Source of the DNA: Pseudobdellovibrionaceae bacterium
GTDB lineage: Bacteria; Bdellovibrionota; Bdellovibrionia; Bdellovibrionales; Bdellovibrionaceae
Reading direction: 5' to 3'
Length of the DNA stretch: 64,000 nucleotides
Assembly (NCBI GenBank): GCA_019637955.1
Contig: JAHBUS010000001.1
Coordinates: forward strand, 1-64,000
Positions 1-64,000 of this stretch are shown piece after piece (positions within the stretch are counted from its first letter, which is position 1; each line of letters starts with the position of its first letter). The notes beneath the pieces were generated by a model, which saw only the letters and a list, made by a program, of their open reading frames with translations, searched no databases and was not told the origin of the DNA. The translations under genes and the position numbers were made by a program.

Positions 1-1
1 T

Positions 2-2827
2 GGGGTTGTCGGGTGCGACACGCTCACGAACATCTTGGGTTACACGCCCGCGAACGGAACCAACTACGTCGCCAAAGCGGGCGACACGATGACCGGCGCT
101 TTGAATTTACCCAGCAACGGCCTTGCGGTTGGCACCAATCAGCTCGTTGTGAGCGGTGGAAGCGTGGGTATCGGGACAGCCTCGCCGCAATCGGCTTTGC
201 ACGTGAATGGCAGCATTCAATTTGGCGATGACGGCAGCGCGTGCCCGGGCGCGGGCAATGTGAAACTCGGAGCGATGAGATACAATACCGGCAAAGTGCA
301 AGTGTGCCGCTCGACCGGCTGGACCCAACTCGGAGGATCGACGGCCTCCAGCTTCGCGGGCTACATTGGCGGCGGATCGATCGGCGCGGGCTCGACCAAT
401 TTTTCGGGCTACACCAAAGAGTTCGACGTGGGCGGTACCGACTTTAATGCCGCGACGGGAGTCTTTACGGCGCCGTCGTCGGGTCAGTATCTCTTTACGG
501 GAATGTCCCATGGCGTAACCGCTTCTTCGAACTGGTACATCCAGCTGCTTGTCAATGGGTCTGGGGCCTCCTACTACGGTTCACGCTTTAACCCCGGCGG
601 CACCAACCCGATGACCAACCTGTCGTACGTCGTGAATCTCAATGCGGGCGATACCGTTCAGCTTCAGATTATCAATGACGTGTCAGCAAGCAGCGTTCTG
701 GTTCGCTTCTCCGGAAGCAAATTGGACGGCGGCACGATCGGCGGCGGCTCGGCGGACAACCTCGGCAACGGGATTGCGACCAGCAACATCACGCTGGGCA
801 ATTACTGGCTCTCGGGCAGTGGCGGCGCGAGCGGGCTTCGCATCGATTCAAGCGGCAACGTCGGCGTGGGCCTCGCCACTCCGACCGAGCGCTTGGATGT
901 GAGCGGAAAAATCAAAGGCACCGAGCTCTGCATCGGCGCGGACTGCCGTTCATCTTGGCCCACGGGCGCGGGCGGAACGGTCACCAGCGTGACGAGCGCC
1001 AATGCCGACATCTCGGTGGCCACTACCACCACGACGCCCGTGCTGACGTTGAACGCCGGCACCGGCGCCAACCAAATTTTGAAACTCAACGGATCGGGCG
1101 CGCTCCCCGCCGTGAGCGGCGCAAACTTGACCAGCTTGAACGCATCGAGCTTGGCGAGCGGCACCGTTCCGACCTCACAACTTCCGACGGTCCCCGTCTC
1201 GAAAGGCGGGACCGGCTCCACGTCATTAAGCCCGAACCGACTGGTCGCGAGTGACGGCACCGGAGCTTCGATGGGCTCTTTCTTTTGTGCGGCCGGAGAG
1301 GTCCCGAAATTCGACGTGAGCGGCGTCTTGGGCTGCGCGACCATTTCGACTTTGCTGGGCTATACGCCCGCTAACGGCTCGAACTACGTCGCCAAAACGG
1401 GCGACACCATGACCGGAACTTTGACTTTGGCGAGCAATGGGCTGGTGGTCGGTTCCAACCAACTCGTTGTCAGCGGAGACAATGTCGGCGTGGGCGCCGC
1501 CTCCTCGAGCGAAAAACTCGAAGTCGCGGGCGCGATTAAAATCGGAACGACCTCAGGCACTCAAGACGGCACCATCCGTTGGAACGGAACAGATTTCCAA
1601 GGACGCGCCGGAGGAACTTGGAAATCGATGACCGGTGCGTCGACGACCAGCCCGCTCTCCTTCTCGGTTCATCGAAACGGGGTCGATCAAACCGTGACTA
1701 ACGGCGGGTGGAGCAAAGTCCTTTGGACCACCGTTGATTTCGATACGAACAGCAATTTTGCGAGTAGCCGCTACACTCCCGCCCTGGCCGGAAAATATCT
1801 CTTTAGTGGACAGGCCTATTGCAGCGACAACACCGCACACTGCTCGGTGGCCCTGTATAAAAACGGCGTCCAAGTCACCTACTCCTTTGGACGCACAACC
1901 TCCGCCGCGCCGACGTTCTCGCAGTTGATCGACATGAACGGGACGACCGACTACGTCGAGGTTTACGTTTACAACTCCGGCGGCACCACGTTAAGCGGCA
2001 ACAAAACACTCACTTATCTCAATGGTTTTCTAACGAGCTCGAGCACGACCGCCAGCTCAGGAAGCGGCACCAGCAACACCATTCCCGTTTGGGGCTCTAG
2101 CAACACGCTTGGCAACAGCCCGCTCACGGTCAGTTCAGGCAATGTGGGTCTCGGGACTGCGGCGCCCGGAGGAAAACTGGATGTCGTCGTGGCGACGGGA
2201 ACTGGACTTGATACCGACGGCACAGTGAATATCCAAGATGGGCAGACCAACCAACAGCGTCTGAAGCTCGGCGTGAACACGGCGGGGAACTACTCTTATA
2301 TCCAAAGCACGCAGACAAATGTCACGCAGAAGGCCTTGGCGCTGAATCCATTGGGTGGCAATGTCGGCATCGGCACCGCCGCTCCCACGGCGAAACTTGA
2401 AGTTGCGGGCGATATCAAAGCCACGGGCGGCGGAACCGTGGGCGCCACGCGCGTGATCGGAACTTGGGGAAGTGCCTCGACGAACATTCCGAACAACTCT
2501 TACACCTACGTTGGCGACTACATCACTTTGCCGGCCGGAAATTGGACCATCTGGTATGACACCTTCTACGACCACGATGGCACGGGCTTCACGGCAAGCA
2601 CCTACAATCATCCGGTTCTCTCAACATCTACCAGTAGCGCCAATTCCGTCGACAACGGCGGGCTCAACGGTTGCACAACGAGCTACTGCCCCATTAAGCA
2701 AATGTATTTTGTTTCACCGTCGACAACGACCACCTATTACGTCATCCACTACATCAATAGCTACGCAGGCTCGTGGGTCCGCATCCGTGCGGGCTGGGGT
2801 CACTTCTTCGCGATCAAAGCCAACTAG
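2..2827 (+). CDS. Fibre-like repeat protein with C1q-like domains (5' end outside window)
   Basis: The reading frame is open from the first bases, so this is the C-terminal part (about 941 residues) of a longer secreted protein. It is rich in Gly, Ser, Thr and Asn. A tail-fibre-type block LGYTPANG-NYVAK-GDTMTG occurs near the start and again near residue 450, and GIGTA-P type segments recur. Two regions (around residues 125-245 and 560-690) have the beta pattern of C1q/TNF-like domains, with a GQYLF or GKYLF strand followed by an LLVNG or LYKNG turn. Such modular proteins are usually surface adhesins or fibres; the exact role is unknown. It ends 3 bp before the convergent exchanger gene. The start lies outside the window; the TTG at 35 is only an internal codon. 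Confidence 0.75.
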   Translation, partial: GVVGCDTLTNILGYTPANGTNYVAKAGDTMTGALNLPSNGLAVGTNQLVVSGGSVGIGTASPQSALHVNGSIQFGDDGSACPGAGNVKLGAMRYNTGKVQVCRSTGWTQLGGSTASSFAGYIGGGSIGAGSTNFSGYTKEFDVGGTDFNAATGVFTAPSSGQYLFTGMSHGVTASSNWYIQLLVNGSGASYYGSRFNPGGTNPMTNLSYVVNLNAGDTVQLQIINDVSASSVLVRFSGSKLDGGTIGGGSADNLGNGIATSNITLGNYWLSGSGGASGLRIDSSGNVGVGLATPTERLDVSGKIKGTELCIGADCRSSWPTGAGGTVTSVTSANADISVATTTTTPVLTLNAGTGANQILKLNGSGALPAVSGANLTSLNASSLASGTVPTSQLPTVPVSKGGTGSTSLSPNRLVASDGTGASMGSFFCAAGEVPKFDVSGVLGCATISTLLGYTPANGSNYVAKTGDTMTGTLTLASNGLVVGSNQLVVSGDNVGVGAASSSEKLEVAGAIKIGTTSGTQDGTIRWNGTDFQGRAGGTWKSMTGASTTSPLSFSVHRNGVDQTVTNGGWSKVLWTTVDFDTNSNFASSRYTPALAGKYLFSGQAYCSDNTAHCSVALYKNGVQVTYSFGRTTSAAPTFSQLIDMNGTTDYVEVYVYNSGGTTLSGNKTLTYLNGFLTSSSTTASSGSGTSNTIPVWGSSNTLGNSPLTVSSGNVGLGTAAPGGKLDVVVATGTGLDTDGTVNIQDGQTNQQRLKLGVNTAGNYSYIQSTQTNVTQKALALNPLGGNVGIGTAAPTAKLEVAGDIKATGGGTVGATRVIGTWGSASTNIPNNSYTYVGDYITLPAGNWTIWYDTFYDHDGTGFTASTYNHPVLSTSTSSANSVDNGGLNGCTTSYCPIKQMYFVSPSTTTTYYVIHYINSYAGSWVRIRAGWGHFFAIKAN

Positions 2828-2829
2828 AT

Positions 2830-3384
2830 TCACATCGCCACGAGAATGGCGACGCCAAAAATCACGAAGAGCACGCAGGCAAAAATGCGCACGTAGGTCA
2901 TCGGGATCTTTTTGAGCAGCTTTTCGCCCAAGAAGATTGCCAGCGCATTCGAGGCGATCATCCCGGCGGTGGTCCCTAAGGTGACGATGGCCGCGCTGTC
3001 GTAGCGGGCGCCCAGCGCGATCGTGGCGAGCTGGGTTTTGTCTCCCATTTCGGCGATAAAAAAAGCGATCACGGTCGTGAAGAAAGCGCCGTAGCGACTT
3101 CCGGTTTTGATCTCGCCCTCTTTATCGGGAATCAAGATCCAGGCCGCGAAGGCGAAGAAGATGAGGGCCAACCCCCACTTCAGCGCCGTGGGACTGACGA
3201 GGCTCGCGACGTAGTTGCCAAACCAAGACGCCAGCGCATGATTTAAGAGCGTGGCGACGGTCACGCCCGCCAAGATGGTCCACGGCTTTTTATACCGGGC
3301 CGCGAGCACGAGCGAGAGCAATTGGGTTTTGTCACCCATTTCGCCGGCAAACACGAGCAAGAATGAATTGAGAAGAGCTTCCAA
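2830..3384 (-). CDS. TMEM165/GDT1 family (UPF0016) Mn2+/Ca2+ exchanger
   Basis: The product is an inner-membrane cation exchanger of about 184 residues. The family signature E-x-G-D-K-T occurs twice, as GEMGDKTQ near the N-terminus and AEMGDKTQ in the second half, each inside a three-helix repeat as expected for GDT1 proteins that export Mn2+. A longer frame reaches 3444, but its GTG lies inside an intrinsic terminator hairpin. The TTG at 3384, preceded by a GTGAGG ribosome-binding site, gives the normal family length of about 190 residues. The upstream riboswitch-like leader (3428-3580) supports a manganese role. A single-gene unit convergent with the fibre gene. Confidence 0.88.
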   Translation of the reverse strand: MEALLNSFLLVFAGEMGDKTQLLSLVLAARYKKPWTILAGVTVATLLNHALASWFGNYVASLVSPTALKWGLALIFFAFAAWILIPDKEGEIKTGSRYGAFFTTVIAFFIAEMGDKTQLATIALGARYDSAAIVTLGTTAGMIASNALAIFLGEKLLKKIPMTYVRIFACVLFVIFGVAILVAM

Positions 3385-3427
3385 AAAAACCTCACGTTCA
3401 GCCGCGAGGTCCTCTTTTTTCTGAATG

Positions 3428-3475
3428 AAAAAACGAGACGACACGGCAATTTAAAAATCACCTGTGTCAGTCTCG
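3428..3475 (-). terminator. Intrinsic terminator / riboswitch expression platform
   Basis: On the minus strand CGAGAC-T-GACAC pairs with GTGTC-GTCTCG across a 19-nt loop and is followed by TTTTTT. It lies between the aptamer blocks and the TTG start at 3384, so it would block transcription of the exchanger gene unless the aptamer competes for its 5' arm. Confidence 0.75.
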
Positions 3476-3580
3476 TCAGCGGGACCATGAAGATCCGCGA
3501 AATGCGCCGGGGGTTGTACCCAGTGTGTCGACGCATCCTTCAGGCTTTGGGGCCCGAACGACTACTCCCTAACTTTGGGC
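3456..3580 (-). promoter_or_regulatory. Probable yybP-ykoY (Mn2+) riboswitch aptamer
   Basis: Read on the minus strand, the leader of the GDT1 gene contains the blocks that mark this class: TTAGGGAGTAGTCG near the 5' end, a GTCGACACACT segment, and GACGAGACTGACAC at the 3' end, arranged around paired segments. The class is known to sit upstream of UPF0016/MntP-type genes and to sense Mn2+. The last block is also the 5' arm of the terminator at 3428-3475, the usual expression-platform overlap. Identified by eye; a covariance-model search would settle it. Confidence 0.68.
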
Positions 3581-3598
3581 AGAATACTCGAGAGGTTT

Positions 3599-4204
3599 TC
3601 AGTTGGCAAGCGGTCTCTCGATGAAGAGGTAAAACCGCGATTCCAGGTATCTTTGCATAAAGAAATGAGGCGCCGGGGTCTTGAGCTTTCGCTTCACCTC
3701 ACGCGCGCTGACGGCACGCAGACAATCCCCGTCCAAGATCTTTTGATGCTCGCACAGATCGGAGACCTCTTCATTGCGATCAAAATAGCGCACAAAAATT
3801 TCGACCACCCGCTCGTCTTGAACTTGCCGCGCTAGATCCGCGCGCAGCTCTTTTCCCAAAGGTTGAAGATACCAACATGGGCCCTGGCACTCGGCGGAGG
3901 GGTTGGTCCACAGATCGAGAACCACGGGCTTTTCGGGCGCTTTGTAGTTTGCGTGCGTCAGCCACGGGATCTGCGCCGGCAGACCTTGCTGATCGTCGGT
4001 GTACCAGATCACGGCTTTGGCTCCGTGAAGCTCCGGAAACAGACGGGTCGCGACATAATTTCCAATGAGACTCGGGTCGGCGCCGACCTCGGTCACCTTG
4101 ATCACGCCCGCGGGTTTGAGGGCGCCCCCGCTTCGCACAAGTCCCATCATGATCAGCGTTGCGATCATCAAGGCCAGACCCACAACAACGGCAATTGTTT
4201 TCAT
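3599..4204 (-). CDS. Hypothetical membrane-anchored protein
   Basis: The predicted protein has 201 residues, starting with one hydrophobic helix (about residues 4-24) that acts as a signal anchor, then a soluble domain with PVVLDLWTNPSAECQGPCW around residue 100. The ECQGPC segment could be a metal or disulfide site. No family is recognised. It is transcribed away from the exchanger leader. Several overlapping frames on the plus strand are treated as shadows because only this one has an anchor and normal composition. Confidence 0.6.
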   Translation of the reverse strand: MKTIAVVVGLALMIATLIMMGLVRSGGALKPAGVIKVTEVGADPSLIGNYVATRLFPELHGAKAVIWYTDDQQGLPAQIPWLTHANYKAPEKPVVLDLWTNPSAECQGPCWYLQPLGKELRADLARQVQDERVVEIFVRYFDRNEEVSDLCEHQKILDGDCLRAVSAREVKRKLKTPAPHFFMQRYLESRFYLFIERPLAN

Positions 4205-4294
4205 GTGACCAACTTCTCAATTTTGCAGAGGCAAGATCCCGAATGTCTTTGTGTCATGAAGCGAGTCCTCGCGTTTTGGACCAACCTTGAGAGT

Positions 4295-4383
4295 TGGTGC
4301 CCCGGGCCGGAATTGAACCGGCACGTCCCTTTCGAAACCCAGGATTTTAAGTCCTGTGCGTCTACCAATTTCGCCACCGGGGC
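4295..4383 (-). tRNA. tRNA-Leu (anticodon UAA)
   Basis: The minus strand folds as a class II tRNA with acceptor stem GCCCCGG/CCGGGGC, D-arm, anticodon stem CAGGA/TCCTG around loop CTTAAAA (anticodon TAA), a long variable arm typical of Leu, T-arm with GTTCAATTC, and an encoded CCA end. Confidence 0.95.
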
Positions 4384-4456
4384 TTGCAAGATCCCGCCAG
4401 TTGACCATCCTTTCCGCCCCTTGACAAGAGAGGACGCCTGGCTTCTGATCAGCCTG

Positions 4457-5146
4457 ATGAACTCTGCCCCCATGCCCCGCCGCCTCAGCGAAGCGTTTGC
4501 CTCTTTGATTGGCTTAAAGGGTCTCTTTATCGTGGTGTATTTTGCGTTTTCGATGACCTTGGATCAAACCTTGACGGGCTTGATGGAATCCGAACTGCTC
4601 AATCCCGACGGCGCCTCGGCGATTATTTGGGTTTACGGAGGCTTGTCGTTCGTGCTGGGCCTACTGACCCCACTTGTCATGGCCTTTGTCATCATTTCGG
4701 CTTGGCGCTTCCCGCACGAGAGCACCTTTGATGTCGCCCAGAAGCATTTGGGCTATTTGGTCAAAGAAGAGATGCGCGTGATGGGGAAATCTCTGCTCTG
4801 GGGCCTGCTGCTCTTGATCCCTGGCCTGATCCGTTTTTTTCAATGCCTCTTCGTTCCGTTCGTGGTGCTTCTTGACCCCCAGTATCAAAGGGGTGAGGTC
4901 GATGCTCTGCAGGCCTCGTGGTCCCGCGTGAAACGCGTTTGGGCTCGCCTCCTTGGTTTGTTCATTTTTTTTGGTCTCGTCACGCCTTTGCTCATGACGT
5001 TCTTCGATGGCTACCGCTCGATCCTCGAGCAACCGCTCACGGCTCTGCCTTTGTTCCTCGTTGAACTCACGGTCTTGATCGTGTTTCAATGGAGCGTTCT
5101 GAAAACATGGGAGAAAGCCAATGAACCTCATATTTCCATGGTCTGA
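4457..5146 (+). CDS. Hypothetical polytopic membrane protein
   Basis: A 229-residue protein with about five hydrophobic segments (near residues 20-40, 55-85, 115-140, 165-190 and 200-220). The open frame continues upstream through the tRNA-Leu region, so the ATG at 4457 is the most sensible start; 4472 is an alternative. Its 3' end overlaps the guaB-like gene by 26 bp, suggesting co-transcription. No functional family is recognised. Confidence 0.6.
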   Translation: MNSAPMPRRLSEAFASLIGLKGLFIVVYFAFSMTLDQTLTGLMESELLNPDGASAIIWVYGGLSFVLGLLTPLVMAFVIISAWRFPHESTFDVAQKHLGYLVKEEMRVMGKSLLWGLLLLIPGLIRFFQCLFVPFVVLLDPQYQRGEVDALQASWSRVKRVWARLLGLFIFFGLVTPLLMTFFDGYRSILEQPLTALPLFLVELTVLIVFQWSVLKTWEKANEPHISMV

Positions 5147-6167
5147 GATCAAACTTCGCGGCCGCGGCCTCACCTTCGACGACGTTCTTCTTGTCCCTCG
5201 CAAATCGGAAGTGCGCTCACGCCGTGACCCCAGCCTGAAATCGCGCCTCACCAAAAAAATCGAAATCGAAACCCCGCTCATCAGCGCGAACATGGACACC
5301 ATCACCGAAGCCGACATGGCTTTTGCGATGGCGGAGCTGGGCGCGGTGGGCATTCTTCACCGCTTTTTGTCGACCGAAGCGCAGTGTGAGCAGGTGCGCG
5401 CGCTCAAAGCAAAAGGCGTGAAGGTTCTTGCGGCCTCGATCGGCGTGACCGAAGACGACCGCGAACGCGCCAAAGCCTTGCTCAAAGCGGGCGCGAATTT
5501 ACTCACGCTCGACATCGCCCACGGCCACTCGGTCGCGATGCTCGAGACCATGAAGTGGCTCAAAGATCTCTCACCTGAAACTGAAATCATCGCGGGCAAT
5601 GTCGCCACCCCCGAAGCCACCGAAGAACTCATCGAGGCGGGCGCGGATGCGATCAAGGTTGGCATTGGCCCCGGCTCGATGTGCACCACTCGAATTATCA
5701 CGGGTAACGGCGTTCCGCAGCTGACCGCCATCGCTCTTTGCGCCGAAGCGGCCGAAGGCACCAACGTGCCGGTTATTGCCGACGGCGGCATCCGCACGAG
5801 CGGCGACATCGTCAAGGCGTTCGCGGCGGGCGCCTCGACCATCATGCTCGGCAGCATGCTCTCGGGCACCATCGAAACTCCCGGCGAAATCAAAAACGGA
5901 AAAAAACTTTACCGCGGCATGGCCTCGCGCTCGGCGCAGGACTCTTGGCGCGGCGGCGTTCCTAAAGGCATGGCGCCCGAGGGCGAAAGCACGCAAGTCT
6001 CGGTCAAGGGTCACGTCAAAGACGTGATCTTCGAACTCACGGGAGGCCTGCGCTCGGGAATGTCGTACTTGAATGCCCAGACCTTGAGCGACGTTCGCAC
6101 GCAGGCGCGGTTCATCGAAATGTCGAATGCGGGCATCCGCGAGTCTCACGCCCACGGCGTGAAGTGA
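5121..6167 (+). CDS. guaB: IMP dehydrogenase/GMP reductase family protein, CBS-less
   Basis: A (beta/alpha)8 purine enzyme of 348 residues that would oxidise IMP to XMP in guanine nucleotide synthesis. The N-terminus shows [10 protein letters not shown], the catalytic cysteine lies in GPGSMCTTR, and the phosphate-binding [10 protein letters not shown] and LYRGMAS segments are present. The C-terminal flap (APEG, then GGLRSGMSY) resembles IMP dehydrogenase more than GMP reductase. The usual tandem CBS domain of about 120 residues is absent, which explains the short length (bacterial GuaB is about 490). It overlaps the upstream membrane-protein gene and is followed 7 bp later by murI. Confidence 0.85.
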
Positions 6168-6174
6168 GGGCGGC

Positions 6175-6975
6175 ATGAAGGCGGCGATCGGCGTTTTTGA
6201 TTCGGGTGTCGGCGGGCTCACGGTGTTGAAAAGTCTTCGGACCGCCTTTCCTCAGCAAGAGTTCATCTATTTGGGCGACACCGCCCGCCTTCCCTACGGA
6301 ACCAAATCGGCGGACACCATCCGTCAGTACTCGCTGCAGAACGTGCGTTTTCTCGCGCATCAGGGCGTGCAGGCCGTGGTGGTCGCCTGCAATTCGGCGA
6401 GCACGCAGATCACCGAACCCGAGATCGAAGGCCTTCCGGTTTACAACGTCATCGATCCCGGAGTGCAAGCCGCGCTCGAAACCACGCAGAATCAATGCAT
6501 CGGGCTTCTGGGAACACGGGCGACCGTCGAGAGCCACGTTTACCAAACCCGTCTTAAAAAACAGGCGGCCTCCTTCGGCAAAAGCGATGTGCGCGTGTTC
6601 GCCCAGGCCTGTCCTCTGTTTGTCCCCTTGGCGGAAGAGGGCTGGACCTTGGATCCCATCACGAATCTCATCGTCTACCGTTACCTGCACCCGCTCTTGC
6701 TCGAAGAGATCGACACCTTGATCATGGGCTGCACGCACTACCCGATTTTGCGTGGCTCGATCGAGCGTGCCACCGGCAAGTCGGTGACCCTGGTGGATTC
6801 AGGCCACGCGCTTGCCGCCGTGCTTAAAAAAGATTTCGAATCCGGCCGACTCAAAGCCTCGGCCGAAGCGGGTTTGCGCGTTTTGATGACCGACCTCTCG
6901 AGCCATTTGCAAAAATGGGCTTTCGAAATTCTCGAGGAAACTTCACAGCCCATCGAAGTCGTCAATACCACTTGA
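6175..6975 (+). CDS. murI: Glutamate racemase
   Basis: Makes D-glutamate for peptidoglycan. The 266-residue protein has the family hallmarks: N-terminal IGVFDSGVGGLTVLK, the first catalytic cysteine in VVACNSAST, and the second in MGCTHYP. Length is normal. It follows the guaB-like gene by 7 bp and is probably co-transcribed with it. Confidence 0.96.
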   Translation: MKAAIGVFDSGVGGLTVLKSLRTAFPQQEFIYLGDTARLPYGTKSADTIRQYSLQNVRFLAHQGVQAVVVACNSASTQITEPEIEGLPVYNVIDPGVQAALETTQNQCIGLLGTRATVESHVYQTRLKKQAASFGKSDVRVFAQACPLFVPLAEEGWTLDPITNLIVYRYLHPLLLEEIDTLIMGCTHYPILRGSIERATGKSVTLVDSGHALAAVLKKDFESGRLKASAEAGLRVLMTDLSSHLQKWAFEILEETSQPIEVVNTT

Positions 6976-7025
6976 TTCGACCCTCGAGTTCAGTATCGTG
7001 AAGCCATTCACCGGAGGAGTTCTCA

Positions 7026-7559
7026 ATGGGTCCGTTTTTATTTTTCGCCGCGACTCTCTTTTTCACCACGTTGGCTCCGGCCGCTTACACCGATTGCCGC
7101 GAGTATGGTTACACCCATGCGGAGTGCAATGGTCAAAGCGATGCCTACATGAAGTGCCGCGAGCTCGGCATCGAGCACCTGGCCTGCAATGGCCAAGGTT
7201 TTGAGTATCTCACTTGCCGCCGTGCCGGTTTTGATCACGCCTCGTGTGACGGACAAGACAGCGCGTACTTGCTCTGCCGCCAAGCGGGTTATGACCACGC
7301 GTCTTGCCAGAATCAGTTTCGCGGGTACCCTTCGTGCCGGCGCGCCGGTTTTGATCACGGATCCTGCTCACTGCAAGCCCCGCATTATCCGGTTTGCCGT
7401 CAGGCTGGGTTTGACCACGCGAGCTGCAGTCTGCAACCGCCCGCCTACCCGGGCTGCCGCCGTGCGGGCTTTTCGCATGAAGACTGCGACCGCCAGTCTT
7501 ACGAATTCATCCGCTGCCGTCAGGCCGGATTTAAACAAGATGAGTGCAAGGGGCAATAA
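7026..7559 (+). CDS. Secreted protein of eight 20-residue cysteine repeats
   Basis: The first about 18 residues form a signal peptide (FLFFAATLFFTTLAPA). The rest is eight tandem units of exactly 20 residues (the last truncated) with consensus CR-x-AGF-x-H-x-x-C-x-x-Q followed by six linker residues. Two cysteines per unit, 11 residues apart, suggest one disulfide per repeat and a rod-like periplasmic or secreted protein. A strong ribosome-binding site GGAGG precedes the ATG. Not assigned to a known family. The next gene, lysA, is convergent. Confidence 0.75.
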   Translation: MGPFLFFAATLFFTTLAPAAYTDCREYGYTHAECNGQSDAYMKCRELGIEHLACNGQGFEYLTCRRAGFDHASCDGQDSAYLLCRQAGYDHASCQNQFRGYPSCRRAGFDHGSCSLQAPHYPVCRQAGFDHASCSLQPPAYPGCRRAGFSHEDCDRQSYEFIRCRQAGFKQDECKGQ

Positions 7560-7562
7560 GAC

Positions 7563-8813
7563 TTAGAGGTCGTCCCACAGAACTTCAGGAACGGCGCCCA
7601 GCAGATTGTAATTGCTCGCCAGAACGGCGCCGTAGGCTCCCGCTTCGCCGATGATGGCCAAGTCGCCTTCGCGCGGGTCGATGAACTCGCGCAAAGTTCC
7701 GAGCGTGTCGCTCGACTCACAGACGGGACCCACCACATCGTAGACCGCGCTCGCGCCCTCACGTGCGGGGACCAATTCAATGCGGTGATACGCTTGGTAC
7801 AGCATCGGACGGAGCAAAGCGTTCATGCCGGCGTTGAGAATCAGAAAATTTTTGTACGGCGTGCGCTTCACGTACTCGATTCGCGTGACGAGAGCCCCCG
7901 CGCGCGCCACCCAGAACCTTCCAGGCTCAAAGTGCAGTTCGCCCGGGTAACCCTTGAGGGCCGAGGCCAGCGTGCGTGCGTACTTCAGTAAAACTTGAGA
8001 ATCCTCGTCTTCGGAGCCCTTGTAGGCGATACCGACGCCGCCGCCCACATCCAGCGACTTGATCTTGAGGCCGCGGTTTTTCAGCTGCTGTTCGACGGCC
8101 AAAGTTTTTTGAATGGCATCGCCCAAAGCCGCAAAATCCAAAAGCTGCGAGCCGATGTGCAAACTCAAGCCTTGGAAATCCAAGAACTCCGGATTTTGAA
8201 GAATCACGTCGGCCATCTCGGGAAGATCCAGCGCATCGACGCCGAACTTATTCTCGCGAAAACCCGTCGCGATGTAGGGATGGGTTTCGGCTTTCACCTC
8301 GGGGTTGAAACGGATCGCGAGGCGCGCCGTCTTCTTGAGAGATTTTGCGACCTCCAGGATGCGCACGAGCTCCGGAAGACTCTCGACATTGAGTTGACCC
8401 ACACCGGCTTCGAGAGCTTTTTGGATTTCGTTTTTGGATTTCGCGACGCCCGAGAACACGACATCGGCGCTCTTAAAACCGTGATCCAGGGCCCATTGCA
8501 TTTCACCGCCACTCACCACGTCGACGCCGTAGCCTTCACCCGCGAGCATCTGGAGCAGAGCGGGATGGTTGTTCGACTTCATGGCGAAATGAAAATAGAG
8601 CGGCTGCTCGAGGTGCTCGGCAAGGACCTTGCGGTAGGCCGCCGCGCGTGACTGGACGACCGCGAGCGACAGAACGTACGCGGGCACGGCGGCGGAGGCC
8701 GCTTTGAGCGTGGCTTCGAGAGGCCTTCCGGCGAACGAAAGCTCACCTTTGGGGCCCTTTTCGAGCCCTTTTACCCATGGAACCTTGACCTCGCTGGCGG
8801 AATCCGATTTCAT
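7563..8813 (-). CDS. lysA: Diaminopimelate decarboxylase
   Basis: PLP-dependent enzyme that converts meso-diaminopimelate to L-lysine. The PLP lysine lies in YFHFAMKSNNHP; SLHIGSQ, DVGGGVGI, HFEPGRF and the C-terminal VCESSDTLG (the substrate-contact cysteine motif) are all present. The frame extends to 8885, but the ATG at 8813 gives 416 residues, normal for LysA, and keeps the start clear of the divergent carboxypeptidase gene at 8842. The neighbours dapD and the M14 peptidase place it in diaminopimelate/cell-wall metabolism. Confidence 0.95.
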   Translation of the reverse strand: MKSDSASEVKVPWVKGLEKGPKGELSFAGRPLEATLKAASAAVPAYVLSLAVVQSRAAAYRKVLAEHLEQPLYFHFAMKSNNHPALLQMLAGEGYGVDVVSGGEMQWALDHGFKSADVVFSGVAKSKNEIQKALEAGVGQLNVESLPELVRILEVAKSLKKTARLAIRFNPEVKAETHPYIATGFRENKFGVDALDLPEMADVILQNPEFLDFQGLSLHIGSQLLDFAALGDAIQKTLAVEQQLKNRGLKIKSLDVGGGVGIAYKGSEDEDSQVLLKYARTLASALKGYPGELHFEPGRFWVARAGALVTRIEYVKRTPYKNFLILNAGMNALLRPMLYQAYHRIELVPAREGASAVYDVVGPVCESSDTLGTLREFIDPREGDLAIIGEAGAYGAVLASNYNLLGAVPEVLWDDL

Positions 8814-8841
8814 GGCGCCATTCTTATCAGGAGTCGCTCGA

Positions 8842-9498
8842 ATGACAAGTTTCGTTTTCGGTACCACCCCTTTGGGGCTCCCCATCGAGGCCTGGCGTTT
8901 TCAAAATTCGGGGCCCAAGGTGCTGATCCTGGGCGGCGTTCACGGCGATGAGCGCGAAGGCGTGGTCGCGGCCCTGGGGCTCTTGCGTGAGTTCCAAAAG
9001 AGCTTCACTTACAAACTTGATTTGACCTTGGTTCCCCGCTTCAACGAAGAGGGCGTTCTGTTTAACAGCCGCATGAACACGCGCGGCGTGGACTTGAACC
9101 GCAATCTCCCCACGAAGGACTGGTCGCCCGAGATCAAAACGCCTCGCTACAATCCCGGCCCCTCGGCGGGCAGCGAGCCCGAGAACCAAGCGCTGGCGGT
9201 TTTTCTCGAGCACGAGAAGCCGGTGTTTTTGTTGAGCCTGCACTCATGGAAACCCGTTTTGAACGTCAACGGCGATTGCCGGGGCGAAGCCGAGGTGCTG
9301 GCGAAACTCACGGGCTACGCCATTGATGATGATATCGGCTACCCCACCCCTGGGTGTCTGGGCACCTACGCGGGCCTGGAGCGCACCTCGCCCACTTTGA
9401 CTTACGAAATCGAACGCGGCCTTTCGCCCGAAGAGACTCTTCGCGTGCATGTTCCCGCCATTCTTGAATGCCTCAAATACACGGAGACCCGAAAATGA
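8842..9498 (+). CDS. M14-family zinc carboxypeptidase (MpaA-like)
   Basis: A 218-residue cytoplasmic-looking peptidase. Zinc ligands are seen as HGDE (about residue 33) and the later LHSW; the substrate-binding Arg/Asn pair is in VDLNRNLP, and the catalytic Glu in TYEIERG. This compact M14 type resembles MpaA, which cleaves the gamma-D-glutamyl-diaminopimelate bond of murein peptides. Linkage to dapD and lysA fits a role in recycling or using diaminopimelate. ATG 8842 follows AGGAG; the 3' end overlaps dapD in an ATGA junction. Confidence 0.85.
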   Translation: MTSFVFGTTPLGLPIEAWRFQNSGPKVLILGGVHGDEREGVVAALGLLREFQKSFTYKLDLTLVPRFNEEGVLFNSRMNTRGVDLNRNLPTKDWSPEIKTPRYNPGPSAGSEPENQALAVFLEHEKPVFLLSLHSWKPVLNVNGDCRGEAEVLAKLTGYAIDDDIGYPTPGCLGTYAGLERTSPTLTYEIERGLSPEETLRVHVPAILECLKYTETRK

Positions 9499-10313
9499 AC
9501 GCTTCGACCATCGAAACTTTGGACGCCCGTCTTAAAACCAACGGCTCATTGAACGAGGGAGAAAAGCGCCAGCTTTTGGACGTGATCGAGGCTCTCGATG
9601 CCGGAAAAATCCGGGTGTCTGAGAAGCAAGCTCCCGGCCAGTGGACCACGAATGCGTGGGTCAAGCAGGCCATTCTGATGTACTTCCGCGTGATGCAAAT
9701 GAACCCGATCCAAGCGGGCGATCTTCAATTCTTCGACAAAGTCCCCTTGAAAACTTGGTCGTCGGCCGTGGGCGTGCGTGTGGTTCCCCCGGCGGTCGCG
9801 CGCAAAGGCAGCTTTATCGAGGCGGGCGCCATCTTGATGCCCTCTTACGTGAACATCGGCGCCTACGTCGGTTCGGGCACCATGGTCGACACCTGGGCCA
9901 CCGTCGGCTCGTGCGCGCAGATCGGCAAAAACGTGCACCTCTCGGGCGGCGTTGGCATCGGCGGCGTTTTGGAACCCATCCAGGCGAGCCCCGTGATCAT
10001 CGAAGACGACGTGTTCGTTGGCAGCCGCTGCATCGTGGTTGAAGGCGCCTTGATCGAAGAAGGTGCGGTTCTGGGCGCGGGCGTGACCATCACGTCCTCG
10101 ACCAAAATCATCGATGTCTCCGGCGCTTCGGAAAAGATCTATCAAGGCCGCGTTCCCAAGAACTCGGTCGTGATCCCCGGCACTTATCAAAAAAGTTTCC
10201 CGGCCGGAAATTACGGCGTGAACTGCGCGCTGATCATCGGCACGCGCAAAGAGAGCACCGATAAAAAAACGTCGCTCACGCAGGCCCTTCGCGAGCACGC
10301 GGTCTCGGTGTGA
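9495..10313 (+). CDS. dapD: Tetrahydrodipicolinate N-succinyltransferase
   Basis: Left-handed beta-helix acyltransferase of the diaminopimelate/lysine pathway. The 272-residue protein shows the N-terminal helical domain, then hexapeptide-repeat coils (IEAGAILMPSYVNIGAYVGS, then GGVGIGGVLEP) and the C-terminal TGDVPKGSVV-like segment RVPKNSVVIPGTYQ. Start ATG 9495 overlaps the upstream peptidase stop; the stop overlaps the next GTG, so the three genes form one operon. Confidence 0.96.
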   Translation: MNASTIETLDARLKTNGSLNEGEKRQLLDVIEALDAGKIRVSEKQAPGQWTTNAWVKQAILMYFRVMQMNPIQAGDLQFFDKVPLKTWSSAVGVRVVPPAVARKGSFIEAGAILMPSYVNIGAYVGSGTMVDTWATVGSCAQIGKNVHLSGGVGIGGVLEPIQASPVIIEDDVFVGSRCIVVEGALIEEGAVLGAGVTITSSTKIIDVSGASEKIYQGRVPKNSVVIPGTYQKSFPAGNYGVNCALIIGTRKESTDKKTSLTQALREHAVSV

Positions 10314-11263
10314 AAGCGCTGCTGGCGTTTCCCACGCTGGAGGCGGTAGTCGCCCGCGCGCAAAAAAGCTTTACGCTCGTGCGCTCTGGCGGTGGCGCTC
10401 TCGGCGTTGACGAGATCGCTCAGCTCGCGAACGAACACCAAGTCGACGCGCTCTTCGTGGCGCCTCGCAACCCGGTGCGAGCCGAACTCATTCAAAAACT
10501 TCCCGCCACGGTCAAGGTGATCTCCACGTTCAGCGTTGGTTTTGATCACATTGATGTGGCCGCCGCCAAAGCCAAGGGCATCGCGGTCACCAACACGCCC
10601 GAGGTCTTAAGCGAAGCCACGGCCAATCTGGCGTTTCTTCTTTTGCTCGCGGCCAGCCGCCGGTTGCCCGAAGCCGAAGCTCTGATGCGCCAAGGCTGGG
10701 GCCGCCACCTCGGCACGCAAGACCTTCTCGGCGTGGATCTGACCGGAAAAACCCTCGCGATTTTTGGCATGGGCCGCATCGGGCGCGAGATGGCCGACCG
10801 CGCCCGCGCCTTTGGCATGAAGATCGTTTACTGCAACCGCAACCGGCTGCACCCGGATCTGGAAAAAGGCGCGGCGTATTTTGCGAACTTCAAAGAAATG
10901 CTCCCGCTCGCCGACGCGCTCTCGCTGCACGCGCCCGGGACGAACGAGACCAAAGAGCTGATGAATCGTGAGACCTTTGCGCTGATGAAAAAAGGCTCGA
11001 TCTTCGTGAACACCGCACGCGGCAGCCTGGTGAATGAAGACGCGCTCATTGAAGCCTTGCGCACTGGTCACTTGTTCGCAGCCGGTCTCGATGTCTTTAC
11101 ACGCGAGCCCACTTTGGATCCCCGTTTCTTGGAGCTTCAAAACGTGGTGCTCGCCCCTCACGTCGGCAGCGCCACGATCGAAACCAGAACAAAAATGGGT
11201 TTCCTCATGGTCGAAAACGCTGAAGCCGTTTTGGACGGCGGAAAGCCCGCGAATATTCTGTAG
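10310..11263 (+). CDS. D-isomer 2-hydroxyacid dehydrogenase
   Basis: NAD(P)-dependent oxidoreductase of 317 residues, likely glyoxylate/hydroxypyruvate-reductase type. The Rossmann motif is GMGRIGREMADRA; the catalytic Arg lies in VNTARGSLVNE, the Glu in GLDVFTREP, and the His in LAPHVGSAT. The GTG start overlaps the dapD stop. The substrate cannot be fixed from sequence; SerA is less likely because no ACT domain is present. Confidence 0.88.
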   Translation: MKALLAFPTLEAVVARAQKSFTLVRSGGGALGVDEIAQLANEHQVDALFVAPRNPVRAELIQKLPATVKVISTFSVGFDHIDVAAAKAKGIAVTNTPEVLSEATANLAFLLLLAASRRLPEAEALMRQGWGRHLGTQDLLGVDLTGKTLAIFGMGRIGREMADRARAFGMKIVYCNRNRLHPDLEKGAAYFANFKEMLPLADALSLHAPGTNETKELMNRETFALMKKGSIFVNTARGSLVNEDALIEALRTGHLFAAGLDVFTREPTLDPRFLELQNVVLAPHVGSATIETRTKMGFLMVENAEAVLDGGKPANIL

Positions 11264-11460
11264 TCTATCTCCACGTCGATCGCGCTTTAACAAGCTAAAG
11301 CCAGGAATCTAATATTGACGCTGGTTTGATGGCGATTAGCGCATTGCGATGCTGCGCGCTACAGAAGCTTTGCTATAGCCGAATCAGCTTTATCTATTTT
11401 TTTTTTAATTTATCTACCCATGTCTTGACACCTGGTCCTTGGCCTTGCGAACCTTTGCTT
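11264..11460. other. Intergenic region without recognised gene
   Basis: About 200 bp between the dehydrogenase and the next small gene. It contains a TTGACA at 11424, which could be a -35 element, but no convincing -10 or terminator was found. Confidence 0.4.
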
Positions 11461-11829
11461 ATGGATCTTAAGGAATACATGCGCCTCAAAAAACAGATCG
11501 AAGAAAAATACAAACAAGAGGTCCTTGCACTCGAGCTTCTTTGGAAAAATTACGGCAACAAGGAATCGGGAACCTTCATTTCTAGCAAGCGAACAATTTC
11601 CGAAAGCGCTCGAGAGGTAATGAAGGCTCTTGATAAGCCTTTTTCCGTGAATGAAATCGCGGACGGCCTTCGGGACCTGGGTCAAGAAGTGTCGAAACCT
11701 CAACTTTCGAACCTGTTAAACCGCCTTGCTCGGAGTGAAGAGATCGAAATTGTAGAGAACGGGCGCGGACGAATGCCCAACTCATATCGTCTCAAAGATC
11801 ATGACCCAACCAATGAACTAGATTTTTAG
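11461..11829 (+). CDS. Small winged-helix-like protein
   Basis: A 122-residue protein with a charged N-terminal helix (MDLKEYMRLKKQIEEKYK) and a region around residues 55-100 (KPFSVNEIADGL, then SKPQLSNLLNRLARSEEIE) with the spacing of a winged helix-turn-helix. It may be a DNA-binding regulator. There is no clear ribosome-binding site before this ATG; upstream in-frame codons look noncoding. An inverted repeat and terminator follow it. Confidence 0.5.
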   Translation: MDLKEYMRLKKQIEEKYKQEVLALELLWKNYGNKESGTFISSKRTISESAREVMKALDKPFSVNEIADGLRDLGQEVSKPQLSNLLNRLARSEEIEIVENGRGRMPNSYRLKDHDPTNELDF

Positions 11830-11914
11830 TAAAACTTTGATCTCCACGGAAAGGAGACTCGATTGAAAAAAATAACCAAAGAATTTTTTTTGGCCGTCCG
11901 GCGGCCCAAAAAAA

Positions 11915-11963
11915 GTGACCATTAGTTTTTCTCAATTTGCACACTGAAAAAACTAATGGTCAC
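11915..11963. repeat. Perfect 16-bp inverted repeat
   Basis: GTGACCATTAGTTTTT (11915-11930) is exactly complementary to AAAAACTAATGGTCAC (11948-11963) across a 17-nt spacer. It sits in the intergenic region after 11829 next to a second GC-rich palindrome with flanking T and A runs (11884-11914). It could be a transcript hairpin, a double operator or a small element relic. No target duplication or coding capacity is visible. Confidence 0.6.
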
Positions 11964-11975
11964 CCGGTAGCATCC

Positions 11976-12005
11976 ATACCGCAGGCAAAGGCCTGCGGTA
12001 TTTCT
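11976..12005 (+). terminator. Intrinsic terminator-like hairpin
   Basis: ATACCGCAGGC pairs perfectly with GCCTGCGGTAT around an AAAG loop, followed by TTCTT. The T-tract is weak; it may end transcription from the upstream small gene. Confidence 0.6.
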
Positions 12006-12083
12006 TATCTATCCACTAGATTAAACTCCAATCAAGCGATTTTTCAATCGCAAGAAATCGCTTTAACCAAGTAAGGAACTTAT

Positions 12084-12227
12084 ATGTCTAAGAACGAAAA
12101 AACTTCAGGCAAAGTTGCAACGATCGCATCCAAAGGCCTCAAAGACCCCGGAAGCCTTTCAAAAAAAGAAATTAAGTCGCTGGCTGCTTCCACCCTGACG
12201 CAGTCTCCTGATAAGCGCAAACGCTAG
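12084..12227 (+). CDS. 47-residue basic conserved-type small protein
   Basis: ATG at 12084 is preceded by TAAGGAAC. The 47-residue product is rich in Lys, Ser and Ala (ends QSPDKRKR) and has the KVATIASKGLKDP ... KSLAAS pattern of widespread small bacterial proteins of unknown function. It has its own terminator at 12234, so it is probably an independently transcribed gene. Confidence 0.65.
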   Translation: MSKNEKTSGKVATIASKGLKDPGSLSKKEIKSLAASTLTQSPDKRKR

Positions 12228-12233
12228 GACCTC

Positions 12234-12267
12234 GGCTGCCTGGACATCGTCCCGGCAGCCAATTTTT
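12234..12267 (+). terminator. Intrinsic terminator
   Basis: GGCTGCC pairs with GGCAGCC across a 13-nt loop and is followed by AATTTTT. It ends the 47-residue-protein gene just before the convergent LolC/E-like gene. Confidence 0.8.
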
Positions 12268-13504
12268 AGGCGCGGGATTGGTTGCGGAGGAGTTCGGAGG
12301 GACTGCTTTTGTAGAGGGTGCTTCCGATGTTGGCGGAGCCGACGTAGCTGAGCGCGAAGCCCACCACCAGCACGACCAAGATGAGGAACCAATCGGTGGA
12401 GGCCGGAATCTCGGCGTCGTAGTAGATGTCCGGCAGAACCCGCAGCGGGTGAAATTGCAAAATAAGCGAAATGAGCGTCCCGAGCAGGCCTCCGGCTAAA
12501 AGACCAAGTCCGCCCAGGCTCACGCCGATGCCGATCAAAAGCCGCTTCAGCGAATGCGGCCCCAAACCGATCGATTGCAACAGACCCATCTCTTTTCGTT
12601 TCTGTGAGACGAGCAGGCCCATCACGCTCAACAGCGAAAAACCGGCGACGAGCGCGGCGATTCCCAAAAACAAACCGATCACCAGCTTTTCGAGCTTCAG
12701 CGCCAGGAACAGGGCCGAGTTGCGCTCGCGCCAGGTCTGCACGCGAACGCCCGAGAGTTTTTCGAGCTCGGCCTTATAAGTGTCGACGCTGTTCGCGTCG
12801 CCCGTCCAGACGACGATGCCTTGATGGCGGCTCGGTGAATTGGCCAGAACGCCCAGCGTTTTTCCTTTGAGGTAAAAGATATTTTTGGCGTCAACGTCGG
12901 CCAGATTGGTCGTCAGGATCCGGCGCACGCGCACCTTTTCAAACTTGGGCGCCTCACCCGCGGGCAGGAGCAGCCCCTCGGGCGGCAGCACCATCAGGGA
13001 GTCACCCTCGAAAATTCCCATGCTGTGCGCGAGATCCACGCCCACCAGAACTTCACCCGGAGCCATCGGGTCTTCGGGAAAGACGGGCCCCTCCGTCCCC
13101 GTCTTTTCGCCAACGGAGTTGATCTGCTTGAGCAAAGTCGCCAAGCCCGCGTCGGTCATTCCGCGCGCGACGGCGCCTTGAAAGCGGCCATCCAGCGTGC
13201 GCAGAATCACGTCTTGAGTTTCTTCGGCGAAGGAGCGCCAATCGGCGTGCGCGCGGATTTTTTCGACCACGGGGTGCGTGTCGAGCACCTGCGCCGAGAC
13301 GCCCGGGACCTCGACCCACAGATGAGGTTCGGTGGCGAGCGTGCGCTCTTGCACGCGTTCATTCAAAGCCCGCATCACGCTTAAAACCACGATCAAGGCG
13401 GCAACGCTGACCGTGAGCCCACCCACGGTGAGCCACGAGATCCGGCGGATCACCGCCCCGGCCCGTTTTGAAAAGAGAAAGCGAAGGAGAAAATCGAAAA
13501 TCAT
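12266..13504 (-). CDS. LolC/LolE-family (FtsX-like) lipoprotein-transport permease
   Basis: A 412-residue inner-membrane protein with the MacB/FtsX topology: one helix near residues 20-45, a periplasmic domain of about 220 residues, then three C-terminal helices (around 270-300, 315-345 and 370-395). The KRKEMGLLQSIGLG segment after helix 2 is the coupling motif of FtsX permeases such as LolC/E, which extract lipoproteins for outer-membrane sorting. No LolD ATPase is adjacent; the next leftward genes are Mla components. Family assignment is good, exact orthology uncertain. Confidence 0.82.
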   Translation of the reverse strand: MIFDFLLRFLFSKRAGAVIRRISWLTVGGLTVSVAALIVVLSVMRALNERVQERTLATEPHLWVEVPGVSAQVLDTHPVVEKIRAHADWRSFAEETQDVILRTLDGRFQGAVARGMTDAGLATLLKQINSVGEKTGTEGPVFPEDPMAPGEVLVGVDLAHSMGIFEGDSLMVLPPEGLLLPAGEAPKFEKVRVRRILTTNLADVDAKNIFYLKGKTLGVLANSPSRHQGIVVWTGDANSVDTYKAELEKLSGVRVQTWRERNSALFLALKLEKLVIGLFLGIAALVAGFSLLSVMGLLVSQKRKEMGLLQSIGLGPHSLKRLLIGIGVSLGGLGLLAGGLLGTLISLILQFHPLRVLPDIYYDAEIPASTDWFLILVVLVVGFALSYVGSANIGSTLYKSSPSELLRNQSRA

Positions 13505-13558
13505 CGCCCTCTGAATGTCTCAAAGGGCGCACCCGGTGTTCAAGAGTTTCTGGGGCGA

Positions 13559-14524
13559 TTATTTCGTCGACGCAGGAAGGCGTCTGGCCTTTTCTTCTTC
13601 CTCTTTCACGTCTTCGACGTTGCCACGCAGGAAGAAGGATTTTTGCATGGCCTTGAGCAGCACCACGGCCTCATCCAGCGCTTGGACGGCCCGGCGGCTG
13701 GCGTGCGGAAGATCGGGTCCCACTTCGGCCAATGCCGGAATGAAGACTTTGAATTGATCCGTCAAGACGGCCAAGTTGCTGACCAACTTCTCGATGTCTT
13801 CGCCCATTTTGGGGGCCTTTTGATTGATCATCGGAATCAAGGCATTGAGTTCGCGCGTCGTGGTGGCGAGCTCCGCCATCACGTGTCCCATGTTTTCGTC
13901 TTTGGTGGCTTGGCGGGAGAGCTTGATCACTTCGACCGACATCGTGTTCAAATTTTTGAGCAAGGGGTCGATGCGGTCGAACATGCGAATCATGTTTTGC
14001 GTGCGGTCCTTGTCCAAGAACGCCTCGGCCAGCGTCTTGAGATTGGTCATCATATCGCTCATCGTGGCGAGCGACTCGCCCAGGTTTCGTCCCGAGAGCA
14101 TGGTCATCAAGTCAACCGTGTCGTGGCCGCGCATGAGGCCGCCCGGCTCCAGACGTGACGCCTCATTCGAGCCCACGGTGATCTCGAGCGCACGCTCGCC
14201 GATCACGAAGGGCCGGATCAATTGCGCCTGGCTGTCGGTCTTGATCCGGGTGGTGAATTTTTCGAGGACCGAAAATTTGACCATGATCATGTCATCGTCC
14301 ATCAGGTCCACTTGATCGACGCTGCCGGCGCGAAGACCCGCGATCTGCACCACGGCACCCGCATGCAAACCCTCGGCGGCTTTGAACTTCGTGGTGTAAC
14401 TGACTTTGGTGTCAAACCAACCTTGTTTCACGGCGACACCGACCATGCTCATGAAAAACAAGCCGATCGCGCCCAGCACGAAAAAACCGGCCACCCTCTC
14501 AAATTTATTGAACTTCACCTTCAT
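13559..14524 (-). CDS. mlaD: MlaD-like MCE-domain protein
   Basis: Periplasmic, membrane-anchored lipid-binding subunit of a phospholipid transporter. One N-terminal helix (residues 10-33), then an MCE domain (KFKAAEGLHAGAVVQIAGLRAGSVDQ) at about 40-120, then a long helical tail with a charged C-terminus. At 321 residues it is longer than E. coli MlaD (183), resembling the extended MCE proteins of other proteobacteria. It overlaps the ATPase gene by 4 bp. Confidence 0.9.
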   Translation of the reverse strand: MKVKFNKFERVAGFFVLGAIGLFFMSMVGVAVKQGWFDTKVSYTTKFKAAEGLHAGAVVQIAGLRAGSVDQVDLMDDDMIMVKFSVLEKFTTRIKTDSQAQLIRPFVIGERALEITVGSNEASRLEPGGLMRGHDTVDLMTMLSGRNLGESLATMSDMMTNLKTLAEAFLDKDRTQNMIRMFDRIDPLLKNLNTMSVEVIKLSRQATKDENMGHVMAELATTTRELNALIPMINQKAPKMGEDIEKLVSNLAVLTDQFKVFIPALAEVGPDLPHASRRAVQALDEAVVLLKAMQKSFFLRGNVEDVKEEEEKARRLPASTK

Positions 14525-15240
14525 AGTGAAACCACTTTCTTCTCATCCATCTCGGGAAGGGCGTGGAGCAAGCCGCCCTCGATAAAGATCTCGGTGTTCT
14601 CGATCAGGCCCATAAACTTTTCGTCGAACGAGCTCACGAACGCGTGTTTGAGGGAGCCCTCTTTGCGCAAAGTTTCGAGCAGATCAAAGAACTTCAGCGC
14701 CGTGTCCTGGGGCAGGCCCACGGTGGGATCGTCCAGCAGCACCATCTGCGGGTGCAGAATCACCGCGCGCAGAAGGCAGGCGAGCTTCTTGGCGCCGCCG
14801 GGCATGAACGACGGCCGCTGATCTTTGTACTTCGTCAGGTTGAACTCACGCATGTAATGAGTCACGCGCTCGCCCGCCTCTTGGGGCGACAAGACCTTGT
14901 GGTAATTCAAAGGCAAAATCAAATTTTCAAAGAGCGTGCGGTTGTGAATCAAACCGCCCATGTCAAAACCGTAACCAATCGCCAAGCGGTAAGGCAGGAA
15001 CTCCTCAAAGGACATCTCGCCCACGTTCGCGTCGTTGATGAGATAGTTTCCTTTGGTGGGCATCTGCAAAGCCGCGAGAATCTGCAGGAGCGTCGAACGG
15101 CCCGAGCCATGCTCGGCTTTGACCCACACCATCTGGTTCATCGGAAAGTCGAAATCGACATTCTCGAAAACCGGGTCCTGTCCGTCGAATTTAAAGCTGA
15201 CGTTTTCAAAACGGAGTTTTTCGATTTTCGGCGACGTCAT
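14521..15240 (-). CDS. mlaF: MlaF-like ABC ATPase with altered catalytic motifs
   Basis: A 239-residue ABC nucleotide-binding subunit of the Mla system. Position and order (MlaE, MlaF, MlaD, overlapping genes) identify it. The motifs are unusual. The Walker A reads EHGSGRST, with Arg in place of the invariant Lys; Walker B reads VLLDDPT, with Asp in place of the catalytic Glu; the signature is MPGGA rather than LSGGQ. The protein may bind nucleotide but hydrolyse it poorly, or work with another ATPase. The frame is otherwise intact and of normal length. Confidence 0.82.
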   Translation of the reverse strand: MTSPKIEKLRFENVSFKFDGQDPVFENVDFDFPMNQMVWVKAEHGSGRSTLLQILAALQMPTKGNYLINDANVGEMSFEEFLPYRLAIGYGFDMGGLIHNRTLFENLILPLNYHKVLSPQEAGERVTHYMREFNLTKYKDQRPSFMPGGAKKLACLLRAVILHPQMVLLDDPTVGLPQDTALKFFDLLETLRKEGSLKHAFVSSFDEKFMGLIENTEIFIEGGLLHALPEMDEKKVVSL

Positions 15241-16046
15241 TACAGGACCCCCAATGTCATCAACTGATTGAGATAGAAAAGAGTGGAAACCGAGATGTTA
15301 AAAACAACGACGTAGAGAATGGACTTCACCACCGCCTGGGTGGTCGCCACGGGAACTTCGGTCGGACTGCGCTGAACCGAAAGGCCTTGATAGCAGCAAA
15401 CCGAAAAGATGATCATGCCGCTAAAGACGTTCTTCAACAGAAACAAACCCAGATCCTCGCTGGCCACGGCCTGCGAGAGCGAGTCGGCGTAGAACTGAAA
15501 GGGCATGCCGTGAATCAGCTTGGTGAGCAGAAACCCGCCCAGTAAAGAGATCACCACGAAGTAAATCGCCAGGCACACGACGCTCACGATGCCGCCTACC
15601 AGTCGCGGAAATACGATGAAGCTCATCGGATTGATCCCGAGCGACTCGAGCGCTTCGATTTCGCGGTTGGCGCGCATGTTGCCGATCTCGGAGGCCACGG
15701 CGGTTCCCGAACGCGCGATCACCACGAGCGCCGTCATCAGCGGCGCCATCTCGCGCACCACGATGGCGACCAGAAGCTTGCCGATCATGCCCGCGCCGCC
15801 GAGCAGATTGAGCTGACTTGATGATTGCAAAATCACCATCACGCCCGAGGCGAGCGCGAGCATGGAGATCAGCGGAAGAGCCTGAAAACCGGTAAAGTAA
15901 ACCTGCGCCGAGATGACCTGATAGATCGAACGAAAACTTTGAGCCTGGTCGCGCACGCCCGCGCGAAGCGCGAGGTACAGCATGAGAAAAATCTCGGCCG
16001 TATACTCCAAGTTTTTAGTGACGGTTTGTCCCAACCGAACGACCAC
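15240..16046 (-). CDS. mlaE: MlaE-like phospholipid-transport permease
   Basis: A 268-residue inner-membrane permease. It shows the MlaE hallmarks FTGFQALPLISMLALASG, the VVREMAPLMTALVVIARSG segment and EIEALESLGINP, with about five membrane helices. It is first in the leftward mlaE-F-D unit, overlapping mlaF by one base. Confidence 0.93.
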   Translation of the reverse strand: MVVRLGQTVTKNLEYTAEIFLMLYLALRAGVRDQAQSFRSIYQVISAQVYFTGFQALPLISMLALASGVMVILQSSSQLNLLGGAGMIGKLLVAIVVREMAPLMTALVVIARSGTAVASEIGNMRANREIEALESLGINPMSFIVFPRLVGGIVSVVCLAIYFVVISLLGGFLLTKLIHGMPFQFYADSLSQAVASEDLGLFLLKNVFSGMIIFSVCCYQGLSVQRSPTEVPVATTQAVVKSILYVVVFNISVSTLFYLNQLMTLGVL

Positions 16047-16091
16047 AGGATAGCCTCCAAGCGCTACCCAACGTGTCGGAATCTTTGAGAA

Positions 16092-16673
16092 TTAAGCGTA
16101 GGCCCAGAGGGCGTAGAACATGGATTTCAGGACCTCGGTCGCAAGGTTCCAGGGCGCTTCCTCGCCCTTGGACGCGGAGATCGCGTGGGGGATGATGCGC
16201 ATGTCGTTTTTCAGAGCCGCCGAGAAGGTCCGGTGCGCCCGGTACATGTGCACCTGGGACGTGACCAAGATCAGATCGCGGCAGTGCAAAGCTTCGAGGA
16301 TCGGCACGCTCTGGTGCGCATTTCCGTAGGTGGTCTGGCTTCGCCGCTCAAGCACGATGCTTGAGGGGTTCACGCCGAGGGCGAGATCAAAGGGCGTCAC
16401 CAGATCGCGCAACTCGGTTTGCGGGTTCACGCCCGAGATGACGAGCGTTTTGATGGCCCCTCTTTCGATGAGCGCGAGGCCCTCGCGCACCCGCCCCGCT
16501 CCGCCCGTCAAGACCACGCCGCAGTCGGCGGCTGGATCTTGCGTCCAGCTCGAAATCGGCGTTGATAAAACAAGATGGGCCTCCCGGAAGGCGAGAAGCC
16601 CAAAGAGCCCGACCGCGATGAGGGTCAAACCGGCCGCGCGGTTAACCTTTATGGGCCAAGACTTCGATTTCAA
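16092..16673 (-). CDS. ElyC/SanA/YdcF family (DUF218) protein
   Basis: A 193-residue protein with an N-terminal membrane helix (about 12-30) and a DUF218 domain: CGVVLTGGAGRVREGLALI, then TLVISGV, ERRSQTTYGNA and LVTSQVHMYRA. Members affect envelope and peptidoglycan precursor homeostasis. Its start overlaps the 3' end of ridA by 32 bp, so the two are co-transcribed. Confidence 0.88.
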   Translation of the reverse strand: MKSKSWPIKVNRAAGLTLIAVGLFGLLAFREAHLVLSTPISSWTQDPAADCGVVLTGGAGRVREGLALIERGAIKTLVISGVNPQTELRDLVTPFDLALGVNPSSIVLERRSQTTYGNAHQSVPILEALHCRDLILVTSQVHMYRAHRTFSAALKNDMRIIPHAISASKGEEAPWNLATEVLKSMFYALWAYA

Positions 16674-17022
16674 CTTTCACTCCACGAGGAAGACCCGCCA
16701 CCGCCACGGTCGAACGCGCGGGAGGGTTCTGCTTGAAGTGCTCGCCGTAAACCTCGTTCACGGTGGCGAAATCGGCCATGTCGGTCAAAAAGATCGTGGT
16801 TTTCACCACGTGATCGAATTTCAAACCGGCGCCGCCCAAAACGGCTTCGATGTTTTTCATGACTTGAACGGTTTGCGACTTCACGTCACCGGGAATCGCG
16901 GCGTTCTTATCCGCCGACAGCGCGATTTGGCCCGAACAGAACACAAAGGGTCCCGCTTCGATGGCTTGAGAATAAGGGCCGATCGCGGCCGGGGCATGGT
17001 CGGTGTGAATCACTTTTTTCAT
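16642..17022 (-). CDS. ridA: RidA family reactive enamine/imine deaminase
   Basis: A 126-residue RidA protein that hydrolyses 2-aminoacrylate-type intermediates. AIGPYSQAI near the N-terminus, the FCSGQIAL strand, and the C-terminal ARSTVAVAGLPRGVKVEIE with the conserved Arg are all present. Normal length; precedes the DUF218 gene. Confidence 0.95.
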   Translation of the reverse strand: MKKVIHTDHAPAAIGPYSQAIEAGPFVFCSGQIALSADKNAAIPGDVKSQTVQVMKNIEAVLGGAGLKFDHVVKTTIFLTDMADFATVNEVYGEHFKQNPPARSTVAVAGLPRGVKVEIEVLAHKG

Positions 17023-17062
17023 AAGAACCTCAGTCAGTTAGAACAAACAGTTAGAAATTGTT

Positions 17063-17557
17063 TTAGAAGTAAAAAATCATCCCGGCACGCAGGAACGAAT
17101 CGCCCATCGTGCGAAAGCGAACCTTCTTCACGTTGGTGACCGCCATCCCGGTCTCAAAGTTGAACCCCAAATTTTCGAGCCCTTGAAAGAAGAACTCCGC
17201 GCCGACGAGAGCGGCGAGCTCAAAGCCCGAATCGGTGCTTCCTGCCGTCTCTTTCGAAACCATCGAGAGGACGCCGCCCATGAAGAAGTTCAGGGCATCT
17301 TCGGTGAACACGATTTTGCGAACGCCGCCCGACAGGGCGAATTTTGAGTTTTGATCTTCGGTGTCGATCCCGAGGGCGCCGACAAAACCCAGATCCGAGG
17401 TCGGATAGTAGTGAGCCGCCAAGCTCGGAAGATCAAAGGCGTAAGAGTTGCGAAAGCCCACACCCAAACGGCTGGTCAGGTCTTTGGCTTGAACCGTCGA
17501 GGTGAACGCGAGCAAACCACTCAACAATGCGATGCAGAAAAATCCCGAACGAAACAC
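17063..17557 (-). CDS. Small outer-membrane beta-barrel-like protein
   Basis: A 164-residue protein with a signal peptide (FFCIALLSGLLAFTSTVQA) and alternating beta strands ending in an aromatic residue (AGMIFYF), typical of outer-membrane barrels. The GTG at 17557 with upstream GGAGAG is chosen; the longer frame to 17704 would run into tRNA-Ala. Confidence 0.65.
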   Translation of the reverse strand: MFRSGFFCIALLSGLLAFTSTVQAKDLTSRLGVGFRNSYAFDLPSLAAHYYPTSDLGFVGALGIDTEDQNSKFALSGGVRKIVFTEDALNFFMGGVLSMVSKETAGSTDSGFELAALVGAEFFFQGLENLGFNFETGMAVTNVKKVRFRTMGDSFLRAGMIFYF

Positions 17558-17671
17558 GATGCTCTCCTTGGTCAGTGGAGATGATTCAAAGCCAAAAGAC
17601 CAAAGGGAGCAACGAAAATCATCTTGTCGCGCCGGGCACTTAGAAGTACATTTTGAGACCCAAAGACACGT

Positions 17672-17747
17672 GGGCCTGTAGCTCAGCTGGGAGAGCGCTA
17701 GCATGGCATGTTAGAGGTCGTCGGTTCGATCCCGATCAGGTCCACCA
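17672..17747 (+). tRNA. tRNA-Ala (anticodon GGC)
   Basis: A 76-nt cloverleaf: acceptor GGGCCTG/CAGGTCC with one G-T pair, D-arm GCTCAGCTGGGAGAGC, anticodon stem CTAGC/GTTAG around loop ATGGCAT (anticodon GGC), T-arm with GGTTCGATCCC, encoded CCA. The conjugative element begins directly after its 3' end, so the 3' part is the likely attachment core. Confidence 0.95.
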
Positions 17748-18115
17748 AATTTCTTCGCGAATTTTGGCCGTTTCTTTAGAAGTGTTAGTAATGTCTGCTA
17801 AATTATAGCGAGGGCTCAGGTTCTCTGGCCCTTTCGGATAGTTCTCCGTATTTCGCAAAATTTCTGATTTTGGCTTTCTCGTGGCTTGCTGTTGGCTTGT
17901 TGGGTAGTACCCAGCCAGCCGCCCCCAGGAATCGGTAGCACCTACCGCCAAGCTCTTGTTTTCATTCAAAATTCAAAACCAGCGCCCGATGGCAGGCGCT
18001 TCGGATTCCTTGTCCAGCGTTCCGCTGGCGCGTTTTACGCGCTCAAGCGGAATTTTAACCATGCGCTCTCTGGCACGTTCAAGGTGCCAGGAGCGATCCC
18101 AAACAAGGAGAATCT
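17748..18115. other. ICE left-end noncoding region with hairpins
   Basis: No convincing gene. It holds several palindromes: GGGTAGTACCC near 17910, GGTAG-CAC-CTACC near 17937, CCAGCG-TTC-CGCTGG near 18015, and CTGGCAC/GTGCCAG near 18071. The last ones lie in the leader of the following regulator gene. They may be recombinase arm sites, operators or leader-RNA stems. A minus-strand frame at 17736-17969 is considered chance. Confidence 0.45.
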
Positions 18116-18754
18116 ATGCAACAAATCGAAAATCAAAATGAGCACATTTCCGGCCCAATAAGTGATGCGGTCGCGATCAAGAAAATGCGCCTTCTGCGGA
18201 GGATGAAGCGCAAAGAGGCGGCCCTCCTTTTCAACTATTCCCGAAGCTCCATTGAGAAAGTAGAAAATGGACGAGGGAAACTTACGCCGGATCGAGTGCG
18301 GCGTTTCGTGGAAGCCTACGGCTTCACGATGAATCAGTTTCTTGATCTAAAACTTGGAAAGCTGCCGGACGGTTTTCAACCGACGGCTGCTCCAAAAAAA
18401 ATCCGAATCATTGAGCACGTTGAACTTCGCCGAAGCTACAAAAAGCTCATCACAGATGAGGTTCGCGCGCTCCGAATGTTCCGCAAACGAAAAGGATTTT
18501 CGCAGTACGCGGCCAGCGAAATTTGCGGCTGGTGCTCGGCGACGATTGGGCACATTGAGCAAGGCAGAATCGAACTCACCGAGGAACGAATTAAGCACAT
18601 CCTCGGCGCTTACGGCTTCACTCTCAAAGAGTTTTATGAGTCGGTTCGCAGCGGCATAAAGCGCGAAGAGGTCGAAGACGAATGCCTCAAGCTGATTCAG
18701 CGTCTTGACGACACTCGCCTTCTCGCCGTGAAGGGCATTCTCGAAAAGTTCTAA
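18116..18754 (+). CDS. Regulator with two tandem XRE-type HTH domains
   Basis: A 212-residue cytoplasmic protein with two similar helix-turn-helix units. The first (about 20-75) reads AIKKMRLLRRMKRKEAALL ... SRSSIEKVENGRGKLT. The second (about 118-180) reads VRALRMFRKRKGFSQYAASE ... SATIGHIEQGRIELT. Each is followed by a YGFT segment. As the first gene of the element it may control excision or transfer. ATG follows AAGGAG. Confidence 0.8.
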   Translation: MQQIENQNEHISGPISDAVAIKKMRLLRRMKRKEAALLFNYSRSSIEKVENGRGKLTPDRVRRFVEAYGFTMNQFLDLKLGKLPDGFQPTAAPKKIRIIEHVELRRSYKKLITDEVRALRMFRKRKGFSQYAASEICGWCSATIGHIEQGRIELTEERIKHILGAYGFTLKEFYESVRSGIKREEVEDECLKLIQRLDDTRLLAVKGILEKF

Positions 18755-18797
18755 GCAAAACAAGATTTCAAATTCAACACTAAAAGGAGATTAAAAA

Positions 18798-19148
18798 ATG
18801 AAAAAACAGAAAAGCAAAACCACCGTCAGCAGTAGTTCCATTCGCATCAAATCGGAGATCAAGAAAACCGCCAAGGCATTCTTGAACAAGGTCAACAGCG
18901 AAAACAAAGGATGTCGCAAAATGAAGATCGACGACATCTTCGAGTTGGCATTGTCCTTAGTGACAGACGATCATCTGAAAGGACTCCGCCAGAAAGCCAT
19001 GACGAACAAAGGTCGCATGGAGATTCTGCGGCAGAAATATATCGAGTTGAACGGATACATTTCCGAGGACGACTTCCTCGGCCTGGCGTGGAGTCCGCAA
19101 CTCCAAGAATTCGTTAAGCAACAAGAAGCCGAGCTCTTTGCGGCCTAA
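18798..19148 (+). CDS. ICE accessory protein, paralogue of the 63071 gene
   Basis: A 116-residue Lys-rich protein. It aligns along its length with the protein at 63071-63448. Both start with SS-x-R-x-K, then FLN-x-VN, a Lys/Arg cluster, the D-x-x-x-LAL or LLSLLL helix, a DHLKGLRQ or EHIQQLQQ helix, and end with S-x-D-x-FLGL. The function is unknown; a nucleic-acid-binding accessory role is possible. It follows the double-HTH gene by 43 bp with AAAGGAG before the ATG. Confidence 0.6.
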   Translation: MKKQKSKTTVSSSSIRIKSEIKKTAKAFLNKVNSENKGCRKMKIDDIFELALSLVTDDHLKGLRQKAMTNKGRMEILRQKYIELNGYISEDDFLGLAWSPQLQEFVKQQEAELFAA

Positions 19149-19161
19149 CGCCCAAGAAAAG

Positions 19162-19246
19162 GTCTCCAGTTTGAGGACCGAAAAGCCCGAAACTGGAGAC
19201 TCCGAAAGAAAAGGACTCCTGATTGTATTCAATCAGGAGTTTCGTT
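19162..19246 (+). terminator. Tandem hairpins ending in an intrinsic terminator
   Basis: The first hairpin pairs GTCTCCAGTTT with AAACTGGAGAC (19162-19200). The second pairs ACTCCTGATTG with CAATCAGGAGT around TATT (19215-19240), followed by TTCGTT. They end the 18116-19148 operon. Confidence 0.75.
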
Positions 19247-19298
19247 CGACGCACAAACTCTCGAATGAGAATTTGCGCGCTTGGAGAACGAAGCGAAG

Positions 19299-20195
19299 TC
19301 AAATCTGCTTTTCAGCAGAGCGAAACTTTTCGATCCGAGTATAAGCAATCTTGTAATGGAAAGTAGGAATATCCAGCCAGTGCGAAACCGTGACAGTCTG
19401 CTTATTCACACGAACGACAGGCATCCAACTGCGTTTATAGCAAATGTAGTCGCCGACTTTGATCGTTTCCGGTGACGCAATAGCTTCACCGTCATCTTTT
19501 CGAGCAGTCTCGATCTCGGCAAGACGACCTTGCCAAAATGTGAGCTTTTCCTGCGCCTGAACGAGTCGCGGGTTTGCGGGTTCGGCCCACTTGGAAAGTT
19601 GCCTGACGACCTTTTGAGCTTCTTTGATGCGATTTCCGATATAGCGACGGTCTTCCAAGCGTTCTTGCGAACGGTTAAGGTCAAAAGCACGACCTCGGAG
19701 ATACGCAGCCTTGTCGTTTTCCTCGATGGATTTTTCCACATTGCTACGAATACGCTCGATGTCTCGCCGATGACGGCGCTCGCTATGGTGGCCGACGAGT
19801 ATCGGCTGTCCAAAAGGAATGAAAGAACTGATCCTATCAGCCGCTTGGCTGCGACTTTCCGCACGAGCTTCCGCATTTTCGGCGTAAGTTTGGTAGCGTT
19901 CAGCCTTATCCAAGTCGCGTTGGATTTTACTTTCTACTTGTTCGGCAAAGGATTCGCGCCCGTACTTTTCAAGCTGAGTAAGAATGTCGGCAGTCGGATC
20001 TTCAAAGAAGGACCATTGACCGCGAAACTTGCGGCCCTTGATCTCTCGAAAGAATGTTTCAAGCCCAAAGATGTTGCCAGAAGCGATCCAGACCGGGCGA
20101 GGTTTCTTGCCCGGCTTTGAGGGAGTGGTCATGGTTTCAGTGATTTGCACACCGAAATTTTTAAGAGATTCTGAAGTCAAATTTTGCTGATTCAT
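19299..20195 (-). CDS. DUF3560 domain protein
   Basis: A 298-residue protein rich in charged helices. The central block AADRISSFIPFGQPILVGHH followed by SERRHRRDIERIR is the DUF3560 signature, found in plasmid- and phage-encoded proteins of unknown role. The N-terminus resembles a small substrate-like domain, and the C-terminus (GDYICYKRSWMPVVRVNKQT) looks like a small beta fold. Leader RBS AAGGA. It is one of a leftward set of three ICE genes. Confidence 0.85.
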   Translation of the reverse strand: MNQQNLTSESLKNFGVQITETMTTPSKPGKKPRPVWIASGNIFGLETFFREIKGRKFRGQWSFFEDPTADILTQLEKYGRESFAEQVESKIQRDLDKAERYQTYAENAEARAESRSQAADRISSFIPFGQPILVGHHSERRHRRDIERIRSNVEKSIEENDKAAYLRGRAFDLNRSQERLEDRRYIGNRIKEAQKVVRQLSKWAEPANPRLVQAQEKLTFWQGRLAEIETARKDDGEAIASPETIKVGDYICYKRSWMPVVRVNKQTVTVSHWLDIPTFHYKIAYTRIEKFRSAEKQI

Positions 20196-20211
20196 ATTAT
20201 ATGATCCTTTC

Positions 20212-20616
20212 TTAGTTAGTTCTGAAGCGTTTGACGAATAGAGGGGTTGCTTTTACGGATGCAATGGCATCGTCCATGAAGCGACTATCGCAAGAACTAT
20301 ATTTCATGCGTCTAACGACAATGATTCCTTGGTCTTCGGGTGCGCTGAAGGCGTCAGTATTTACGTCAACCCATCCCTCAAAGAGAGCGAAGTCTTTCTT
20401 GCCGTAGAATTTGATGCTGTGGAGATTACGCTTTTTCTTCGGAGTGAAGATCAGCTCGACGGCGTTTTCGTATTGGGCGAAGCGGCCCAATTTTGACGAG
20501 TGAAATGTGAATTGAACCGCGTTTACACCAAAACCCATATCGTTCTCGACGATAACGGTGTAGCGTTTGCCGACTTCAAGATTGAGTAAGTCACTGAACT
20601 GATTGATCTGTTCCAT
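20212..20616 (-). CDS. Hypothetical ICE protein
   Basis: A 134-residue soluble protein of mixed alpha/beta composition with a KRYTVIVEND strand near the start; no family recognised. ATG follows AAAGGAA. It lies 17 bp upstream of the DUF3560 gene in the same orientation. Confidence 0.6.
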   Translation of the reverse strand: MEQINQFSDLLNLEVGKRYTVIVENDMGFGVNAVQFTFHSSKLGRFAQYENAVELIFTPKKKRNLHSIKFYGKKDFALFEGWVDVNTDAFSAPEDQGIIVVRRMKYSSCDSRFMDDAIASVKATPLFVKRFRTN

Positions 20617-20690
20617 AAGTAATTCCTTTCTAAAATTTGTTTTCGTTGACGAAAGCCTCCCTTCCCCGAGAGGAAGAGAGGCCGATTCGG

Positions 20691-21068
20691 TTAGGCAGGA
20701 AGAGCCTCGCTGCCGCTATGAGCTTCTTCAGCCACCGCAGACAGGATTTTCTTGTAGTAGTTGACGTGCTTAGAGACTCGAATCCCGAGCACGCTGTGAA
20801 CGAGGTAGTCGCCCTTGAGGTAGATGACCGGACGAGCGATCAGCCCGAAGACGTTGCGGGTTGCCGTTTGCTCTTGCGCTTCTTTTTTCTCGAAGGGCAA
20901 GCCGAGAATCGACTTGTAGAGGTTGACAGGCATTTCGATTCTGAGATCAGAGCCGAGACGGTGCGTGATCGTGCCGCGTTCTTCATTTAGGTACACTTGC
21001 GGATTCGCGTAGAATCCCTGAAACTGTTTGGTTTCTTGAGCTTGGTTGTTTTGAGCTTTCTGTTGCAT
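20691..21068 (-). CDS. Hypothetical ICE protein
   Basis: A 125-residue protein with a Gln/Asn-rich start (MQQKAQNNQAQETKQFQ), then predicted beta strands. The ATG has a strong AAAGGAG site. First gene of the leftward trio; no family recognised. Confidence 0.6.
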   Translation of the reverse strand: MQQKAQNNQAQETKQFQGFYANPQVYLNEERGTITHRLGSDLRIEMPVNLYKSILGLPFEKKEAQEQTATRNVFGLIARPVIYLKGDYLVHSVLGIRVSKHVNYYKKILSAVAEEAHSGSEALPA

Positions 21069-21705
21069 GACTTTCTCCTTTGAAAGTTTTGTTTTTGCGC
21101 CGACCCCATCAACATCGAGGGGCCTTTCACAAACCCGTGAAGGCCCTGAAGATGGTGACGAGGGAGTGCAGCGGGACGCCCCCGACCGCCACGCGAGAGC
21201 ACCCGAGAGGTGCGGTAGCGGCAGGGGCCGTGACAGGGAGAAGCGAAGCGCCTGGCGCGGCCCCTGCGAAGGGAGGGATCAGGCGGCGCGCGGAGCGACC
21301 GATTCCAAGCAAAAATGAATTTCAAAAAGCGGAGAATCATTCAACTGAACGCCAAGGCGACCTGCTGGAGAAATGGATGGTATGTTCAAGGATTTTCAGC
21401 GATCAAAAATGATTGAAGAACTGCATGATGATGCAGATGAGGACTGTTTTGTTACGAAGTGCGCAGTCGTTCCGAGGGCGACTTCTGGCTTTCGAGTGCT
21501 ACTGCGCGGGCGCAAACGCAAAAGGTCTTCGGGTTCGCTTCCTCTGACACGCCTCAAAGGATACCGCTGTCACTGATTGATCGGAGACTTGACCGATGCC
21601 AAAACGCCAAGTGCTTCGTCTCCTAATGGCTGAAGATGTCGATTTCAGGGCCATTGTTCCCTGAATACTCCTCTCCTGCCTAACGGCTTGGGCAAAGGAG
21701 CATTC
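21069..21705. other. GC-rich noncoding region with long hairpins
   Basis: About 640 bp without a reliable gene. Around 21140-21310 it is very GC-rich; GCAGGGGCCG pairs with CGGCCCCTGC across about 27 nt. A 67-codon frame at 21373-21576 lacks a good ribosome-binding site. Near 21663-21703, GAATACTCCT can pair with AGGAGCATTC, covering the ribosome-binding site of the next gene. The composition recalls the spacer at 59936-60110. Confidence 0.5.
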
Positions 21706-21867
21706 ATGGAACAAAACAAAAATGACAATTACATTACGTTGGAACTGAACATGAAGTTGTCGATGCGCGACTACAGATTGGTTCTCGGTCTCAAACGCAC
21801 TTGGATTTTGGCGATTGTCGTCGGAGTCGTACAACTCGTAACTTGGTTCATCAAGAGTCGGCAATAG
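21706..21867 (+). CDS. 53-residue single-helix membrane protein
   Basis: ATG at 21706 follows AAAGGAG. The product begins MEQNKNDNYITLELNMKLS and ends in one membrane helix (TWILAIVVGVVQLVTWFI) with a basic C-terminus. Its ribosome-binding site lies in a potential stem with 21663-21672, so translation may be regulated. Its stop is inside the terminator at 21853. Confidence 0.6.
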   Translation: MEQNKNDNYITLELNMKLSMRDYRLVLGLKRTWILAIVVGVVQLVTWFIKSRQ

Positions 21868-21878
21868 CCGACTCTTTT
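21853..21878. terminator. Bidirectional intrinsic terminator
   Basis: AAGAGTCGGC pairs perfectly with GCCGACTCTT around AATA, with T's on both strands. It serves the 53-residue gene on the plus strand and the FecR-type gene ending at 21877 on the minus strand. Confidence 0.8.
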
Positions 21879-23832
21879 AGTAGTGCCACCGGAAAACGAA
21901 AAAGCCCTCGCCCCAGGTCTCTTTGTATGGGTAGTCCAGAGGCGCTGTTTTGTCGCTACCAGCTTCCAAAAGATAGAGGCGATAGCCGACACCAAGCGAG
22001 TAGCGTTTGCGGAAATAGTAATTGAGGCGACCGATAGCTTCGTATTTTTTTGTTTGGTCAGCACCGATTCCAAGAACAACATCGCCACCAGCATCCCAAC
22101 GGTTGCCAACTGGAAAATCCATAGCGAAGCCAAGTTTGCCCAGGTCGTACTTTTGAGCGAAATAACCACGGCCGATGTTGCGATAAACCTCGAATCCAGT
22201 AAGAAGCGAAAAGTTGGTGCTTCCGAGCCAAGACGAACGCAGTTTGTAATGGTATCGTGCTTCGAGATCCAGAGGGTTGATGCCATTGGCAGTTTCATTG
22301 AGGCCACCGGCTTTTACGCGCGCGATTCCCTCGAAGCCGCTTCGCCCATTGAACCAGTGTTTCGAGCGAATGCCGAGCGAATATGCGTAAGGATTCGTGC
22401 GACCGACGTCTTTTTCGTCAGGAGAAAAAACGGTGAATGTGCCGGTCTCGAAGTCGATTCGCGAACTTGAATACGACTGATTCGTTTTTTCTTCGAGCGT
22501 TATCTTCGCTGAATTATTCGCCACAGGCACCGAAGAGGGCTTACGGATACTCGCAGGAATCGACTGATCTTCCTGGGTGCTTTTGTTTTTTATACTCTCT
22601 CGCTTCAGCTCTTCGATCTTCGTGCGAGAAAGTTTTCGAGACTCAGCCTGCGATGGTTTGCGAACGGTTAAAGGTTTGAGCTTACGAACCTCTTTGACTT
22701 CAGCTACAGGGGCAATGACTTTCTCCTGCGGGAGAATAACGACTTCGACTGGCTCAGAGACTGAAGTGAGTTCCGTTTTTTGATTTGCTCCGCGAACGCG
22801 GTAGTAGAAGGTTCCAGCGTTTTCAAATCGAAGCTGAAGATTTCCGTCACGGTTCCATTTTACGCGGGTCTTTTCAACGGGAAATTCTCTTTCGGTGGAA
22901 ACCTCGTAAACGTAGCCCTGCATCTCAGGAGATCCAGCGGCTGCAAGTGTTACGCGAGCGCCGTTTTCATCCAAGGTGATCGGCTGAGGGCTCGACGACG
23001 TAAGGCCAACAGACTCATCCAAAGGCAAAAACCCACGAGCTTCTTCCGAGATCGTCGCTCGCGGCGAAAGGGACTTGTCTTCCTTGAGCTCAAACACATC
23101 GTAAAGCTGTAAGTGCCTCTGGATCGGCGCGGGCGCAGGCGTTTCTATCGCCACAGGTTGCGGCTGCGCTGCCGGTTCATCACTCAACACCGATGCTGTC
23201 TGACGAATGGCCTCTTCCGTGACGACGATAGGAAGCGTTTCAATTTTCTGCGGCACGAGTTCCTGGCGCGGCTTTCCTTGGACTTGCACAGTGGCCTGTC
23301 CGCGCAACAAGCGAACTTGGGGTTTTGCGCCTTTTTCTTTTGGAACGATGATCTGGATGTCCGAGCCATTCCCTTCGATGATTGTCGGTTGCCCTTGAAC
23401 AGAGAGTTCCATTTTACCATCGACTTTGAAACGGAAGTTCCCCATGTTCAGATCCATCAACTTGGTCTCATTGAAAACCACAAGCGTGTTCTGATCGAGA
23501 GTCATCTCGTTTCCGTTTTTGAGCTCAACGTGCGTTCGGGAATTCGCTCCGGTGAAAAGGCTATCGCCAGCGCGCACATTTTGCTTTTTTCGCGCGTTGA
23601 CCCAGAGGATTGTCGCTGAATTTTTATAGCGTGTGTCGTTGATCTTCTCAGTGACTATGCCCATCAAGGGTTTTGAAGTGTCGTCGTGAACGCTGCCGCC
23701 AATGAAGCGGTTGTAGAGGTCTTCGTTGAAAAGCAAAAGCGAGGCGAAGATCAATCCGACGACGGATAGACCAATGAGAACGCGTTCGGCGTTCATAAGC
23801 CCGCTGAAATCAAAACCCCTCTTATTATTCAC
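21877..23832 (-). CDS. FecR-domain membrane protein with C-terminal barrel-like region
   Basis: A 651-residue protein. An N-terminal helix (about 17-37) anchors it. Residues about 60-190 form a FecR-type domain (ARKKQNVRAGDSLFTGANSR, then NGNEMTLDQNTLVVFNE). A Pro/Lys-rich central region with Ig-like strands follows. The last about 180 residues have alternating amphipathic strands ending in FFVFRWHY, as in outer-membrane barrels. Such proteins link envelope layers. GTG start at 23832 follows GGAAAGGGG. It is divergent from the DGR target lipoprotein. Confidence 0.7.
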   Translation of the reverse strand: MNNKRGFDFSGLMNAERVLIGLSVVGLIFASLLLFNEDLYNRFIGGSVHDDTSKPLMGIVTEKINDTRYKNSATILWVNARKKQNVRAGDSLFTGANSRTHVELKNGNEMTLDQNTLVVFNETKLMDLNMGNFRFKVDGKMELSVQGQPTIIEGNGSDIQIIVPKEKGAKPQVRLLRGQATVQVQGKPRQELVPQKIETLPIVVTEEAIRQTASVLSDEPAAQPQPVAIETPAPAPIQRHLQLYDVFELKEDKSLSPRATISEEARGFLPLDESVGLTSSSPQPITLDENGARVTLAAAGSPEMQGYVYEVSTEREFPVEKTRVKWNRDGNLQLRFENAGTFYYRVRGANQKTELTSVSEPVEVVILPQEKVIAPVAEVKEVRKLKPLTVRKPSQAESRKLSRTKIEELKRESIKNKSTQEDQSIPASIRKPSSVPVANNSAKITLEEKTNQSYSSSRIDFETGTFTVFSPDEKDVGRTNPYAYSLGIRSKHWFNGRSGFEGIARVKAGGLNETANGINPLDLEARYHYKLRSSWLGSTNFSLLTGFEVYRNIGRGYFAQKYDLGKLGFAMDFPVGNRWDAGGDVVLGIGADQTKKYEAIGRLNYYFRKRYSLGVGYRLYLLEAGSDKTAPLDYPYKETWGEGFFVFRWHY

Positions 23833-24133
23833 TTAACCCCTTTCCACCTGTTAAAATCGGCTCAAAGGGAGACGACCCTTGAGTCCAGAGGCGCAAAATT
23901 GGACCCCGAACTGGACCATCTTGAAGAACAAAATCGCACATAAAAAATATCTGCCCGCATAAGGTCTGGTTCCCGCGACTTTTTATCAAGATTCATCAGC
24001 GAGTGAATCAGGCTGATACGGTCCAAAGTTAAGAAATCCGCCTAAACTCCGATATATAGATGAAAACGCTCGGGTATTTTTCTCAACTTCGATTCGGCAA
24101 CATATATGCACGTTGGCGGAGGAGGATTTTTTG
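23833..24133. other. Divergent intergenic region between FecR-type gene and DGR target
   Basis: Holds the start signals of both genes. A small hairpin AAGGG/CCCTT lies near 23870, and ATTCA/TGAAT near 23993. One TTCGGCAA site at 24093-24100 matches the hexamer of the phased array at 29249-29374. No clear -35/-10 pair was found. Confidence 0.45.
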
Positions 24134-27100
24134 ATGACTAAAACTTCCATTTTAAGCCACGCGCTCGCGCGCGTTCCAACGTACATCTTGTCCGCTTCAA
24201 CTTTATTTTTCTTTTCTGGTTGCGGTTGGCTTCAACAAATCTCTGAACTGGATCGCGAAGTCACATTTTCTGCAACCATCACTCCCGCACAAATATACGA
24301 GGGACAGCAAGCAAAAGTTCAAGTGAATCTGAGCAAAAACTACGAGGGCGAGAAAATCATCTCCTGGACCCTTTACGAAGAAGGTACCCAGTCACTCGCC
24401 ACAACTTCTGATTTCGTCGAAGTTCAAGGCTCTGTCTCCCTCTCAGGAACGAGCGCCAAGGATTTTACAATTACATCGAAGCCTGGAAGTATCGCTTCCG
24501 GCAGCAAGCAATTCAAAGTCGTTCTAACGACTGAAAACTCCTCTCAATCCTTCAACATCTCTGTCCTGGATTCAGGAACGACCAGCACCATCTCGATCAC
24601 GTCGGCGCTAAACTCCGGCTACGTCAATAACGCCAACAAAGCGAACTACACTGTAAGCGGCGTCTGCTCGACGGCTGGAAGCGACGTCAACTTAGTTGCC
24701 GAGATCGGCGGCCAAAGCACAAGTGGCGTTGTCCCATGCTCAGTCAGCCTCGACTGGTCAATCAATTTGAATTTTTCCGCCGTTACGAACGATGGTCCCG
24801 TAACGCTCTCCGCGACTCATGCTGGAGGCGGCGGAACTCTTGGTGCGACCAGCCTACAAATCCAGAAGGACGTCGCAGCACCCACGGTCGCGTTCTCAAG
24901 TCCTGGCGCAATGAGCGCCATCAACGCTAGTATGGCTTCAAGTTTTGCGATCTCTGGAACCTGTTCGGAATACACCCGCATTGTTTCGGCGACGCTAACT
25001 TCGAGCGGCGGTGGAACACCTGTCGTCGCTTCTGGAGTTTGTCTGGATATTCTTGGCAGCGGAGAATGGAGCACCACCGCGAACATTTCGTCGCTGACCG
25101 ACGGAACGATTACGGCGACGCTCAGTCACTCGGACGCTGCCGGAAACACGTCTTCTGGAGTGCGCGCATTCACCAAAGATACTTTGATCCCAACTCTTTC
25201 GATCACGTCACCAGCTTCGCTTGCCACTTACAACGCAAGCACTTATCAGGCTCTTGCCATTGGCGGCGCCTGTAATAAAAACGGCGCTACCGTTACGCTT
25301 ACGGGCGACGTTAGCGGAACTTTGACCGCGACTTGCAACGGTACGAGCTATTCCTTTTCCGGCCTCACGCTGACCGGCGCAAACGGCGTTCGCGCAGTGA
25401 CAGCCACAATTAGCGATACGGCTGGAAACCAAACTCAAACAAGCATCAATCTTCAAAAAGACATTCTCGTACCGACGCTCGCGATCACGTCTCCCGCGAG
25501 TATGACGATGTATAATGCAAGCACCTACCAGACGCTTGCGATCACCGGCACTTGTAACAAAAACGGTGCGACCGTCGCGCTAACGGGCGACGTCAGCGGC
25601 ACCTTGAGCGCAAGCTGCAACGGAACGAACTTCTCATTTTCTGGTTTGACTCTTACGGGGGCTACAGGAACACGAACGATCACTGCCACAATCAGCGATT
25701 CAGCGGGTAACTCCTCGCAAGTGAACCTGAACCTGCAAAAAGACATCGTTGTTCCGACTTTGGCGATTTCGTCGCCCGCATCTTTGACGACTTTCATTGC
25801 GAATAACTATACGTCCGTTGCCATCAACGGAACTTGTAATAAAAACGGTGCGACCGTTACGCTCACAGGCGATGTCAGTGGCACACTGACGGATACCTGT
25901 AACGGGACAAACTATTCGTTCACGGGTCTAACTCTCACTGGGACCGACGGTTTGAAGTCCGTGACGGCCACTATCGCGGACTCCGCGGGCAACTCTTCTC
26001 AGGTGAATTTGAATCTCCAGAAGGACATCAGCGTTCCGACGGCAATCTTGAGTGGAGCGCCGGCGCCTGGATCATATAGCAATGCCACGAGCTTGACCGT
26101 GACTGTCGGGGGCGCCGATGTCAGTGAGTATCTGTATAAATTCGGAGATGGCACAACGGATTGCACGAATGCTACGGGTTACTCGGCCGCCACCGGAATC
26201 GCCACTACGATTTCCATTAACGCGGGAACGATGGGCGCTGATGGTGCGAAGAAGCTCTGTGTTCGCGCGAAAGATGCCAGTGGCAACATTCAGTCATTGG
26301 CCTCTGCTACCGAGGTCGGCTGGACGAAGGACACTGCGCTTCCGACGCTGGCGTTTACTTCTCCTGCCGCTGGATCTTACGTCAACCTCGCGACTCAATC
26401 GAGCTTCGCGGTGAGCGGAACTTGCTCTGAGGTTGGAACAAGCAACGTGAACATCGACGGCGACATCACGGCTCCCGTACAAGTCAACTGCGTTGCGGGC
26501 GCTCCGAATACTTGGACCGCGAACGTAAATTTCTCGACGGCCTCGAACGGCCCTGTGTTCCTTCTTATCTCGCAGACGGATGCGGCTGGAAACGTCGGAA
26601 GCCGTACCCGAGCATTCGTCAAAGACGCCGTGAATCCGACGATTGGATGGACCACTCCTTCTGCTGGAGCCTTCATCAATAACGCCAATAAAGCTGCTTT
26701 CGCCGTTACCGGGACTTGCTCGGACTATAGCGCGACTCCGAACGTGGCACTGACGAGCACGGCTCTTACTTCGACTGTGAATGTCGCTTGCGACGGCGCG
26801 AACTGGACAGCAAACCTTGCCTTCAACAACGGCGATGAGGCTGTCACCGTGCGCGCGACGATTACCGACGCCGCAGGAAATTCGACTTACAGCGACCGCA
26901 ATTTCTCGAAAGACACGAATAACCCAGTGCTTGCGATCACGTCGCCTTCAGCGGGAAGCTATGTCAATGACGCGAACAAAGCTGCGTTCGCCGTCAGCGG
27001 CACTTGCTCAGATGTAGGAACGAACAACGTCGTTGTTTCCGGTTCCGCGACCGCGACTGTGAACTGCGTCTCAGGCAGCCCGAACACTTGGTCGGCGAAT

Positions 27101-29125
27101 TTGAACTTCACGGCGGCCAGCGACGGCGCGCTTTCGATCACGGTCACGCACACGGATGCCGCTGGAAACACCCATGCTCCGACGCTCGCGCTGAATAAAG
27201 ATGTGGTGGCGCCGACGACCGGCTGGACGCTTCCTCTCGCGGCGGCGTGTGCATCGAATTCTTCTGGGACAACTTTCGCAGTCTCAGGCACTTGCACGAA
27301 TGGCGACGGAAACGTGACCTTGAGCTCCGCTCAACTCGGCACTCCGGTAGCGACTTCTTGCACTGGCGGAACCTGGAGCGCAACTCTGAACCTGAACGTG
27401 ACGGCACTTGCGGATCTTGCATCATTCAGCGTTCAAGCGAGCCAGACGGATACGGCCGGAAATACCGGCGCCCTCTCTCGTAGCTTCAAGAAAATTGGAA
27501 GCGCGCCTACGGTGATTCTTGGCGGTTGGGACGACATTTATTCCGTCGGACCTAAAACATACGCGTCCAATCCTTCAGAAACGACTCCAAACTCTGAGCC
27601 AGGACAAGTCCGCATCTCTTGGAAAGAGTGGCCTGCTGGAAATACCTGTATGCCTGAAGCGGTCAAAGTGTACCGCGCAAGCATCGCCGGTGGCGGTGGC
27701 TCTCTGGTCTCGAACATGGATTTTCCGAGCGGTATTCCTGCCAACGTCAGAAGTTTCACCGACAACACGCTCCAAGGCGCGACTATCGGCACGGTCGGAT
27801 CGCCGACCGACTTCGGCAAAGGCTGGTACTACACTCTCAGAGTCACCATCGCGGGCAGCGACTACAACGTAACGTCACCGACGGAGATTGCAGAGGCGCG
27901 CGTGGTTGCACCGCCTGTGAACATGGCCCTCGTGCATCGCTGGATAGCGAACCAAGAGGTCTGCGGGCTGATGAGCCGCACACCGGACGCCGCCAATCAC
28001 TACCGTTGCAGCTATTCCGGCTGGGGTAAGATCACCGGCAACTACTACGATTTGGAGAAAGACCTCCTCGTGGATCGCCACGAACTCGGCTGTAACTTCA
28101 CTTCCAGTTGCGGAGCTGGAGGCAATCAGCCGTGCTTGGCTTCGGTTTTCTCAACGACCAATCCGGCCGGAGCCGGTATCGCAGGTGCGGACGGACAGGT
28201 TTTCTATAACGACGACGGCACCGATGCTCAATGCTTCATCAAGATCGCTGGCACATGGCGCGCGGCGAATACCGCTACAGCGACCGTAACTCTTCCGAAC
28301 CGCTTGGCGATGTCAACGGCGATGGCGGGTAAACCGCCACTCACTCGTATTGACCAACCCAAGTCTTACGATAACTGTCAGGCTTACTCCGTAACTCTCG
28401 ACCAAGTGGCGGGCTTCACTTCGGCCAACAAACGCTTACTGCGTAACAAAGAATGGAAAGCTGCTGCGGCTTGGTCGCCGACACTCACGGATGCTCAGAT
28501 CGTGACACTTGAAAACGGCGGCGCCTTGGGCCGCTGTAACACCTCCAACGCGCACGGACTGATTGCGACGGATCGTGGCTGGGTCGGCACTTACGCCTTC
28601 TATAGCGGCTCTCAGACGGCCACAGCGTCTTGCCAATCGCGCTACGGCATTCAGGACATGGTGGGCAACGTCTGGGAATGGACTTCGGACCAGCTCGGAA
28701 GCTGTTCGGGCGCCGGTTCGACGTGCGTGGGCGTCACGTCCGCTGTGGATGCTGGGAACACCGACATGAACGGCTTTCCGTTCGATCACGTCGCTGCCCC
28801 CGGAAACGGACTCGTTTCGGAATGGACCATCGAAAGCAAATCTTACGGAGCCAACTATTTTTCGGTGCCGCTCGGTATCCCGATGATTACGAACGACGGC
28901 GGAAATGCCATCAGCATCGACTCTTGGCTGACTCCCACCAACAAATTCCACGGAGATCGGTTCTACCTCTATCCTACGAATGGCAACGTCTCTCGCGGCC
29001 TCTTCGTGGGTGGCTCCTGGGGCAACGGCACGGTCAGCGGGCGCTGGGCTTCTGCTTGGAGCAATACGCCGGCGTCGTCGGGCTACAACATCGGGCTGCG
29101 CTGCGCGGTCCCCCTCAGTTATTAG
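24134..29125 (+). CDS. DGR target: giant lipoprotein with Ig-like repeats and FGE/C-type-lectin domain
   Basis: A 1663-residue surface lipoprotein. The signal peptide ends in FFFSGC (lipid-attached Cys30). Residues about 150-1150 are bacterial Ig-like modules, each ending in a DAAGN or DSAGN turn and LQKD or FTKD linker. From about 1265 there is a formylglycine-generating-enzyme-type C-type-lectin fold, with MVGNVWEWTSD at about 1510 and the terminal GGSW ... GRWAS ... GLRCAVPLS. The final 43 residues are the variable region. Start ATG 24134 follows GGAGGAGG; the frame extends to 24113. Like the Legionella DGR lipoprotein, it probably displays a diversified ligand-binding tip on the cell surface. 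Confidence 0.9.
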   Translation: MTKTSILSHALARVPTYILSASTLFFFSGCGWLQQISELDREVTFSATITPAQIYEGQQAKVQVNLSKNYEGEKIISWTLYEEGTQSLATTSDFVEVQGSVSLSGTSAKDFTITSKPGSIASGSKQFKVVLTTENSSQSFNISVLDSGTTSTISITSALNSGYVNNANKANYTVSGVCSTAGSDVNLVAEIGGQSTSGVVPCSVSLDWSINLNFSAVTNDGPVTLSATHAGGGGTLGATSLQIQKDVAAPTVAFSSPGAMSAINASMASSFAISGTCSEYTRIVSATLTSSGGGTPVVASGVCLDILGSGEWSTTANISSLTDGTITATLSHSDAAGNTSSGVRAFTKDTLIPTLSITSPASLATYNASTYQALAIGGACNKNGATVTLTGDVSGTLTATCNGTSYSFSGLTLTGANGVRAVTATISDTAGNQTQTSINLQKDILVPTLAITSPASMTMYNASTYQTLAITGTCNKNGATVALTGDVSGTLSASCNGTNFSFSGLTLTGATGTRTITATISDSAGNSSQVNLNLQKDIVVPTLAISSPASLTTFIANNYTSVAINGTCNKNGATVTLTGDVSGTLTDTCNGTNYSFTGLTLTGTDGLKSVTATIADSAGNSSQVNLNLQKDISVPTAILSGAPAPGSYSNATSLTVTVGGADVSEYLYKFGDGTTDCTNATGYSAATGIATTISINAGTMGADGAKKLCVRAKDASGNIQSLASATEVGWTKDTALPTLAFTSPAAGSYVNLATQSSFAVSGTCSEVGTSNVNIDGDITAPVQVNCVAGAPNTWTANVNFSTASNGPVFLLISQTDAAGNVGSRTRAFVKDAVNPTIGWTTPSAGAFINNANKAAFAVTGTCSDYSATPNVALTSTALTSTVNVACDGANWTANLAFNNGDEAVTVRATITDAAGNSTYSDRNFSKDTNNPVLAITSPSAGSYVNDANKAAFAVSGTCSDVGTNNVVVSGSATATVNCVSGSPNTWSANLNFTAASDGALSITVTHTDAAGNTHAPTLALNKDVVAPTTGWTLPLAAACASNSSGTTFAVSGTCTNGDGNVTLSSAQLGTPVATSCTGGTWSATLNLNVTALADLASFSVQASQTDTAGNTGALSRSFKKIGSAPTVILGGWDDIYSVGPKTYASNPSETTPNSEPGQVRISWKEWPAGNTCMPEAVKVYRASIAGGGGSLVSNMDFPSGIPANVRSFTDNTLQGATIGTVGSPTDFGKGWYYTLRVTIAGSDYNVTSPTEIAEARVVAPPVNMALVHRWIANQEVCGLMSRTPDAANHYRCSYSGWGKITGNYYDLEKDLLVDRHELGCNFTSSCGAGGNQPCLASVFSTTNPAGAGIAGADGQVFYNDDGTDAQCFIKIAGTWRAANTATATVTLPNRLAMSTAMAGKPPLTRIDQPKSYDNCQAYSVTLDQVAGFTSANKRLLRNKEWKAAAAWSPTLTDAQIVTLENGGALGRCNTSNAHGLIATDRGWVGTYAFYSGSQTATASCQSRYGIQDMVGNVWEWTSDQLGSCSGAGSTCVGVTSAVDAGNTDMNGFPFDHVAAPGNGLVSEWTIESKSYGANYFSVPLGIPMITNDGGNAISIDSWLTPTNKFHGDRFYLYPTNGNVSRGLFVGGSWGNGTVSGRWASAWSNTPASSGYNIGLRCAVPLSY
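25187..26032 (+). repeat. Three exact-length 282-bp tandem repeats
   Basis: Three consecutive 94-residue Ig-like modules start at 25187, 25469 and 25751, each exactly 282 bp. Each holds the segment GTCNKNGATV (first copy GACNKNGATV), then LTGDVSGTL, then FSGLTLTG or FTGLTLTG. The similarity is much higher than among the other modules, pointing to recent duplication and possible length change by recombination. Confidence 0.85.
28991..29119 (+). repeat. DGR variable region (VR)
   Basis: 129 bp at the 3' end of the target gene. Aligned without gaps to template unit 1 (31488-31616) it differs at 11 positions, all of which are adenine in unit 1 and changed here to G (5), T (5) or C (1). They change Tyr to Phe, four Asn codons and three Thr codons. 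The G/C-rich 3' end GCTGCGCTGCGCGGTCCCC is the initiation-of-mutagenic-homing (IMH) type sequence and is identical in VR and template. Confidence 0.95.
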
Positions 29126-29165
29126 CGTTAGCTCGGCGGCCCCGAAGGGGTTGCGGAGCTAATGC
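29125..29165 (+). promoter_or_regulatory. Hairpin/cruciform just after the VR (homing element)
   Basis: GCGTTAGCTC pairs with GAGCTAATGC (one G-T pair), closed by CCCC/GGGG around GAA. It begins 5 bp after the VR end. DGRs such as that of Bordetella phage BPP-1 carry a hairpin a few bases downstream of the IMH that promotes target recognition; this is its likely equivalent. None of the six templates has it. Confidence 0.75.
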
Positions 29166-29185
29166 CATACCCTCTACCTTCTACT

Positions 29186-29205
29186 CCTCTACCAGAGGTT
29201 TTTTT
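29186..29205 (+). terminator. Intrinsic terminator of the target gene
   Basis: CCTCT-ACC-AGAGG followed by TTTTTTT. A short stem with a strong T-tract. Confidence 0.7.
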
Positions 29206-29248
29206 CTCCCTTTCCCCTATTGGGTAGAGCATCAAAGATTGAGATTTT

Positions 29249-29374
29249 CGGCAAAGTACGGCAACTTCCGGCAAACCCTGCCGGTGTTTGCCGGAAATTT
29301 TTTTTGATCGGCAAATCTTGCCGAAGAAGGCGTATTTTTGCCGAAGATTGCCGGACATTGCCGAGCAACGGCAA
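29249..29374. promoter_or_regulatory. Helically phased CGGCAA/TTGCCG site array
   Basis: The hexamer occurs at 29249, 29259, 29269, 29309 and 29369 as CGGCAA, and at 29288, 29318, 29338, 29348 and 29358 as TTGCCG, with a one-base variant at 29278. Steps are 9-11 bp or multiples, so sites face one side of the helix. The array ends 17 bp before the HTH-like accessory gene. A related TTCGGCAA lies 40 bp upstream of the target-gene start. It is probably an operator for cooperative binding. Confidence 0.7.
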
Positions 29375-29390
29375 GGTTGTGGAGATGACG

Positions 29391-30035
29391 ATGAGATGGC
29401 TTACCGCACAAGAACTTTCAAAGATCGCTAAGAAATCCCAGGACGCGGAGAAAACCGTTCCTGAACGCACAATCCGACACATGGCGCTGCAAAAGAAGTT
29501 CGCCACCAAGAAGGAAGGCAAACACTGGCTAATTGATCCAGCGTCTGCTCTTCGTGCGGGACTCTATATCTCGCCCGAAAATTTAGAATCGCTTCAGTTA
29601 AGAAAAACGGAACCAGCCGCGTCGAGCGACCCCACCCCGACCGAACAAGGAAGTTCAGCCTCCGAAGCAACTTCTAAAGATCCCAAGAAATATAAGATGC
29701 TGGGCGAACTCGGAGTTTACAACGAACTGAAGTCCCTTTATCGGGAAAAGCTCTCTGACAAAGAAGGTCCGGTCAAAGAAGCGATTAAACAAACTCTCTA
29801 TCACTTAGGTCTTGGCTTTTACGAGTATCCGCAGGTAAATAAGGCCGAATACTTCAAAAGAGCACGAAAGCATTTGGTAGGCGCCATCGTCGAAGACGAT
29901 CTGGTGTCAACCAGTCGGAGTGACTGGCGCGATCAACTCGAAAATTCCATTATGCCCGGAATAATAGGTCTGATCCGCAAACAAGAGGGCGGGAAACGTG
30001 GCCGGGGACAACCTAAAGTTAAAGGGAAAGATTGA
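29391..30035 (+). CDS. DGR-linked accessory protein with N-terminal HTH-like domain
   Basis: About 214 residues. The first about 60 (WLTAQELSKIAKKSQDAEKT, then ERTIRHMALQKKF) look like a helix-turn-helix followed by a short wing; a low-complexity linker follows (SSDPTPTEQGSSASEATS), then a helical C-terminal domain with YNELKSLYREKLSDKE. It sits between target and avd, overlaps avd by 38 bp, and follows the phased site array. Inference: a regulator of the DGR operon. ATG 29391 has GGAG six bases upstream; 29385 is an alternative. Confidence 0.7.
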   Translation: MRWLTAQELSKIAKKSQDAEKTVPERTIRHMALQKKFATKKEGKHWLIDPASALRAGLYISPENLESLQLRKTEPAASSDPTPTEQGSSASEATSKDPKKYKMLGELGVYNELKSLYREKLSDKEGPVKEAIKQTLYHLGLGFYEYPQVNKAEYFKRARKHLVGAIVEDDLVSTSRSDWRDQLENSIMPGIIGLIRKQEGGKRGRGQPKVKGKD

Positions 30036-30387
30036 GCAGTTCTACCAAGGACTGATTCCGATTCTTCAAAAATTTCCAAAAACTCAACGATACACTCTCG
30101 CGGAGAATATCGAAAAGGAAACTCTGACCTGCGTGAATCTGATCTTCGAGGCGGAGTACGTCAAAAATCGGCGGCTTGAAGCCTTGAAAGTTCTCAGAAC
30201 CAAACTCCATGTCATCACATTTTTGATTCGTGTCTCCTCAAAGAGCGGCTTCATCAAGGAAGGCGTTTACGAGCAGTTGACTCGTGACACAACAGAGATG
30301 GGAAAAATCACGAGTGGCTGGATCAAGAATGAAGAATCGTCAAATAAAACCCGAACTGAGAAACCAACCCAATCCGCAGAAGTATGA
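29998..30387 (+). CDS. avd: Avd-like DGR accessory variability determinant
   Basis: A 129-residue four-helix-bundle protein. Features of the Avd/bAvd family are seen: YQGLIPILQKFPKTQRYTLA near the N-terminus, the IEKETLTCVNLIFEAEY helix, and the C-terminal TEMGKITSGWIK. Avd forms a pentamer that binds the reverse transcriptase and template RNA and is needed for mutagenic cDNA synthesis. GTG start inside the previous gene; the stop overlaps the RT start in ATGA. Confidence 0.9.
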   Translation: MAGDNLKLKGKIEQFYQGLIPILQKFPKTQRYTLAENIEKETLTCVNLIFEAEYVKNRRLEALKVLRTKLHVITFLIRVSSKSGFIKEGVYEQLTRDTTEMGKITSGWIKNEESSNKTRTEKPTQSAEV

Positions 30388-31436
30388 GAAAGCGCAAAGC
30401 CTACGGTATTTTTGATCCCATGACCGAGTTTTCAAATCTCGTTCAAGCCTTCTACAAGGCATCCAAGGGCAAAAAGAATCGTCTGGCCGTTCTTTCATTT
30501 CAGGCGAATCTCGAAGACAACATTTTTGATATTCAAGAGCGCCTCCGAGGTGAGACGTATCCATTCGGCCCCTACCGATCATTTTACGTCACCGAACCTA
30601 AGCTCCGGCTGATCGAGTCGGCGTGTTTTCAAGATCGCGTTGTCCACCATGCAATGTATGAGCGACTGGAACCGCTTTTCGACCCGCAGTTCTACGAATA
30701 CTCCTTTGCTTGTCGCTCAGGCCGTGGAACTCACGCCGCCATGCTCACGCTGGGCGATTGGATTCGTCGCTCACGACTTCCGATATTTTTGAAATGCGAC
30801 ATCCGTCGATACTTCACGAGCATCGACCGCGACAAACTGCTCGAAATCCTGAAGCGATCCATTGGCGACGATAAGATGCTCAGGCTGTTAGAAAAACTGA
30901 TCCTCTCAGCTCCGCGGACAGGAATTCCGATCGGCAATCTCACTTCGCAACTTCTAGCGAATATATACCTGAACGAGCTCGATCAACTGGTAAAGAGACA
31001 ACTTCGAGTGAAGTATTATATCAGGTACATGGACGACTTCATCTTGCTTACGGAAAGCCCAGAAGCCGCGCGCCGATTGAAAGAAACGATTCGGGAATTC
31101 GTTGAAGATGAGCTGAAGCTCGAACTTAGCCCGGAAAAAGTGCGGATCGGCCACGTCAATGAAGGCGTTCCGTTTGTCGGATATTGCCAACGCCCGAAAG
31201 AGGTTCGTGTACGTGGCGCGGCCTTACGCCGAATGCGGAAGAAAGTCCGCAAGGCTTACCGCAAATCTTTTGGACGTAACTACGATATGCCGGAAGGATT
31301 CTGGGAATCGAAGAAAACGAAACGCACTGCTTTTTATGCAAGCTGGTCGTCTTATGTCGGTCAGACGAAGTACGCGAAAAACGCAGATTACCTTCAAGAA
31401 AAATTGGTCAGAGAGTTAGAGATTCTTCCTCCTTAG
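30384..31436 (+). CDS. DGR reverse transcriptase
   Basis: A 350-residue RT that copies the template RNA with adenine-specific errors. The palm motifs are LKCDIRRYFTSID, GIPIGNLTSQLLANIYLNELD (the IGxxxSQ signature in place of the QGxxxSP of group II introns), YIRYMDDFILL (catalytic Asp pair) and VPFVGYC. A short C-terminal thumb follows and no maturase or endonuclease domain is present, as usual for DGR RTs. It is translationally coupled to avd and followed 52 bp later by template unit 1. Confidence 0.97.
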   Translation: MRKRKAYGIFDPMTEFSNLVQAFYKASKGKKNRLAVLSFQANLEDNIFDIQERLRGETYPFGPYRSFYVTEPKLRLIESACFQDRVVHHAMYERLEPLFDPQFYEYSFACRSGRGTHAAMLTLGDWIRRSRLPIFLKCDIRRYFTSIDRDKLLEILKRSIGDDKMLRLLEKLILSAPRTGIPIGNLTSQLLANIYLNELDQLVKRQLRVKYYIRYMDDFILLTESPEAARRLKETIREFVEDELKLELSPEKVRIGHVNEGVPFVGYCQRPKEVRVRGAALRRMRKKVRKAYRKSFGRNYDMPEGFWESKKTKRTAFYASWSSYVGQTKYAKNADYLQEKLVRELEILPP

Positions 31437-31442
31437 AGGAAG
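31425..31442 (+). other. Hairpin at the RT stop codon
   Basis: CTTCCTC pairs with GAGGAAG around CTTA; the RT stop lies in the 3' arm and there is no T-tract. It could separate or protect the RT message from the template RNA. Confidence 0.45.
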
Positions 31443-31487
31443 AAAAATGGGAGGGAACCTTTTCGTCGCTTATGTGGGCCGCGTGTA

Positions 31488-31770
31488 TCTCGCGGCCTCT
31501 ACGTGGGTGGCTCCTGGGGCAACGGCACGAACAGCGGGCGCTGGGCTTCTAATTGGAACAATACACCGACGACGACGGGCAACAACATCGGGCTGCGCTG
31601 CGCGGTCCCCCTCAGTCTCGATCCGTCAGCCAGAGTCCCTGAATTGAGAACTCAGGGAGCGCGCTGGATAGAAACAAAGGCTTCCTTTCTCATGTCGGCA
31701 GGATACCGCGCCGACGAAGTTTGTTTTCACGGGCCAGCCACTTGATTCGGGTGCCTGGTCCGTTTTTATA
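31488..31770 (+). ncRNA. DGR template unit 1: active template repeat (TR) plus structured tail
   Basis: The 129-nt repeat (31488-31616) is the template of the present VR: identical except at 11 adenines. Variable codons are AAC, AAT and ACG. The tail has a hairpin TCCCTGA/TCAGGGA (31636-31658), a GATAGAAACAA segment (31667), a second hairpin TCGGC/GCCGA (31695-31715), and an intrinsic terminator ACGGGCCAG/CTGGTCCGT followed by TTTTT (31729-31767). The tail is the likely spacer RNA needed for priming by RT-Avd. Confidence 0.93.
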
Positions 31771-31820
31771 TTCAAAGCGTGGGAATTGAAGGTCTCGCAC
31801 TTGCTTTTTGGACGCGTGTA

Positions 31821-32103
31821 AAATGCGGCCTCTTCGTGGGTGGCACTTGGTGGGATGGCTCGAACGCCGGGCGCTGGGCTTCCTATTGGTATGCCACACC
31901 GGAGACGGCTTGGCAGAACAACGGGCTGCGCTGCGCGGTCCCCCTCAGTCTCAATCAACGGCCAGAGTCTTCGAGCTGAACCCTCGGAGAGCGCGCCGGA
32001 TAGAAACAAGACTTTCATTTTCCAGGTCGGAGCCTTCCTTGGCACTGACGAAGCAGCCTTCACGAACCAGCCGCTTGATTCGGGCGCCTGGTTCGTTTTT
32101 ATA
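31821..32103 (+). ncRNA. DGR template-like unit 2
   Basis: Same layout as unit 1 and the same repeat length (129 nt, 31821-31949). In the VR frame it reads without stops and keeps the fold residues (GLFVGG, GRWAS, GLRCAVPLS). The variable codons are, however, mostly TGG, GAT, TAT, GCC, GAG and CAG rather than AAY, so it looks like an already diversified sequence. Its hairpin is TCTTCGAG/CTCGGAGA (31968-31990), then GATAGAAACAAG and terminator ACGAACCAG/CTGGTTCGT plus T5 (32062-32100). Confidence 0.85.
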
Positions 32104-32158
32104 TTGAGGCATCGGAATAGGAAGTCTCCGACTTGTTGACGGTTGCGCTATTAAGAGG

Positions 32159-32437
32159 TCTCGCGGCCTCTTCGTGGGTGGCAGTTGGAACGAAGGCTCG
32201 AACACCGGGCGCTGGGCTTCCAACTGGAGATATTTACCCACGAATACGTTCAACAATGTCGGGCCGCGATGCGCGGTCCCCCTCAGTCTCGGTCCAAGGC
32301 CAGAGTCTCTGAACCTGAAACTTCAGAGAGCGCGCCGGACAGAAACAATGACTTCTTCGCCCGTATCAGCGCCGCTGCGCCGATTAAGTTTTTAGGAGAA
32401 CCAGCCACTTGATTCGGGTGCCTGGTTCGTTTTTATA
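32159..32437 (+). ncRNA. DGR template-like unit 3
   Basis: A 129-nt repeat (32159-32287), open in the VR frame, with intermediate adenine content (AAC GAA, AAC ACC, AAC, AGA TAT, ACG AAT ACG, AAC AAT). One unusual change, GGGCCGCGA, replaces the otherwise invariant GGGCTGCGC. The tail hairpin is TCTCTGA/TCAGAGA, a second hairpin GCGC-CGCT-GCGC follows, and the terminator GAACCAG/CTGGTTC plus TTTTT ends the unit (32398-32434). Confidence 0.83.
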
Positions 32438-32481
32438 TTGCTCTGTGGGTAGCGGGAGTCTGCAACTCATGAAGATCGCGT

Positions 32482-32760
32482 GATTGCGGCCTCTTCGTGG
32501 GTGGCTCTTGGGCCGGACCCTGGGAAGGTGGGCGCTGGAGTTCCTATTGGAATCAACCTACGACGGCCATCTGGAACAGCTTCGGTCTGCGCTGCGCGGT
32601 CCCCCTCAGTCTCGATCTACACGGCCAGAGTCTCTGACCTGAAACCTCAGAGAGAGTGCTGATAGAAACAAGGCTTCGGCTACCCAATCAGCGCCGCTGC
32701 GCCGATAAAGTTTTTTTGACGAACCAGCCGCTTGATTCGGGTGCCTGGTTCGTTTTTATA
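32482..32760 (+). ncRNA. DGR template-like unit 4
   Basis: A 129-nt repeat (32482-32610), open in the VR frame. Variable codons are largely non-adenine (GCC GGA CCC TGG GAA GGT; CAA CCT), so it is VR-like. The tail repeats the TCTCTGA/TCAGAGA hairpin, GATAGAAACAAG, the GCGC-CGCT-GCGC hairpin and terminator ACGAACCAG/CTGGTTCGT plus T5 (32719-32757). Confidence 0.83.
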
Positions 32761-32819
32761 CTGACGAGCTTTCGGAAATAAGGGGTCTTACTTTTGTTGG
32801 TCGGTTGTGGTCCTGGTTG

Positions 32820-33106
32820 GATCGCGGCCTCATCGTGGGTGGCACTTGGAATAACAGCTCGAACAACGGGCGCTGGGCTTCTAATTGGAACAATGCGCCG
32901 ACGAACACGAACAACAACATCGGGCTGCGCTGCGCGGTCCCCCTCAGTCTCGATCTACGCGGCCAGAGTCTCTGACCTGAAACCTCAGAGAGAGCGCCGG
33001 ATAGAAACCAGGCTCCTTTTTTCCGTGTCAGTTCTTGTCTTGTGAGGGCTGATGAATGTAGTTTTCAGGTCGGCTGCCCGGCATCGGGCACCCGATCTGT
33101 TTTTTA
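32820..33106 (+). ncRNA. DGR template unit 5: second adenine-rich template
   Basis: A 129-nt repeat (32820-32948) with the strongest template character: the variable codons are AAT AAC AGC, AAC AAC, AAT, AAC AAT, and ACG AAC ACG AAC AAC AAC ATC. It is not the source of the current VR, because ACT, TCG and GCG codons differ from the VR at non-adenine positions. The first hairpin is kept; the second half of the tail differs and ends in another terminator, AGGTCGG/CCGATCT plus T6 (33067-33106). Confidence 0.85.
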
Positions 33107-33174
33107 TCCACCGATAGAATTCAGAGAAGGAAAATAGAGTCTTCATTCATTGCTTGCGCTCGCTTTCGCTGTCG

Positions 33175-33450
33175 TCTCGCGGCCTCTTCGTGGGTGGCTC
33201 GCGTGGCGACGGCTCTAACGGCGGGCGCTGGGCTTCGTAAGCTGGGAGGTCTGCAACGTGAGTCCTGCAACGGTCTGCGCTGCGCGGTCCCCCTCAGTCT
33301 CGATCAACAAGGCCAGAGTCCCAGAGCTTCAAAATTCTGAGAGTGCGCCTGACAGAAACAAGACTTCTTTTTCCTTATCGGCGTTACCGCGCCGATAAAG
33401 CGTTCCTATGGGGGTGGCCACTCGAACACGGGTGCCCACCTTCATTCTTC
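33175..33450 (+). ncRNA. DGR template-like unit 6 (damaged)
   Basis: The repeat (33175-33298) is 124 nt: a net 5-nt loss in the middle and a TAA break the VR frame, so homing from it would truncate the target. The 5' and 3' ends, including the IMH segment, are intact. The tail keeps a hairpin TCCCAGA/TCTGAGA with one mismatch, GACAGAAACAAG, an ATCGGCG-type hairpin and a terminator-like GGTGG/CCACC stem with a weak T-tract. Confidence 0.75.
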
Positions 33451-33474
33451 CACGAACCCCAGCGCCTTACCAAA

Positions 33475-34185
33475 TCATTCATTTCGTTTTCTAGGCAGTT
33501 CTTCGTACCATTCTTTGAATTGAGTAAACTGTTCTTTGGCTACATAAATTTCGGAAAGCCATCTGGTGAAGTCTTCCGTCGGAAATCCGGCGCCGAACAA
33601 AAAACCCTGCGTGATTTCCTCGATGACTTTCGTTGTATCATCCTCGAATTTTTCGATGAATGCCGGCGTGAAAGGAAACTCAAACCAATACGACGGATGC
33701 CGACGAGCCAGCACGGACAAGTCTCTATGGGAGTTTAGAAGGCGGCAAGTTTGCTCTCTTGATAATCCACGGTGTTCGCGCACGATCTTTATGAATTCAC
33801 CGCGATACTTTCGATGATTCATGTTCGTATCTGGCATGGCGGACTTCATTTTCTTCCGCAGAACCATAAGCCGCCGAGGAAGCGTTTCAAGCATACCCGT
33901 GACCTGCTTTGGCTCTCTTTCCTTGCGGGCCTGCGTATGAAAAATGGAGTTCGCTCGCCAATGTTTTTCCTCGTTCCGCAACATTAAGTGCAAATGGTAG
34001 TGCTTCTTGGCGCGCATCTTTATGCGCCAGAATACATTCTGGAGCTGCGATCTGAGGCGGCGCCCTGGAGCCAGAGTTTTTTGAACTATCAGCTCCCAAA
34101 AGCCAGGCGGTTTCTTCGGCGCGGAAGCCGCAATGAATTTCTCATATTCGGCTTTTGCGAGGGAGACGATTTCATCACGCTTCAT
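33475..34185 (-). CDS. Hypothetical protein, last gene of a leftward three-gene operon
   Basis: A 236-residue, strongly basic N-terminal half (KKPPGFWELIVQKTLAPGRR, then RIKMRAKKHYHLHLML) and an HTH-like middle (FIKIVREHRGLSREQTCRLL). It overlaps the response-regulator gene by 11 bp. No family recognised. Its end lies 25 bp past template unit 6, so it converges on the DGR array. Confidence 0.6.
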   Translation of the reverse strand: MKRDEIVSLAKAEYEKFIAASAPKKPPGFWELIVQKTLAPGRRLRSQLQNVFWRIKMRAKKHYHLHLMLRNEEKHWRANSIFHTQARKEREPKQVTGMLETLPRRLMVLRKKMKSAMPDTNMNHRKYRGEFIKIVREHRGLSREQTCRLLNSHRDLSVLARRHPSYWFEFPFTPAFIEKFEDDTTKVIEEITQGFLFGAGFPTEDFTRWLSEIYVAKEQFTQFKEWYEELPRKRNE

Positions 34186-34624
34186 CGGCGCCCCACTGAG
34201 CCAGAAGCTCGCTCAAAAGGCCATTCGCATCGGTCTTCGCAAACGCCTTTCTGGACCTAGCAGTAGGAGGAATGTGCTCCGGCGAACACGCGAAAAAAAC
34301 CAGCGGCGTGTTGGAGTGATATTGCTCCATGAAGAAGTGCAACCAAATTCCATCGCCGTTCGGCATATCCACGTCGCTGATAACGAGATCGTAGTGCGAC
34401 TTGACGAGTTCAACGGAAGCCACCATCCCGGAAGGCACATCGGTGATTTGAACTTGAGGGAAAATTTTGGAAATGGTGAATCGAAGCATTATCCGAATGT
34501 CTTCAACGTCATCAACGATCAGAATTCGCTTTTGGACGCTTGATCGTTTGAGCCTAGGGAACCTGATGGTCTTCGTTTGAACATCCGATTCTGGCGAAGA
34601 ATCCGGGCTGTGGAACCCATTCAT
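34175..34624 (-). CDS. Single-domain CheY-like response regulator
   Basis: A 149-residue protein: about 30 unstructured residues, then a receiver domain with ILIVDDVEDIR (acidic pocket), the phospho-acceptor Asp in LVISDVDMPNGDG, and the conserved Lys in KAFAKTD. The Thr/Ser position reads FFACS. No output domain. Its overlaps with both neighbours (4 and 11 bp) show an operon. Whether it is phosphorylated by the kinase at 41417 is unknown. Confidence 0.8.
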   Translation of the reverse strand: MNGFHSPDSSPESDVQTKTIRFPRLKRSSVQKRILIVDDVEDIRIMLRFTISKIFPQVQITDVPSGMVASVELVKSHYDLVISDVDMPNGDGIWLHFFMEQYHSNTPLVFFACSPEHIPPTARSRKAFAKTDANGLLSELLAQWGADEA

Positions 34625-35199
34625 TTTTTTCTCCGTGGCTTTGAGGTTCTTCGCTCCCTGCTGTTGGTTTCCTTGAATTGCTGTGGAAGAAAGCGTTTGC
34701 GGTACGCTTCTTCGTCTCCATTGGCGAGAAGATGACCTTGATTGAAAAACAATTTGAATTGCGCGCTGGGAAGAGATTCAGAGAGCGTGTTTCTTAACGA
34801 CTCTTCTTTCGTGATCTTCTGGTCCCCGGCGCTGACGGATTCAGTCAGGTCCTCCGGCGTAAAGATCGTGAACTTCGATTCGGTGAAGCTGTACTGAATC
34901 TCAGTTTTGCTCAAGCTGGGATCATGTTCGACGGCCACTCGCATTTTTGTCGGCGGGCGAATCCCGCCCGCATGAGAGACACCCTCGAAATGCTGCAAGG
35001 TCTGGTTGGCAGCCGCGTACACAAGATCATACGCCACATCGGGGTCCATCCCTTTGCACATCGACGAGAGCGCGTTCGGAGAAAGTGAAAGCAAGGCATT
35101 CGCGGCCGCTTTTTGAACGAGGTGCTTATCCAAAGGCGTCCCCTTGTCCTTGCTTCGCGCTTTCGGCGCCTTTTTGCTTTTGGTCCTCTTCTGCGGCAC
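34621..35199 (-). CDS. Hypothetical basic protein
   Basis: A 192-residue protein with Lys/Arg-rich ends (MPQKRTKSKKAPKARSKDKG and RERRTSKPRRKK) and a central helical domain. First gene of the leftward operon. It could bind nucleic acid, but no family is recognised. Confidence 0.6.
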   Translation of the reverse strand: MPQKRTKSKKAPKARSKDKGTPLDKHLVQKAAANALLSLSPNALSSMCKGMDPDVAYDLVYAAANQTLQHFEGVSHAGGIRPPTKMRVAVEHDPSLSKTEIQYSFTESKFTIFTPEDLTESVSAGDQKITKEESLRNTLSESLPSAQFKLFFNQGHLLANGDEEAYRKRFLPQQFKETNSRERRTSKPRRKK

Positions 35200-35344
35200 G
35201 TTGAAAATCTCCAGTTAAAACATGAATTTAATGTCTAAAATCTTATACTAAACATATTTCCAATGTTCAATAGCCTACAGATGAAATGTATGTTCAAGTT
35301 AAGACTTAGACATTCCTTAATGATCTCGGTATCCTCTGGGGAAT

Positions 35345-35788
35345 ATGAAGCGAGTTCCAAAACCCAAAAACAGCACTAAAGGAGATCCAGAAAGCGATCT
35401 CCGTGAGATTTTTCGTCAATTCGCCCGGAAGGTCCTTAACAGTCAGAAACTGCGCGAAACTGCCGCCAAGAAAATTGGCAACAAGCCCTCTTACATTCGC
35501 GCAATGCTGGATCAAAGAGATGTGGGTGGTCTTGATTCATGGGCAGCACTCTTGGTGCATTGCTTTGACACTTTAGGGTTGGATTTGAGAGCGAATCTTG
35601 ACCGCGCCCTGGAGAACCCTGATCGCCTCAAGGATGCTAACGCTCTGTCGCAGTCTGAAATCGTTTTTAGGAATCTCGATCAAATTTCTATCGTCAACGA
35701 GGACGTGAAATTCCAGTTGGCAACTCATCTCGAAAAGATGCTGAAGGACCTCGAAAAATCCCTGCAAAGCCACAGCAAACGCCCGTAA
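35345..35788 (+). CDS. Putative DNA-binding protein
   Basis: A 147-residue protein. Residues about 25-75 (FARKVLNSQKLRETAAKKIG, then PSYIRAMLDQRDVGGLDSW) have the arrangement of a lambda-repressor-like HTH, followed by a helical tail. It is divergent from the leftward operon at 35199, so it may regulate that operon and itself. No close family recognised. Confidence 0.55.
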   Translation: MKRVPKPKNSTKGDPESDLREIFRQFARKVLNSQKLRETAAKKIGNKPSYIRAMLDQRDVGGLDSWAALLVHCFDTLGLDLRANLDRALENPDRLKDANALSQSEIVFRNLDQISIVNEDVKFQLATHLEKMLKDLEKSLQSHSKRP

Positions 35789-35879
35789 GCGGCTCAAATA
35801 AGCCTCTTCTTACAGTTATTTACACAAGCTATTGACGAACAGTACGGTTAATGGTACTGTTCAAAAATGGGAGGCCAAA

Positions 35880-36176
35880 ATGGACAGAACCAACGCCGAT
35901 CAATTCAGAGCCAACATGAAGGAATGGATGGAAGCAGCTCGAAGCGAGCCCATTAAGATCACTCGCAAAAGCGGTGAATCTTTCGTTCTGCTCGATGCTG
36001 ACACGTTTGAAAAAATGCAGCTCGATCTGGCAAGGCTTCAAGGTCTCTCAGCGAGTTTGATCGACGTCGCCCAAGGGCGTGTGACTCCCGCCTCCGAAAA
36101 ATCAACCGCAGAAGTTTTCGAGCGCGCGAAAAAAAGAGCTCTTGCGGCGAAGAAGACTAGAAAAGCCGTCGGTTGA
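35880..36176 (+). CDS. Phd/YefM-type antitoxin
   Basis: A 98-residue antitoxin. The N-terminal DNA-binding part MDRTNADQFRANMKEWMEAA, followed by EPIKITRKSGESFVLLDAD, matches Phd/YefM; the C-terminal part is the toxin-wrapping helix. ATG 35880 follows GGGAGG; the frame extends to 35832 without a better start. Its stop overlaps the toxin gene by 4 bp. Likely stabilises the ICE and autoregulates. Confidence 0.85.
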   Translation: MDRTNADQFRANMKEWMEAARSEPIKITRKSGESFVLLDADTFEKMQLDLARLQGLSASLIDVAQGRVTPASEKSTAEVFERAKKRALAAKKTRKAVG

Positions 36177-36535
36177 TGGAAGCGTTCGGTGTTCAGGAAT
36201 CCGATCAGTTCAAATTCCAAATGGAAGAGGCCATTCTTTGGCTCTATTCGCACAATCTTGAACAGTCCCAAGAGTTCGCAGACAAAAAGTATTTAGAGCT
36301 TCAGCACGAAGTAAATTCTCTCAAAAATCACCTACAAAGAAATCCTCGCATGGGTCAGGCTGACGATGTTTCGGGAATTCGCCGCTTTCCTTTGTACGGC
36401 GGCAGATTCCTAGCGACTTGGCTTATCATTGACGCTCAAAAATCCGTTGTTCTCTTGGAGTTCATCGACTCGAAGTATCCGAAGCAGATGCGCGAGTTCC
36501 AGATGACCGTCGATCCCGACGATGACGGCGAATGA
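36173..36535 (+). CDS. RelE/ParE-superfamily toxin
   Basis: A 120-residue protein with the ParE-type order: N-terminal helix pair (ILWLYSHNLEQSQEFADKKY), a strand pair IRRFPLYGGRFLATWLIIDA, and the final VVLLEFIDSK. It is coupled to the antitoxin in an ATGATG overlap. Whether it targets ribosomes or gyrase cannot be told. Confidence 0.8.
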   Translation: MMEAFGVQESDQFKFQMEEAILWLYSHNLEQSQEFADKKYLELQHEVNSLKNHLQRNPRMGQADDVSGIRRFPLYGGRFLATWLIIDAQKSVVLLEFIDSKYPKQMREFQMTVDPDDDGE

Positions 36536-36728
36536 TTGCCCTCGGGCACAACGACACCACTTCATCTGAAAATCGTGTAATTATTTCCTGATCTTTCAGG
36601 GTTCAGGTTTACAACTTGCTTCTCTTAATCAAATAAACACTTTTCGTATGACTAAATGGATTTGCCTTTAATTTAAGCACACTTGCTGCTATAAGTTATC
36701 CGGGGTTAGGACCAAACGGACTGTCGAG

Positions 36729-36920
36729 TTGTCCCACCGATGGGACAACGAAACACCAACGAACAGCGATTATTCCGGCAACAAGACTTCTCCAGCTCCC
36801 ATCATCCTTTCGTCTGTCCCATGCGTGGGACAAGCACGCTCCAGCCTGAATACGAAAATTCAGGCACTTAGATTTCGAGTGAATGAAGAACCGTCGATTT
36901 GCTGTCCCACTGGTGGGACA
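36729..36920. promoter_or_regulatory. Three upstream activating palindromes (TGTCCCA-N4-TGGGACA)
   Basis: Perfect 7+7 palindromes with a 4-bp spacer at about 36730-36747, 36815-36832 and 36903-36920, spaced 86-88 bp (about eight helical turns). The nearest is about 84 bp upstream of the expected start site of the sigma-54 promoter at 36970. These are typical enhancer sites for an NtrC-type activator, most simply the one encoded next. Confidence 0.85.
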
Positions 36921-36969
36921 GGAGGTTAGCAAAAGTAATTTAGTTACGGTTTGAACCGCTCTAGGCGTT

Positions 36970-36984
36970 TGGCACAGTGCTTGC
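36970..36984 (+). promoter_or_regulatory. Sigma-54 promoter of the signalling cluster
   Basis: TGGCAC-AGTGC-TTGC matches the -24/-12 consensus TGGCAC-N5-TTGC exactly. The start site would be near 36996. It reads into the activator gene at 37028. Confidence 0.88.
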
Positions 36985-37027
36985 GTATTGGGCAATTTGT
37001 CCCGCGAGTACGGGAAAGGAGAAAACC

Positions 37028-38476
37028 TTGAACTACAAAATTCTTATCGCGGACGACAACATCAAGTCGATGGAGGGCGTGCAAATCCTTTTGCAATCCC
37101 ATCTCGACATCGAGGCTGTCTATGTGGATTCCGCGCGAAAAGCCATAGACACCATCAAAGGCGATCCTTACGGGTTTGCCGCTATCGTTCTCGATTATCA
37201 CTTCGAGGCTGAAGACCGAACTGGCGCGGACATCGCCAGGGATCTTTACAAAATCAATCAAAAGCTCCAAATCATCATTTGTACCGGAAAAACGACGCCC
37301 GATTCTATGCTGGAGAGCCTGCGAGCACGCGTAACAGACTTCGTAAAAAAAGAAAATATCCTCGGTGTCGTCGAAGCCATTCGCAAATGCTTTCCGCACT
37401 ACGACCAAACGCTGCGCTATCTTCGTCGCGAAAAGCAATCCTTAGTTACGCGCTATTCGGAGAACGAGGCGGCGCTGAAAGAAGCCGAGATGATCGGCCG
37501 TTCGGATAAAATGCGCGAAGTCTTCGAGACGATCAAGAAAAGCGCAAAGAGCAAAGCGACCGTTCTAATCCGCGGTGAATGCGGTACGGGCAAAGAACTC
37601 GTCGCCCGAGCACTTCACAAACTTTCTGAACGATCGGGATACAATTTCGTCGCGATAAATTGCAGCGCAATCCCGGAAGCACTGCTCGAAAGCGAGCTTT
37701 TTGGATACGATAAGGGTGCTTTCACTGGCGCCAACAGTAAGAAAGTTGGCAAATTTGAGCTCGCACATCGAGGAACGATCTTCCTCGACGAGATTGGCGA
37801 CATGGCTCCCACGCTCCAGGCGAAACTCTTACGAGTTTTGCAAGACAGCACCTTCTACTCCGTGGGTGGCACGGTCGAAAAGAAAGTTGATGTTCGAGTT
37901 CTTGCGGCTACGAATCGAGATCTGGAAAACGCCGTCAAGGACGGTCGATTTCGTGAGGACTTGTACTACCGACTGCAAGTCCTGTCGGTGAACCTACCTC
38001 CCCTAAGAGAGCGGATCGAGGACATCGAAGTGCTGACTCTGCATTTTAAGGAAAAGCACGATCCTCAGAACACAAAGAAAATTCTGTATCGCACGATGGA
38101 TTTCTTGAAGGCATATAGTTGGCCCGGCAACGTGCGCGAGCTGGAAAATACAGTCCAAAGACTTTTGACCATTGTCGATGGAGTTGAAATAGGCCCCGAC
38201 GATCTGCCTTCGGTTTTCTACCAACAGCGTGAGCACGGAGTCTCGAAGCCAATCTTCAACTATGATTCGGACTACCCAGGTTTCCAGCAGCAAGTGAACG
38301 AATACATGAGTCGCCTAGAGCATGACTACATCATCTCGAAGTTCCGGGAGATCAAGAACATTCGTGAGACGGCAAAGGCGCTCAATATGTCGAAGTCAAC
38401 TCTTCACCGGCGCCTTCGCGACTGGGGATACAACCTCGACGAAAACGGGATGGAAAATGAAGCTGTTGGACATTAA
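37028..38476 (+). CDS. NtrC-family sigma-54 activator with receiver domain
   Basis: A 482-residue response regulator. The receiver domain (residues 1-125) shows ILIADDN, the phospho-acceptor Asp in IVLDYHF, Thr in CTGK and Lys in VKKEN. The AAA+ domain (about 155-390) has GECGTGKE (Walker A) and the sigma-54-contact GAFTGA. The C-terminal Fis-type HTH reads IRETAKALNMSKSTLHRRL. TTG 37028 with AAGGAG is chosen; the longer GTG at 36977 lies inside the promoter. It probably acts at its own promoter and at 43294. Confidence 0.93.
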   Translation: MNYKILIADDNIKSMEGVQILLQSHLDIEAVYVDSARKAIDTIKGDPYGFAAIVLDYHFEAEDRTGADIARDLYKINQKLQIIICTGKTTPDSMLESLRARVTDFVKKENILGVVEAIRKCFPHYDQTLRYLRREKQSLVTRYSENEAALKEAEMIGRSDKMREVFETIKKSAKSKATVLIRGECGTGKELVARALHKLSERSGYNFVAINCSAIPEALLESELFGYDKGAFTGANSKKVGKFELAHRGTIFLDEIGDMAPTLQAKLLRVLQDSTFYSVGGTVEKKVDVRVLAATNRDLENAVKDGRFREDLYYRLQVLSVNLPPLRERIEDIEVLTLHFKEKHDPQNTKKILYRTMDFLKAYSWPGNVRELENTVQRLLTIVDGVEIGPDDLPSVFYQQREHGVSKPIFNYDSDYPGFQQQVNEYMSRLEHDYIISKFREIKNIRETAKALNMSKSTLHRRLRDWGYNLDENGMENEAVGH

Positions 38477-39500
38477 ACATTTCATCACCGGAAAAATCGT
38501 TGCTTTGCTGGGTGGTCAGAAGGTCATGGCGTTGCAAATCGACATCACGAACGCCTGCAACTTGAGCTGCGCGCATTGCTATCACGCCCACCATCAAAAT
38601 AAAGGGGCGATCAGCTTCGACGATTGGTGCAACGTGATTTCACAGTATAAAGAAATGATCGAAAAACTACATCTGAGTCCGAGTATCATTCTTTGCGGTG
38701 GCGAGCCCACGATCAGCCCGATGTTGCTACCTATTTTGCAAAAGGTCGATGAGTATTGGCCCGGTGTTCGCATCTCTATCTTGACGAATGGAACGCGTCT
38801 CACGGACTCGCTTTTAGGTAAGCTCAAGAAGTACAACGTCGAATTTCAGATTTCTCTCGATGGACCGGATGCCGCGAGACATGACGAGGTTCGCGGCGTA
38901 GGCAATTTCGCGAAAGCTACGGACGCCGTTCGCAGAGCGAAAGCCCAAGGTTTTGACTTGTTTCTTCTTGCCATTCTCTCCAAAAAGACTTCACTTTGGA
39001 TCGAAGAATTCTTTTCGATGGCGAAAGACCTTGGAGTGAATCAGATGAACTTCACTCGGTTTATCACTCAAGGTGCCGGTGCCGAGCTTGAATCCTCGGG
39101 CGCGGATCGCGCTCTTCGACCGCAAGAACTCAAAGGTGCGCTAACGAACATCTGGCTCACTTCTCAAAACTCTACTGTGCGAACCAATACGGACCAGGCG
39201 CTTTACAATCTGATCGACCCGCGTCTAGGCGCAAGCGAGAAGTACGGTTTTCAAGGTTTGGTTATCGACTACAAAGGAAATTTGAAGGTTTCGAGCCGCG
39301 CCGATTTCATCGTCGGCAATGTCTTGGCGCAAGGACTCGAAAATCTGTTCTTGAATAGCTCAGTTCTGCGCGATTTGCGTCGCGCGAAGATCGAGAAATG
39401 CGGCGATTGCAGCCACTTCCGCCGCTGTGGAGGAAGTCGAAACGCAAGTTTCGCATCTAGTGGCAGCTTTCTCAAAGCCGATCCGGGATGTTGGATATGA
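38457..39500 (+). CDS. Radical SAM/SPASM-type enzyme
   Basis: A 347-residue iron-sulfur enzyme. The SAM-binding cluster motif CNLSCAHC lies at about residues 29-36, followed by LCGGEPT. The C-terminal SPASM-like Cys set is KCGDCSHFRRC with a further Cys in DPGCW. SPASM enzymes commonly modify peptides. The start overlaps the activator gene by 20 bp, and the next gene encodes a small exported protein, which makes that protein a candidate substrate. The reaction is unknown. Confidence 0.85.
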   Translation: MKLLDIKHFITGKIVALLGGQKVMALQIDITNACNLSCAHCYHAHHQNKGAISFDDWCNVISQYKEMIEKLHLSPSIILCGGEPTISPMLLPILQKVDEYWPGVRISILTNGTRLTDSLLGKLKKYNVEFQISLDGPDAARHDEVRGVGNFAKATDAVRRAKAQGFDLFLLAILSKKTSLWIEEFFSMAKDLGVNQMNFTRFITQGAGAELESSGADRALRPQELKGALTNIWLTSQNSTVRTNTDQALYNLIDPRLGASEKYGFQGLVIDYKGNLKVSSRADFIVGNVLAQGLENLFLNSSVLRDLRRAKIEKCGDCSHFRRCGGSRNASFASSGSFLKADPGCWI

Positions 39501-39529
39501 AACAAACGAAACAAAAAAGGGAGGGAACT

Positions 39530-39859
39530 ATGAATCCACTTAAAAAAATCTTACTGACGTTGCTCGCAACGCTTCCGCTAGGCGCAGTGTCTTATGCGGC
39601 TGAGTTCGAGAGCCAAGTCGATATGAGCAAATGGACGCCGGATGAAATCAAGGCGGAGTTTGACTACCGTCTCCAGGCCGACCAGTTGCCGGAAAAATAC
39701 TACGAGTACATGGAAAAACTCGGTATTATCAGCATGGACGAGCTAACTGCCGCCAAGAACTACAACTACTATCAGCGTATGTTGAAGGAATTCAAAACGG
39801 ATCACGAGATCGGCGTGTACCGCATGAGCGGCGCACTGAGCATCGGAACGACGTTCTAA
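39530..39859 (+). CDS. Small exported protein, candidate substrate of the radical SAM enzyme
   Basis: A 109-residue protein. A Sec signal peptide (KKILLTLLATLPLGAVSYAA) leaves a mature part of about 86 residues that is rich in Tyr, Lys and Glu, has no Cys, and ends in a Gly/Ser/Thr tail (MSGALSIGTTF). Aromatic clusters are PEKYYEYMEK and KNYNYYQR. Strong GGGAGGG site. Position between a SPASM enzyme and a peptide-type binding protein suggests a modified signalling peptide precursor; this is inference. A structural periplasmic protein is the alternative. Confidence 0.7.
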   Translation: MNPLKKILLTLLATLPLGAVSYAAEFESQVDMSKWTPDEIKAEFDYRLQADQLPEKYYEYMEKLGIISMDELTAAKNYNYYQRMLKEFKTDHEIGVYRMSGALSIGTTF

Positions 39860-39860
39860 A

Positions 39861-41408
39861 ATGGAAAGGTCGGTAAAAGCCGCCTTAGTTGTGGCGACAA
39901 TAGCGATTGTGGGATTCTTTGCTTACCGTACGTTTGAAGGGAGAGAAACAATGAAGGCGTTGAAAATTGGATTTCCTGAACATTGGGGCGAAAACTTGTC
40001 GCCCTCCCTTCAGCACACGATTTACGCGGATGCGATTATGGCGAACGAATATGAAGCATTGGTTACGATTGGACCCGCAGGCTCGATCAGGCCACTTGCG
40101 GCAAAAAGCTGGACCGTAAGCCCTGATAAGCGGATTTTTACGTTCAAGATCGACACGAACAAGAAATTTTCCAATGGGCAACGTCTCACGGCGCAGACGT
40201 TCAAGGACTCCTGGGAGTATGGGCTGGATTTACCACCCAAGTCGGCGAATAGCAGTCTTCAGGACATTCTCTACAAAGTCGTTGGCTATGAGGATTTTGC
40301 GAGGACAAAAAAACTCCGCGGACTACGAGTGATCGACGAGGAGACCTTCGAGGTGGAGTTTCAGAACCCATTTCGAGCGGCATTGACCAATCTCGCTGGC
40401 AGCCGAATGGCCGCGTTCGTGATCGACAACGGAAAAACGCTGGGTACAGGTCCCTACGTCATCGTGGAGAACACGAGCGAAAATGTTACGCTTGTTGCAA
40501 ACCCGATGCGTGAAGGCCCGTACTTCCAAAAAGTCACCGTCGAAGTCATCAAACCAGACTCTTCGCAATCAGCCCTCGATTCGGACAGAATCGACGCTTA
40601 CGGGATGGCAGAACAGGCGGATTTCAAGAACTGTCTTGACGAAAGCTCCACCATTGGCTGCTTCGCAGGAAATGAATCCAGACACGTCGTTCTGGCGCTG
40701 AATTCCAGACCGGATCGTTTCTTTCGCAAAAAGGAACATCGGCTGGCGCTTCAAGCGTTAGTCTACAAAGTTTTTATGAAAATGGATCTACCCGAAACCA
40801 TGAAGCTCAAGACAGTGCTCGATCCGCAGATATTTTTGCCGATGCAAGCAGGTCATATCGAGAACGAAGAGGCGATGGCAATAATCGAGAAAGGCGAACC
40901 TTTTATCGCAGACTTTGTGAAAGACACCGAACGTCGGCCTGTCACCATTACTGCGGGTACGTCCGATATTCTGCTCAACTGGATCAAAGACGGATTATCG
41001 GCGCACGGAGTGAAATTCTCCGAGCAGTCCGGGATCATCACGATGAAGGAACTTGCGGAAACTTACTACAAGAAATGGAATACCGACATTCTGTTGATGA
41101 CGATGAGTGTTGCCAGCGGTGATCCAGATGGAATCTATCACGTCCTTGGAGAGAATGGAGCCATCTCTTCGCCGATGCTATTCAAGAAGGAAACCAGTGG
41201 ACTTCTGGAAGAAGGCCGAAGAATTCTCGATTCTGAAAAGATCGCTGAACATTATCAGAAGGTTACGAAGGCCGCTCTTGCTGAAGTTCCCTTCGTTCAT
41301 CTCGGCTACCTCAAGACTTTGATGGTCTATCGCAGGGATAAAGTGCAACTGGACAAAACATTCAAGCAGCGTGAGGACAGCCGATTTTCCTCATTTCAAC
41401 CCCTGTAA
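39861..41408 (+). CDS. Family 5 (OppA/DppA-type) solute-binding protein, membrane anchored
   Basis: A 515-residue protein. The N-terminal helix (AALVVATIAIVGFFAY) is an uncleaved anchor or signal without a lipobox. The domain shows the SBP_bac_5 signature: VSPDKRIFTFKIDTNKKFSNG, LTAQTFKDSWEY, LGTGPYVI. Family members bind peptides. No ABC permease or ATPase is nearby, so a sensory role is more likely than uptake. Lies between the small exported protein and the kinase. Confidence 0.85.
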   Translation: MERSVKAALVVATIAIVGFFAYRTFEGRETMKALKIGFPEHWGENLSPSLQHTIYADAIMANEYEALVTIGPAGSIRPLAAKSWTVSPDKRIFTFKIDTNKKFSNGQRLTAQTFKDSWEYGLDLPPKSANSSLQDILYKVVGYEDFARTKKLRGLRVIDEETFEVEFQNPFRAALTNLAGSRMAAFVIDNGKTLGTGPYVIVENTSENVTLVANPMREGPYFQKVTVEVIKPDSSQSALDSDRIDAYGMAEQADFKNCLDESSTIGCFAGNESRHVVLALNSRPDRFFRKKEHRLALQALVYKVFMKMDLPETMKLKTVLDPQIFLPMQAGHIENEEAMAIIEKGEPFIADFVKDTERRPVTITAGTSDILLNWIKDGLSAHGVKFSEQSGIITMKELAETYYKKWNTDILLMTMSVASGDPDGIYHVLGENGAISSPMLFKKETSGLLEEGRRILDSEKIAEHYQKVTKAALAEVPFVHLGYLKTLMVYRRDKVQLDKTFKQREDSRFSSFQPL

Positions 41409-41416
41409 GACCGCAG

Positions 41417-43084
41417 ATGATTACTCTAAACGCCTGGTTTAATAAGAACGCCCAAAAGCCGCTGTTGCTGATGGGCCTCATTTTTCTAGTCGTCCAAGGC
41501 GTGTTCATCTATTACCATATTGCGAACAACGAAGCGGAACGACTACTGCGGATTCGGAACCTCGTTCAAAAAATTGGTAATACCGCTATCGAGCAGCACA
41601 ATCGCGACATCATCGAGGCCACTTTTACGGTCGCCGTCGAGGAGCTTGGCGCTCGCAACATCCTTCTTTGCGAAAAAAACAAAGTTCAAATCAGTTTCCC
41701 GTACTCGCAGTCCAAATGTCGCAGCCAGGCCGGTTCGTGGTTCGATCAGGAGATTGAGGTCGATGCCTCGGGCTATTCCGATTACAAATTCGTCTTCTTG
41801 ATGCCTCGCTGGAAGCTCTCTAGCACTTTCGTCGCCATCGTTCTGATGACGACGCTCTCTCTCGTTTTCTTTTTTGTAATCATGTTCCGCGTACAGAGAA
41901 AGCTCAAGTCGGACATCTTAAAGCCACTTGAGAAGTATCCATTTTCGGAAGGCAAAATGGAAATCGCCGAGATGGAAAAAGTTCGAGAGAGTATTGCCAA
42001 AGCCCAACAGAGTGATAGAGACGCCGCCATACTAAAAGCGAAACGTGAAAGTGAAGCAAAGTTCATTCACAACATTCAATCACCATTGGGCCTTATCAAA
42101 ATTCTTGAAGAACGGCTCGGACCACAACTTGACCCGGACTCTGCAAGGCTTTTCGGTAACGTCGTGTCTCAGATCTCAGACGTAACAGCGAGTTACGCGA
42201 AAAGAAGCACGAGCGAACTGGGAACTGTTGATGAAAACTTGCTCGGAGGAAATGCCCTGGTTGATTTGCTTTCTACGATAGAAGCCTGTGTTGATACGAA
42301 AGGCGCTGAGATTATAGGGCGCGATTCGCGACCAAAGATCACGTTCGACAACTTGACGGGCTTGACGACTGCTCACGTTGAGGCATCCCTAGTAGAATTG
42401 CGCTCGATCCTGTCAAACATCTTAAACAATGCCGTCGATGCGAGCGCCACTAAAATTGAGCTTAGGCTTCGGCTGATGAGCAACACCGCAGTCCTTGAAA
42501 TCGAGGACAATGGCTCTGGTGTAGATGAGGCCGTACAGGAAACGCTTTTCGACAAAGACGTTACGTTCGGAAAGGCTCATGGCACCGGCTTCGGCCTCTA
42601 CCATGCGAAGAAGTTCCTTACCCGTTGGGGTGGCAGCATCGACCTGGAACATACTTCGAGCTCAGGGTCGTTTTTCGCGATCCGGCTTCCTTTGCACCAG
42701 CTCCCAGCAATCAAATTGCGTGAGCACCATCAGATCGTAATTCTCGAAGACAAAAAGCACGAAAGAGATCGACTCAAAAAGAAGATTCGGGCCGCTGGGT
42801 GCAATCTGAATCCGATTGTTGAGTTTGAACGAACAAGTCACGCAATCGAGTGGTTCGAGAAAACCGAAGTACCGATCTCTGACATCATTCTGTTCGCCGA
42901 TAACGACCTCGGAGAAACTGAGCGAAGCGGTTTCGAGATGATCCGCGACCTCGGCATCGCGGATCTGAGTTACCTTGTGACGAATAGCCACGGTTCCGAA
43001 GAACTTGTAGCGTCGTGCAAGTCTATCGGTCTTCCGATAGTTCCCAAAGCCTGCATCCCCGATCTCAGTATCACCGCGATCTAA
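41417..43084 (+). CDS. Membrane histidine kinase with C-terminal receiver-like domain
   Basis: A 555-residue kinase. Two helices (about 14-36 and 137-157) bracket a periplasmic sensor of about 100 residues containing two Cys. The phospho-accepting His is in FIHNIQSPLG (about 217). ATPase boxes are ILNNAVDAS, EDNGSGV and GTGFGLYHAKKFL. The last about 110 residues (IVILEDKKHE, then LFADNDLGE) resemble a receiver with an Asp in place. The natural partner is the NtrC-type activator of the same operon. Confidence 0.88.
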   Translation: MITLNAWFNKNAQKPLLLMGLIFLVVQGVFIYYHIANNEAERLLRIRNLVQKIGNTAIEQHNRDIIEATFTVAVEELGARNILLCEKNKVQISFPYSQSKCRSQAGSWFDQEIEVDASGYSDYKFVFLMPRWKLSSTFVAIVLMTTLSLVFFFVIMFRVQRKLKSDILKPLEKYPFSEGKMEIAEMEKVRESIAKAQQSDRDAAILKAKRESEAKFIHNIQSPLGLIKILEERLGPQLDPDSARLFGNVVSQISDVTASYAKRSTSELGTVDENLLGGNALVDLLSTIEACVDTKGAEIIGRDSRPKITFDNLTGLTTAHVEASLVELRSILSNILNNAVDASATKIELRLRLMSNTAVLEIEDNGSGVDEAVQETLFDKDVTFGKAHGTGFGLYHAKKFLTRWGGSIDLEHTSSSGSFFAIRLPLHQLPAIKLREHHQIVILEDKKHERDRLKKKIRAAGCNLNPIVEFERTSHAIEWFEKTEVPISDIILFADNDLGETERSGFEMIRDLGIADLSYLVTNSHGSEELVASCKSIGLPIVPKACIPDLSITAI

Positions 43085-43148
43085 TCGCATCCTCCTATTT
43101 CATAGATAAACAATTCTAATATCATCATGTTCCACGGTCGGAGACTGT

Positions 43149-43242
43149 TGTCCCACGACTGAAACAAGCGTTTCATCCGTGGGACAGCTCACTTCAAGTA
43201 AAGACACGCACTTAGCAATCTTCGCGTTTCACTCGTGGGACA
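43149..43242. promoter_or_regulatory. Three variant activator sites upstream of the transfer operon
   Basis: Sites at 43149-43166 (TGTCCCA-CGAC-TGAAACA), 43169-43186 (CGTTTCA-TCCG-TGGGACA) and 43225-43242 (CGTTTCA-CTCG-TGGGACA). Each has one perfect half of the 36.7-kb palindrome and one weaker TTTCA half. The nearest is again about 85 bp before the expected start site. Confidence 0.82.
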
Positions 43243-43293
43243 AGATCAATCCGTCACTCCCAAAAAACTCAATAAAATCACTACGACCCAGTT

Positions 43294-43308
43294 TGGCACT
43301 CTACTCGC
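43294..43308 (+). promoter_or_regulatory. Sigma-54 promoter of the conjugation operon
   Basis: TGGCAC-TCTAC-TCGC is one base from the -24/-12 consensus, and the start site would fall near 43320. It precedes the run of closely spaced plus-strand genes from 43361. Confidence 0.8.
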
Positions 43309-43360
43309 AATAGTAATAAGGGGGCGACGAGAATTCGAGAACCCAAACAGGAGGTGTGAA

Positions 43361-43597
43361 ATGTTGAATGCTGATCGAGCTGTGAGAATGGGCTGCTGCC
43401 CAAGATGTGGAGCTGGAGGTTTTGAAACCCTCCGTAGCCACTCTTACTGCCTGGAGTGCAACTACACGGAAATCCCGGAGTCTGAAGAGATGCTGGCGAT
43501 TCCGAAATGGGTCTTCGATCTTCTGAAGACCCCGAAGAAGAAAGAAAAAGATAACGAAAATAACTGCCACGACGAGCGTCTGCTCGCTCTAGCCTAA
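43361..43597 (+). CDS. Small zinc-ribbon protein
   Basis: A 78-residue protein with two Cys pairs, CCPRCG and YCLECN, 19 residues apart, forming a zinc ribbon, then a Lys-rich tail. ATG 43361 follows AGGAGGTG. First gene after the sigma-54 promoter; upstream in-frame codons lie before the transcription start. Role unknown. Confidence 0.7.
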   Translation: MLNADRAVRMGCCPRCGAGGFETLRSHSYCLECNYTEIPESEEMLAIPKWVFDLLKTPKKKEKDNENNCHDERLLALA

Positions 43598-43610
43598 CAA
43601 GGAGAAAGTA

Positions 43611-44042
43611 ATGATGAAGTATGCGATTTCGATTTTGGCTTTGGTTCTTCCGCTGATGTCCAGTGCGGCGACCGAAAGTGATGTCAGCACAGGTGTTTAT
43701 TCGGACTGTGTGAAATGGACGACGATCAACGGTGTCGAACACTCGAAGGGATTCCAGTACATCCTGAACGACGACGATTCGATGTCCTTGGATGTCCTCT
43801 ACTACACCGGAACGGACAAGTGTGAAGGCGACGGCGAAGTGCTTCTCCACGCCGAGAACTTCACGGTTCAGAAAAAGGTTGCCCACAAGAATACCGTGTT
43901 CCTGATTCTCGCGAAGAATGAGGACAGCGGCGATTACTACGAAATGATGTTCTCGAAAGACCGCGTAATGGTCAGCATCAGCGACAGTTTACCGATCAAA
44001 TACGACTTCAACCGCACCTTGCTGTTGAAGAAGGTTCAGTAG
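43611..44042 (+). CDS. Exported hypothetical protein
   Basis: A 143-residue protein with a signal peptide (YAISILALVLPLMSSAA) and a beta-rich mature domain with two Cys (YSDCVKW and DKCEGD). Probably periplasmic. Part of the transfer operon; no family recognised. Confidence 0.65.
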   Translation: MMKYAISILALVLPLMSSAATESDVSTGVYSDCVKWTTINGVEHSKGFQYILNDDDSMSLDVLYYTGTDKCEGDGEVLLHAENFTVQKKVAHKNTVFLILAKNEDSGDYYEMMFSKDRVMVSISDSLPIKYDFNRTLLLKKVQ

Positions 44043-44073
44043 GACGAATTCAAACAAAGGTGAGGAGTTCAAG

Positions 44074-44274
44074 ATGGAACAGACAATGAAAATGGTGAGA
44101 ACGGACGTCGGAAGCGATTGGTTCAACCAAGTGAAGACGAACGCTCTGGCGCTTTGCCGGTGGATCGCCATGATCGTGAAGGCTTTCTTCACGTCCATGT
44201 TTGTTCCATCGGAAGCGGACAGACAAATCGAAGAGAGCCGTGAGCGCGTTCGGCGCTACTTGATGCGCTCATAA
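44074..44274 (+). CDS. Small membrane-associated protein
   Basis: 66 residues with one hydrophobic helix (NALALCRWIAMIVKAFFTSM) and a basic C-terminus. ATG follows GGTGAGGAG. Unknown function within the transfer operon. Confidence 0.55.
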   Translation: MEQTMKMVRTDVGSDWFNQVKTNALALCRWIAMIVKAFFTSMFVPSEADRQIEESRERVRRYLMRS

Positions 44275-44292
44275 AAAACAGAGGGGTGGAAA

Positions 44293-44475
44293 ATGAAACG
44301 TGAAATTCAAATTGTTGATTCAAAAAATCCCCGAGAACTGGTCAAGCGGATCAGAGAGGCTTTACGCCGCTGGTACGCGACTGTCTCGGTGAAGGAACTG
44401 GCCGTCAACCGTGCGTTGGTGGCAGAGATCGAAGCCTTTGAGCGGCTTCTTTCGGGCGCGGAGGTGGTGTCGTGA
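44293..44475 (+). CDS. Small helical protein
   Basis: 60 residues, charged and helical (NPRELVKRIREALRRWYATV). Upstream GAGGGGTGG. Its stop overlaps the start of the next gene. Function unknown. Confidence 0.55.
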   Translation: MKREIQIVDSKNPRELVKRIREALRRWYATVSVKELAVNRALVAEIEAFERLLSGAEVVS

Positions 44476-44702
44476 TGAAGGGCAATAGCGCAGCACAAGA
44501 CCTATCGAACATGGAGTTCATCGCATTCCTGGAGGAAGCCGCACGTCGGCTCAAGGAGCAATATCTCAAGGACCGAGGGACCGAGTTTCTATTCGGCACG
44601 TTTCGGTTCGTATTTCACAAAGGCCGCTTTCAAGGTCTTGAGGAATGGCCGCGGAATAAAAAATATCTAAACCCGTCGCGCGACGCCGAACAAGAAGACT
44701 AG
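44475..44702 (+). CDS. Small hypothetical protein
   Basis: 75 residues, soluble, containing FLEEAARRLKEQYLKDR and a short strand pair (TFRFVFHKGRF). The overlapping GTG at 44472 is an alternative start. Translationally coupled to its neighbours. Confidence 0.5.
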   Translation: MKGNSAAQDLSNMEFIAFLEEAARRLKEQYLKDRGTEFLFGTFRFVFHKGRFQGLEEWPRNKKYLNPSRDAEQED

Positions 44703-44712
44703 GGAGGAAGCC

Positions 44713-44865
44713 GTGTCGAAAGAAATCGAAGAAAAATTCAAGAAGATCCTTAGTCAGCTCTCCGAGCGCGAAATGCAAAACCGCGCGCTCGCCAGACAAA
44801 CCAACCGTGTCCTTATCGCCATCGAATACCTGAAGGCGGTTACAAAGAACAGAAAGGGCTCCTAA
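44713..44865 (+). CDS. 50-residue helical protein before the coupling protein
   Basis: GTG at 44713 follows GGGAGGAAG. The product is one amphipathic helical stretch (EIEEKFKKILSQLSEREMQ, then QTNRVLIAIEYLKAV). Its stop overlaps the coupling-protein ATG in TAATG, so it is probably co-translated and may assist it. Confidence 0.55.
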   Translation: MSKEIEEKFKKILSQLSEREMQNRALARQTNRVLIAIEYLKAVTKNRKGS

Positions 44866-47800
44866 TGTCAGTCGCAAAGAGACAATCAGACGTTTCATTA
44901 CCGCTGGCGGTCGCGGCCCTCTTTGCGGTCGCGGTGGCTTACCTATATTTCACGCACATGAGATTTTATCCGATTGAGTTCGCTCACGCCCTCGATCTCG
45001 CTGAAAAATACGCGGGCCTGGCTTGGCTGTCGCTTTGCGCTTTGGCCCTCAACCTCACGCTGATCGCGATATTTCTAAAACGCTCGGTCGGCCTCGAACG
45101 CCAAGGAAGCCGTCTCGCGGCTCTCGAAGGACGAAAGAACCGATTGAGGCTGGGACGACGGGAGTGTTTCTCTATCGCCATCGGCGCAATCGGATATACC
45201 GGCACCGTCTACATGATTCGAGAATCCCTTTCAGCGGAAATGTCCCCTCTCCTCGGCGCCAACTGGATTTGGTGGCTTGAAATTCTGGTGAGTGGCAATC
45301 TTGCGATCTTCGTCGCGTCTATCGCGCACATGGCTTTAGGGCTACTCGGGCGGATCAAATTCTCTGCGCTAGATGGTCACAAGTTAGAAGAGCCCGAGGT
45401 TGAACATGGAGAGCTGGTTCTTGGAACGAGCCCCGGAAAGATCGGAGAATCTACCGAAGCCGAGGAATGGATTAAAATTCCTGGGCGCGGACTCAACGGC
45501 GGAATTTTTATTTCCGGCTCAGTGGGAAGCGGAAAAACACAAGGGACCATCCTCCGATATTTGGGACAGATTCTCGAAGCTGGAGGTGCCGCACCCGCGA
45601 TCCTCGCAGTCGATCCGAAGCGCACGTTTTTACGTGAAGCCGAAGAGATCATAAAAAAGGCTGGGCTCGGGCACAAAATCGTCAAAATTTCGCTGAAAGG
45701 ATCGCAGAGCTTTAATCCGGTCTATATTAAAAATGCTCTTAGTGATTCTCGATTCGTGGATCTCGCAGAGATGGTGCGCTCCGCTGCCGTGAACTTCATG
45801 GGCAAGAGTTCGGACTCTCCATTCTGGGATGTTTCTTCTTCGCACTTAGTTCGTAATACTCTCGCATATTGCGCTGCTAAGTACGGATACTTCACTCTTC
45901 TTGACCTGTATCAGACGATTGTCCGCGCCTCGAAAGAAGACCTTGCGGCCGACTTGAAGTCCTGCCTTGCAAATGGAAACTTCAGCGAGGAAGAGGCTTT
46001 CAACATCGGACGATCCATCGAATACTTCGAGAATGAGTATTCACAACTTGAAGATCGAGTGCGAACCGGGATCGTCGCGACGAGCACGGCGTTCATCAAC
46101 CAGTTCCAAGAGTTCGCGGCAACCCGCGTGTTTTGCCCAAAGCAGGAAAATCTGACGATTGACTCGATGGAGGACCTGATTCGCGAGCGAAAGATCCTGC
46201 TTTTCGACGTGAATCAACCCGGCCTTGCTCGCTCAATGGGAACTTTCGTGAAACTCCATTACGAACAAGCCGTACTGAATCTTCTGCCGGAACTGAAACA
46301 GATGAAATCAACTTGCACAACTGCGCTGATTATCGACGAGTATCAAGACGTCGTTACTTGCGGAGGCGGTGGAACGATTGGCGATGAGAGCTTCCTTGCG
46401 AAAGCGCGCGAGTCTAAGCCTGCGGTGATCGTAGCGACTCAATCTTTGAGCTCGTTGATGAATTCCGTTGGTAGTCAACGGCCAGCTTTAGAGCTGGTTC
46501 AGAATTTCAGAACGCGAATCGCCTGTCATTCATCGGACCTTGAAACTATCAGGCTCTTCCAAGAACTTGTTGGGAAAGCTGATGTCGAACGCCAAACTCG
46601 GTCACTTTCAGAGACTGCACAATCGGCGAAATTAAACTTGCTCGCCGGTGGCTTCGATTCCGAAACCGCAAGTATCAATGAGTCCGTGAGCCGAAGCACA
46701 CACCGCGAGGATCTGGTTACAGGAAAAGAGTTTTCACGTCTTCGCACGTTCGAGGCGTTTGCACAGGTCTTCGATGGTATCGAGACGAAGTTCGTGAAGC
46801 TCTATTTGAAGCCGCACTTTCTGAAAGCGATCAATACGAAACACGAAGCCGTGCTGGAGATCCTTCGCGTCTCTGGAAAAGGAGGATTCGTCGAGAAATT
46901 CAAGGCGGTTTGGAAGAACGCGCGCGCAGTCGCGGCGTCGCTTCTTCTGGCTGGCCCAGTCCACGGCGCCATGATTCCGAATGTCTGCACAGTGGCAAGC
47001 TCGCCTGCGTTCTCGTCGTGCCTGGAGCTGAATATCGGCGGCTGTACCTGCGGTTATCCACCGAGACCATGTGCTTCAATATCTTATTACGTCCCACAGA
47101 CATTTTTGGAAACGTGGCCTGAGCCGCGGACGAGCTACTTTAGCGCCATCCCCGGTGCGGGCCTTCAGCTCGCCAAGATCATTCCGCGTCCGTATGGAGC
47201 TGAAGGCGATGAGGACACACAAAGCTATCAAGCGAGAGCCATTGCAGTTCCACTCGCGGGTCTTGTGTTCCAGACAATGCCAGCCGGAGGGACCAGAAAC
47301 GAAAAGATGTGCTTTGACGGCATGAGTGAGCATTTCGGAAGTCACTGGGATACAGGAAAGGCCGATCTACTCCAACCAACTTTTCTTGCGTGGAGTGCGG
47401 CTCCAAAGGCTTGCATACTGAAAGGTGCAGCGACTTCGATTAGTGGCGACGGTGGCAGCGACGCCGCAGCGGATTCATCTATGTGCAGTTTTCCAGTGCC
47501 GAAGCTCGATGTTTTTCCGCCGAGCAAGCATCCGGTCTGCAATGGCTGGGGTGTCTTCTTCCCGCGTTACGGAACCTACAATGGACCAGCTTCGATGACT
47601 GGTGCGCTGATGATCGCATCGCGTATCAAGAGCCTTTCGACCGAGGTTCTAAAAACAATGCCTGCGAGTCCCGACGAAAAGTGGCAGATGATTTACCCAC
47701 AATCAAGCTCATGCTTCCGCGAAGGCCAGAATGTCGGCGTTCTTGAAAGCGTCAAGAACGCTCGGGAAACCATGCGACTCACGAATGGAAAGCTCAAGGG

Positions 47801-47912
47801 ATACCTGTTTGTCGTCTGGAAGCGCACTTGGACTTGCAAGGATTTGCCTGCGGCGGTTCAAGCAAAAGCAGCGGCCCTGGCGATTCCCGCCGCCTGTGGG
47901 GGTATGCAATGA
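44865..47912 (+). CDS. Coupling protein (VirD4/TraD type) fused to a TraU-like exported domain
   Basis: A 1015-residue protein. Membrane helices lie in the first 170 residues. A coupling-type ATPase follows (about 190-660) with ISGSVGSGKTQG (Walker A), AILAVDPKR, and ALIIDEYQD (Walker B), ending with an RTRIACHS segment. After a hydrophobic stretch that looks like a signal sequence (ARAVAASLLLAGPVHGA, about 685-705), the last about 310 residues are Cys-rich and resemble F-type TraU, with CNGWGVFFPRYGTYNGP and SSCFREG. The two parts are in one uninterrupted frame. The fusion and its topology are unusual. Confidence 0.8.
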   Translation: MSVAKRQSDVSLPLAVAALFAVAVAYLYFTHMRFYPIEFAHALDLAEKYAGLAWLSLCALALNLTLIAIFLKRSVGLERQGSRLAALEGRKNRLRLGRRECFSIAIGAIGYTGTVYMIRESLSAEMSPLLGANWIWWLEILVSGNLAIFVASIAHMALGLLGRIKFSALDGHKLEEPEVEHGELVLGTSPGKIGESTEAEEWIKIPGRGLNGGIFISGSVGSGKTQGTILRYLGQILEAGGAAPAILAVDPKRTFLREAEEIIKKAGLGHKIVKISLKGSQSFNPVYIKNALSDSRFVDLAEMVRSAAVNFMGKSSDSPFWDVSSSHLVRNTLAYCAAKYGYFTLLDLYQTIVRASKEDLAADLKSCLANGNFSEEEAFNIGRSIEYFENEYSQLEDRVRTGIVATSTAFINQFQEFAATRVFCPKQENLTIDSMEDLIRERKILLFDVNQPGLARSMGTFVKLHYEQAVLNLLPELKQMKSTCTTALIIDEYQDVVTCGGGGTIGDESFLAKARESKPAVIVATQSLSSLMNSVGSQRPALELVQNFRTRIACHSSDLETIRLFQELVGKADVERQTRSLSETAQSAKLNLLAGGFDSETASINESVSRSTHREDLVTGKEFSRLRTFEAFAQVFDGIETKFVKLYLKPHFLKAINTKHEAVLEILRVSGKGGFVEKFKAVWKNARAVAASLLLAGPVHGAMIPNVCTVASSPAFSSCLELNIGGCTCGYPPRPCASISYYVPQTFLETWPEPRTSYFSAIPGAGLQLAKIIPRPYGAEGDEDTQSYQARAIAVPLAGLVFQTMPAGGTRNEKMCFDGMSEHFGSHWDTGKADLLQPTFLAWSAAPKACILKGAATSISGDGGSDAAADSSMCSFPVPKLDVFPPSKHPVCNGWGVFFPRYGTYNGPASMTGALMIASRIKSLSTEVLKTMPASPDEKWQMIYPQSSSCFREGQNVGVLESVKNARETMRLTNGKLKGYLFVVWKRTWTCKDLPAAVQAKAAALAIPAACGGMQ

Positions 47913-49096
47913 GCGAAAGCCAACTCCAAAACGAACACGGCATCACGGTTGCGAAACGACGAACCGCCGAACAGCTTCTTCACGATGAGGGTCCGTATGC
48001 ACGACTCCTCAATGAGATGGTTCAGGCAGCGAAACTTCGAGGCGCAAGTGACATTCATATCGAGCCCAACGAAAGCGGTGTTGCCGTGCGCCTTCGTGTG
48101 GACGGAAACCTACGCCTCTACAAACAGGTCGATGTGCAACATAGAGAAAGCCTGATTCTGGAGGTCAAGCGGATCTTCGGTCTCGCCATTGGTGTTAGCG
48201 GACGGCCGCAGGATGGGCGCGCATCGTTGCCAGAATATCGCCTCGACTTGAGGGTGAGTCTCCTTCCTACGCATTTCGGTGAAAAGGTCGTGATGCGCCT
48301 CTTAAATCTGGATGCGACGTTCGAGCTATCGAAGCTGGGCTTTACCGATGCGGAAGCAAGGGTCCTTGAGGCCGCGATTCACCTTGAAGACGGCGTGGTG
48401 GTGATCTCGGGTCCTACCGGCAGCGGCAAGACGCGAACGCTGTATGCTCTTTTGAAAGCGATTGGCCCGAAGGCGTTCAACATCGTGACGCTCGAAGACC
48501 CTATCGAGTATCGCATCGAAGGTCTGAACCAAGTTCAGGTGTCGGCGAAGATGACCTTTGCCGACGCGCTTCGCTCAGTTCTACGTCAAGATCCCGATGT
48601 GATTCTCGTGGGCGAAGTTCGCGACGCGGAAACTGCGAAGCTCTGCTTCCAAGCGGCCGAAACCGGACACTTGGTGTTCACGACACTACACGCGAATGGA
48701 GCCCTCGAAGTCATCGAGCGACTTTCAGGCTTGGGCGTTGAACGAATGGTTCTGGAATCCAACTTGCGGCTGTCGATCGCGCAACGTCTTGAGCAGAAAG
48801 TCTGCCAAAACTGCGGTTCACCCATAGCACCGGATCAGCTCAAGAGCATCGCGCAGAAGCTGTCGCCCGGCTCTTCTATTGCCGACCTGAAACGAATGAA
48901 AGCAAAAAGCGAAGACGGCTGCTCTGAATGCACTGATGGAGTTAAAGGCCGTGTGCCGGTCCTGGAATGGGTGAGCTTTGAAACTCTAGAAAATGGCCGT
49001 CGCGCTAAAGTTCATCAGAGCTTGCAAGCCGCCCGAGCCATTCGAGCTCTTGCAGGTGAAATCGACGGTCTGGAGGTGTTTCGTGAAATTTTATAG
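47909..49096 (+). CDS. GspE/PilB-type secretion ATPase
   Basis: A 395-residue traffic ATPase. Present are SDIHIEPNESG (N2 domain), GPTGSGKTRTLYAL (Walker A, about 168), the Asp box LEDPIEYRIEG, LVGEVRDAETA (Walker B) and GHLVFTTLHANGA (His box). A C-terminal pair CQNCG ... CSEC is the zinc site of GspE/PilB. The N-terminal MshEN domain is absent. F-type systems normally lack a VirB11/GspE ATPase, so its place here is notable. It overlaps the coupling-protein gene in ATGA. Confidence 0.88.
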   Translation: MSESQLQNEHGITVAKRRTAEQLLHDEGPYARLLNEMVQAAKLRGASDIHIEPNESGVAVRLRVDGNLRLYKQVDVQHRESLILEVKRIFGLAIGVSGRPQDGRASLPEYRLDLRVSLLPTHFGEKVVMRLLNLDATFELSKLGFTDAEARVLEAAIHLEDGVVVISGPTGSGKTRTLYALLKAIGPKAFNIVTLEDPIEYRIEGLNQVQVSAKMTFADALRSVLRQDPDVILVGEVRDAETAKLCFQAAETGHLVFTTLHANGALEVIERLSGLGVERMVLESNLRLSIAQRLEQKVCQNCGSPIAPDQLKSIAQKLSPGSSIADLKRMKAKSEDGCSECTDGVKGRVPVLEWVSFETLENGRRAKVHQSLQAARAIRALAGEIDGLEVFREIL

Positions 49097-49841
49097 TTTT
49101 ATCGTCGGCATGATTGTGCCGCTTGCCGCCCTTGCGGGCGAACTTTCCTACTTCGACTCGAAGATAGACTTTTGGGGCGAGAAAAAATCCACGATCAAAT
49201 CCCCCTTGATCGTAGAGAAAACGGAATCCCCGGAGGGCGGCAAATTTCCCTGGAAGACGTATCTTGATCCGAAGAACAAAGAGTTCTTCAAGGAAGGAGA
49301 CTACACTCCACCGGAGCCCTTCATGGAAATCGCTCGTAATCCCACAGACGAAAATATCAAAAACTGGTTCGCCTTTATGAAGGCGAAGAACGACCTTGCG
49401 CGCAGACTCGACGACCGAGTGCGCGAATACATGACGAAAACGGGCCAGGCGCCGATTGCGATGGCGGAATCCCCACCGCCGTCGCCCGCCCGAAAAGCGC
49501 CTGTGGCCGCGCAAGGTCCTCTCGATCCGGCACGATTCAAAGTCAGGATGTACTTTGAATCGACCTGTCCCCATTGCCGGAGAATGTTCGGTGTCCTCAA
49601 ACGCCTTCAGGATGAAGGCGTTGAGGTTCACGCTCTACAAATCGACCGCGGGCCTGTGGCCGCGGACGAAAAGATCGTGCCTTTGGGTCTCGCGACGACT
49701 GAAGAAGTCAAGAAACATGGGATCAACGGAGTTCCGTTTCTCGTCATAGCGGATACCAAGAGAAAAGCATTGCTTCCGCCGATTCAGGGTTATCACGATT
49801 TTGAAGATGTCGTTCAACTTCTGAAGAGCGCAAGCCACTAA
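49083..49841 (+). CDS. traF: TraF-like thioredoxin-fold conjugation protein
   Basis: A 252-residue periplasmic protein. Signal peptide (IVGMIVPLAALAG), a middle region with NPTDENIKNWFAFMKAKNDL that matches the PT-x-EN motif of TraF, and a C-terminal thioredoxin fold with the redox motif STCPHCRRM and cis-Pro GVPF. F-type TraF/TrbB assist disulfides and pilus assembly. GTG 49083 with GGAGG is chosen over the ATG at 48993 inside the ATPase gene. Confidence 0.8.
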   Translation: MKFYSFIVGMIVPLAALAGELSYFDSKIDFWGEKKSTIKSPLIVEKTESPEGGKFPWKTYLDPKNKEFFKEGDYTPPEPFMEIARNPTDENIKNWFAFMKAKNDLARRLDDRVREYMTKTGQAPIAMAESPPPSPARKAPVAAQGPLDPARFKVRMYFESTCPHCRRMFGVLKRLQDEGVEVHALQIDRGPVAADEKIVPLGLATTEEVKKHGINGVPFLVIADTKRKALLPPIQGYHDFEDVVQLLKSASH

Positions 49842-49861
49842 GTTAGTTTTAAGAAAGTCGT

Positions 49862-49936
49862 CAGCCACCACTACAAAGGCTGTCGATAAAAGAAAAATCT
49901 AGAAGTCTCTCTTTCCACCACAAAGGCGAGCGACTT
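49862..49936 (+). promoter_or_regulatory. Tandem hairpins presenting a CCACCACAAAGGCGAG-type loop
   Basis: The first stem is CAGCC/GGCTG (49862-49882) with loop ACCACTACAAA. The second is AAGTC/GACTT (49903-49936) enclosing TTCCACCACAAAGGCGAG. The same loop sequence in another stem occurs at 63014-63045. Located in the leader of the pilin-like gene. Repeated loops in different stems suggest a protein- or RNA-recognised element. Confidence 0.5.
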
Positions 49937-49958
49937 CGAGCAAACGAAGGAGAAATCC

Positions 49959-50402
49959 ATGCTCGGAGCACGCCTTTTACTATGCGGATCGTTGTGCCAC
50001 GGCTCAACGATCAAGAGTCCCAATCCGAAAAACCATGAAACGTGGTTCATCTTTATCATCGTGACCGCTTTGGTCGCGTTCGTCTTTCACGCGCAAGCGT
50101 TCGGCGCAACACGAATCCCCGGTGCAGATGCCAGCGACAAGTTGGAAGCGGCCGGAACGCTGCTCAGGATTGTCGATTCGGTTCTGTTCTCATGGGGCGC
50201 CAGGATCTTCGCCGGTCTCTGCGTGATGTCGGCAGGATGGAACCTTAAAGAACAGCGTTTCGGAATCGCAGTCCTTTGCGTGGTCGCGGCCATCGTACTC
50301 GGCACCGCACCCACCTGGGTCAAAAACATTTTCGACATTGGTGGCGGTGGCGGCGTCTTCTCTCAAACCGTTCAACAAAGCCGGGAGTTCCTGAGTGCAT
50401 AA
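49959..50402 (+). CDS. Pilin-like (TraA/VirB2) subunit
   Basis: A 147-residue protein with a long leader, a hydrophobic stretch (WFIFIIVTALVAFVFHAQAFGA) that would be cleaved after AFGA, and two further helices separated by a short basic loop (GWNLKEQRFG). This is the VirB2/TraA pilin plan. It is placed just before the TraL/VirB3 gene. Glycine-rich C-terminus. Confidence 0.65.
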   Translation: MLGARLLLCGSLCHGSTIKSPNPKNHETWFIFIIVTALVAFVFHAQAFGATRIPGADASDKLEAAGTLLRIVDSVLFSWGARIFAGLCVMSAGWNLKEQRFGIAVLCVVAAIVLGTAPTWVKNIFDIGGGGGVFSQTVQQSREFLSA

Positions 50403-50709
50403 GCAGGAACTTCTCAAAGCGCGCCATTCTTCGCTCGTCAGTCAGACCATCGACTCGCCAATCATGGTTTTCGATTTCTGGGAACTTGGAGACGTGTTTG
50501 TGGCTTTGTTCATCATCTTGATCTTCGGGGTTCTGTTCTACTCGTGGATCACGATGTTCACACTGCTGGTTCTGTGTCTGGGCGCGGGTCCGGCCATCAA
50601 GAAGAAGTACCCGAAAGGGATCTTCTTCCACTGGCCGTATGCGCGCATCCGTATGCAGCTCCCTGGCCTCACAAATCCGCGAGGGAACGCGCGGCGATTC
50701 TCAGACTAA
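50395..50709 (+). CDS. traL: TraL/VirB3-like membrane protein
   Basis: A 104-residue protein with two close helices (DVFVALFIILIFGVLFYSW, then FTLLVLCLGAGPAI) and a C-terminal GIFFHWPYARI segment that matches the TraL/VirB3 family. GTG start overlaps the pilin gene by 8 bp. First of the conserved TraL-E-K-B-V-C order. Confidence 0.75.
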   Translation: MHKQELLKARHSSLVSQTIDSPIMVFDFWELGDVFVALFIILIFGVLFYSWITMFTLLVLCLGAGPAIKKKYPKGIFFHWPYARIRMQLPGLTNPRGNARRFSD

Positions 50710-50750
50710 GAAAGGACAAAAATGGAAACGACAAACCAAACGGAGGACCT

Positions 50751-51008
50751 ATGGAAAATGGAACTGAAAGAAAAGACGAAAAGCAACCCAAACGCTTCGA
50801 GCGAAAGCCGCGTTTCGATATGCGCGCGAAACTTTCGCGCGATGGTCGCTACTGGATTATCGAGCGCGTGGAGACGTGGATTCTTCCCGCTAATTATCTT
50901 TCTGCGATCAGCCGCAATCACGCTCTCGAAAAGAATCAAACCGCTGCTCCAGGAGCGGACGAAAAACCTAAGAAGAAAGGCAAACGAGATGCTGACAGCA
51001 ATGGATAA
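50751..51008 (+). CDS. Small basic protein between traL and traE
   Basis: An 85-residue protein (MENGTERKDEKQPKRFERKP, then AKLSRDGRYWIIERVETW). ATG follows GGAGG. It overlaps the TraE start by 20 bp. The compact middle segment RDGRYWIIERVETWILPANY looks folded, flanked by charged tails. Unknown role; a longer frame at 50722 in another phase is its shadow. Confidence 0.55.
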   Translation: MENGTERKDEKQPKRFERKPRFDMRAKLSRDGRYWIIERVETWILPANYLSAISRNHALEKNQTAAPGADEKPKKKGKRDADSNG

Positions 51009-51699
51009 GGGCATCGAGGCCGCCCAGGTCGCGACCCCGCCGGTTGGCGTCTATCAAGGCGTCGATTTGCGGGTACTGCCCAAGTTCATCGCTTTCAAAG
51101 CCGCCATGCTGAAGCAACGGATGACGCTTCAGTATGTCCTCGCGATTCATCTCGCGGCCTTCGCCATGAACTTTGCGGTCTCGCGATACGAGATTCACGG
51201 GCTTGAGAAGAAGCTGCGCGAGAAGGAATACATTCTCGCTCCCGGAGTGATGGACTTCACACCGGCATCTCCTCAAGCAGTTTCAGACTCGTATGTGGTT
51301 AACGCCGCCATGACTTTCCTGGGGATGCTCGGGAACGTCAACGCAGCCAACATCGACGAGCAGTACAAGCGATTAGCGTCCTTCATGAGCGCAGAGCTCG
51401 CCATCCAGTTTGAGGAAGAAGCGCGCGAATGGCGGGAAACCGTAAAGCACGAAAACATTTCCGAGATTCTGCGAATCACGGATCGCGAAGTCGTCTCGGG
51501 CGAAAACGGTTTCTACAAAGTGACCGCGATTGCCCAGCGTGAACGCTACTCCAACGCCGAAAGTCTCGGTCATGTCGATGAAGTCATCGAAATGAATATG
51601 CGACTGGTGGCTCCCACAAAAGGGAAAGAGTGGTTCATGGAAATCACCAACCTCAAGCGCGGACGCGCCGACGGGTTCAAAGCAAAGGGAGGGAAATAA
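50989..51699 (+). CDS. traE: TraE/VirB8-like T4SS protein
   Basis: A 236-residue inner-membrane protein with one helix (LQYVLAIHLAAFAMNFAV, about 45-62) and a periplasmic domain with the VirB8/TraE fold pattern (MTFLGMLGNVNAANIDEQYK, then NISEILRITDREV). Start ATG 50989; an upstream extension to 50722 overlaps the preceding gene and is not used. Confidence 0.75.
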   Translation: MLTAMDKGIEAAQVATPPVGVYQGVDLRVLPKFIAFKAAMLKQRMTLQYVLAIHLAAFAMNFAVSRYEIHGLEKKLREKEYILAPGVMDFTPASPQAVSDSYVVNAAMTFLGMLGNVNAANIDEQYKRLASFMSAELAIQFEEEAREWRETVKHENISEILRITDREVVSGENGFYKVTAIAQRERYSNAESLGHVDEVIEMNMRLVAPTKGKEWFMEITNLKRGRADGFKAKGGK

Positions 51700-51700
51700 T

Positions 51701-52588
51701 ATGGTCAGTAGAGAATCAATGGGTATTGACGCAGGCTTGACCTTCGATCTCGAAGGCGTCAAGTCTGTCTTACAAAAGGCCCTCGTCGTAGCGGCCTTGA
51801 TCTTATATTTTGGCTTCGTCGTCGTCCTCGTCGGACTTCTTCTCGTGGGACGTGCGGAGGCCAAAACTGTCGCTTACGGCTCCGGCACGGAACAGGTGCG
51901 AATCAAGTACGGCGTACCGACGATCTTTCGATTTCAAAAGGCCGTGCAGACCATCACGGGTGCAGGCCGTCTTCAAGTCGAACCGGCGAATAAAGTCGAT
52001 CCGAGCTACAAAGTCTTGAGCGTGACGCCGCGATTTACGAACGGAGTCAACGAGGTGACGTTTTTTCTCACCGACAACTCGGTAGTGAGAACGAAGATCC
52101 TTGTGAGCCCGAATGATCCTGCGGCGGATACGTTTTACGATTTCAAGTCGCGCGACTCGGCGGACAGCGCCGATAACGAAAACGCTCCGCCGCTCACTGA
52201 AGTCGAGCTGCTCAAGGCCATGTACCGCGACGACAACGTGTCCGGCTACAAAGCGATCCGTACCTCACAAGTCTTTCCGTCAAAAAGCGGCGGCCAGGTC
52301 GAACTCGTTCGGATTTACCAAGGCAATCCCTTCAACGGCTATGTCTTCAAGGTCAAGAACACGAACTGGCGCAAGAATCTCGAAATCGACGTCCGGCACA
52401 TCACCGTCGGAAACCCGAGCATGGCGATTCTTTCTCAGAGCGACGAAACGACCCTTTACCCCAAGGGTAAGGGTGTGAATGAGACCTTTGTTCGCGTCGT
52501 CGCGAAAAACACGGCTTCTAGCCGCGACGTGATCCTCGCGATGGAATCCGAGGAGGCGGCCGCCGCGAAATCCAAAGGAGGAGATTGA
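51701..52588 (+). CDS. traK: TraK/VirB9-like T4SS protein
   Basis: A 295-residue protein. A hydrophobic segment (ALVVAALILYFGFVVVLVGL, about 27-48) leads to a beta-rich periplasmic domain with the TraK-type strand DNSVVRTKILVSP and IDVRHITVGNPSMAILSQSD. Its place between traE and traB supports TraK. Contributes to the outer-membrane core complex. Confidence 0.75.
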   Translation: MVSRESMGIDAGLTFDLEGVKSVLQKALVVAALILYFGFVVVLVGLLLVGRAEAKTVAYGSGTEQVRIKYGVPTIFRFQKAVQTITGAGRLQVEPANKVDPSYKVLSVTPRFTNGVNEVTFFLTDNSVVRTKILVSPNDPAADTFYDFKSRDSADSADNENAPPLTEVELLKAMYRDDNVSGYKAIRTSQVFPSKSGGQVELVRIYQGNPFNGYVFKVKNTNWRKNLEIDVRHITVGNPSMAILSQSDETTLYPKGKGVNETFVRVVAKNTASSRDVILAMESEEAAAAKSKGGD

Positions 52589-52589
52589 T

Positions 52590-53864
52590 ATGCAGATGGA
52601 TAACGTCATCTCACAGATCAAAACCTTCGATTGGAAAAAGCACCAAGAGCGGATTAAGGATCTCGCGCAGAAAAAGCCGATTGTCGTTGGCCTCGTCGTT
52701 ATTGGGATTCTTTTCGTTATCAACTTGGTCGGCATTGGCGAGCAGAACGAAAGCCGGATTGTCGAACGTGGTGCGACCATCGACTTTCAGAAAGGTCGAA
52801 TCCTTAACGACCGCGAAAGCACGTTCTACTATGGAAAGGAGCGCCTTCTTTCGCAGAAGGCTCAGTCCATGATGGACGGTCAGGCAAAACTTGAAGCCCG
52901 TCTTGCGGAGCTTGAAAAAAAGCTGCAAGAAGCGGCGCAAAACCCGGTCGTGGGCAAATCCGACGCCGGTCCCGCCGTCGTCGGCCAACCACAGGGCGAA
53001 GGTCTAGGAATCGCGCCTACCGGATTATCGCCCCAGGAGGCCGAAGCCGCGCTTCAGCTCTATGGATCGCCCGGTGGCGCCGTCGGATCGCTTACGATGC
53101 CCCTGAAGGCTCCTGGGCGCATTCAGAGGGCGTCACCCAAAGGGCCTGACCTGATCGCGTTTCCCGTGAAATCGGAAAGCAGGACTGAGGGAGTGATGCT
53201 TCCGTCTGGAAGCTACGTCAAAGCGAAGATCCTCACCGGCGTCGATGTCCCCGAGGGGAAGACCTATCCGGTGCTGATGGTTCTCGATTTCTCGTATGTC
53301 GCACCCAACGATCACAAGATCGACCTCTCCGGCTGCTTCATGATCGCGAAGGCGGAAGGCGATCTCTCCACCGAACGCGTACAGATGCAAGCGACCAAAA
53401 TGAGCTGCGTTTCCAAGAAAGGAAAAATGTTCGAGCGCGAAGTGAATGGATTCATCGCCGACGACAAGGATGGGTCGTTCGCCATGAAGGGCAAAGTGAA
53501 CTCGAAGCAAGGACGAGTTGCGGCGATGGCCTTCATGTCCGGCGTCGTCGAAGGCGTGGGCAAGGCCGTACAAGCCGCGCAAACCACACAAAGCTCGAAC
53601 GCCTTCGGCGGCGGCACCTCGCTTATGACCGGCGACTCTACGAAGTACGCGGTCGCTGGTGGCGCTTCCAACGCCGCAGGTATGGTGGCCCAGTGGTACT
53701 TGCAGCAAGCGCAGAACCTAGCACCGACAGTCGAAGTCGGCTCCGGTCGCGATGTCTGGATCGTGATGAAGGACAAAGTGAATCTCCCCGAAGAATTTTT
53801 CCGCAAAGAAAGGATGGATGGAAATGAAAGTATTTACTCTTATTTCACTCGCGTTCTTGAGTAG
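52590..53864 (+). CDS. traB: TraB/VirB10-like T4SS scaffold
   Basis: A 424-residue protein: N-terminal cytoplasmic tail, one helix (PIVVGLVVIGILFVINLVGI, about 29-48), a coiled coil (LEARLAELEKKLQEA), a Pro/Gly linker, then the VirB10 beta barrel with LPSGSYVKAKILTGVDVPEG and GSGRDVWIVMKDKV. The channel spans both membranes. Overlaps traV. Confidence 0.85.
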   Translation: MQMDNVISQIKTFDWKKHQERIKDLAQKKPIVVGLVVIGILFVINLVGIGEQNESRIVERGATIDFQKGRILNDRESTFYYGKERLLSQKAQSMMDGQAKLEARLAELEKKLQEAAQNPVVGKSDAGPAVVGQPQGEGLGIAPTGLSPQEAEAALQLYGSPGGAVGSLTMPLKAPGRIQRASPKGPDLIAFPVKSESRTEGVMLPSGSYVKAKILTGVDVPEGKTYPVLMVLDFSYVAPNDHKIDLSGCFMIAKAEGDLSTERVQMQATKMSCVSKKGKMFEREVNGFIADDKDGSFAMKGKVNSKQGRVAAMAFMSGVVEGVGKAVQAAQTTQSSNAFGGGTSLMTGDSTKYAVAGGASNAAGMVAQWYLQQAQNLAPTVEVGSGRDVWIVMKDKVNLPEEFFRKERMDGNESIYSYFTRVLE

Positions 53865-54192
53865 CCTTTTCGCTGGCTGCGCGAGCACGAATCAAAAATC
53901 GCTTCTTGAGGAACGCGCCGGCTACGGCGTCACTCCTCCAAACGTCAATCTCTCTGGCTCCGGCCCGGTCAAATACGTCCCGACGAGGGTTCCCGAAACG
54001 GTCATCGTTCCGTGGCTTCACGCCAAGGAGCTGCCGTCGAAAGATTACTTCTGGGGCGCGTGGCTTTCGGTCGTTGTAAAGCCCGAAGCCTGGGAAATGA
54101 AGAAGGTCGAAATCCCCAAGAGCGAGAAGAAGCAAGCCACGAAGCGAACACCCGAAAAACCGAAGCAGCCTCGCCCGAACGGAAAGCCCTAG
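53818..54192 (+). CDS. traV: TraV-like outer-membrane lipoprotein
   Basis: A 124-residue lipoprotein with lipobox SLFAGC and a Pro/Lys-rich tail. It lies between traB and traC as in F. Serves as the VirB7-type anchor of the core complex. The start ATG overlaps the 3' end of traB by 47 bp. Confidence 0.7.
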   Translation: MEMKVFTLISLAFLSSLFAGCASTNQKSLLEERAGYGVTPPNVNLSGSGPVKYVPTRVPETVIVPWLHAKELPSKDYFWGAWLSVVVKPEAWEMKKVEIPKSEKKQATKRTPEKPKQPRPNGKP

Positions 54193-54227
54193 TGATGGAT
54201 CTTGGCTTCAACGAAAGGAGCATTTGA

Positions 54228-56750
54228 ATGTTTGAAAAGACAACCAACCAAATTATCGAATCCACGCTTGCCAGCCGAACGAAATTCGTTCGTGCGCTGT
54301 TCGAGCGCCCAGATTCCTTCGCGAAAATCCTGCCCTACGAAGAATACCTGACTGATGCCGGAATGTTCGTCCTCAAGGATGGCTCGCTCGGCGCGGTCTT
54401 CGAGCTCTCCTTGGCCGAACACGAACCGATGGAAGCCGAAAAGATTGTCAGCGTCGTTGAAGGTCTGAAATCATGGTTTCTATTGCCGGAGCGATGCACT
54501 CTTCAGATCCTCTTCGATCAAGCTCACATTCCAGCGCGCGATCCCGTATGGAATTACGAGACCAGCGGCTTCAAGTTCGCTCATCCGATCTCGGAAGCGA
54601 TCTACAAAGCGCGGCTGGAGACTTTGAAAGGATTCTGCGAAGGCAAACATCGCCTGTCGCCCATGAGACGGAAGGCCCTGCTTTCGATTCGCTATTTTCC
54701 CGAGCGAGAAAATATGAAGTCGATCTTGCAGCTCATGGAACGCGGCGAAGGTCTTCTGTTCAACACGATGAACGCGATGACGATGGAAGCATCGGAGTTC
54801 TCGCAGATTCTCGCGCAGTTCATCGACAGCTCGAAAATCGAGCTCAAGCGCGTGAATGGTGCCGCCCTGGTCGATTTTCTTCGCCGGTTCTTCAACCCCA
54901 AGGAGTACCTAGAACGAGACTTCGCTCCGTTCAATCCACATCTGTCGATCTCAGAGCAGATCGTTTATGCGGGACCGACAGGAAGCCTGGAAGGACTTGA
55001 GCGCGAAGGCATCAAAACTCGAACCATCACGCTCAAGACAAGTCCTCGTCGCGTGATCCCCGGAGGAACGGCGAACTTCCTCGCGCTGAATTTTCCGTTT
55101 CGCCTCTCTCTCAATTTCAGTTTCCCGCGCGCGGCGAAAATCAAAAGCTACTTCGATACGAAGGAGTTCTTTCTTCAGAACAGCCCGAGCGCACGCGCTC
55201 GTCGTCAACAACAAGAACTTAAAGAAATTCAGGAACGCTTGGCGCATGACGAGCGGTGCCTGTTCATGACGTTTTGTGTGATTGTTGAAGGAGAAACTGA
55301 GGAAATCCTCAATCATCGGACACGCGCGATCACGGCCGTCTTTCACAATGACCTCGAATGCGAGGTCATCAAGGAAGAAATGATCGGGTTCGGTCTCTGC
55401 ATGAACAGCTTACCGCTGTTCTATACGCCCGCCGCCGATCATTCGAGTCAGAGATTCATTCGCATCATGAACAAAGACGCCGCGAAGCTCCTTCCGGTTT
55501 TCGATTCCTATAAGGGAATGGAAAACCCACTTCAGCTCTATCTCTCGCGCGAAAACAACTTGGTCCGTTTTTCGTGGGCATCGAATCCGATCTCGAATCA
55601 CGCGGCGATCCTTGGCGATACCGGCTCAGGGAAAAGCAAGTTCGCCCTGGACTGCGTGCAGGCGATCAAGATGAAGGGTCCTTCGGAAGTCGAACCCCTC
55701 GTCTTCGCTATCGACAAACGTGCAAGCTGCGAAGCCCTCTGCCGTGAGTTCGACGGCGATCTGAGCGTGTTCACTCCCAATCGAGAAATGCCGTTTTCCG
55801 CTTTTCGTGGTGTCTTCGACGATGCAAAGGTGCAGTTCCTGACCAAACTGATCCTGACGGCGGTCAAACTCACGAGCACGTCGTTTGAAATGGAGAGCCA
55901 TCACCTCTCAATCGTTTCGCGGGCCTTGAAAGACGCCTATCTTCGCCGCGCGCGCGAGAAAGGGGTTGGTTTTGAGGATGGCGAACTGATCGCGGCGGAT
56001 TCCGGCGAGGAAATATCCGTATCAATGGACGACGTGATTGCGTCGATGTCGGGACTGACCTCCAACGAGGAATTCGAGTCGTTAAAAGAGCAGATCGCGG
56101 ATCTTATCACGCGATTGATGCCATTCTACGGTGACGGGATCTATGCACCGTTTTTCCGAGGAACCGCCAAGAAAAAGAAAACGACGCCGAAACTCCTTTA
56201 TGCTTACGACCTCGAAGCTCTCGACTCCGACGAGACGTTGAAGGTCCTGATGAGCATGAGCGTAATTCACGAAATCATGACGATGATGGGTAAGCCTGAA
56301 AACCTCAAACGCGGCGGTGTCCTTTACATCGAGGAGCTTGGCTGCTTGGGTCGCGACAATCCCATCGTCGGTGAATTCGTTGTGGAAGCCGCCGAGCGTA
56401 TGCGGAAAATGGGATTTTTCCTGATCGGCGTCGCCCCGAATCCACGCGTGTTCTTCGAGACCGAGGCTGGAAAAGCCGTCTGGGGAGCCGCCACGCACTT
56501 CTTCTTCCTGATGATGAGCCCGGATAACGTGCGCTATCTCAAGGAGAATTCATCTCTGCTGGGACCGGCGCCCCTTGAGATCGTGGGAAGTCTCGTCACG
56601 GAGCCTGACGAATATGCGGAGGTCTTCTACACCGACAAGACCGGTACTCAGCAAGGCGCGTTCCGTTACGTCCAGTCCAAGCTCGACCGTTCTGCGAGCG
56701 TCAACAGCGAGAAGGACCGCGCCGCTCTCGAAGCGGAGGCCGCCTCGTGA
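54228..56750 (+). CDS. traC: TraC/VirB4-like T4SS ATPase
   Basis: An 840-residue cytoplasmic ATPase that powers pilus assembly. Walker A is LGDTGSGKSKFALD (about 462-475); Walker B is GVLYIEELGCLG (about 700). The N-terminal half has the TraC/VirB4 platform. Full length for the family. ATG follows AAAGGAG. Confidence 0.9.
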   Translation: MFEKTTNQIIESTLASRTKFVRALFERPDSFAKILPYEEYLTDAGMFVLKDGSLGAVFELSLAEHEPMEAEKIVSVVEGLKSWFLLPERCTLQILFDQAHIPARDPVWNYETSGFKFAHPISEAIYKARLETLKGFCEGKHRLSPMRRKALLSIRYFPERENMKSILQLMERGEGLLFNTMNAMTMEASEFSQILAQFIDSSKIELKRVNGAALVDFLRRFFNPKEYLERDFAPFNPHLSISEQIVYAGPTGSLEGLEREGIKTRTITLKTSPRRVIPGGTANFLALNFPFRLSLNFSFPRAAKIKSYFDTKEFFLQNSPSARARRQQQELKEIQERLAHDERCLFMTFCVIVEGETEEILNHRTRAITAVFHNDLECEVIKEEMIGFGLCMNSLPLFYTPAADHSSQRFIRIMNKDAAKLLPVFDSYKGMENPLQLYLSRENNLVRFSWASNPISNHAAILGDTGSGKSKFALDCVQAIKMKGPSEVEPLVFAIDKRASCEALCREFDGDLSVFTPNREMPFSAFRGVFDDAKVQFLTKLILTAVKLTSTSFEMESHHLSIVSRALKDAYLRRAREKGVGFEDGELIAADSGEEISVSMDDVIASMSGLTSNEEFESLKEQIADLITRLMPFYGDGIYAPFFRGTAKKKKTTPKLLYAYDLEALDSDETLKVLMSMSVIHEIMTMMGKPENLKRGGVLYIEELGCLGRDNPIVGEFVVEAAERMRKMGFFLIGVAPNPRVFFETEAGKAVWGAATHFFFLMMSPDNVRYLKENSSLLGPAPLEIVGSLVTEPDEYAEVFYTDKTGTQQGAFRYVQSKLDRSASVNSEKDRAALEAEAAS

Positions 56751-56800
56751 TGTTCATGCCATGCAGTCAACGCAAAAACCAATTTCGGAAAGGACATGGA

Positions 56801-58129
56801 ATGAAACTAATTTCCTTCGTTGTGATTTTTCTGCTGATGTCGCCGGGCGTTCGCGCCGACGGCGACTTTAGCTATCGAAACCAAAGCGAGTTCAAACCGC
56901 ATGACTACCTGTTCAAGCGGCAGGAACTTCGCCGAGATCCCATCTTCGATGACTACCGTACCGTCGATGTCGGCGTGAATCTTGGGATCGGCTCGGATTG
57001 CGGGCGCGTGGATTTCAAGAGCACACTCCAAGCGAGTCTCAAAAACATCCTCGATAGTCGCTACTTCGGCGACATGGGTAAAGACATCATCGCGGGCTCT
57101 CCGATGCTGCTCGCGTGTTATTTTTCACCAACTTGGTGCAGTATCCTTAAAAGCTCACGTCTTGAAGCGAATTTCATGTCGCAAATGCGACTCAATCAAT
57201 GTTCGCTGATGGACAAGTACACCGATTCGCGCGTGCAGGAATTCTATGAAGAACGTCAGGCTTGCGTTCATCGTGAGATCGACAAAAATGGTGGGAATAT
57301 CGAGACCGCCATGCAGTCCTGTAACTCGGCTCGCGTTTGGGACTCGGACATCGCCAACTGGTCCGGCTCGAAGTACGGCGACAAGACGAGTGCCAATAAG
57401 CTGATCGGAAGTTCGGCTCGCTGGGCGGGCCTGGATACGCCTGCCGCTACCAGCACGTTGAACCTCGTGAAAAATCTCGTCGGCGATACGGTCGTTTCAC
57501 GCGGGAAAGTCTCGGTCGAGTACGGCGACAAACCTTTCGGCATCACCCCACGAACGCATTTGGCCGGTATTGAGCGCGACATCCAAGAGCGGCTGTGCCA
57601 GGGACTTCTCAAGAAGATCGACGCCGCAGGCCCCTACGGGGCTAATGAGGTCATTCGTGCCGCCGATCTGGACGCGGTAACGGGGCTCAAGGATCAGGTT
57701 CTCCTTGACCGCCAGACGCTTCGCAACCTCGCGGTCATGCCTTACCGGGCGCGGGCGCTCTATTGCCAGCGGCTGTCCAATTCGATTGCGGTGGCGCGCT
57801 TCTCTGACGACATGAACCGCTCGCTCGATGTCTTGACGCTTGCGGCTCAAAACCCAAACCTGCCGGAGCGTCGTAAGAAAGAGATCGAGAATAAGCACGA
57901 TCAGCTAAAGAATTCCGTCGATGCCACGCTGGAACTGCAAAAGGAGAAAAATTCTCCGCTGAATGAAATCGTCGCACAGATCAACCAAGAAGGCGACGGT
58001 CTCCACTTAGAACTATCGCGTGAACGGCTCACTCGCGATCAGGTGGAGCTTGAGTCTCATTCGTCACGCACTCGCTTCTTTGACTGCGCCGATGGGGTTC
58101 TCTGCGATCAGCCCGGAGGTGCGCCGTGA
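56801..58129 (+). CDS. traH: TraH-like exported T4SS protein
   Basis: A 442-residue exported protein. Signal peptide (LISFVVIFLLMSPGVRA). The region around residue 65 (GIGSDCGRVDFKSTLQ) resembles the CGGID segment of F TraH, followed by Cys-rich helices (LLACYFSPTWCSIL) and a coiled-coil C-terminus. ATG 56801 with AAAGGA is used; a start at 56747 lacks a signal-like context. Position between traC and traG fits. Confidence 0.65.
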   Translation: MKLISFVVIFLLMSPGVRADGDFSYRNQSEFKPHDYLFKRQELRRDPIFDDYRTVDVGVNLGIGSDCGRVDFKSTLQASLKNILDSRYFGDMGKDIIAGSPMLLACYFSPTWCSILKSSRLEANFMSQMRLNQCSLMDKYTDSRVQEFYEERQACVHREIDKNGGNIETAMQSCNSARVWDSDIANWSGSKYGDKTSANKLIGSSARWAGLDTPAATSTLNLVKNLVGDTVVSRGKVSVEYGDKPFGITPRTHLAGIERDIQERLCQGLLKKIDAAGPYGANEVIRAADLDAVTGLKDQVLLDRQTLRNLAVMPYRARALYCQRLSNSIAVARFSDDMNRSLDVLTLAAQNPNLPERRKKEIENKHDQLKNSVDATLELQKEKNSPLNEIVAQINQEGDGLHLELSRERLTRDQVELESHSSRTRFFDCADGVLCDQPGGAP

Positions 58130-58362
58130 CAGCGGATCTTCAACCCAAAGGCAGGATCGGCCTCAATGAACAGTGGCAATGGGTCTTGGACGGCATTGTT
58201 CTCGAAACTCGCAAGATGCTGCAAATCAAAATTGGCGGTCACTGGATTTTGGGGACGCTCATAAAGTCCAAGGAAGGCGAACTGTTCTGGTCTTCCTGGC
58301 TCGATAGCGTCTCCATTCCCGTGACCTATTTCATCCAGGCACGTTGGCCCAAGGAAGTCTGA
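58126..58362 (+). CDS. Small hypothetical protein between traH and traG
   Basis: 78 residues with short beta strands (QWVLDGIVLETRKMLQIKIG, then HWILGTLI). GTG overlaps the traH stop and follows GGAGG. Soluble; function unknown. Confidence 0.55.
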   Translation: MTADLQPKGRIGLNEQWQWVLDGIVLETRKMLQIKIGGHWILGTLIKSKEGELFWSSWLDSVSIPVTYFIQARWPKEV

Positions 58363-58370
58363 GGAGGACT

Positions 58371-59909
58371 ATGTTTTCAAACAGCGCATACGAAGCCCTT
58401 TATCAGCTCCTTGGACTGAGCCTTCACGCGAAGTTCATCGAGTGGATTACGGGCGAAACATTTTTCAAGATGCTTGTGTTGATGATCTTCGGCGCCGTGT
58501 TTTTCTTCACGTTGCTGAAGTTCGTCTCCCGCTACTTGCCGGGCTCTCTGATCGACCGAAAGCAGATCCCACTTTCGCGGTTCGTGAAGATCGTTGCCTG
58601 TCTCTTCCTGGGGCTGGCGATTCTGCGGGTCGGAACCGATGTCACGGTCAAAGACTTCCAGGGGAAGAGCTGGTCGGATAACAGTTATGTCCGCGCCCAC
58701 GCTAGCGATGTTGAACCCCAATATCGCGTGAGCGTCGTTTTCAATCTGATGAGTCGCACAGCGGAGGAGCTGACAGGCTTGCTCTCCCGTATCATCGACG
58801 GCGTATTTGCGAAGGAAGGAACTTCGCAGCTCACGGCGCCGAATATGTTCTACAAGGCGATCATGTACGCCGGAACCACGACCATTGATGATCCGAACCT
58901 CCGAGACCAACTTCGTTTCTATTCCCAGGAGTGTTTTTCTAAGGTCATTCCGAGCATCGGAGCGATGCAGGGCCGGACTGCCACTGATGAGTTCTTCCGT
59001 GCAAGCGGGAACATCGACCGCGAGCTCTCGGACGTCTCCATCGACCTTGGGGACGGTAAAACAACGAGCTGCTTGGAGGTTAAGGAATCGACGTACAAGC
59101 AGCTTGAAGATTTCTCGCGGGTGAAAACCGAAGGCTTCTTCAAATACCTGCCGTGGACGTCGATTATCGGCGTTGTAGAGGCCCGAAAGTACGATCCGAA
59201 CGCTTTCAAGAATTACGTCGCGGCGGGCGCTCTAGCAAACTTCTACGCCGATCAAAAGGAAAGCCGTCTTGGGCTTCAAAAGGGTGCCGAGATCCCTGGC
59301 GGTGCAGCTCAGACCTTTTCCACGCTTGGCCGTATTATGAGCTGGGATGGGATTCTCGCGATGCTCGGGATGCGTGATGTTCAAGGTGCTTCCGAGGCCG
59401 CCAAGCGGTCGCAGGAGTTCAGCGAACACCTTTCACGAGCCCCACACGTTGCAGGATTTATCCGTATGCTTTTGGTCGCCGCATTTCCGTTCCTCATGTT
59501 CTTTGTGGTCGCCGGAAAGTGGCGCGTCTTGCTGGTGTGGTTCTGGATTTACTTCTCCGTGCTCCTGTGGACGCCGCTTTGGACGCTCCTTTATCACGTC
59601 ATGCTCGGGATCGCGCAGTCGTCGGAGGTTATGGAGCAGTTCGGGAACTTAAACGACGGCGTGTCTCTCTACGCCGCAAGCGTCATTCGTCACCGGATCT
59701 ACTATATGTTCTCGATCTACTCATGGCTTCAGATCCTCGTCGCCTCACTGACGACAGGCTCCGCCTTCATGTTCTTGAAACCCATGCTCGGCGAAACGAG
59801 CGAAGAATCCGCGCCCGAATTTTTAGGTACAGCTCAGGGGCTCGCCGGAACCGCCGTCGATGTTGGGACTGCACGAACCGCAACGGCGGCGGCAAAGGCG
59901 GTTCTATGA
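58371..59909 (+). CDS. traG: TraG N-terminal/VirB6-like membrane protein
   Basis: A 512-residue polytopic protein: helices near 30-50 and 62-83, a soluble segment of about 270 residues, then hydrophobic helices at about 365-420 and 455-480 (LLVAAFPFLMFFVVAG, YSWLQILVASLTTGSAFMF). This is the TraG N-domain layout. The long periplasmic C-terminal domain of F TraG (involved in mating-pair stabilisation and exclusion) is missing. ATG follows GAGGAGG. Confidence 0.78.
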   Translation: MFSNSAYEALYQLLGLSLHAKFIEWITGETFFKMLVLMIFGAVFFFTLLKFVSRYLPGSLIDRKQIPLSRFVKIVACLFLGLAILRVGTDVTVKDFQGKSWSDNSYVRAHASDVEPQYRVSVVFNLMSRTAEELTGLLSRIIDGVFAKEGTSQLTAPNMFYKAIMYAGTTTIDDPNLRDQLRFYSQECFSKVIPSIGAMQGRTATDEFFRASGNIDRELSDVSIDLGDGKTTSCLEVKESTYKQLEDFSRVKTEGFFKYLPWTSIIGVVEARKYDPNAFKNYVAAGALANFYADQKESRLGLQKGAEIPGGAAQTFSTLGRIMSWDGILAMLGMRDVQGASEAAKRSQEFSEHLSRAPHVAGFIRMLLVAAFPFLMFFVVAGKWRVLLVWFWIYFSVLLWTPLWTLLYHVMLGIAQSSEVMEQFGNLNDGVSLYAASVIRHRIYYMFSIYSWLQILVASLTTGSAFMFLKPMLGETSEESAPEFLGTAQGLAGTAVDVGTARTATAAAKAVL

Positions 59910-60184
59910 TTTCGCGTTTTGTTCCGAGCGGCGGTAGCCGCTCAGGGGGTCTGGGGGTGGCACACCCTCAGCACCAAAAAGGCCGTAAGGCCACCCCCTG
60001 CAAGGGTCCTGCGGAGGCGAAGCCGGAGCAGAGGGCGCCGTTAGGTGCCCGTGACCTGGAGGGGGTGTGGGGGCTGCAAGCCCTCACTTTTTGTCGAGGG
60101 GTGGCGCCAACCCTCTATCTTGCCCCGAACCAAAACTTCCCAAAAACGATGCAAACAAAAATGAACTAAAACGAAAGGAACAAA
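59910..60184. other. GC-rich noncoding spacer
   Basis: About 275 bp with repeated GGGGGT/ACCCCC blocks. One hairpin, CTGGGGGTGG/CACACCCTCAG, lies near 59950. An 87-codon frame (59906-60169) has low-complexity composition and is not called. The composition recalls 21140-21310. Confidence 0.45.
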
Positions 60185-60535
60185 ATGCACAAACCCAAAA
60201 ACAGAAACGAAACACATGATTTTATCAAACGACTTCCTTTGCTCTTGATTCTCACAGCCTCAACAACACCGCTCTGGCTCACAGCCTGCGCCAGCATCAA
60301 TCGCAAGGAGAATTCGATTCACTCCATCTTGGAAAAAGAGAACGCGCTGATTGAAAAGCTGCAAGCGCAGCGTAAGCAGCCTGAAGTCGCCCAGGCGGTT
60401 TCTGAAAACGAGAGTTTGAAGAAAGCCGAAGCGCACTTAGCCCTTTCGCTCGAAGAGCTGAAAGAGGCTAACGAAACGATCAAAACCAAGATTCTAAAAG
60501 CAACCAAAGAGGAGGTCGAAAATGGGAAAAATTAA
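60185..60535 (+). CDS. Small coiled-coil lipoprotein
   Basis: 116 residues. The signal peptide ends in lipobox WLTAC, followed by a coiled coil (HSILEKENALIEKLQAQRK, then LALSLEELKEANETIKTKIL). It precedes the relaxosome genes. It could act in surface exclusion or cell-wall interaction, but this is inference. Confidence 0.65.
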   Translation: MHKPKNRNETHDFIKRLPLLLILTASTTPLWLTACASINRKENSIHSILEKENALIEKLQAQRKQPEVAQAVSENESLKKAEAHLALSLEELKEANETIKTKILKATKEEVENGKN

Positions 60536-60701
60536 AGAGACGACGATTGATGCTGGCGAGGAAGTCGTGCGCGCGGTTGGAGAACTGAATGCGACGGTTC
60601 AGGAAGCGGCGAAGACCGCAACGGAAACCGGCGTCGATCACGAAGAGGTTCGAGGCTGGCTCACGACGATCATCAAAGCGATTGTCGGCGCGTTCAAGTA
60701 G
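60522..60701 (+). CDS. 59-residue small protein
   Basis: ATG 60522 follows AGGAGG and overlaps the lipoprotein gene by 14 bp. The product is helical (ETTIDAGEEVVRAVGELNAT) and ends in a hydrophobic helix (WLTTIIKAIVGAFK). Function unknown. Confidence 0.55.
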   Translation: MGKIKETTIDAGEEVVRAVGELNATVQEAAKTATETGVDHEEVRGWLTTIIKAIVGAFK

Positions 60702-60767
60702 CGACGAAATCGTAAGTCAAAAATGGGTCAACCGAGTCCACATAGTGTTCAAGAGGAGGAGAAACAA

Positions 60768-61121
60768 ATGGATCAAGAACAAAATCAAACAGCACGCAAA
60801 CGCGAAACGCGCACGAACGTCCGGTTTACAGAAGCTGAATTCGCGCAGATCGAGCAGGCGCAGCGGGAGACGGGATTATCCGTCCCCGATCTTCTAAAGA
60901 AAGCGTTCTTCAAACACCGGACGATGCTCCGACCGCTCCTTTCAAAAGAGCAGGTCGAACAGATCATGGCGGAGCTTCGCCGCCAAGGAAACAACCTGAA
61001 TCAGATCGCGAAACAGATCAACTCAGGTCTGCGCGAAGGATGGAATCCGTCTTTCAATGCGATGACAAAGAGCTATGTGGATATTCGTCATCTGATTTCG
61101 GTGAATCGTGCCAATCGTTAG
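60768..61121 (+). CDS. mobC: MobC-like relaxosome accessory protein
   Basis: A 117-residue protein. The N-terminal part has a ribbon-helix-helix-like segment (TNVRFTEAEFAQIEQA) and the C-terminal part the MobC motif ELRRQGNNLNQIAKQINSG. MobC proteins bind oriT next to the nick and help the relaxase. ATG 60768 follows AGGAGGAG; the stop overlaps the relaxase start. Confidence 0.88.
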   Translation: MDQEQNQTARKRETRTNVRFTEAEFAQIEQAQRETGLSVPDLLKKAFFKHRTMLRPLLSKEQVEQIMAELRRQGNNLNQIAKQINSGLREGWNPSFNAMTKSYVDIRHLISVNRANR

Positions 61122-62964
61122 GTTCGAGCCCGTGCGAAGTCTGCAAGGCTACAACAACTACACTCTGAAGGACAGAGGCGAAGAAATTTCGCAGACGCCA
61201 CCGGAAGATTCGCACGGAGAGATGGTCGCGGCCATCAAAGACGAACATCAGCGTTTGGGCAACAAGCTCGTTGAGCATGAGGCGTACACTATTTACCAGT
61301 CCTGGCACGAAAAGGAGAGCAACTTGTTTTCGACTGAGAAGTACAACCAGATGGGGCGCGAGCTCGCGGAGCGGTTCGCGCCCGGACACCTTGCCTGGGT
61401 GACAACTCACACAGACAAGAAGCACATCCACAACCATATTACGATCTGTTCTGTTCACACTGTTACAGGAAAGGCGCTCGATCACAGTTTCGATTCCATC
61501 AAAGGTCGCCTTCATGAAATCAACAACGACATTGCGAGGCAAAACGGCCTTACCGTAAACCGTCCTCGCACTAATGACATTTATGCGAAGCTGCCGGACG
61601 GCGCCCGCAAAATGCTCCAGCGCGGAAAGACCTCCTGGTTGCTCGACATGATAGAAAAGATCGACTTCGCGCGCGCCGGAAGCACGTCCTTTGACGAATA
61701 TGTGGGACAACTCAAAATGCTCGGCGTGGATGCCCACGTTGAAAACAAGAACATCAGCTACTTCTACGGCAAGCGCACGAAACCCGTGCGCGGTAAAAAA
61801 CTGGGAACTCAATTTGATCGAGATGGCTTGATGAAAGCCTTTAAGGAGAATGATGAGAAGTTTGCAAAGCACCCCGGACTTAGAGACCAAATCCGAACCG
61901 ACATTCGATCCGCATTCGATTCTAAAGGAAACGCTGTGGGAACTCCAAGCGATCTACTACTTAAGTCAGCAAGCCATCCAGGACTCCGAAACAAGAACTA
62001 TGGTGAGTTTACAAAGATACCTCGGAGTCATGCTCGCAGCGAGCTGCCTTCAGATTTTGATGAGCGCGGCGGCGCTCTATATCTGGAGATGAAACGCGCA
62101 AAGCAAACGAGCATTTTGGACTACTGCGAAAAGCACAAGATCAAAACCAAAACGGACGACAAAGGTCGAACCGTTTTGGCAGGCCGCGAGTTTGTTGTAC
62201 TCGGCGAACGAGAATGGACCAACACGAAGAACTACACGAAGGGCAACATCATCGACTTCGTTTCGATCCACGACAACGTGTCGTTCTTGCGCGCAGTCGC
62301 GAAGCTCAACAACAACCCTCGTCTGCTTCTTCTTGAGCAAATCACTGGCGAAATGCCGAAAGGCTTCAAAGCCTTTCATATTCCTAAGCCGCGAGCTGCG
62401 GCGCCGGAGCGAAGCTCCAGGGCGCTTCGCAGCCTTCTCGAAAGTCGTTCTGTTCCCGAGCACGGAAGAAAAGCATTTGCGCTGGGGAAAAATGCCCATG
62501 CGGGTGTGGACGGAAGCGTCTGGCTGATGAACGAGAAAGGCGATGCTGCGCTGGAGTTTCGCGACGAACCTGGGGCTGGTTGGCGTGCAAAACGCCACGG
62601 CAACCCCGTGAGCGTTTTCCACGAGTCCACGAGCAAATCGAAAAAGCTCGCTGTATTCGCGAATCCTTTCGAGTTTGCGCTGTTTAAGGCGCAAACGAGA
62701 GACCATTCGTTGATGAACGCGAATGTCCTCGTATTTTTCAGCGAGACCGACTCGGATCGAAGACTCAATGAGTTTCTGGCACTTCACACGCACGTTACGG
62801 AGGTTCATCTGGCGCAATCCTCAAAGGGGGATCGCCGCGAACGAGATCGGCAGACGTTTCACGAAGTGAAGCGTCGCCTAGATCCGTTCAACATCGAGGT
62901 CAAGCCGCTCCACCTGGGCGAACTCGGAAAGGAACGCGGGCGCGGACCTGACATAGAAATATAA
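61108..62964 (+). CDS. MobP-family relaxase with degenerate primase-like C-terminus
   Basis: A 618-residue relaxase. The metal-binding His triad is in HTDKKHIHNHITI (about 110), and candidate catalytic Tyr residues are in SLQGYNNYTL (about 15). From about 340 to 430 a CHC2/DUF3991-like region appears (GREFVVLGEREWTNTKNYTK, GNIIDFVSIHDNVSFLRAVA). The last about 150 residues have a Toprim-like strand pattern (LAVFANPFEFALF, then ANVLVFFSETDSDRR). It nicks oriT and pilots the strand. GTG start inside mobC. Confidence 0.88.
   Translation: MPIVRFEPVRSLQGYNNYTLKDRGEEISQTPPEDSHGEMVAAIKDEHQRLGNKLVEHEAYTIYQSWHEKESNLFSTEKYNQMGRELAERFAPGHLAWVTTHTDKKHIHNHITICSVHTVTGKALDHSFDSIKGRLHEINNDIARQNGLTVNRPRTNDIYAKLPDGARKMLQRGKTSWLLDMIEKIDFARAGSTSFDEYVGQLKMLGVDAHVENKNISYFYGKRTKPVRGKKLGTQFDRDGLMKAFKENDEKFAKHPGLRDQIRTDIRSAFDSKGNAVGTPSDLLLKSASHPGLRNKNYGEFTKIPRSHARSELPSDFDERGGALYLEMKRAKQTSILDYCEKHKIKTKTDDKGRTVLAGREFVVLGEREWTNTKNYTKGNIIDFVSIHDNVSFLRAVAKLNNNPRLLLLEQITGEMPKGFKAFHIPKPRAAAPERSSRALRSLLESRSVPEHGRKAFALGKNAHAGVDGSVWLMNEKGDAALEFRDEPGAGWRAKRHGNPVSVFHESTSKSKKLAVFANPFEFALFKAQTRDHSLMNANVLVFFSETDSDRRLNEFLALHTHVTEVHLAQSSKGDRRERDRQTFHEVKRRLDPFNIEVKPLHLGELGKERGRGPDIEI
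61853..62092 (+). CDS. Candidate gene nested in the relaxase (MobB-like membrane protein)
   Basis: In the +1 phase relative to the relaxase there is a 79-codon frame with AAGGAG five bases upstream. The product has a soluble helical part (LKETLWELQAIYYLSQQAIQ) and one C-terminal membrane helix (YLGVMLAASCLQILMSAAAL). Nested out-of-frame mob genes with a membrane helix are known in RSF1010 (mobB in mobA) and ColE1 (mbeB/mbeD in mbeA). Coding status needs proof. Confidence 0.45.
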   Translation: MRSLQSTPDLETKSEPTFDPHSILKETLWELQAIYYLSQQAIQDSETRTMVSLQRYLGVMLAASCLQILMSAAALYIWR

Positions 62965-63013
62965 GTAGAAAACGCCATCCGACCTCTGGTCGGCGCGACA
63001 AAAAATAAATCAG

Positions 63014-63045
63014 ACCTCTTCCTACCACCACAAAGGCGAGGAGGT
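63014..63045 (+). promoter_or_regulatory. Leader hairpin with the CCACCACAAAGGCGAG loop
   Basis: ACCTC pairs with GAGGT and encloses TACCACCACAAAGGCGAG, followed by TTTTC; the loop is shared with 49914-49930. It lies 25 bp upstream of the 63071 ATG, so it may attenuate or regulate that gene. Confidence 0.5.
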
Positions 63046-63070
63046 TTTTCAGAAAAAGGAGGACCTTTTT

Positions 63071-63448
63071 ATGGAAAACCAAAACGCACAGAAATCTGCA
63101 AAGAAAGCTGCGACCGCTTCGAGTCTCCGGGTGAAACCCGAGACCAGAAAGCGGTTCTTGAACGAACTTGCGAAAGTGAACAAGAAATCCTACGGCCGCA
63201 AGGTGCGGGCCGATCAGCTCCTGTCGCTTTTGCTGACGTTCGTTCGTCCCGAACACATTCAGCAGTTGCAGCAAGGATCGCTCTCGAATTCGGATCGCTT
63301 AGAGATGCGATACCGCGAGCACGTCAAGAAATTCGGCCCCACTTCCAAAGACGAATTCTTGGGCCTTTTGCTGACCGAAAAAAGCAGCAAATCCGAATCC
63401 GAAAATGCAGCAGTTTCAGAGGGGAAATCGGAGCGTAGCGCACCTTAG
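63071..63448 (+). CDS. ICE accessory protein, paralogue of the 18798 gene
   Basis: A 125-residue protein with a basic N-terminus (SLRVKPETRKRFLNELAKVN), helical middle (RADQLLSLLLTFVRPEHIQQ) and the TSKDEFLGLLL end that matches SEDDFLGLAW in the paralogue. Function unknown; location beside the relaxase and near the element's left end suggests a role in DNA processing or maintenance (inference). Confidence 0.65.
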   Translation: MENQNAQKSAKKAATASSLRVKPETRKRFLNELAKVNKKSYGRKVRADQLLSLLLTFVRPEHIQQLQQGSLSNSDRLEMRYREHVKKFGPTSKDEFLGLLLTEKSSKSESENAAVSEGKSERSAP

Positions 63449-63504
63449 CGCGCACGCAGATTTTTCCATTTTTCTTTGCAAATTTCACTCGGAGGAAATA
63501 GAGT

Positions 63505-63756
63505 ATGAAGTACGAAAAAAGTTTGTCGCCGAAGTCGGAAGACATCGGCGACAAACAAAAGTTCTTTGACAAGTTAATATGGCTAACAGTCAAGCAAGCC
63601 GCGATTTACCTTAGTCGCACAGAAAATGCGATCCGGCTCCTCATCCATAAAGGAACGCTTCAGCGTCACCGTTTGGATGGGAGAATCTATCTGAAACGCG
63701 CCGAAATCGACGCCCTCTTGGAAAAATCTATTCTGGGAGGTGCCTATGGCAGTTAG
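63505..63756 (+). CDS. Excisionase-like helix-turn-helix protein
   Basis: 83 residues. The HTH_17/MerR-type domain reads WLTVKQAAIYLSRTENAIRL, then LIHKGTLQRHRLDGRIYLKR. Small proteins of this type are excisionases/recombination directionality factors beside integrase genes. Upstream GGAGG; the stop overlaps the integrase ATG. Confidence 0.8.
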   Translation: MKYEKSLSPKSEDIGDKQKFFDKLIWLTVKQAAIYLSRTENAIRLLIHKGTLQRHRLDGRIYLKRAEIDALLEKSILGGAYGS

Positions 63757-64000
63757 AAAGAAGATAGACAGAAAGACAGGTCTCCCCAAGATCGACAAGG
63801 CCACCGGCCTTGAAGTCTGGGAGGCTTATTGGAACGCAAGAAGTAATCGGTTCGCACACATTCGCATTCAAAAAGTAAGCGATGAATGTGCAACCGAAGA
63901 AGAAGCTAAGAAGGCTGAAAAGCAAGTTATCAAGGCGGCTCTACAGGCTGTCGCGCTCAAGGAAGCACTTGGAACTTGCTGGAAGGCGATCATTAGCGCA
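63746..64000 (+). CDS. Probable site-specific integrase (3' end outside window)
   Basis: The frame starts at ATG 63746 with GGGAGG upstream and stays open for 85 codons to the window edge. The N-terminal part (MAVRKKIDRKTGLPKIDKAT, then WEAYWNARSNRFAHIRIQK) looks like the arm-binding region of tyrosine recombinases, with a helical stretch following. Catalytic residues are beyond the window. Placement after an excisionase at the end of the ICE supports the call. Confidence 0.6.
   Translation, partial: MAVRKKIDRKTGLPKIDKATGLEVWEAYWNARSNRFAHIRIQKVSDECATEEEAKKAEKQVIKAALQAVALKEALGTCWKAIISA

Follow-up and report, generated by a model that had tools for sequence, protein, structure and literature searches.

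The window analysed here is a stretch of 64,000 nucleotides from a Pseudobdellovibrionaceae bacterium (contig JAHBUS010000001.1, positions 1 to 64,000) and it holds a complete diversity-generating retroelement (DGR), all on the forward strand: a target gene with its variable repeat (VR), a hairpin after the VR, an accessory protein (Avd), a reverse transcriptase (RT) and six tandem template-like units. The target gene (24113..29125) encodes a protein of 1670 aa with Ig-like (Big_13) repeats and a C-terminal FGE-sulfatase-like domain of the C-type-lectin type which ends in the VR (28988..29119, 91% identical to unit 1). Pfam matches were Big_13 (7e-16) and FGE-sulfatase (1.9e-11), the NCBIfam match was Ca_tandemer (2e-34), and AlphaFold modelling of the target domain on a five-row alignment gave a mean pLDDT of 29.5. 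The avd gene (29998..30387) matched bAvd PF22296 (1e-14, 55 bits against a cut-off of 40) and also DivGenRetAVD NF033474 at 1.4e-19, which is below the cut-off of that model. The RT (30384..31436, 350 aa) matched RVT_1 (1.4e-23), and its closest solved structure was PDB 8ub7 (2.4e-54). The locus thus combines a DGR-type RT and an Avd with a VR that ends a C-type-lectin-like target, a post-VR hairpin and, as described below, template repeat (TR) to VR changes confined to adenines. A further ORF of 271 aa at 29220-30035 on the same strand, between the target gene and avd, had no Pfam match and could belong to the cassette or act as a regulator.

An inverted repeat 3' of the VR (29125..29165) has the potential to form a hairpin of 10+8 bp, although its energy z-score of -1.7 is weak taken alone. 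In BPP-1 a hairpin/cruciform after the VR is needed on the recipient for homing (PMC3240598). The repeat is not present in the six units, which have a different 3' sequence, so that recipient and donors carry distinct marks. The BPP-1 DGR (mtd, avd, TR, brt) resembles the present one in its RT (34% identity to brt), its Avd, the adenine-specific change from TR to VR, a C-terminal VR in a lectin-type protein, a post-VR hairpin and a structured RNA after the TR. BPP-1 differs in having one TR, located between avd and brt, whereas the present DGR has its six units behind the RT.

The units start at 31488, 31821, 32159, 32482, 32820 and 33175, with spacings of 333, 338, 323, 338 and 355 bp. Recomputed coordinates bore out the starts and the 323-355 bp spacing given in the earlier note, as well as its description of 129-nt repeats in the VR frame (124 nt in unit 6), each followed by a conserved structured tail. 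Unit 1 (31488..31768) consists of the TR that was the source of the present VR (31488-31616) and a structured tail with terminator (31629-31768). Template-like repeats and tails were found at 31821-31949 and 31961-32101 (138.7 bits) in unit 2 (31821..32101), at 32159-32287 and 32299-32434 in unit 3 (32159..32434), at 32482-32610 and 32624-32757 in unit 4 (32482..32757), and at 32820-32948 and 32962-33105 in unit 5 (32820..33105), which is the richest in adenine (30 A). The repeats of units 1-5 are 129 nt each, in the VR frame and free of stops and indels. Unit 6 (33175..33446) has a frameshifted template-like repeat of 124 nt (33175-33298) with indels and in-frame stops, followed by a tail (33312-33446) whose stem is without a T-tract; this unit is probably degenerate and is not usable as a template for full-length protein. 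Unit-against-unit alignments extended for approximately 890-1,590 nt at 69-73%, the likeness spanning whole units. When the whole 3.77-Mb genome was searched, the VR end TGCGCGGTCCCCCTCAGT was mismatch-free only in the VR and the six units.

A covariance model of the tail was searched against 369 genomes of the phylum. Matches were obtained to the six tails of the array, to one tail per single-unit locus in two genomes (G038, and G029 with two loci), weakly to G240, and strongly (84 bits) to a seventh tail at bases 17-150 of another contig of the same genome, C8 (L167 1-160, the start of that contig). The six unit tails and the C8 tail shared three stems, with 96% of cells paired, and 18 of the 32 pairs had changed on both sides; on every measure, none of 500 shuffles scored as high. 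Because the structure was taken from this same alignment, and the shuffles preserve column make-up but not relatedness, the cells-paired figure is biased upward. Sliding the partner by one column reduced pairing from 96% to 40-44% and both-side changes from 18 to 2, and the count of both-side changes is the stronger evidence of the two. An Rfam search gave no DGR RNA family and a single chance match. The intrinsic terminator or terminator-like stem that the earlier note had assigned to every unit was upheld with qualifications: a stem is present in all six, and a T-tract follows it in units 1-5 but not in unit 6. A plain terminator scan taken alone found 6 where 3.1 were expected, which is not significant. 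No sigma-70-like promoter was found in the array by consensus scan. As a terminator-like stem ends each unit and no promoter was recognised, the first unit may usually dominate by position, and with T-tracts after units 1-5, units 2-5 may be silent.

Comparison of the VR with each unit identified its source. Over 129 nt there were 11 differences between the VR and unit 1, each on a unit-1 adenine (11 of 24), while none of the other 105 bases had changed (Fisher p 9e-10); over 132 nt there were 12 mismatches, again all on unit-1 adenines. Differences from units 2, 3, 4 and 5 numbered 34, 33, 40 and 25, respectively, with 22, 17, 28 and 6 at non-adenine positions, which excludes these units as the source of the present VR. 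Units 2-5 also gave small Fisher values, because the variable codons are rich in adenine. The present VR derives from unit 1 alone and, within this array, unit 1 is the only demonstrated donor, on the basis of one VR allele in one genome.

The divergence of units 2-5 from the VR was concentrated in the core of the repeat. Unit 2 differed from the VR at 0 of 61 frame bases and 30 of 64 core bases, unit 3 at 2/61 and 31/64, unit 4 at 3/61 and 34/64, and unit 5 at 1/61 and 22/64. Mean mutual identity among units 1-5 was 94-96% in the frame segments and 58% in the cores, and only 3 of 19 constant codons showed any synonymous change. The linkers between units required gaps in every pairwise alignment. 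The translations of units 2-5 all follow GL.VGG.W...GRW.S.W...P......G.RCAVPLS and differ from one another between its constant parts, and the nine codons changed in the VR all fall within the 27 codons that vary among units 2-5 (p 0.008). More than one unit is intact and in frame (units 1-5), the RNA structure is kept in each, and units 1-5 still encode different versions of one protein tip.

This pattern bears on the possibility that the array is one working template and its relics, in which copies of the unit arose by duplication, expression is confined to unit 1, and the silent units 2-6 are slowly decaying. A VR written wholly from unit 1 agrees with such a history, as do the indels, stops and missing T-tract of unit 6, the orphan seventh tail at a contig edge, the empty promoter scan, and a TR-less relic behind the single working template of a related locus (L045; G162:C92, 7479-7648 of the oriented locus), where the second unit consists of a TR end and tail only. 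However, the cores and linkers of units 2-5 have diverged greatly, yet these units remain in frame with 58-61 of the 61 frame bases unchanged, and compensatory change has preserved all the hairpins. It is precisely the homing ends, the frame and the stems that have been spared, a selectivity not expected of neutral decay, and we consider relics an unlikely explanation, though one to be taken seriously.

The content of the cores was also compared with what would be expected if units 2-5 were former VRs which had been captured into the array as an archive of old tips, to be written back on demand. Units 2, 3 and 4 are poorer in adenines (19, 24 and 17 against 30 in unit 5) and at variable sites carry fixed codons for Trp, Tyr, Glu and Pro, as captured VRs might. 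From unit 5 to units 2 and 4, the changes show a slight preference for adenines (p 0.048 and 0.064, uncorrected). Over 20 comparisons, however, there was no convincing adenine bias in the differences between units, indicating that the units were not derived from one another by DGR mutagenic copying. Moreover, units 2-4 contain codons such as TGG which adenine mutagenesis of AAY cannot reach, and the units are without the recipient hairpin. An archive of this kind is improbable.

Contig C8 begins 16 bases before the seventh tail, the edge lying just past the expected end of a template repeat. No RT or target was found beside this tail, and a comparison of contig ends revealed no other end that supplied the missing part of the unit; the assembly gap ahead of the tail may hold a second array or a stray unit. 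Matches on contigs C11 (29 nt at 4e-4) and C10 (an 18-mer, 2 mismatches, embedded in unrelated sequence) were weak and were dismissed. The assembled genome, which is 99.94% complete, contains a single RT, a single Avd and a single target. Some DGRs are reported to combine several VRs with more than one TR (PMC6642488), and units 2-5 might by that precedent serve other VRs on this or another replicon. Against this, the VR end (units aside) and the target domain each occurred once in the genome, with no other target found, and templates for several targets are a very improbable reading of the array.

A search of related genomes for the same array, suggested in the earlier note as a check, gave a mixed outcome. 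With a unit as query on 60 relatives, the array was matched in this genome only, and a tandem array of two units was found at another locus of the phylum (L051, below); in most loci within the phylum the template is single. The four closest DGRs (L032, L033, L034 and L035; RT 49-52% identical) have a homologous target, a similar RT, a TR behind the RT and the same tail anatomy with three stems, but one unit only. Their single TR is most like unit 5 (72%, compared with 63% for unit 1). The simplest history would be that one A-rich template was ancestral, was multiplied in this lineage after the split, and had its cores replaced later. Runs of N take the place of the VR in L032 (from about 2355 onward) and L034 (from about 11955 downward), as if population variation had broken the assembly. 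All 53 TR-bearing DGR loci of other phyla gave no extra template homologue near the TR, save for a doubtful segment in L115, and among 64 TR-bearing viral loci an array was found in one phage only, present twice. These counts were made by blastn (E 1e-5), which misses strongly divergent templates, and are therefore lower bounds. The DGR set was gathered by similarity to this RT rather than at random. At locus L050 a repeat with 20 mismatches, of which 7 at A, was left out of the array count. Relatives of the window array were sought among viral contigs, and those of the phage array among phage records, by pattern and by similarity, and none emerged beyond the two phage loci.

The two further arrays show sequence patterns that differ in which unit wrote the VR. 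L051 (G149:C50; 10434-11031 of the oriented locus) resembles the present locus in its tandem copies of a complete unit behind the RT, with cores that differ, but it has two units, 92% alike, and the second was the writer. At each of the nine positions separating the units, seven of which are non-adenine in unit 1, the VR has the base of unit 2, and unit 2 has 7 mismatches to the VR, 5 of them at adenines. The phage array (L253 3803-4852, and L254; IMGVR_UViG_3300022753_000313 and 3300024270_000379 in IMG/VR) likewise has tandem in-frame template-like units, seven in number, with constant frames, different cores and one target. It differs from the present array in being of unrelated sequence, with units of about 150 bp located between target and RT. 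Between its VR and unit 6 there are 11 differences, each on an adenine, while the other units show 27-44 differences and need gaps, and the sixth unit was thus the writer. Over 9.7 kb, L253 and L254 differ at three positions only, all in the VR opposite template adenines, which indicates that the phage DGR is active with its array unchanged. In a relative of this phage (RT 89% identical) unit 7 remains in frame at 94% identity, and the unit-6 core is 69% identical compared with 87% for the adjoining linker. Unused units are thus retained, and the replacement of cores can outpace change in the sequence beside them. The first unit of L253 (3803) has few adenines and resembles a mutated VR outside any target gene. 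From these alignments a template which is not the first can evidently be the writer, namely unit 2 of 2 in L051 and unit 6 of 7 in the phage; VRs written from units of different number were seen across different arrays, including unit 1 in the present one.

Taken together, the best explanation for units 2-5 is that they are probably maintained as a bank of alternative templates. The earlier note had proposed such a bank of six. Constant frames, homing ends, covarying tails and different cores support it for units 2-5, although only unit 1 has been shown to write the VR, and the frameshifted unit 6 offers no usable template for a full-length protein. Several points count against a bank. The broken unit 6 and the orphan seventh tail show that decay does occur, the derivation of both phage VR alleles from one unit fits a single fixed writer, and gene conversion instead of use could have kept the frames alike.

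In the mechanism we propose, the template RNA gene would have been multiplied into a tandem array in which each unit specifies a separate DGR RNA of template repeat, two-hairpin tail and terminator-like stem. The two-hairpin tail would recruit RT-Avd and prime cDNA synthesis; in BPP-1 an adenine within the structured spacer primes cDNA (PMC12875486). Units 2-5 would be alternative templates for one target, with homing ends and frame in common and different core codons, and cDNA from any unit with intact ends could replace the VR, bringing in a new scaffold together with adenine randomisation. In BPP-1, engineered TRs with a foreign interior home if their ends match (PMC3240598). Unit 1 is the current writer and units 2-5 would be a maintained reserve, of which we infer that they are transcribed. 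Switching might occur by read-through, from promoters of their own, or by recombination between units, where the conserved frames would let another core move to the front. Both the use of units 2-5 in this species and their switching are putative, as read from the array.

Silent-cassette antigenic variation, such as pilS/pilE and vlsE, also provides alternative donor segments for one expressed site. The likeness lies in a bank of donors for a single site, with use of several donors putative here and unit 1 the sole demonstrated one; the difference is that the donor route here would be one-way mutagenic reverse transcription. No report of tandem template arrays was found in the accessible papers searched, and the nearest statement puts the share of multi-VR DGRs with more than one TR at approximately a fifth (PMC6642488). 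The 'multiple TRs' of Treponema denticola were rejected as a precedent since they are between-strain variants.

Independent arrays occur both in a second lineage of the phylum and in an unrelated phage, which suggests that they represent a strategy and are no accident. We put forward tentatively, at somewhat less than an even chance, that template arrays recur in DGRs as a diversifier with two tiers. Adenine mutagenesis would vary residues around a scaffold, and the choice or swapping of units would change the scaffold and bring in residues out of reach of adenine mutagenesis. Exchange of cores would be quicker than change in neutral sequence, with frames and RNA stems held constant. A single-template DGR can explore only the neighbourhood of one scaffold, and the codons of its template fix which residues vary. 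An in-frame template bank, if real, would remove this single-scaffold limit, and how templates originate and are replaced, a question still open in DGR evolution, would become directly testable.

Follow-up and report, generated by a model that had tools for sequence, protein, structure and literature searches.

In the canonical BPP-1-type diversity-generating retroelement (DGR), the spacer that corresponds to the RNA tail discussed below recruits the RT-Avd complex and primes cDNA synthesis (PMC12875486), and the position of a hairpin marks the recipient (PMC3240598). The locus described here resembles that system in its bAvd protein, its reverse transcriptase (RT), changes confined to adenines, a folded RNA behind the template and a hairpin behind the variable region (VR) only. 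It differs in that the template lies downstream of the RT, and in that the BPP-1 type has one template repeat (TR) whereas six tandem units are present here, each with its own folded tail and, in units 1–5, a terminator with a T run. DGRs with several TRs have been reported, e.g. with two TRs and six VRs, or with six TRs (PMC6642488); these likewise carry more than one TR per genome, but they have several VRs, in contrast to the single VR found here. Four single-TR DGRs from relatives (L196–L199) share the gene order, a TR peptide pattern like that of unit 5 and, where the contig reaches, the tail layout, but have one TR per locus instead of six units. In silent-cassette antigenic variation (e.g. 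pilin, vlsE), an array of variant donors serves one expressed site. Those systems use DNA gene conversion, whereas transfer here would proceed by mutagenic reverse transcription, and the likeness is one of analogy and not of membership. DGRs with several TRs are thus already known, but complete template-RNA genes arrayed in tandem to serve one VR are apparently new, as we found no description of such an array in the open-access literature, a weak negative given that subscription journals lay mostly outside the search.

Results

A DGR with six tandem template units and a single VR

The window, i.e. the whole stretch of DNA analyzed, covers positions 1–64,000 of contig C1 in a 3.77 Mb assembly in 14 contigs (99.94% complete). 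Within it, the target gene with the VR is followed by a 271-aa ORF, bAvd, RT and then six repeats spaced ~330 nt apart (Table 1). The true start of the target gene is probably slightly downstream of position 24113, and its translation contains a lipobox-like FFSGC within a lipoprotein-like N-terminus. The 271-aa ORF (29220–30035), situated between the VR and bAvd, matched nothing in Pfam or NCBIfam at the thresholds applied. Besides its Pfam match, bAvd aligned to NF033474 (DivGenRetAVD) with E = 1.4e-19, at a score of 70.3 bits that is below the cut-off of 80. DGR-type RTs follow the motif rule (I/V/L)GxxxSQ, and the RT encoded here has its motifs intact. Together with bAvd, a TR/VR pair that differs at adenines only (unit 1) and a hairpin behind the VR but behind none of the units, these features identify the locus as a DGR, putatively capable of mutagenic retrohoming. 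At Rfam gathering scores, the whole window yielded two tRNAs and nothing else.

Table 1 Coordinates of the DGR features within the 64-kb window.
Feature	Position	Strand	Remarks
Target gene	24113..29125	+	Predicted surface lipoprotein; Ig-like adhesin repeats; C-terminal FGE-sulfatase/C-type-lectin-like domain ending in VR
VR	28991..29119	+	Sole recipient found in genome
18-bp inverted repeat directly 3' of VR	29125..29165	+	Putative target-recognition hairpin, z −3.97; behind 0/6 units
bAvd accessory protein gene	29998..30387	+	PF22296, E 1e-14, over cut-off
DGR reverse transcriptase gene	30384..31436	+	PF00078, E 1.4e-23; YMDD and IGNLTSQ intact (from translation)
Unit 1 template	31488..31616	+	Wrote present VR
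Unit 1 RNA tail with terminator	31617..31775	+	
Unit 2 template	31821..31949	+	Tail 31950–32109
Unit 3 template	32159..32287	+	Tail 32288–32443
Unit 4 template	32482..32610	+	Tail 32611–32766
Unit 5 template	32820..32948	+	Most adenines, least eroded
Unit 5 RNA tail	32949..33113	+	Folded region, terminator hairpin, T6 run
Unit 6	33175..33298	+	124 nt, frameshifted, in-frame stops; tail 33299–33456 retains stems, T run lost

Each unit consists of a 129-nt template (124 nt in unit 6) and a tail of ~150 nt. The first-pass annotation had correctly delimited the unit 5 repeat, except that its first codon (GAT) falls outside the VR match and the homologous part spans ~32822–32948. Unit 5 is matched by the VR and by each of the other five units at E values of 6e-9 to 1e-39, a similarity far beyond chance. 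Since the VR-side hairpin is absent behind the units, they are read as donors; the possibility that they are VR-like recipients was rejected because an RNA tail occupies the place of that hairpin.

Unit 1 was the last template to write the present VR

Comparison with unit 1 revealed changes at 11 of its 24 adenines and at none of its 105 other positions, and the probability that all 11 mismatches would fall on adenines is ~1e-9 under random mismatch positions. Unit 5 differs from the VR at 19 of 30 adenines but also at 6 of 99 non-adenine positions (G1T, T27C, T33C, T40A, G76A and C87G), while units 2, 3 and 4 have 22, 17 and 28 non-adenine mismatches, respectively. Judged by adenine-only differences, unit 1 forms a TR/VR pair with the present VR and unit 5 does not. 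Because the VR is fully accounted for by unit 1, and unit 5 conflicts with it at non-adenine positions, unit 5 is not its source. This agrees with the first-pass annotation, which had described unit 5 as a template not used for the current VR and had named ACT, TCG and GCG codons as conflicting; the three conflicts are real (ACT versus TCC, T27C; TCG versus ACG, T40A; GCG versus ACG, G76A). The evidence on the source consists of one VR allele, from unit 1, in one genome of the genus; that no allele of unit-5 origin was seen counts against a role for unit 5.

Such a result is what one would see if units 2–6 were redundant, decaying duplicates, with only the RT-adjacent unit 1 functional and unit 5 by chance the least decayed. 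We regard this explanation as unlikely, though worth serious weight: the VR derives from unit 1 only, and one TR suffices in relatives of the family. The evidence from erosion, given below, bears on it from both sides.

Unit 5 looks like an ancestral-type template

Of the 129 nt of unit 5, 30 are adenines; 18 of these occupy the first codon position, 12 the second and none the third. The unit has 11 AAY codons. The corresponding numbers of adenines and AAY codons are 24 and 7 in unit 1, 24 and 6 in unit 3, 19 and 3 in unit 2, and 17 and 2 in unit 4; the VR has 13 adenines. Unit 5 is therefore adenine-rich, with more AAY codons than unit 1, as had been proposed from the sequence, but the accompanying statement that its variable codons are almost all AAY or ACG was somewhat generous, with 13 of 21 counted-variable codons conforming. 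It has the exact length, an open frame without a stop, and VR homology at both ends.

At the 27 positions where the TRs of three relatives share an adenine, unit 5 keeps 24, compared to 17 in each of units 1 and 3, 11 in unit 2, 10 in unit 4 and 9 in the VR. It also gives the best peptide match to those three TRs, at 31–32 of 43 residues; its NWNNAPTNTNNNIG is close to the NWNNAPSNTNNNIG of those TRs. The retained adenines, the peptide match and the lack of third-position adenines make unit 5 look like an ancestral-type template rather than a by-product. The same counts divide the case for decaying duplicates: more than half of the ancestral adenines are gone from units 2 and 4, and in unit 6 the frame is shifted and the T run lost, as decay would have it, whereas the exact length, open frame and 24 of 27 adenines of unit 5 speak against it. 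The idea that units 2 and 4 are archived alleles of a VR written from a unit-5-like template was rejected: of 99 non-adenine positions, 16 in unit 2 and 19 in unit 4 disagree with unit 5, and adenine-only mutagenesis cannot make such differences.

The units carry covarying RNA tails, with terminator-like hairpins in units 1–5

Alignment of the six tails delineated five helices, in which 18 of 39 base pairs are changed on both sides. Overall, 95.7% of the cells pair, versus 87.1 ± 1.2% in shuffles and 28–43% with slid partners; the observed values were not reached in any of 500 shuffles. The last helix alone accounts for 10 doubly changed pairs and is followed in units 1–5 by a T run, resembling an intrinsic terminator. 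Unit 5 takes part in these compensating changes, yet unit 5 folded alone was not better than shuffles (z = −0.71), so that the structure is visible only by comparison between units. Where the contig reaches, the single-TR tails of the relatives show GCCAGAG, a stem, a GAAA-containing stretch, a hairpin, GAAG and a terminator. Given covarying tails that match this layout, the array looks as if the entire template-RNA gene, and not the repeat alone, had been multiplied in tandem. One stretch of the tail that is otherwise conserved deviates in unit 5 (32998–33010), which reads GATAGAAACCAGG instead of the GATAGAAACAA or GACAGAAACAA of the other five units. The deviation, AAACCA for AAACAA, counts against the view that unit 5 is a maintained template.

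No recognizable sigma-70 promoter was seen in the array. With a terminator behind the units and no sigma-70-like promoter, the later units could be silent unless they have promoters of their own or recombination changes the first unit. The distal units might accordingly form a silent reservoir, in which only the RT-proximal unit is transcribed and recombination between the 330-bp repeats brings unit 5 into first place. The terminator-like hairpin and T run behind units 1–5, the unit-1 type of the present VR and the apparent lack of a promoter are all compatible with such a reservoir. We nevertheless deem it improbable, because tails and linkers have diverged too far among units for frequent exchange to seem likely, and because two of the arrays described below have VRs from the unit second from the RT (L155 and L092), though the gene order differs there.

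Constraint acts on the VR match and the RNA fold

Across units 1–5, identity amounts to 94% in constant codons (92% at third positions), 77% in tail stems, 64% in tail loops, 56% in variable codons and 52% in linkers. The clearest pair is units 1 and 5, in which all 66 constant-codon sites are identical, compared to 90 of 145 tail sites (Fisher p = 3e-11) and 46% of linker sites; the contrast for this pair is partly built in, as a codon was counted as variable if it has an adenine at position 1 or 2 in unit 1 or unit 5. With constant codons and stems conserved and variable codons and linkers drifted, the pattern is that of constraint on nucleotide-level agreement with the VR and on the folding of the RNA; drift has affected the codons overwritten by mutagenesis, at adenines and non-adenines alike. 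Decay of redundant duplicates fits poorly with linkers at this level next to constant codons so well preserved, and with stems that change in compensating pairs.

Unit 6 (33175–33298) is 5 nt short and has in-frame stops and no T run, but its two end blocks and its tail stems are retained. Conserved ends thus do not prove use, as those of unit 6 persist despite a broken middle; the unit may reflect recent decay or homogenization of the ends.

No second VR for unit 5 is present in the assembly

The first-pass annotation had offered two roles for unit 5, either as an alternative template for the present VR or as the template of a further VR at some other genomic site. The second found no support. 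Searching unit 5 against the whole genome to E = 10 returned the known VR and the six units only, the next-best match being 16 bp long (E = 0.42), so no further segment of the genome agrees with unit 5 outside the adenines. Even with every one of the 30 adenines randomized, a unit-5 VR would be expected to retain ~80% identity, and since units at 71% were detected, it should have been detectable. A pattern search with the 5' block gave no full match outside the DGR locus, and a domain-family search of the genome gave one other FGE-sulfatase-domain gene over the cut-off (C6:4046–4651), which unit 5 did not match. No match was obtained in an exact search of viral contigs for the 23-nt 3' block or in a distant search of phage and plasmid records for the array.

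A second VR could have been lost, lie in an assembly gap or reside on a replicon outside the assembly. Multi-template, multi-target DGRs do exist, as in a Bacilli genome (G066) with units and VR-like segments on several contigs, and a missed VR is conceivable in an assembly of 14 contigs. Nonetheless, the completeness of the assembly, the lack of a second VR at E up to 10, the failure of unit 5 to match the sole other FGE-domain gene over the cut-off and the absence of the array from phage and plasmid records make this highly improbable.

Multi-unit arrays recur in distantly related DGRs

The relatives L196, L197, L198 and L199, which belong to the same DGR family, have RTs ~50% identical and one TR per locus. 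In a set of 140 genomes of the order, unit 5 matched no DGR locus of any other genome more than once. We also surveyed 281 RT loci, some of them overlapping copies, 196 of which have an adenine-only TR/VR pair; extra template units with both VR-matching ends occurred at few of the 281. The repeats at L058, L061, L084 and L093, picked up in the k-mer survey, were read and proved to be other repeats, and L041–L047, L052, L107, L108, L159, L186–L189 and L242 were set aside, not having been picked by the stricter test that begins with an adenine-only TR/VR pair.

Seven template units accompany a single VR in the two phage contigs L155 (4567–5846) and L156 (IMG/VR 3300022753_000313 and 3300024270_000379). 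The VR derives from the unit second from the RT (0 of 78 non-adenine positions changed), whereas the other equal-length units have at least 17 non-adenine mismatches. The two VRs differ from each other at 3 positions, all at adenines of the source unit, indicating that this unit has been active. In phage contig L249, which has 3 units, the VR comes from the RT-proximal one (0 of 91 non-adenine positions; 3–4 in the others), as it does in its relative L323, which has 2. The extra unit of L323 (2568–2700) has ends that match the VR and variable codons diverged at non-adenine positions. Bacilli contig L092 carries 4 units with repeated tails, and its VR derives from the unit second from the RT (1 of 85 non-adenine positions). 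The genome to which it belongs, G066, has many units with repeated RNA tails on C65, C14, C39 and C40 and VR-like segments on C65, C2, C15, C8 and C27, the last of which is possibly a mosaic of more than one unit. Multi-unit arrays therefore recur in distantly related DGRs, and L155 and L092 demonstrate that a DGR can also use a unit other than the RT-proximal one. The survey yielded no two relatives whose arrays are the same but whose VRs stem from different units.

Discussion

The explanation we favor, with somewhat better than even confidence, sees unit 5 as a template-RNA gene that is complete and kept by selection, within a tandem array that serves one DGR RT and one VR. As an alternative template for the current VR, the role that had also been suggested for it at first pass, unit 5 fits all of the observations, namely the flanking homology, the open frame, the covarying tail, the ancestral adenines and the parallel arrays. 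From these sequence features we infer that its RNA is made, bound and used. In the proposed mechanism, the unit-5 RNA would comprise the adenine-rich template and the folded 3' tail, closed by its own terminator; the bAvd-RT complex would bind it, and cDNA would be made with random bases opposite adenines. Homing of this cDNA to the present VR would rely on two shared stretches, the 5' block and the GC-rich 3' end beside the VR-side hairpin. Because units 1 and 5 differ at non-adenine positions of variable codons, homing from unit 5 would change fixed residues too, replacing them while the adenine codons are reshuffled. The array would in this way add template choice to adenine mutagenesis.

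More generally, we tentatively propose, at somewhat less than even confidence, that a single VR in a DGR can be served by a library of alternative template-RNA genes, a two-level diversification whose arrays would have arisen independently here, in a Bacilli lineage and in phages. If so, the choice of template would set the non-adenine residues and determine which codons vary, and adenine mutagenesis would act on the chosen template. The non-adenine differences between units are natural barcodes for the source template of a VR, which makes the array a simple test bed. If the array is used, DGR diversity would extend beyond the adenine changes of one template to a one-step change of fixed residues and of the pattern of variable sites.
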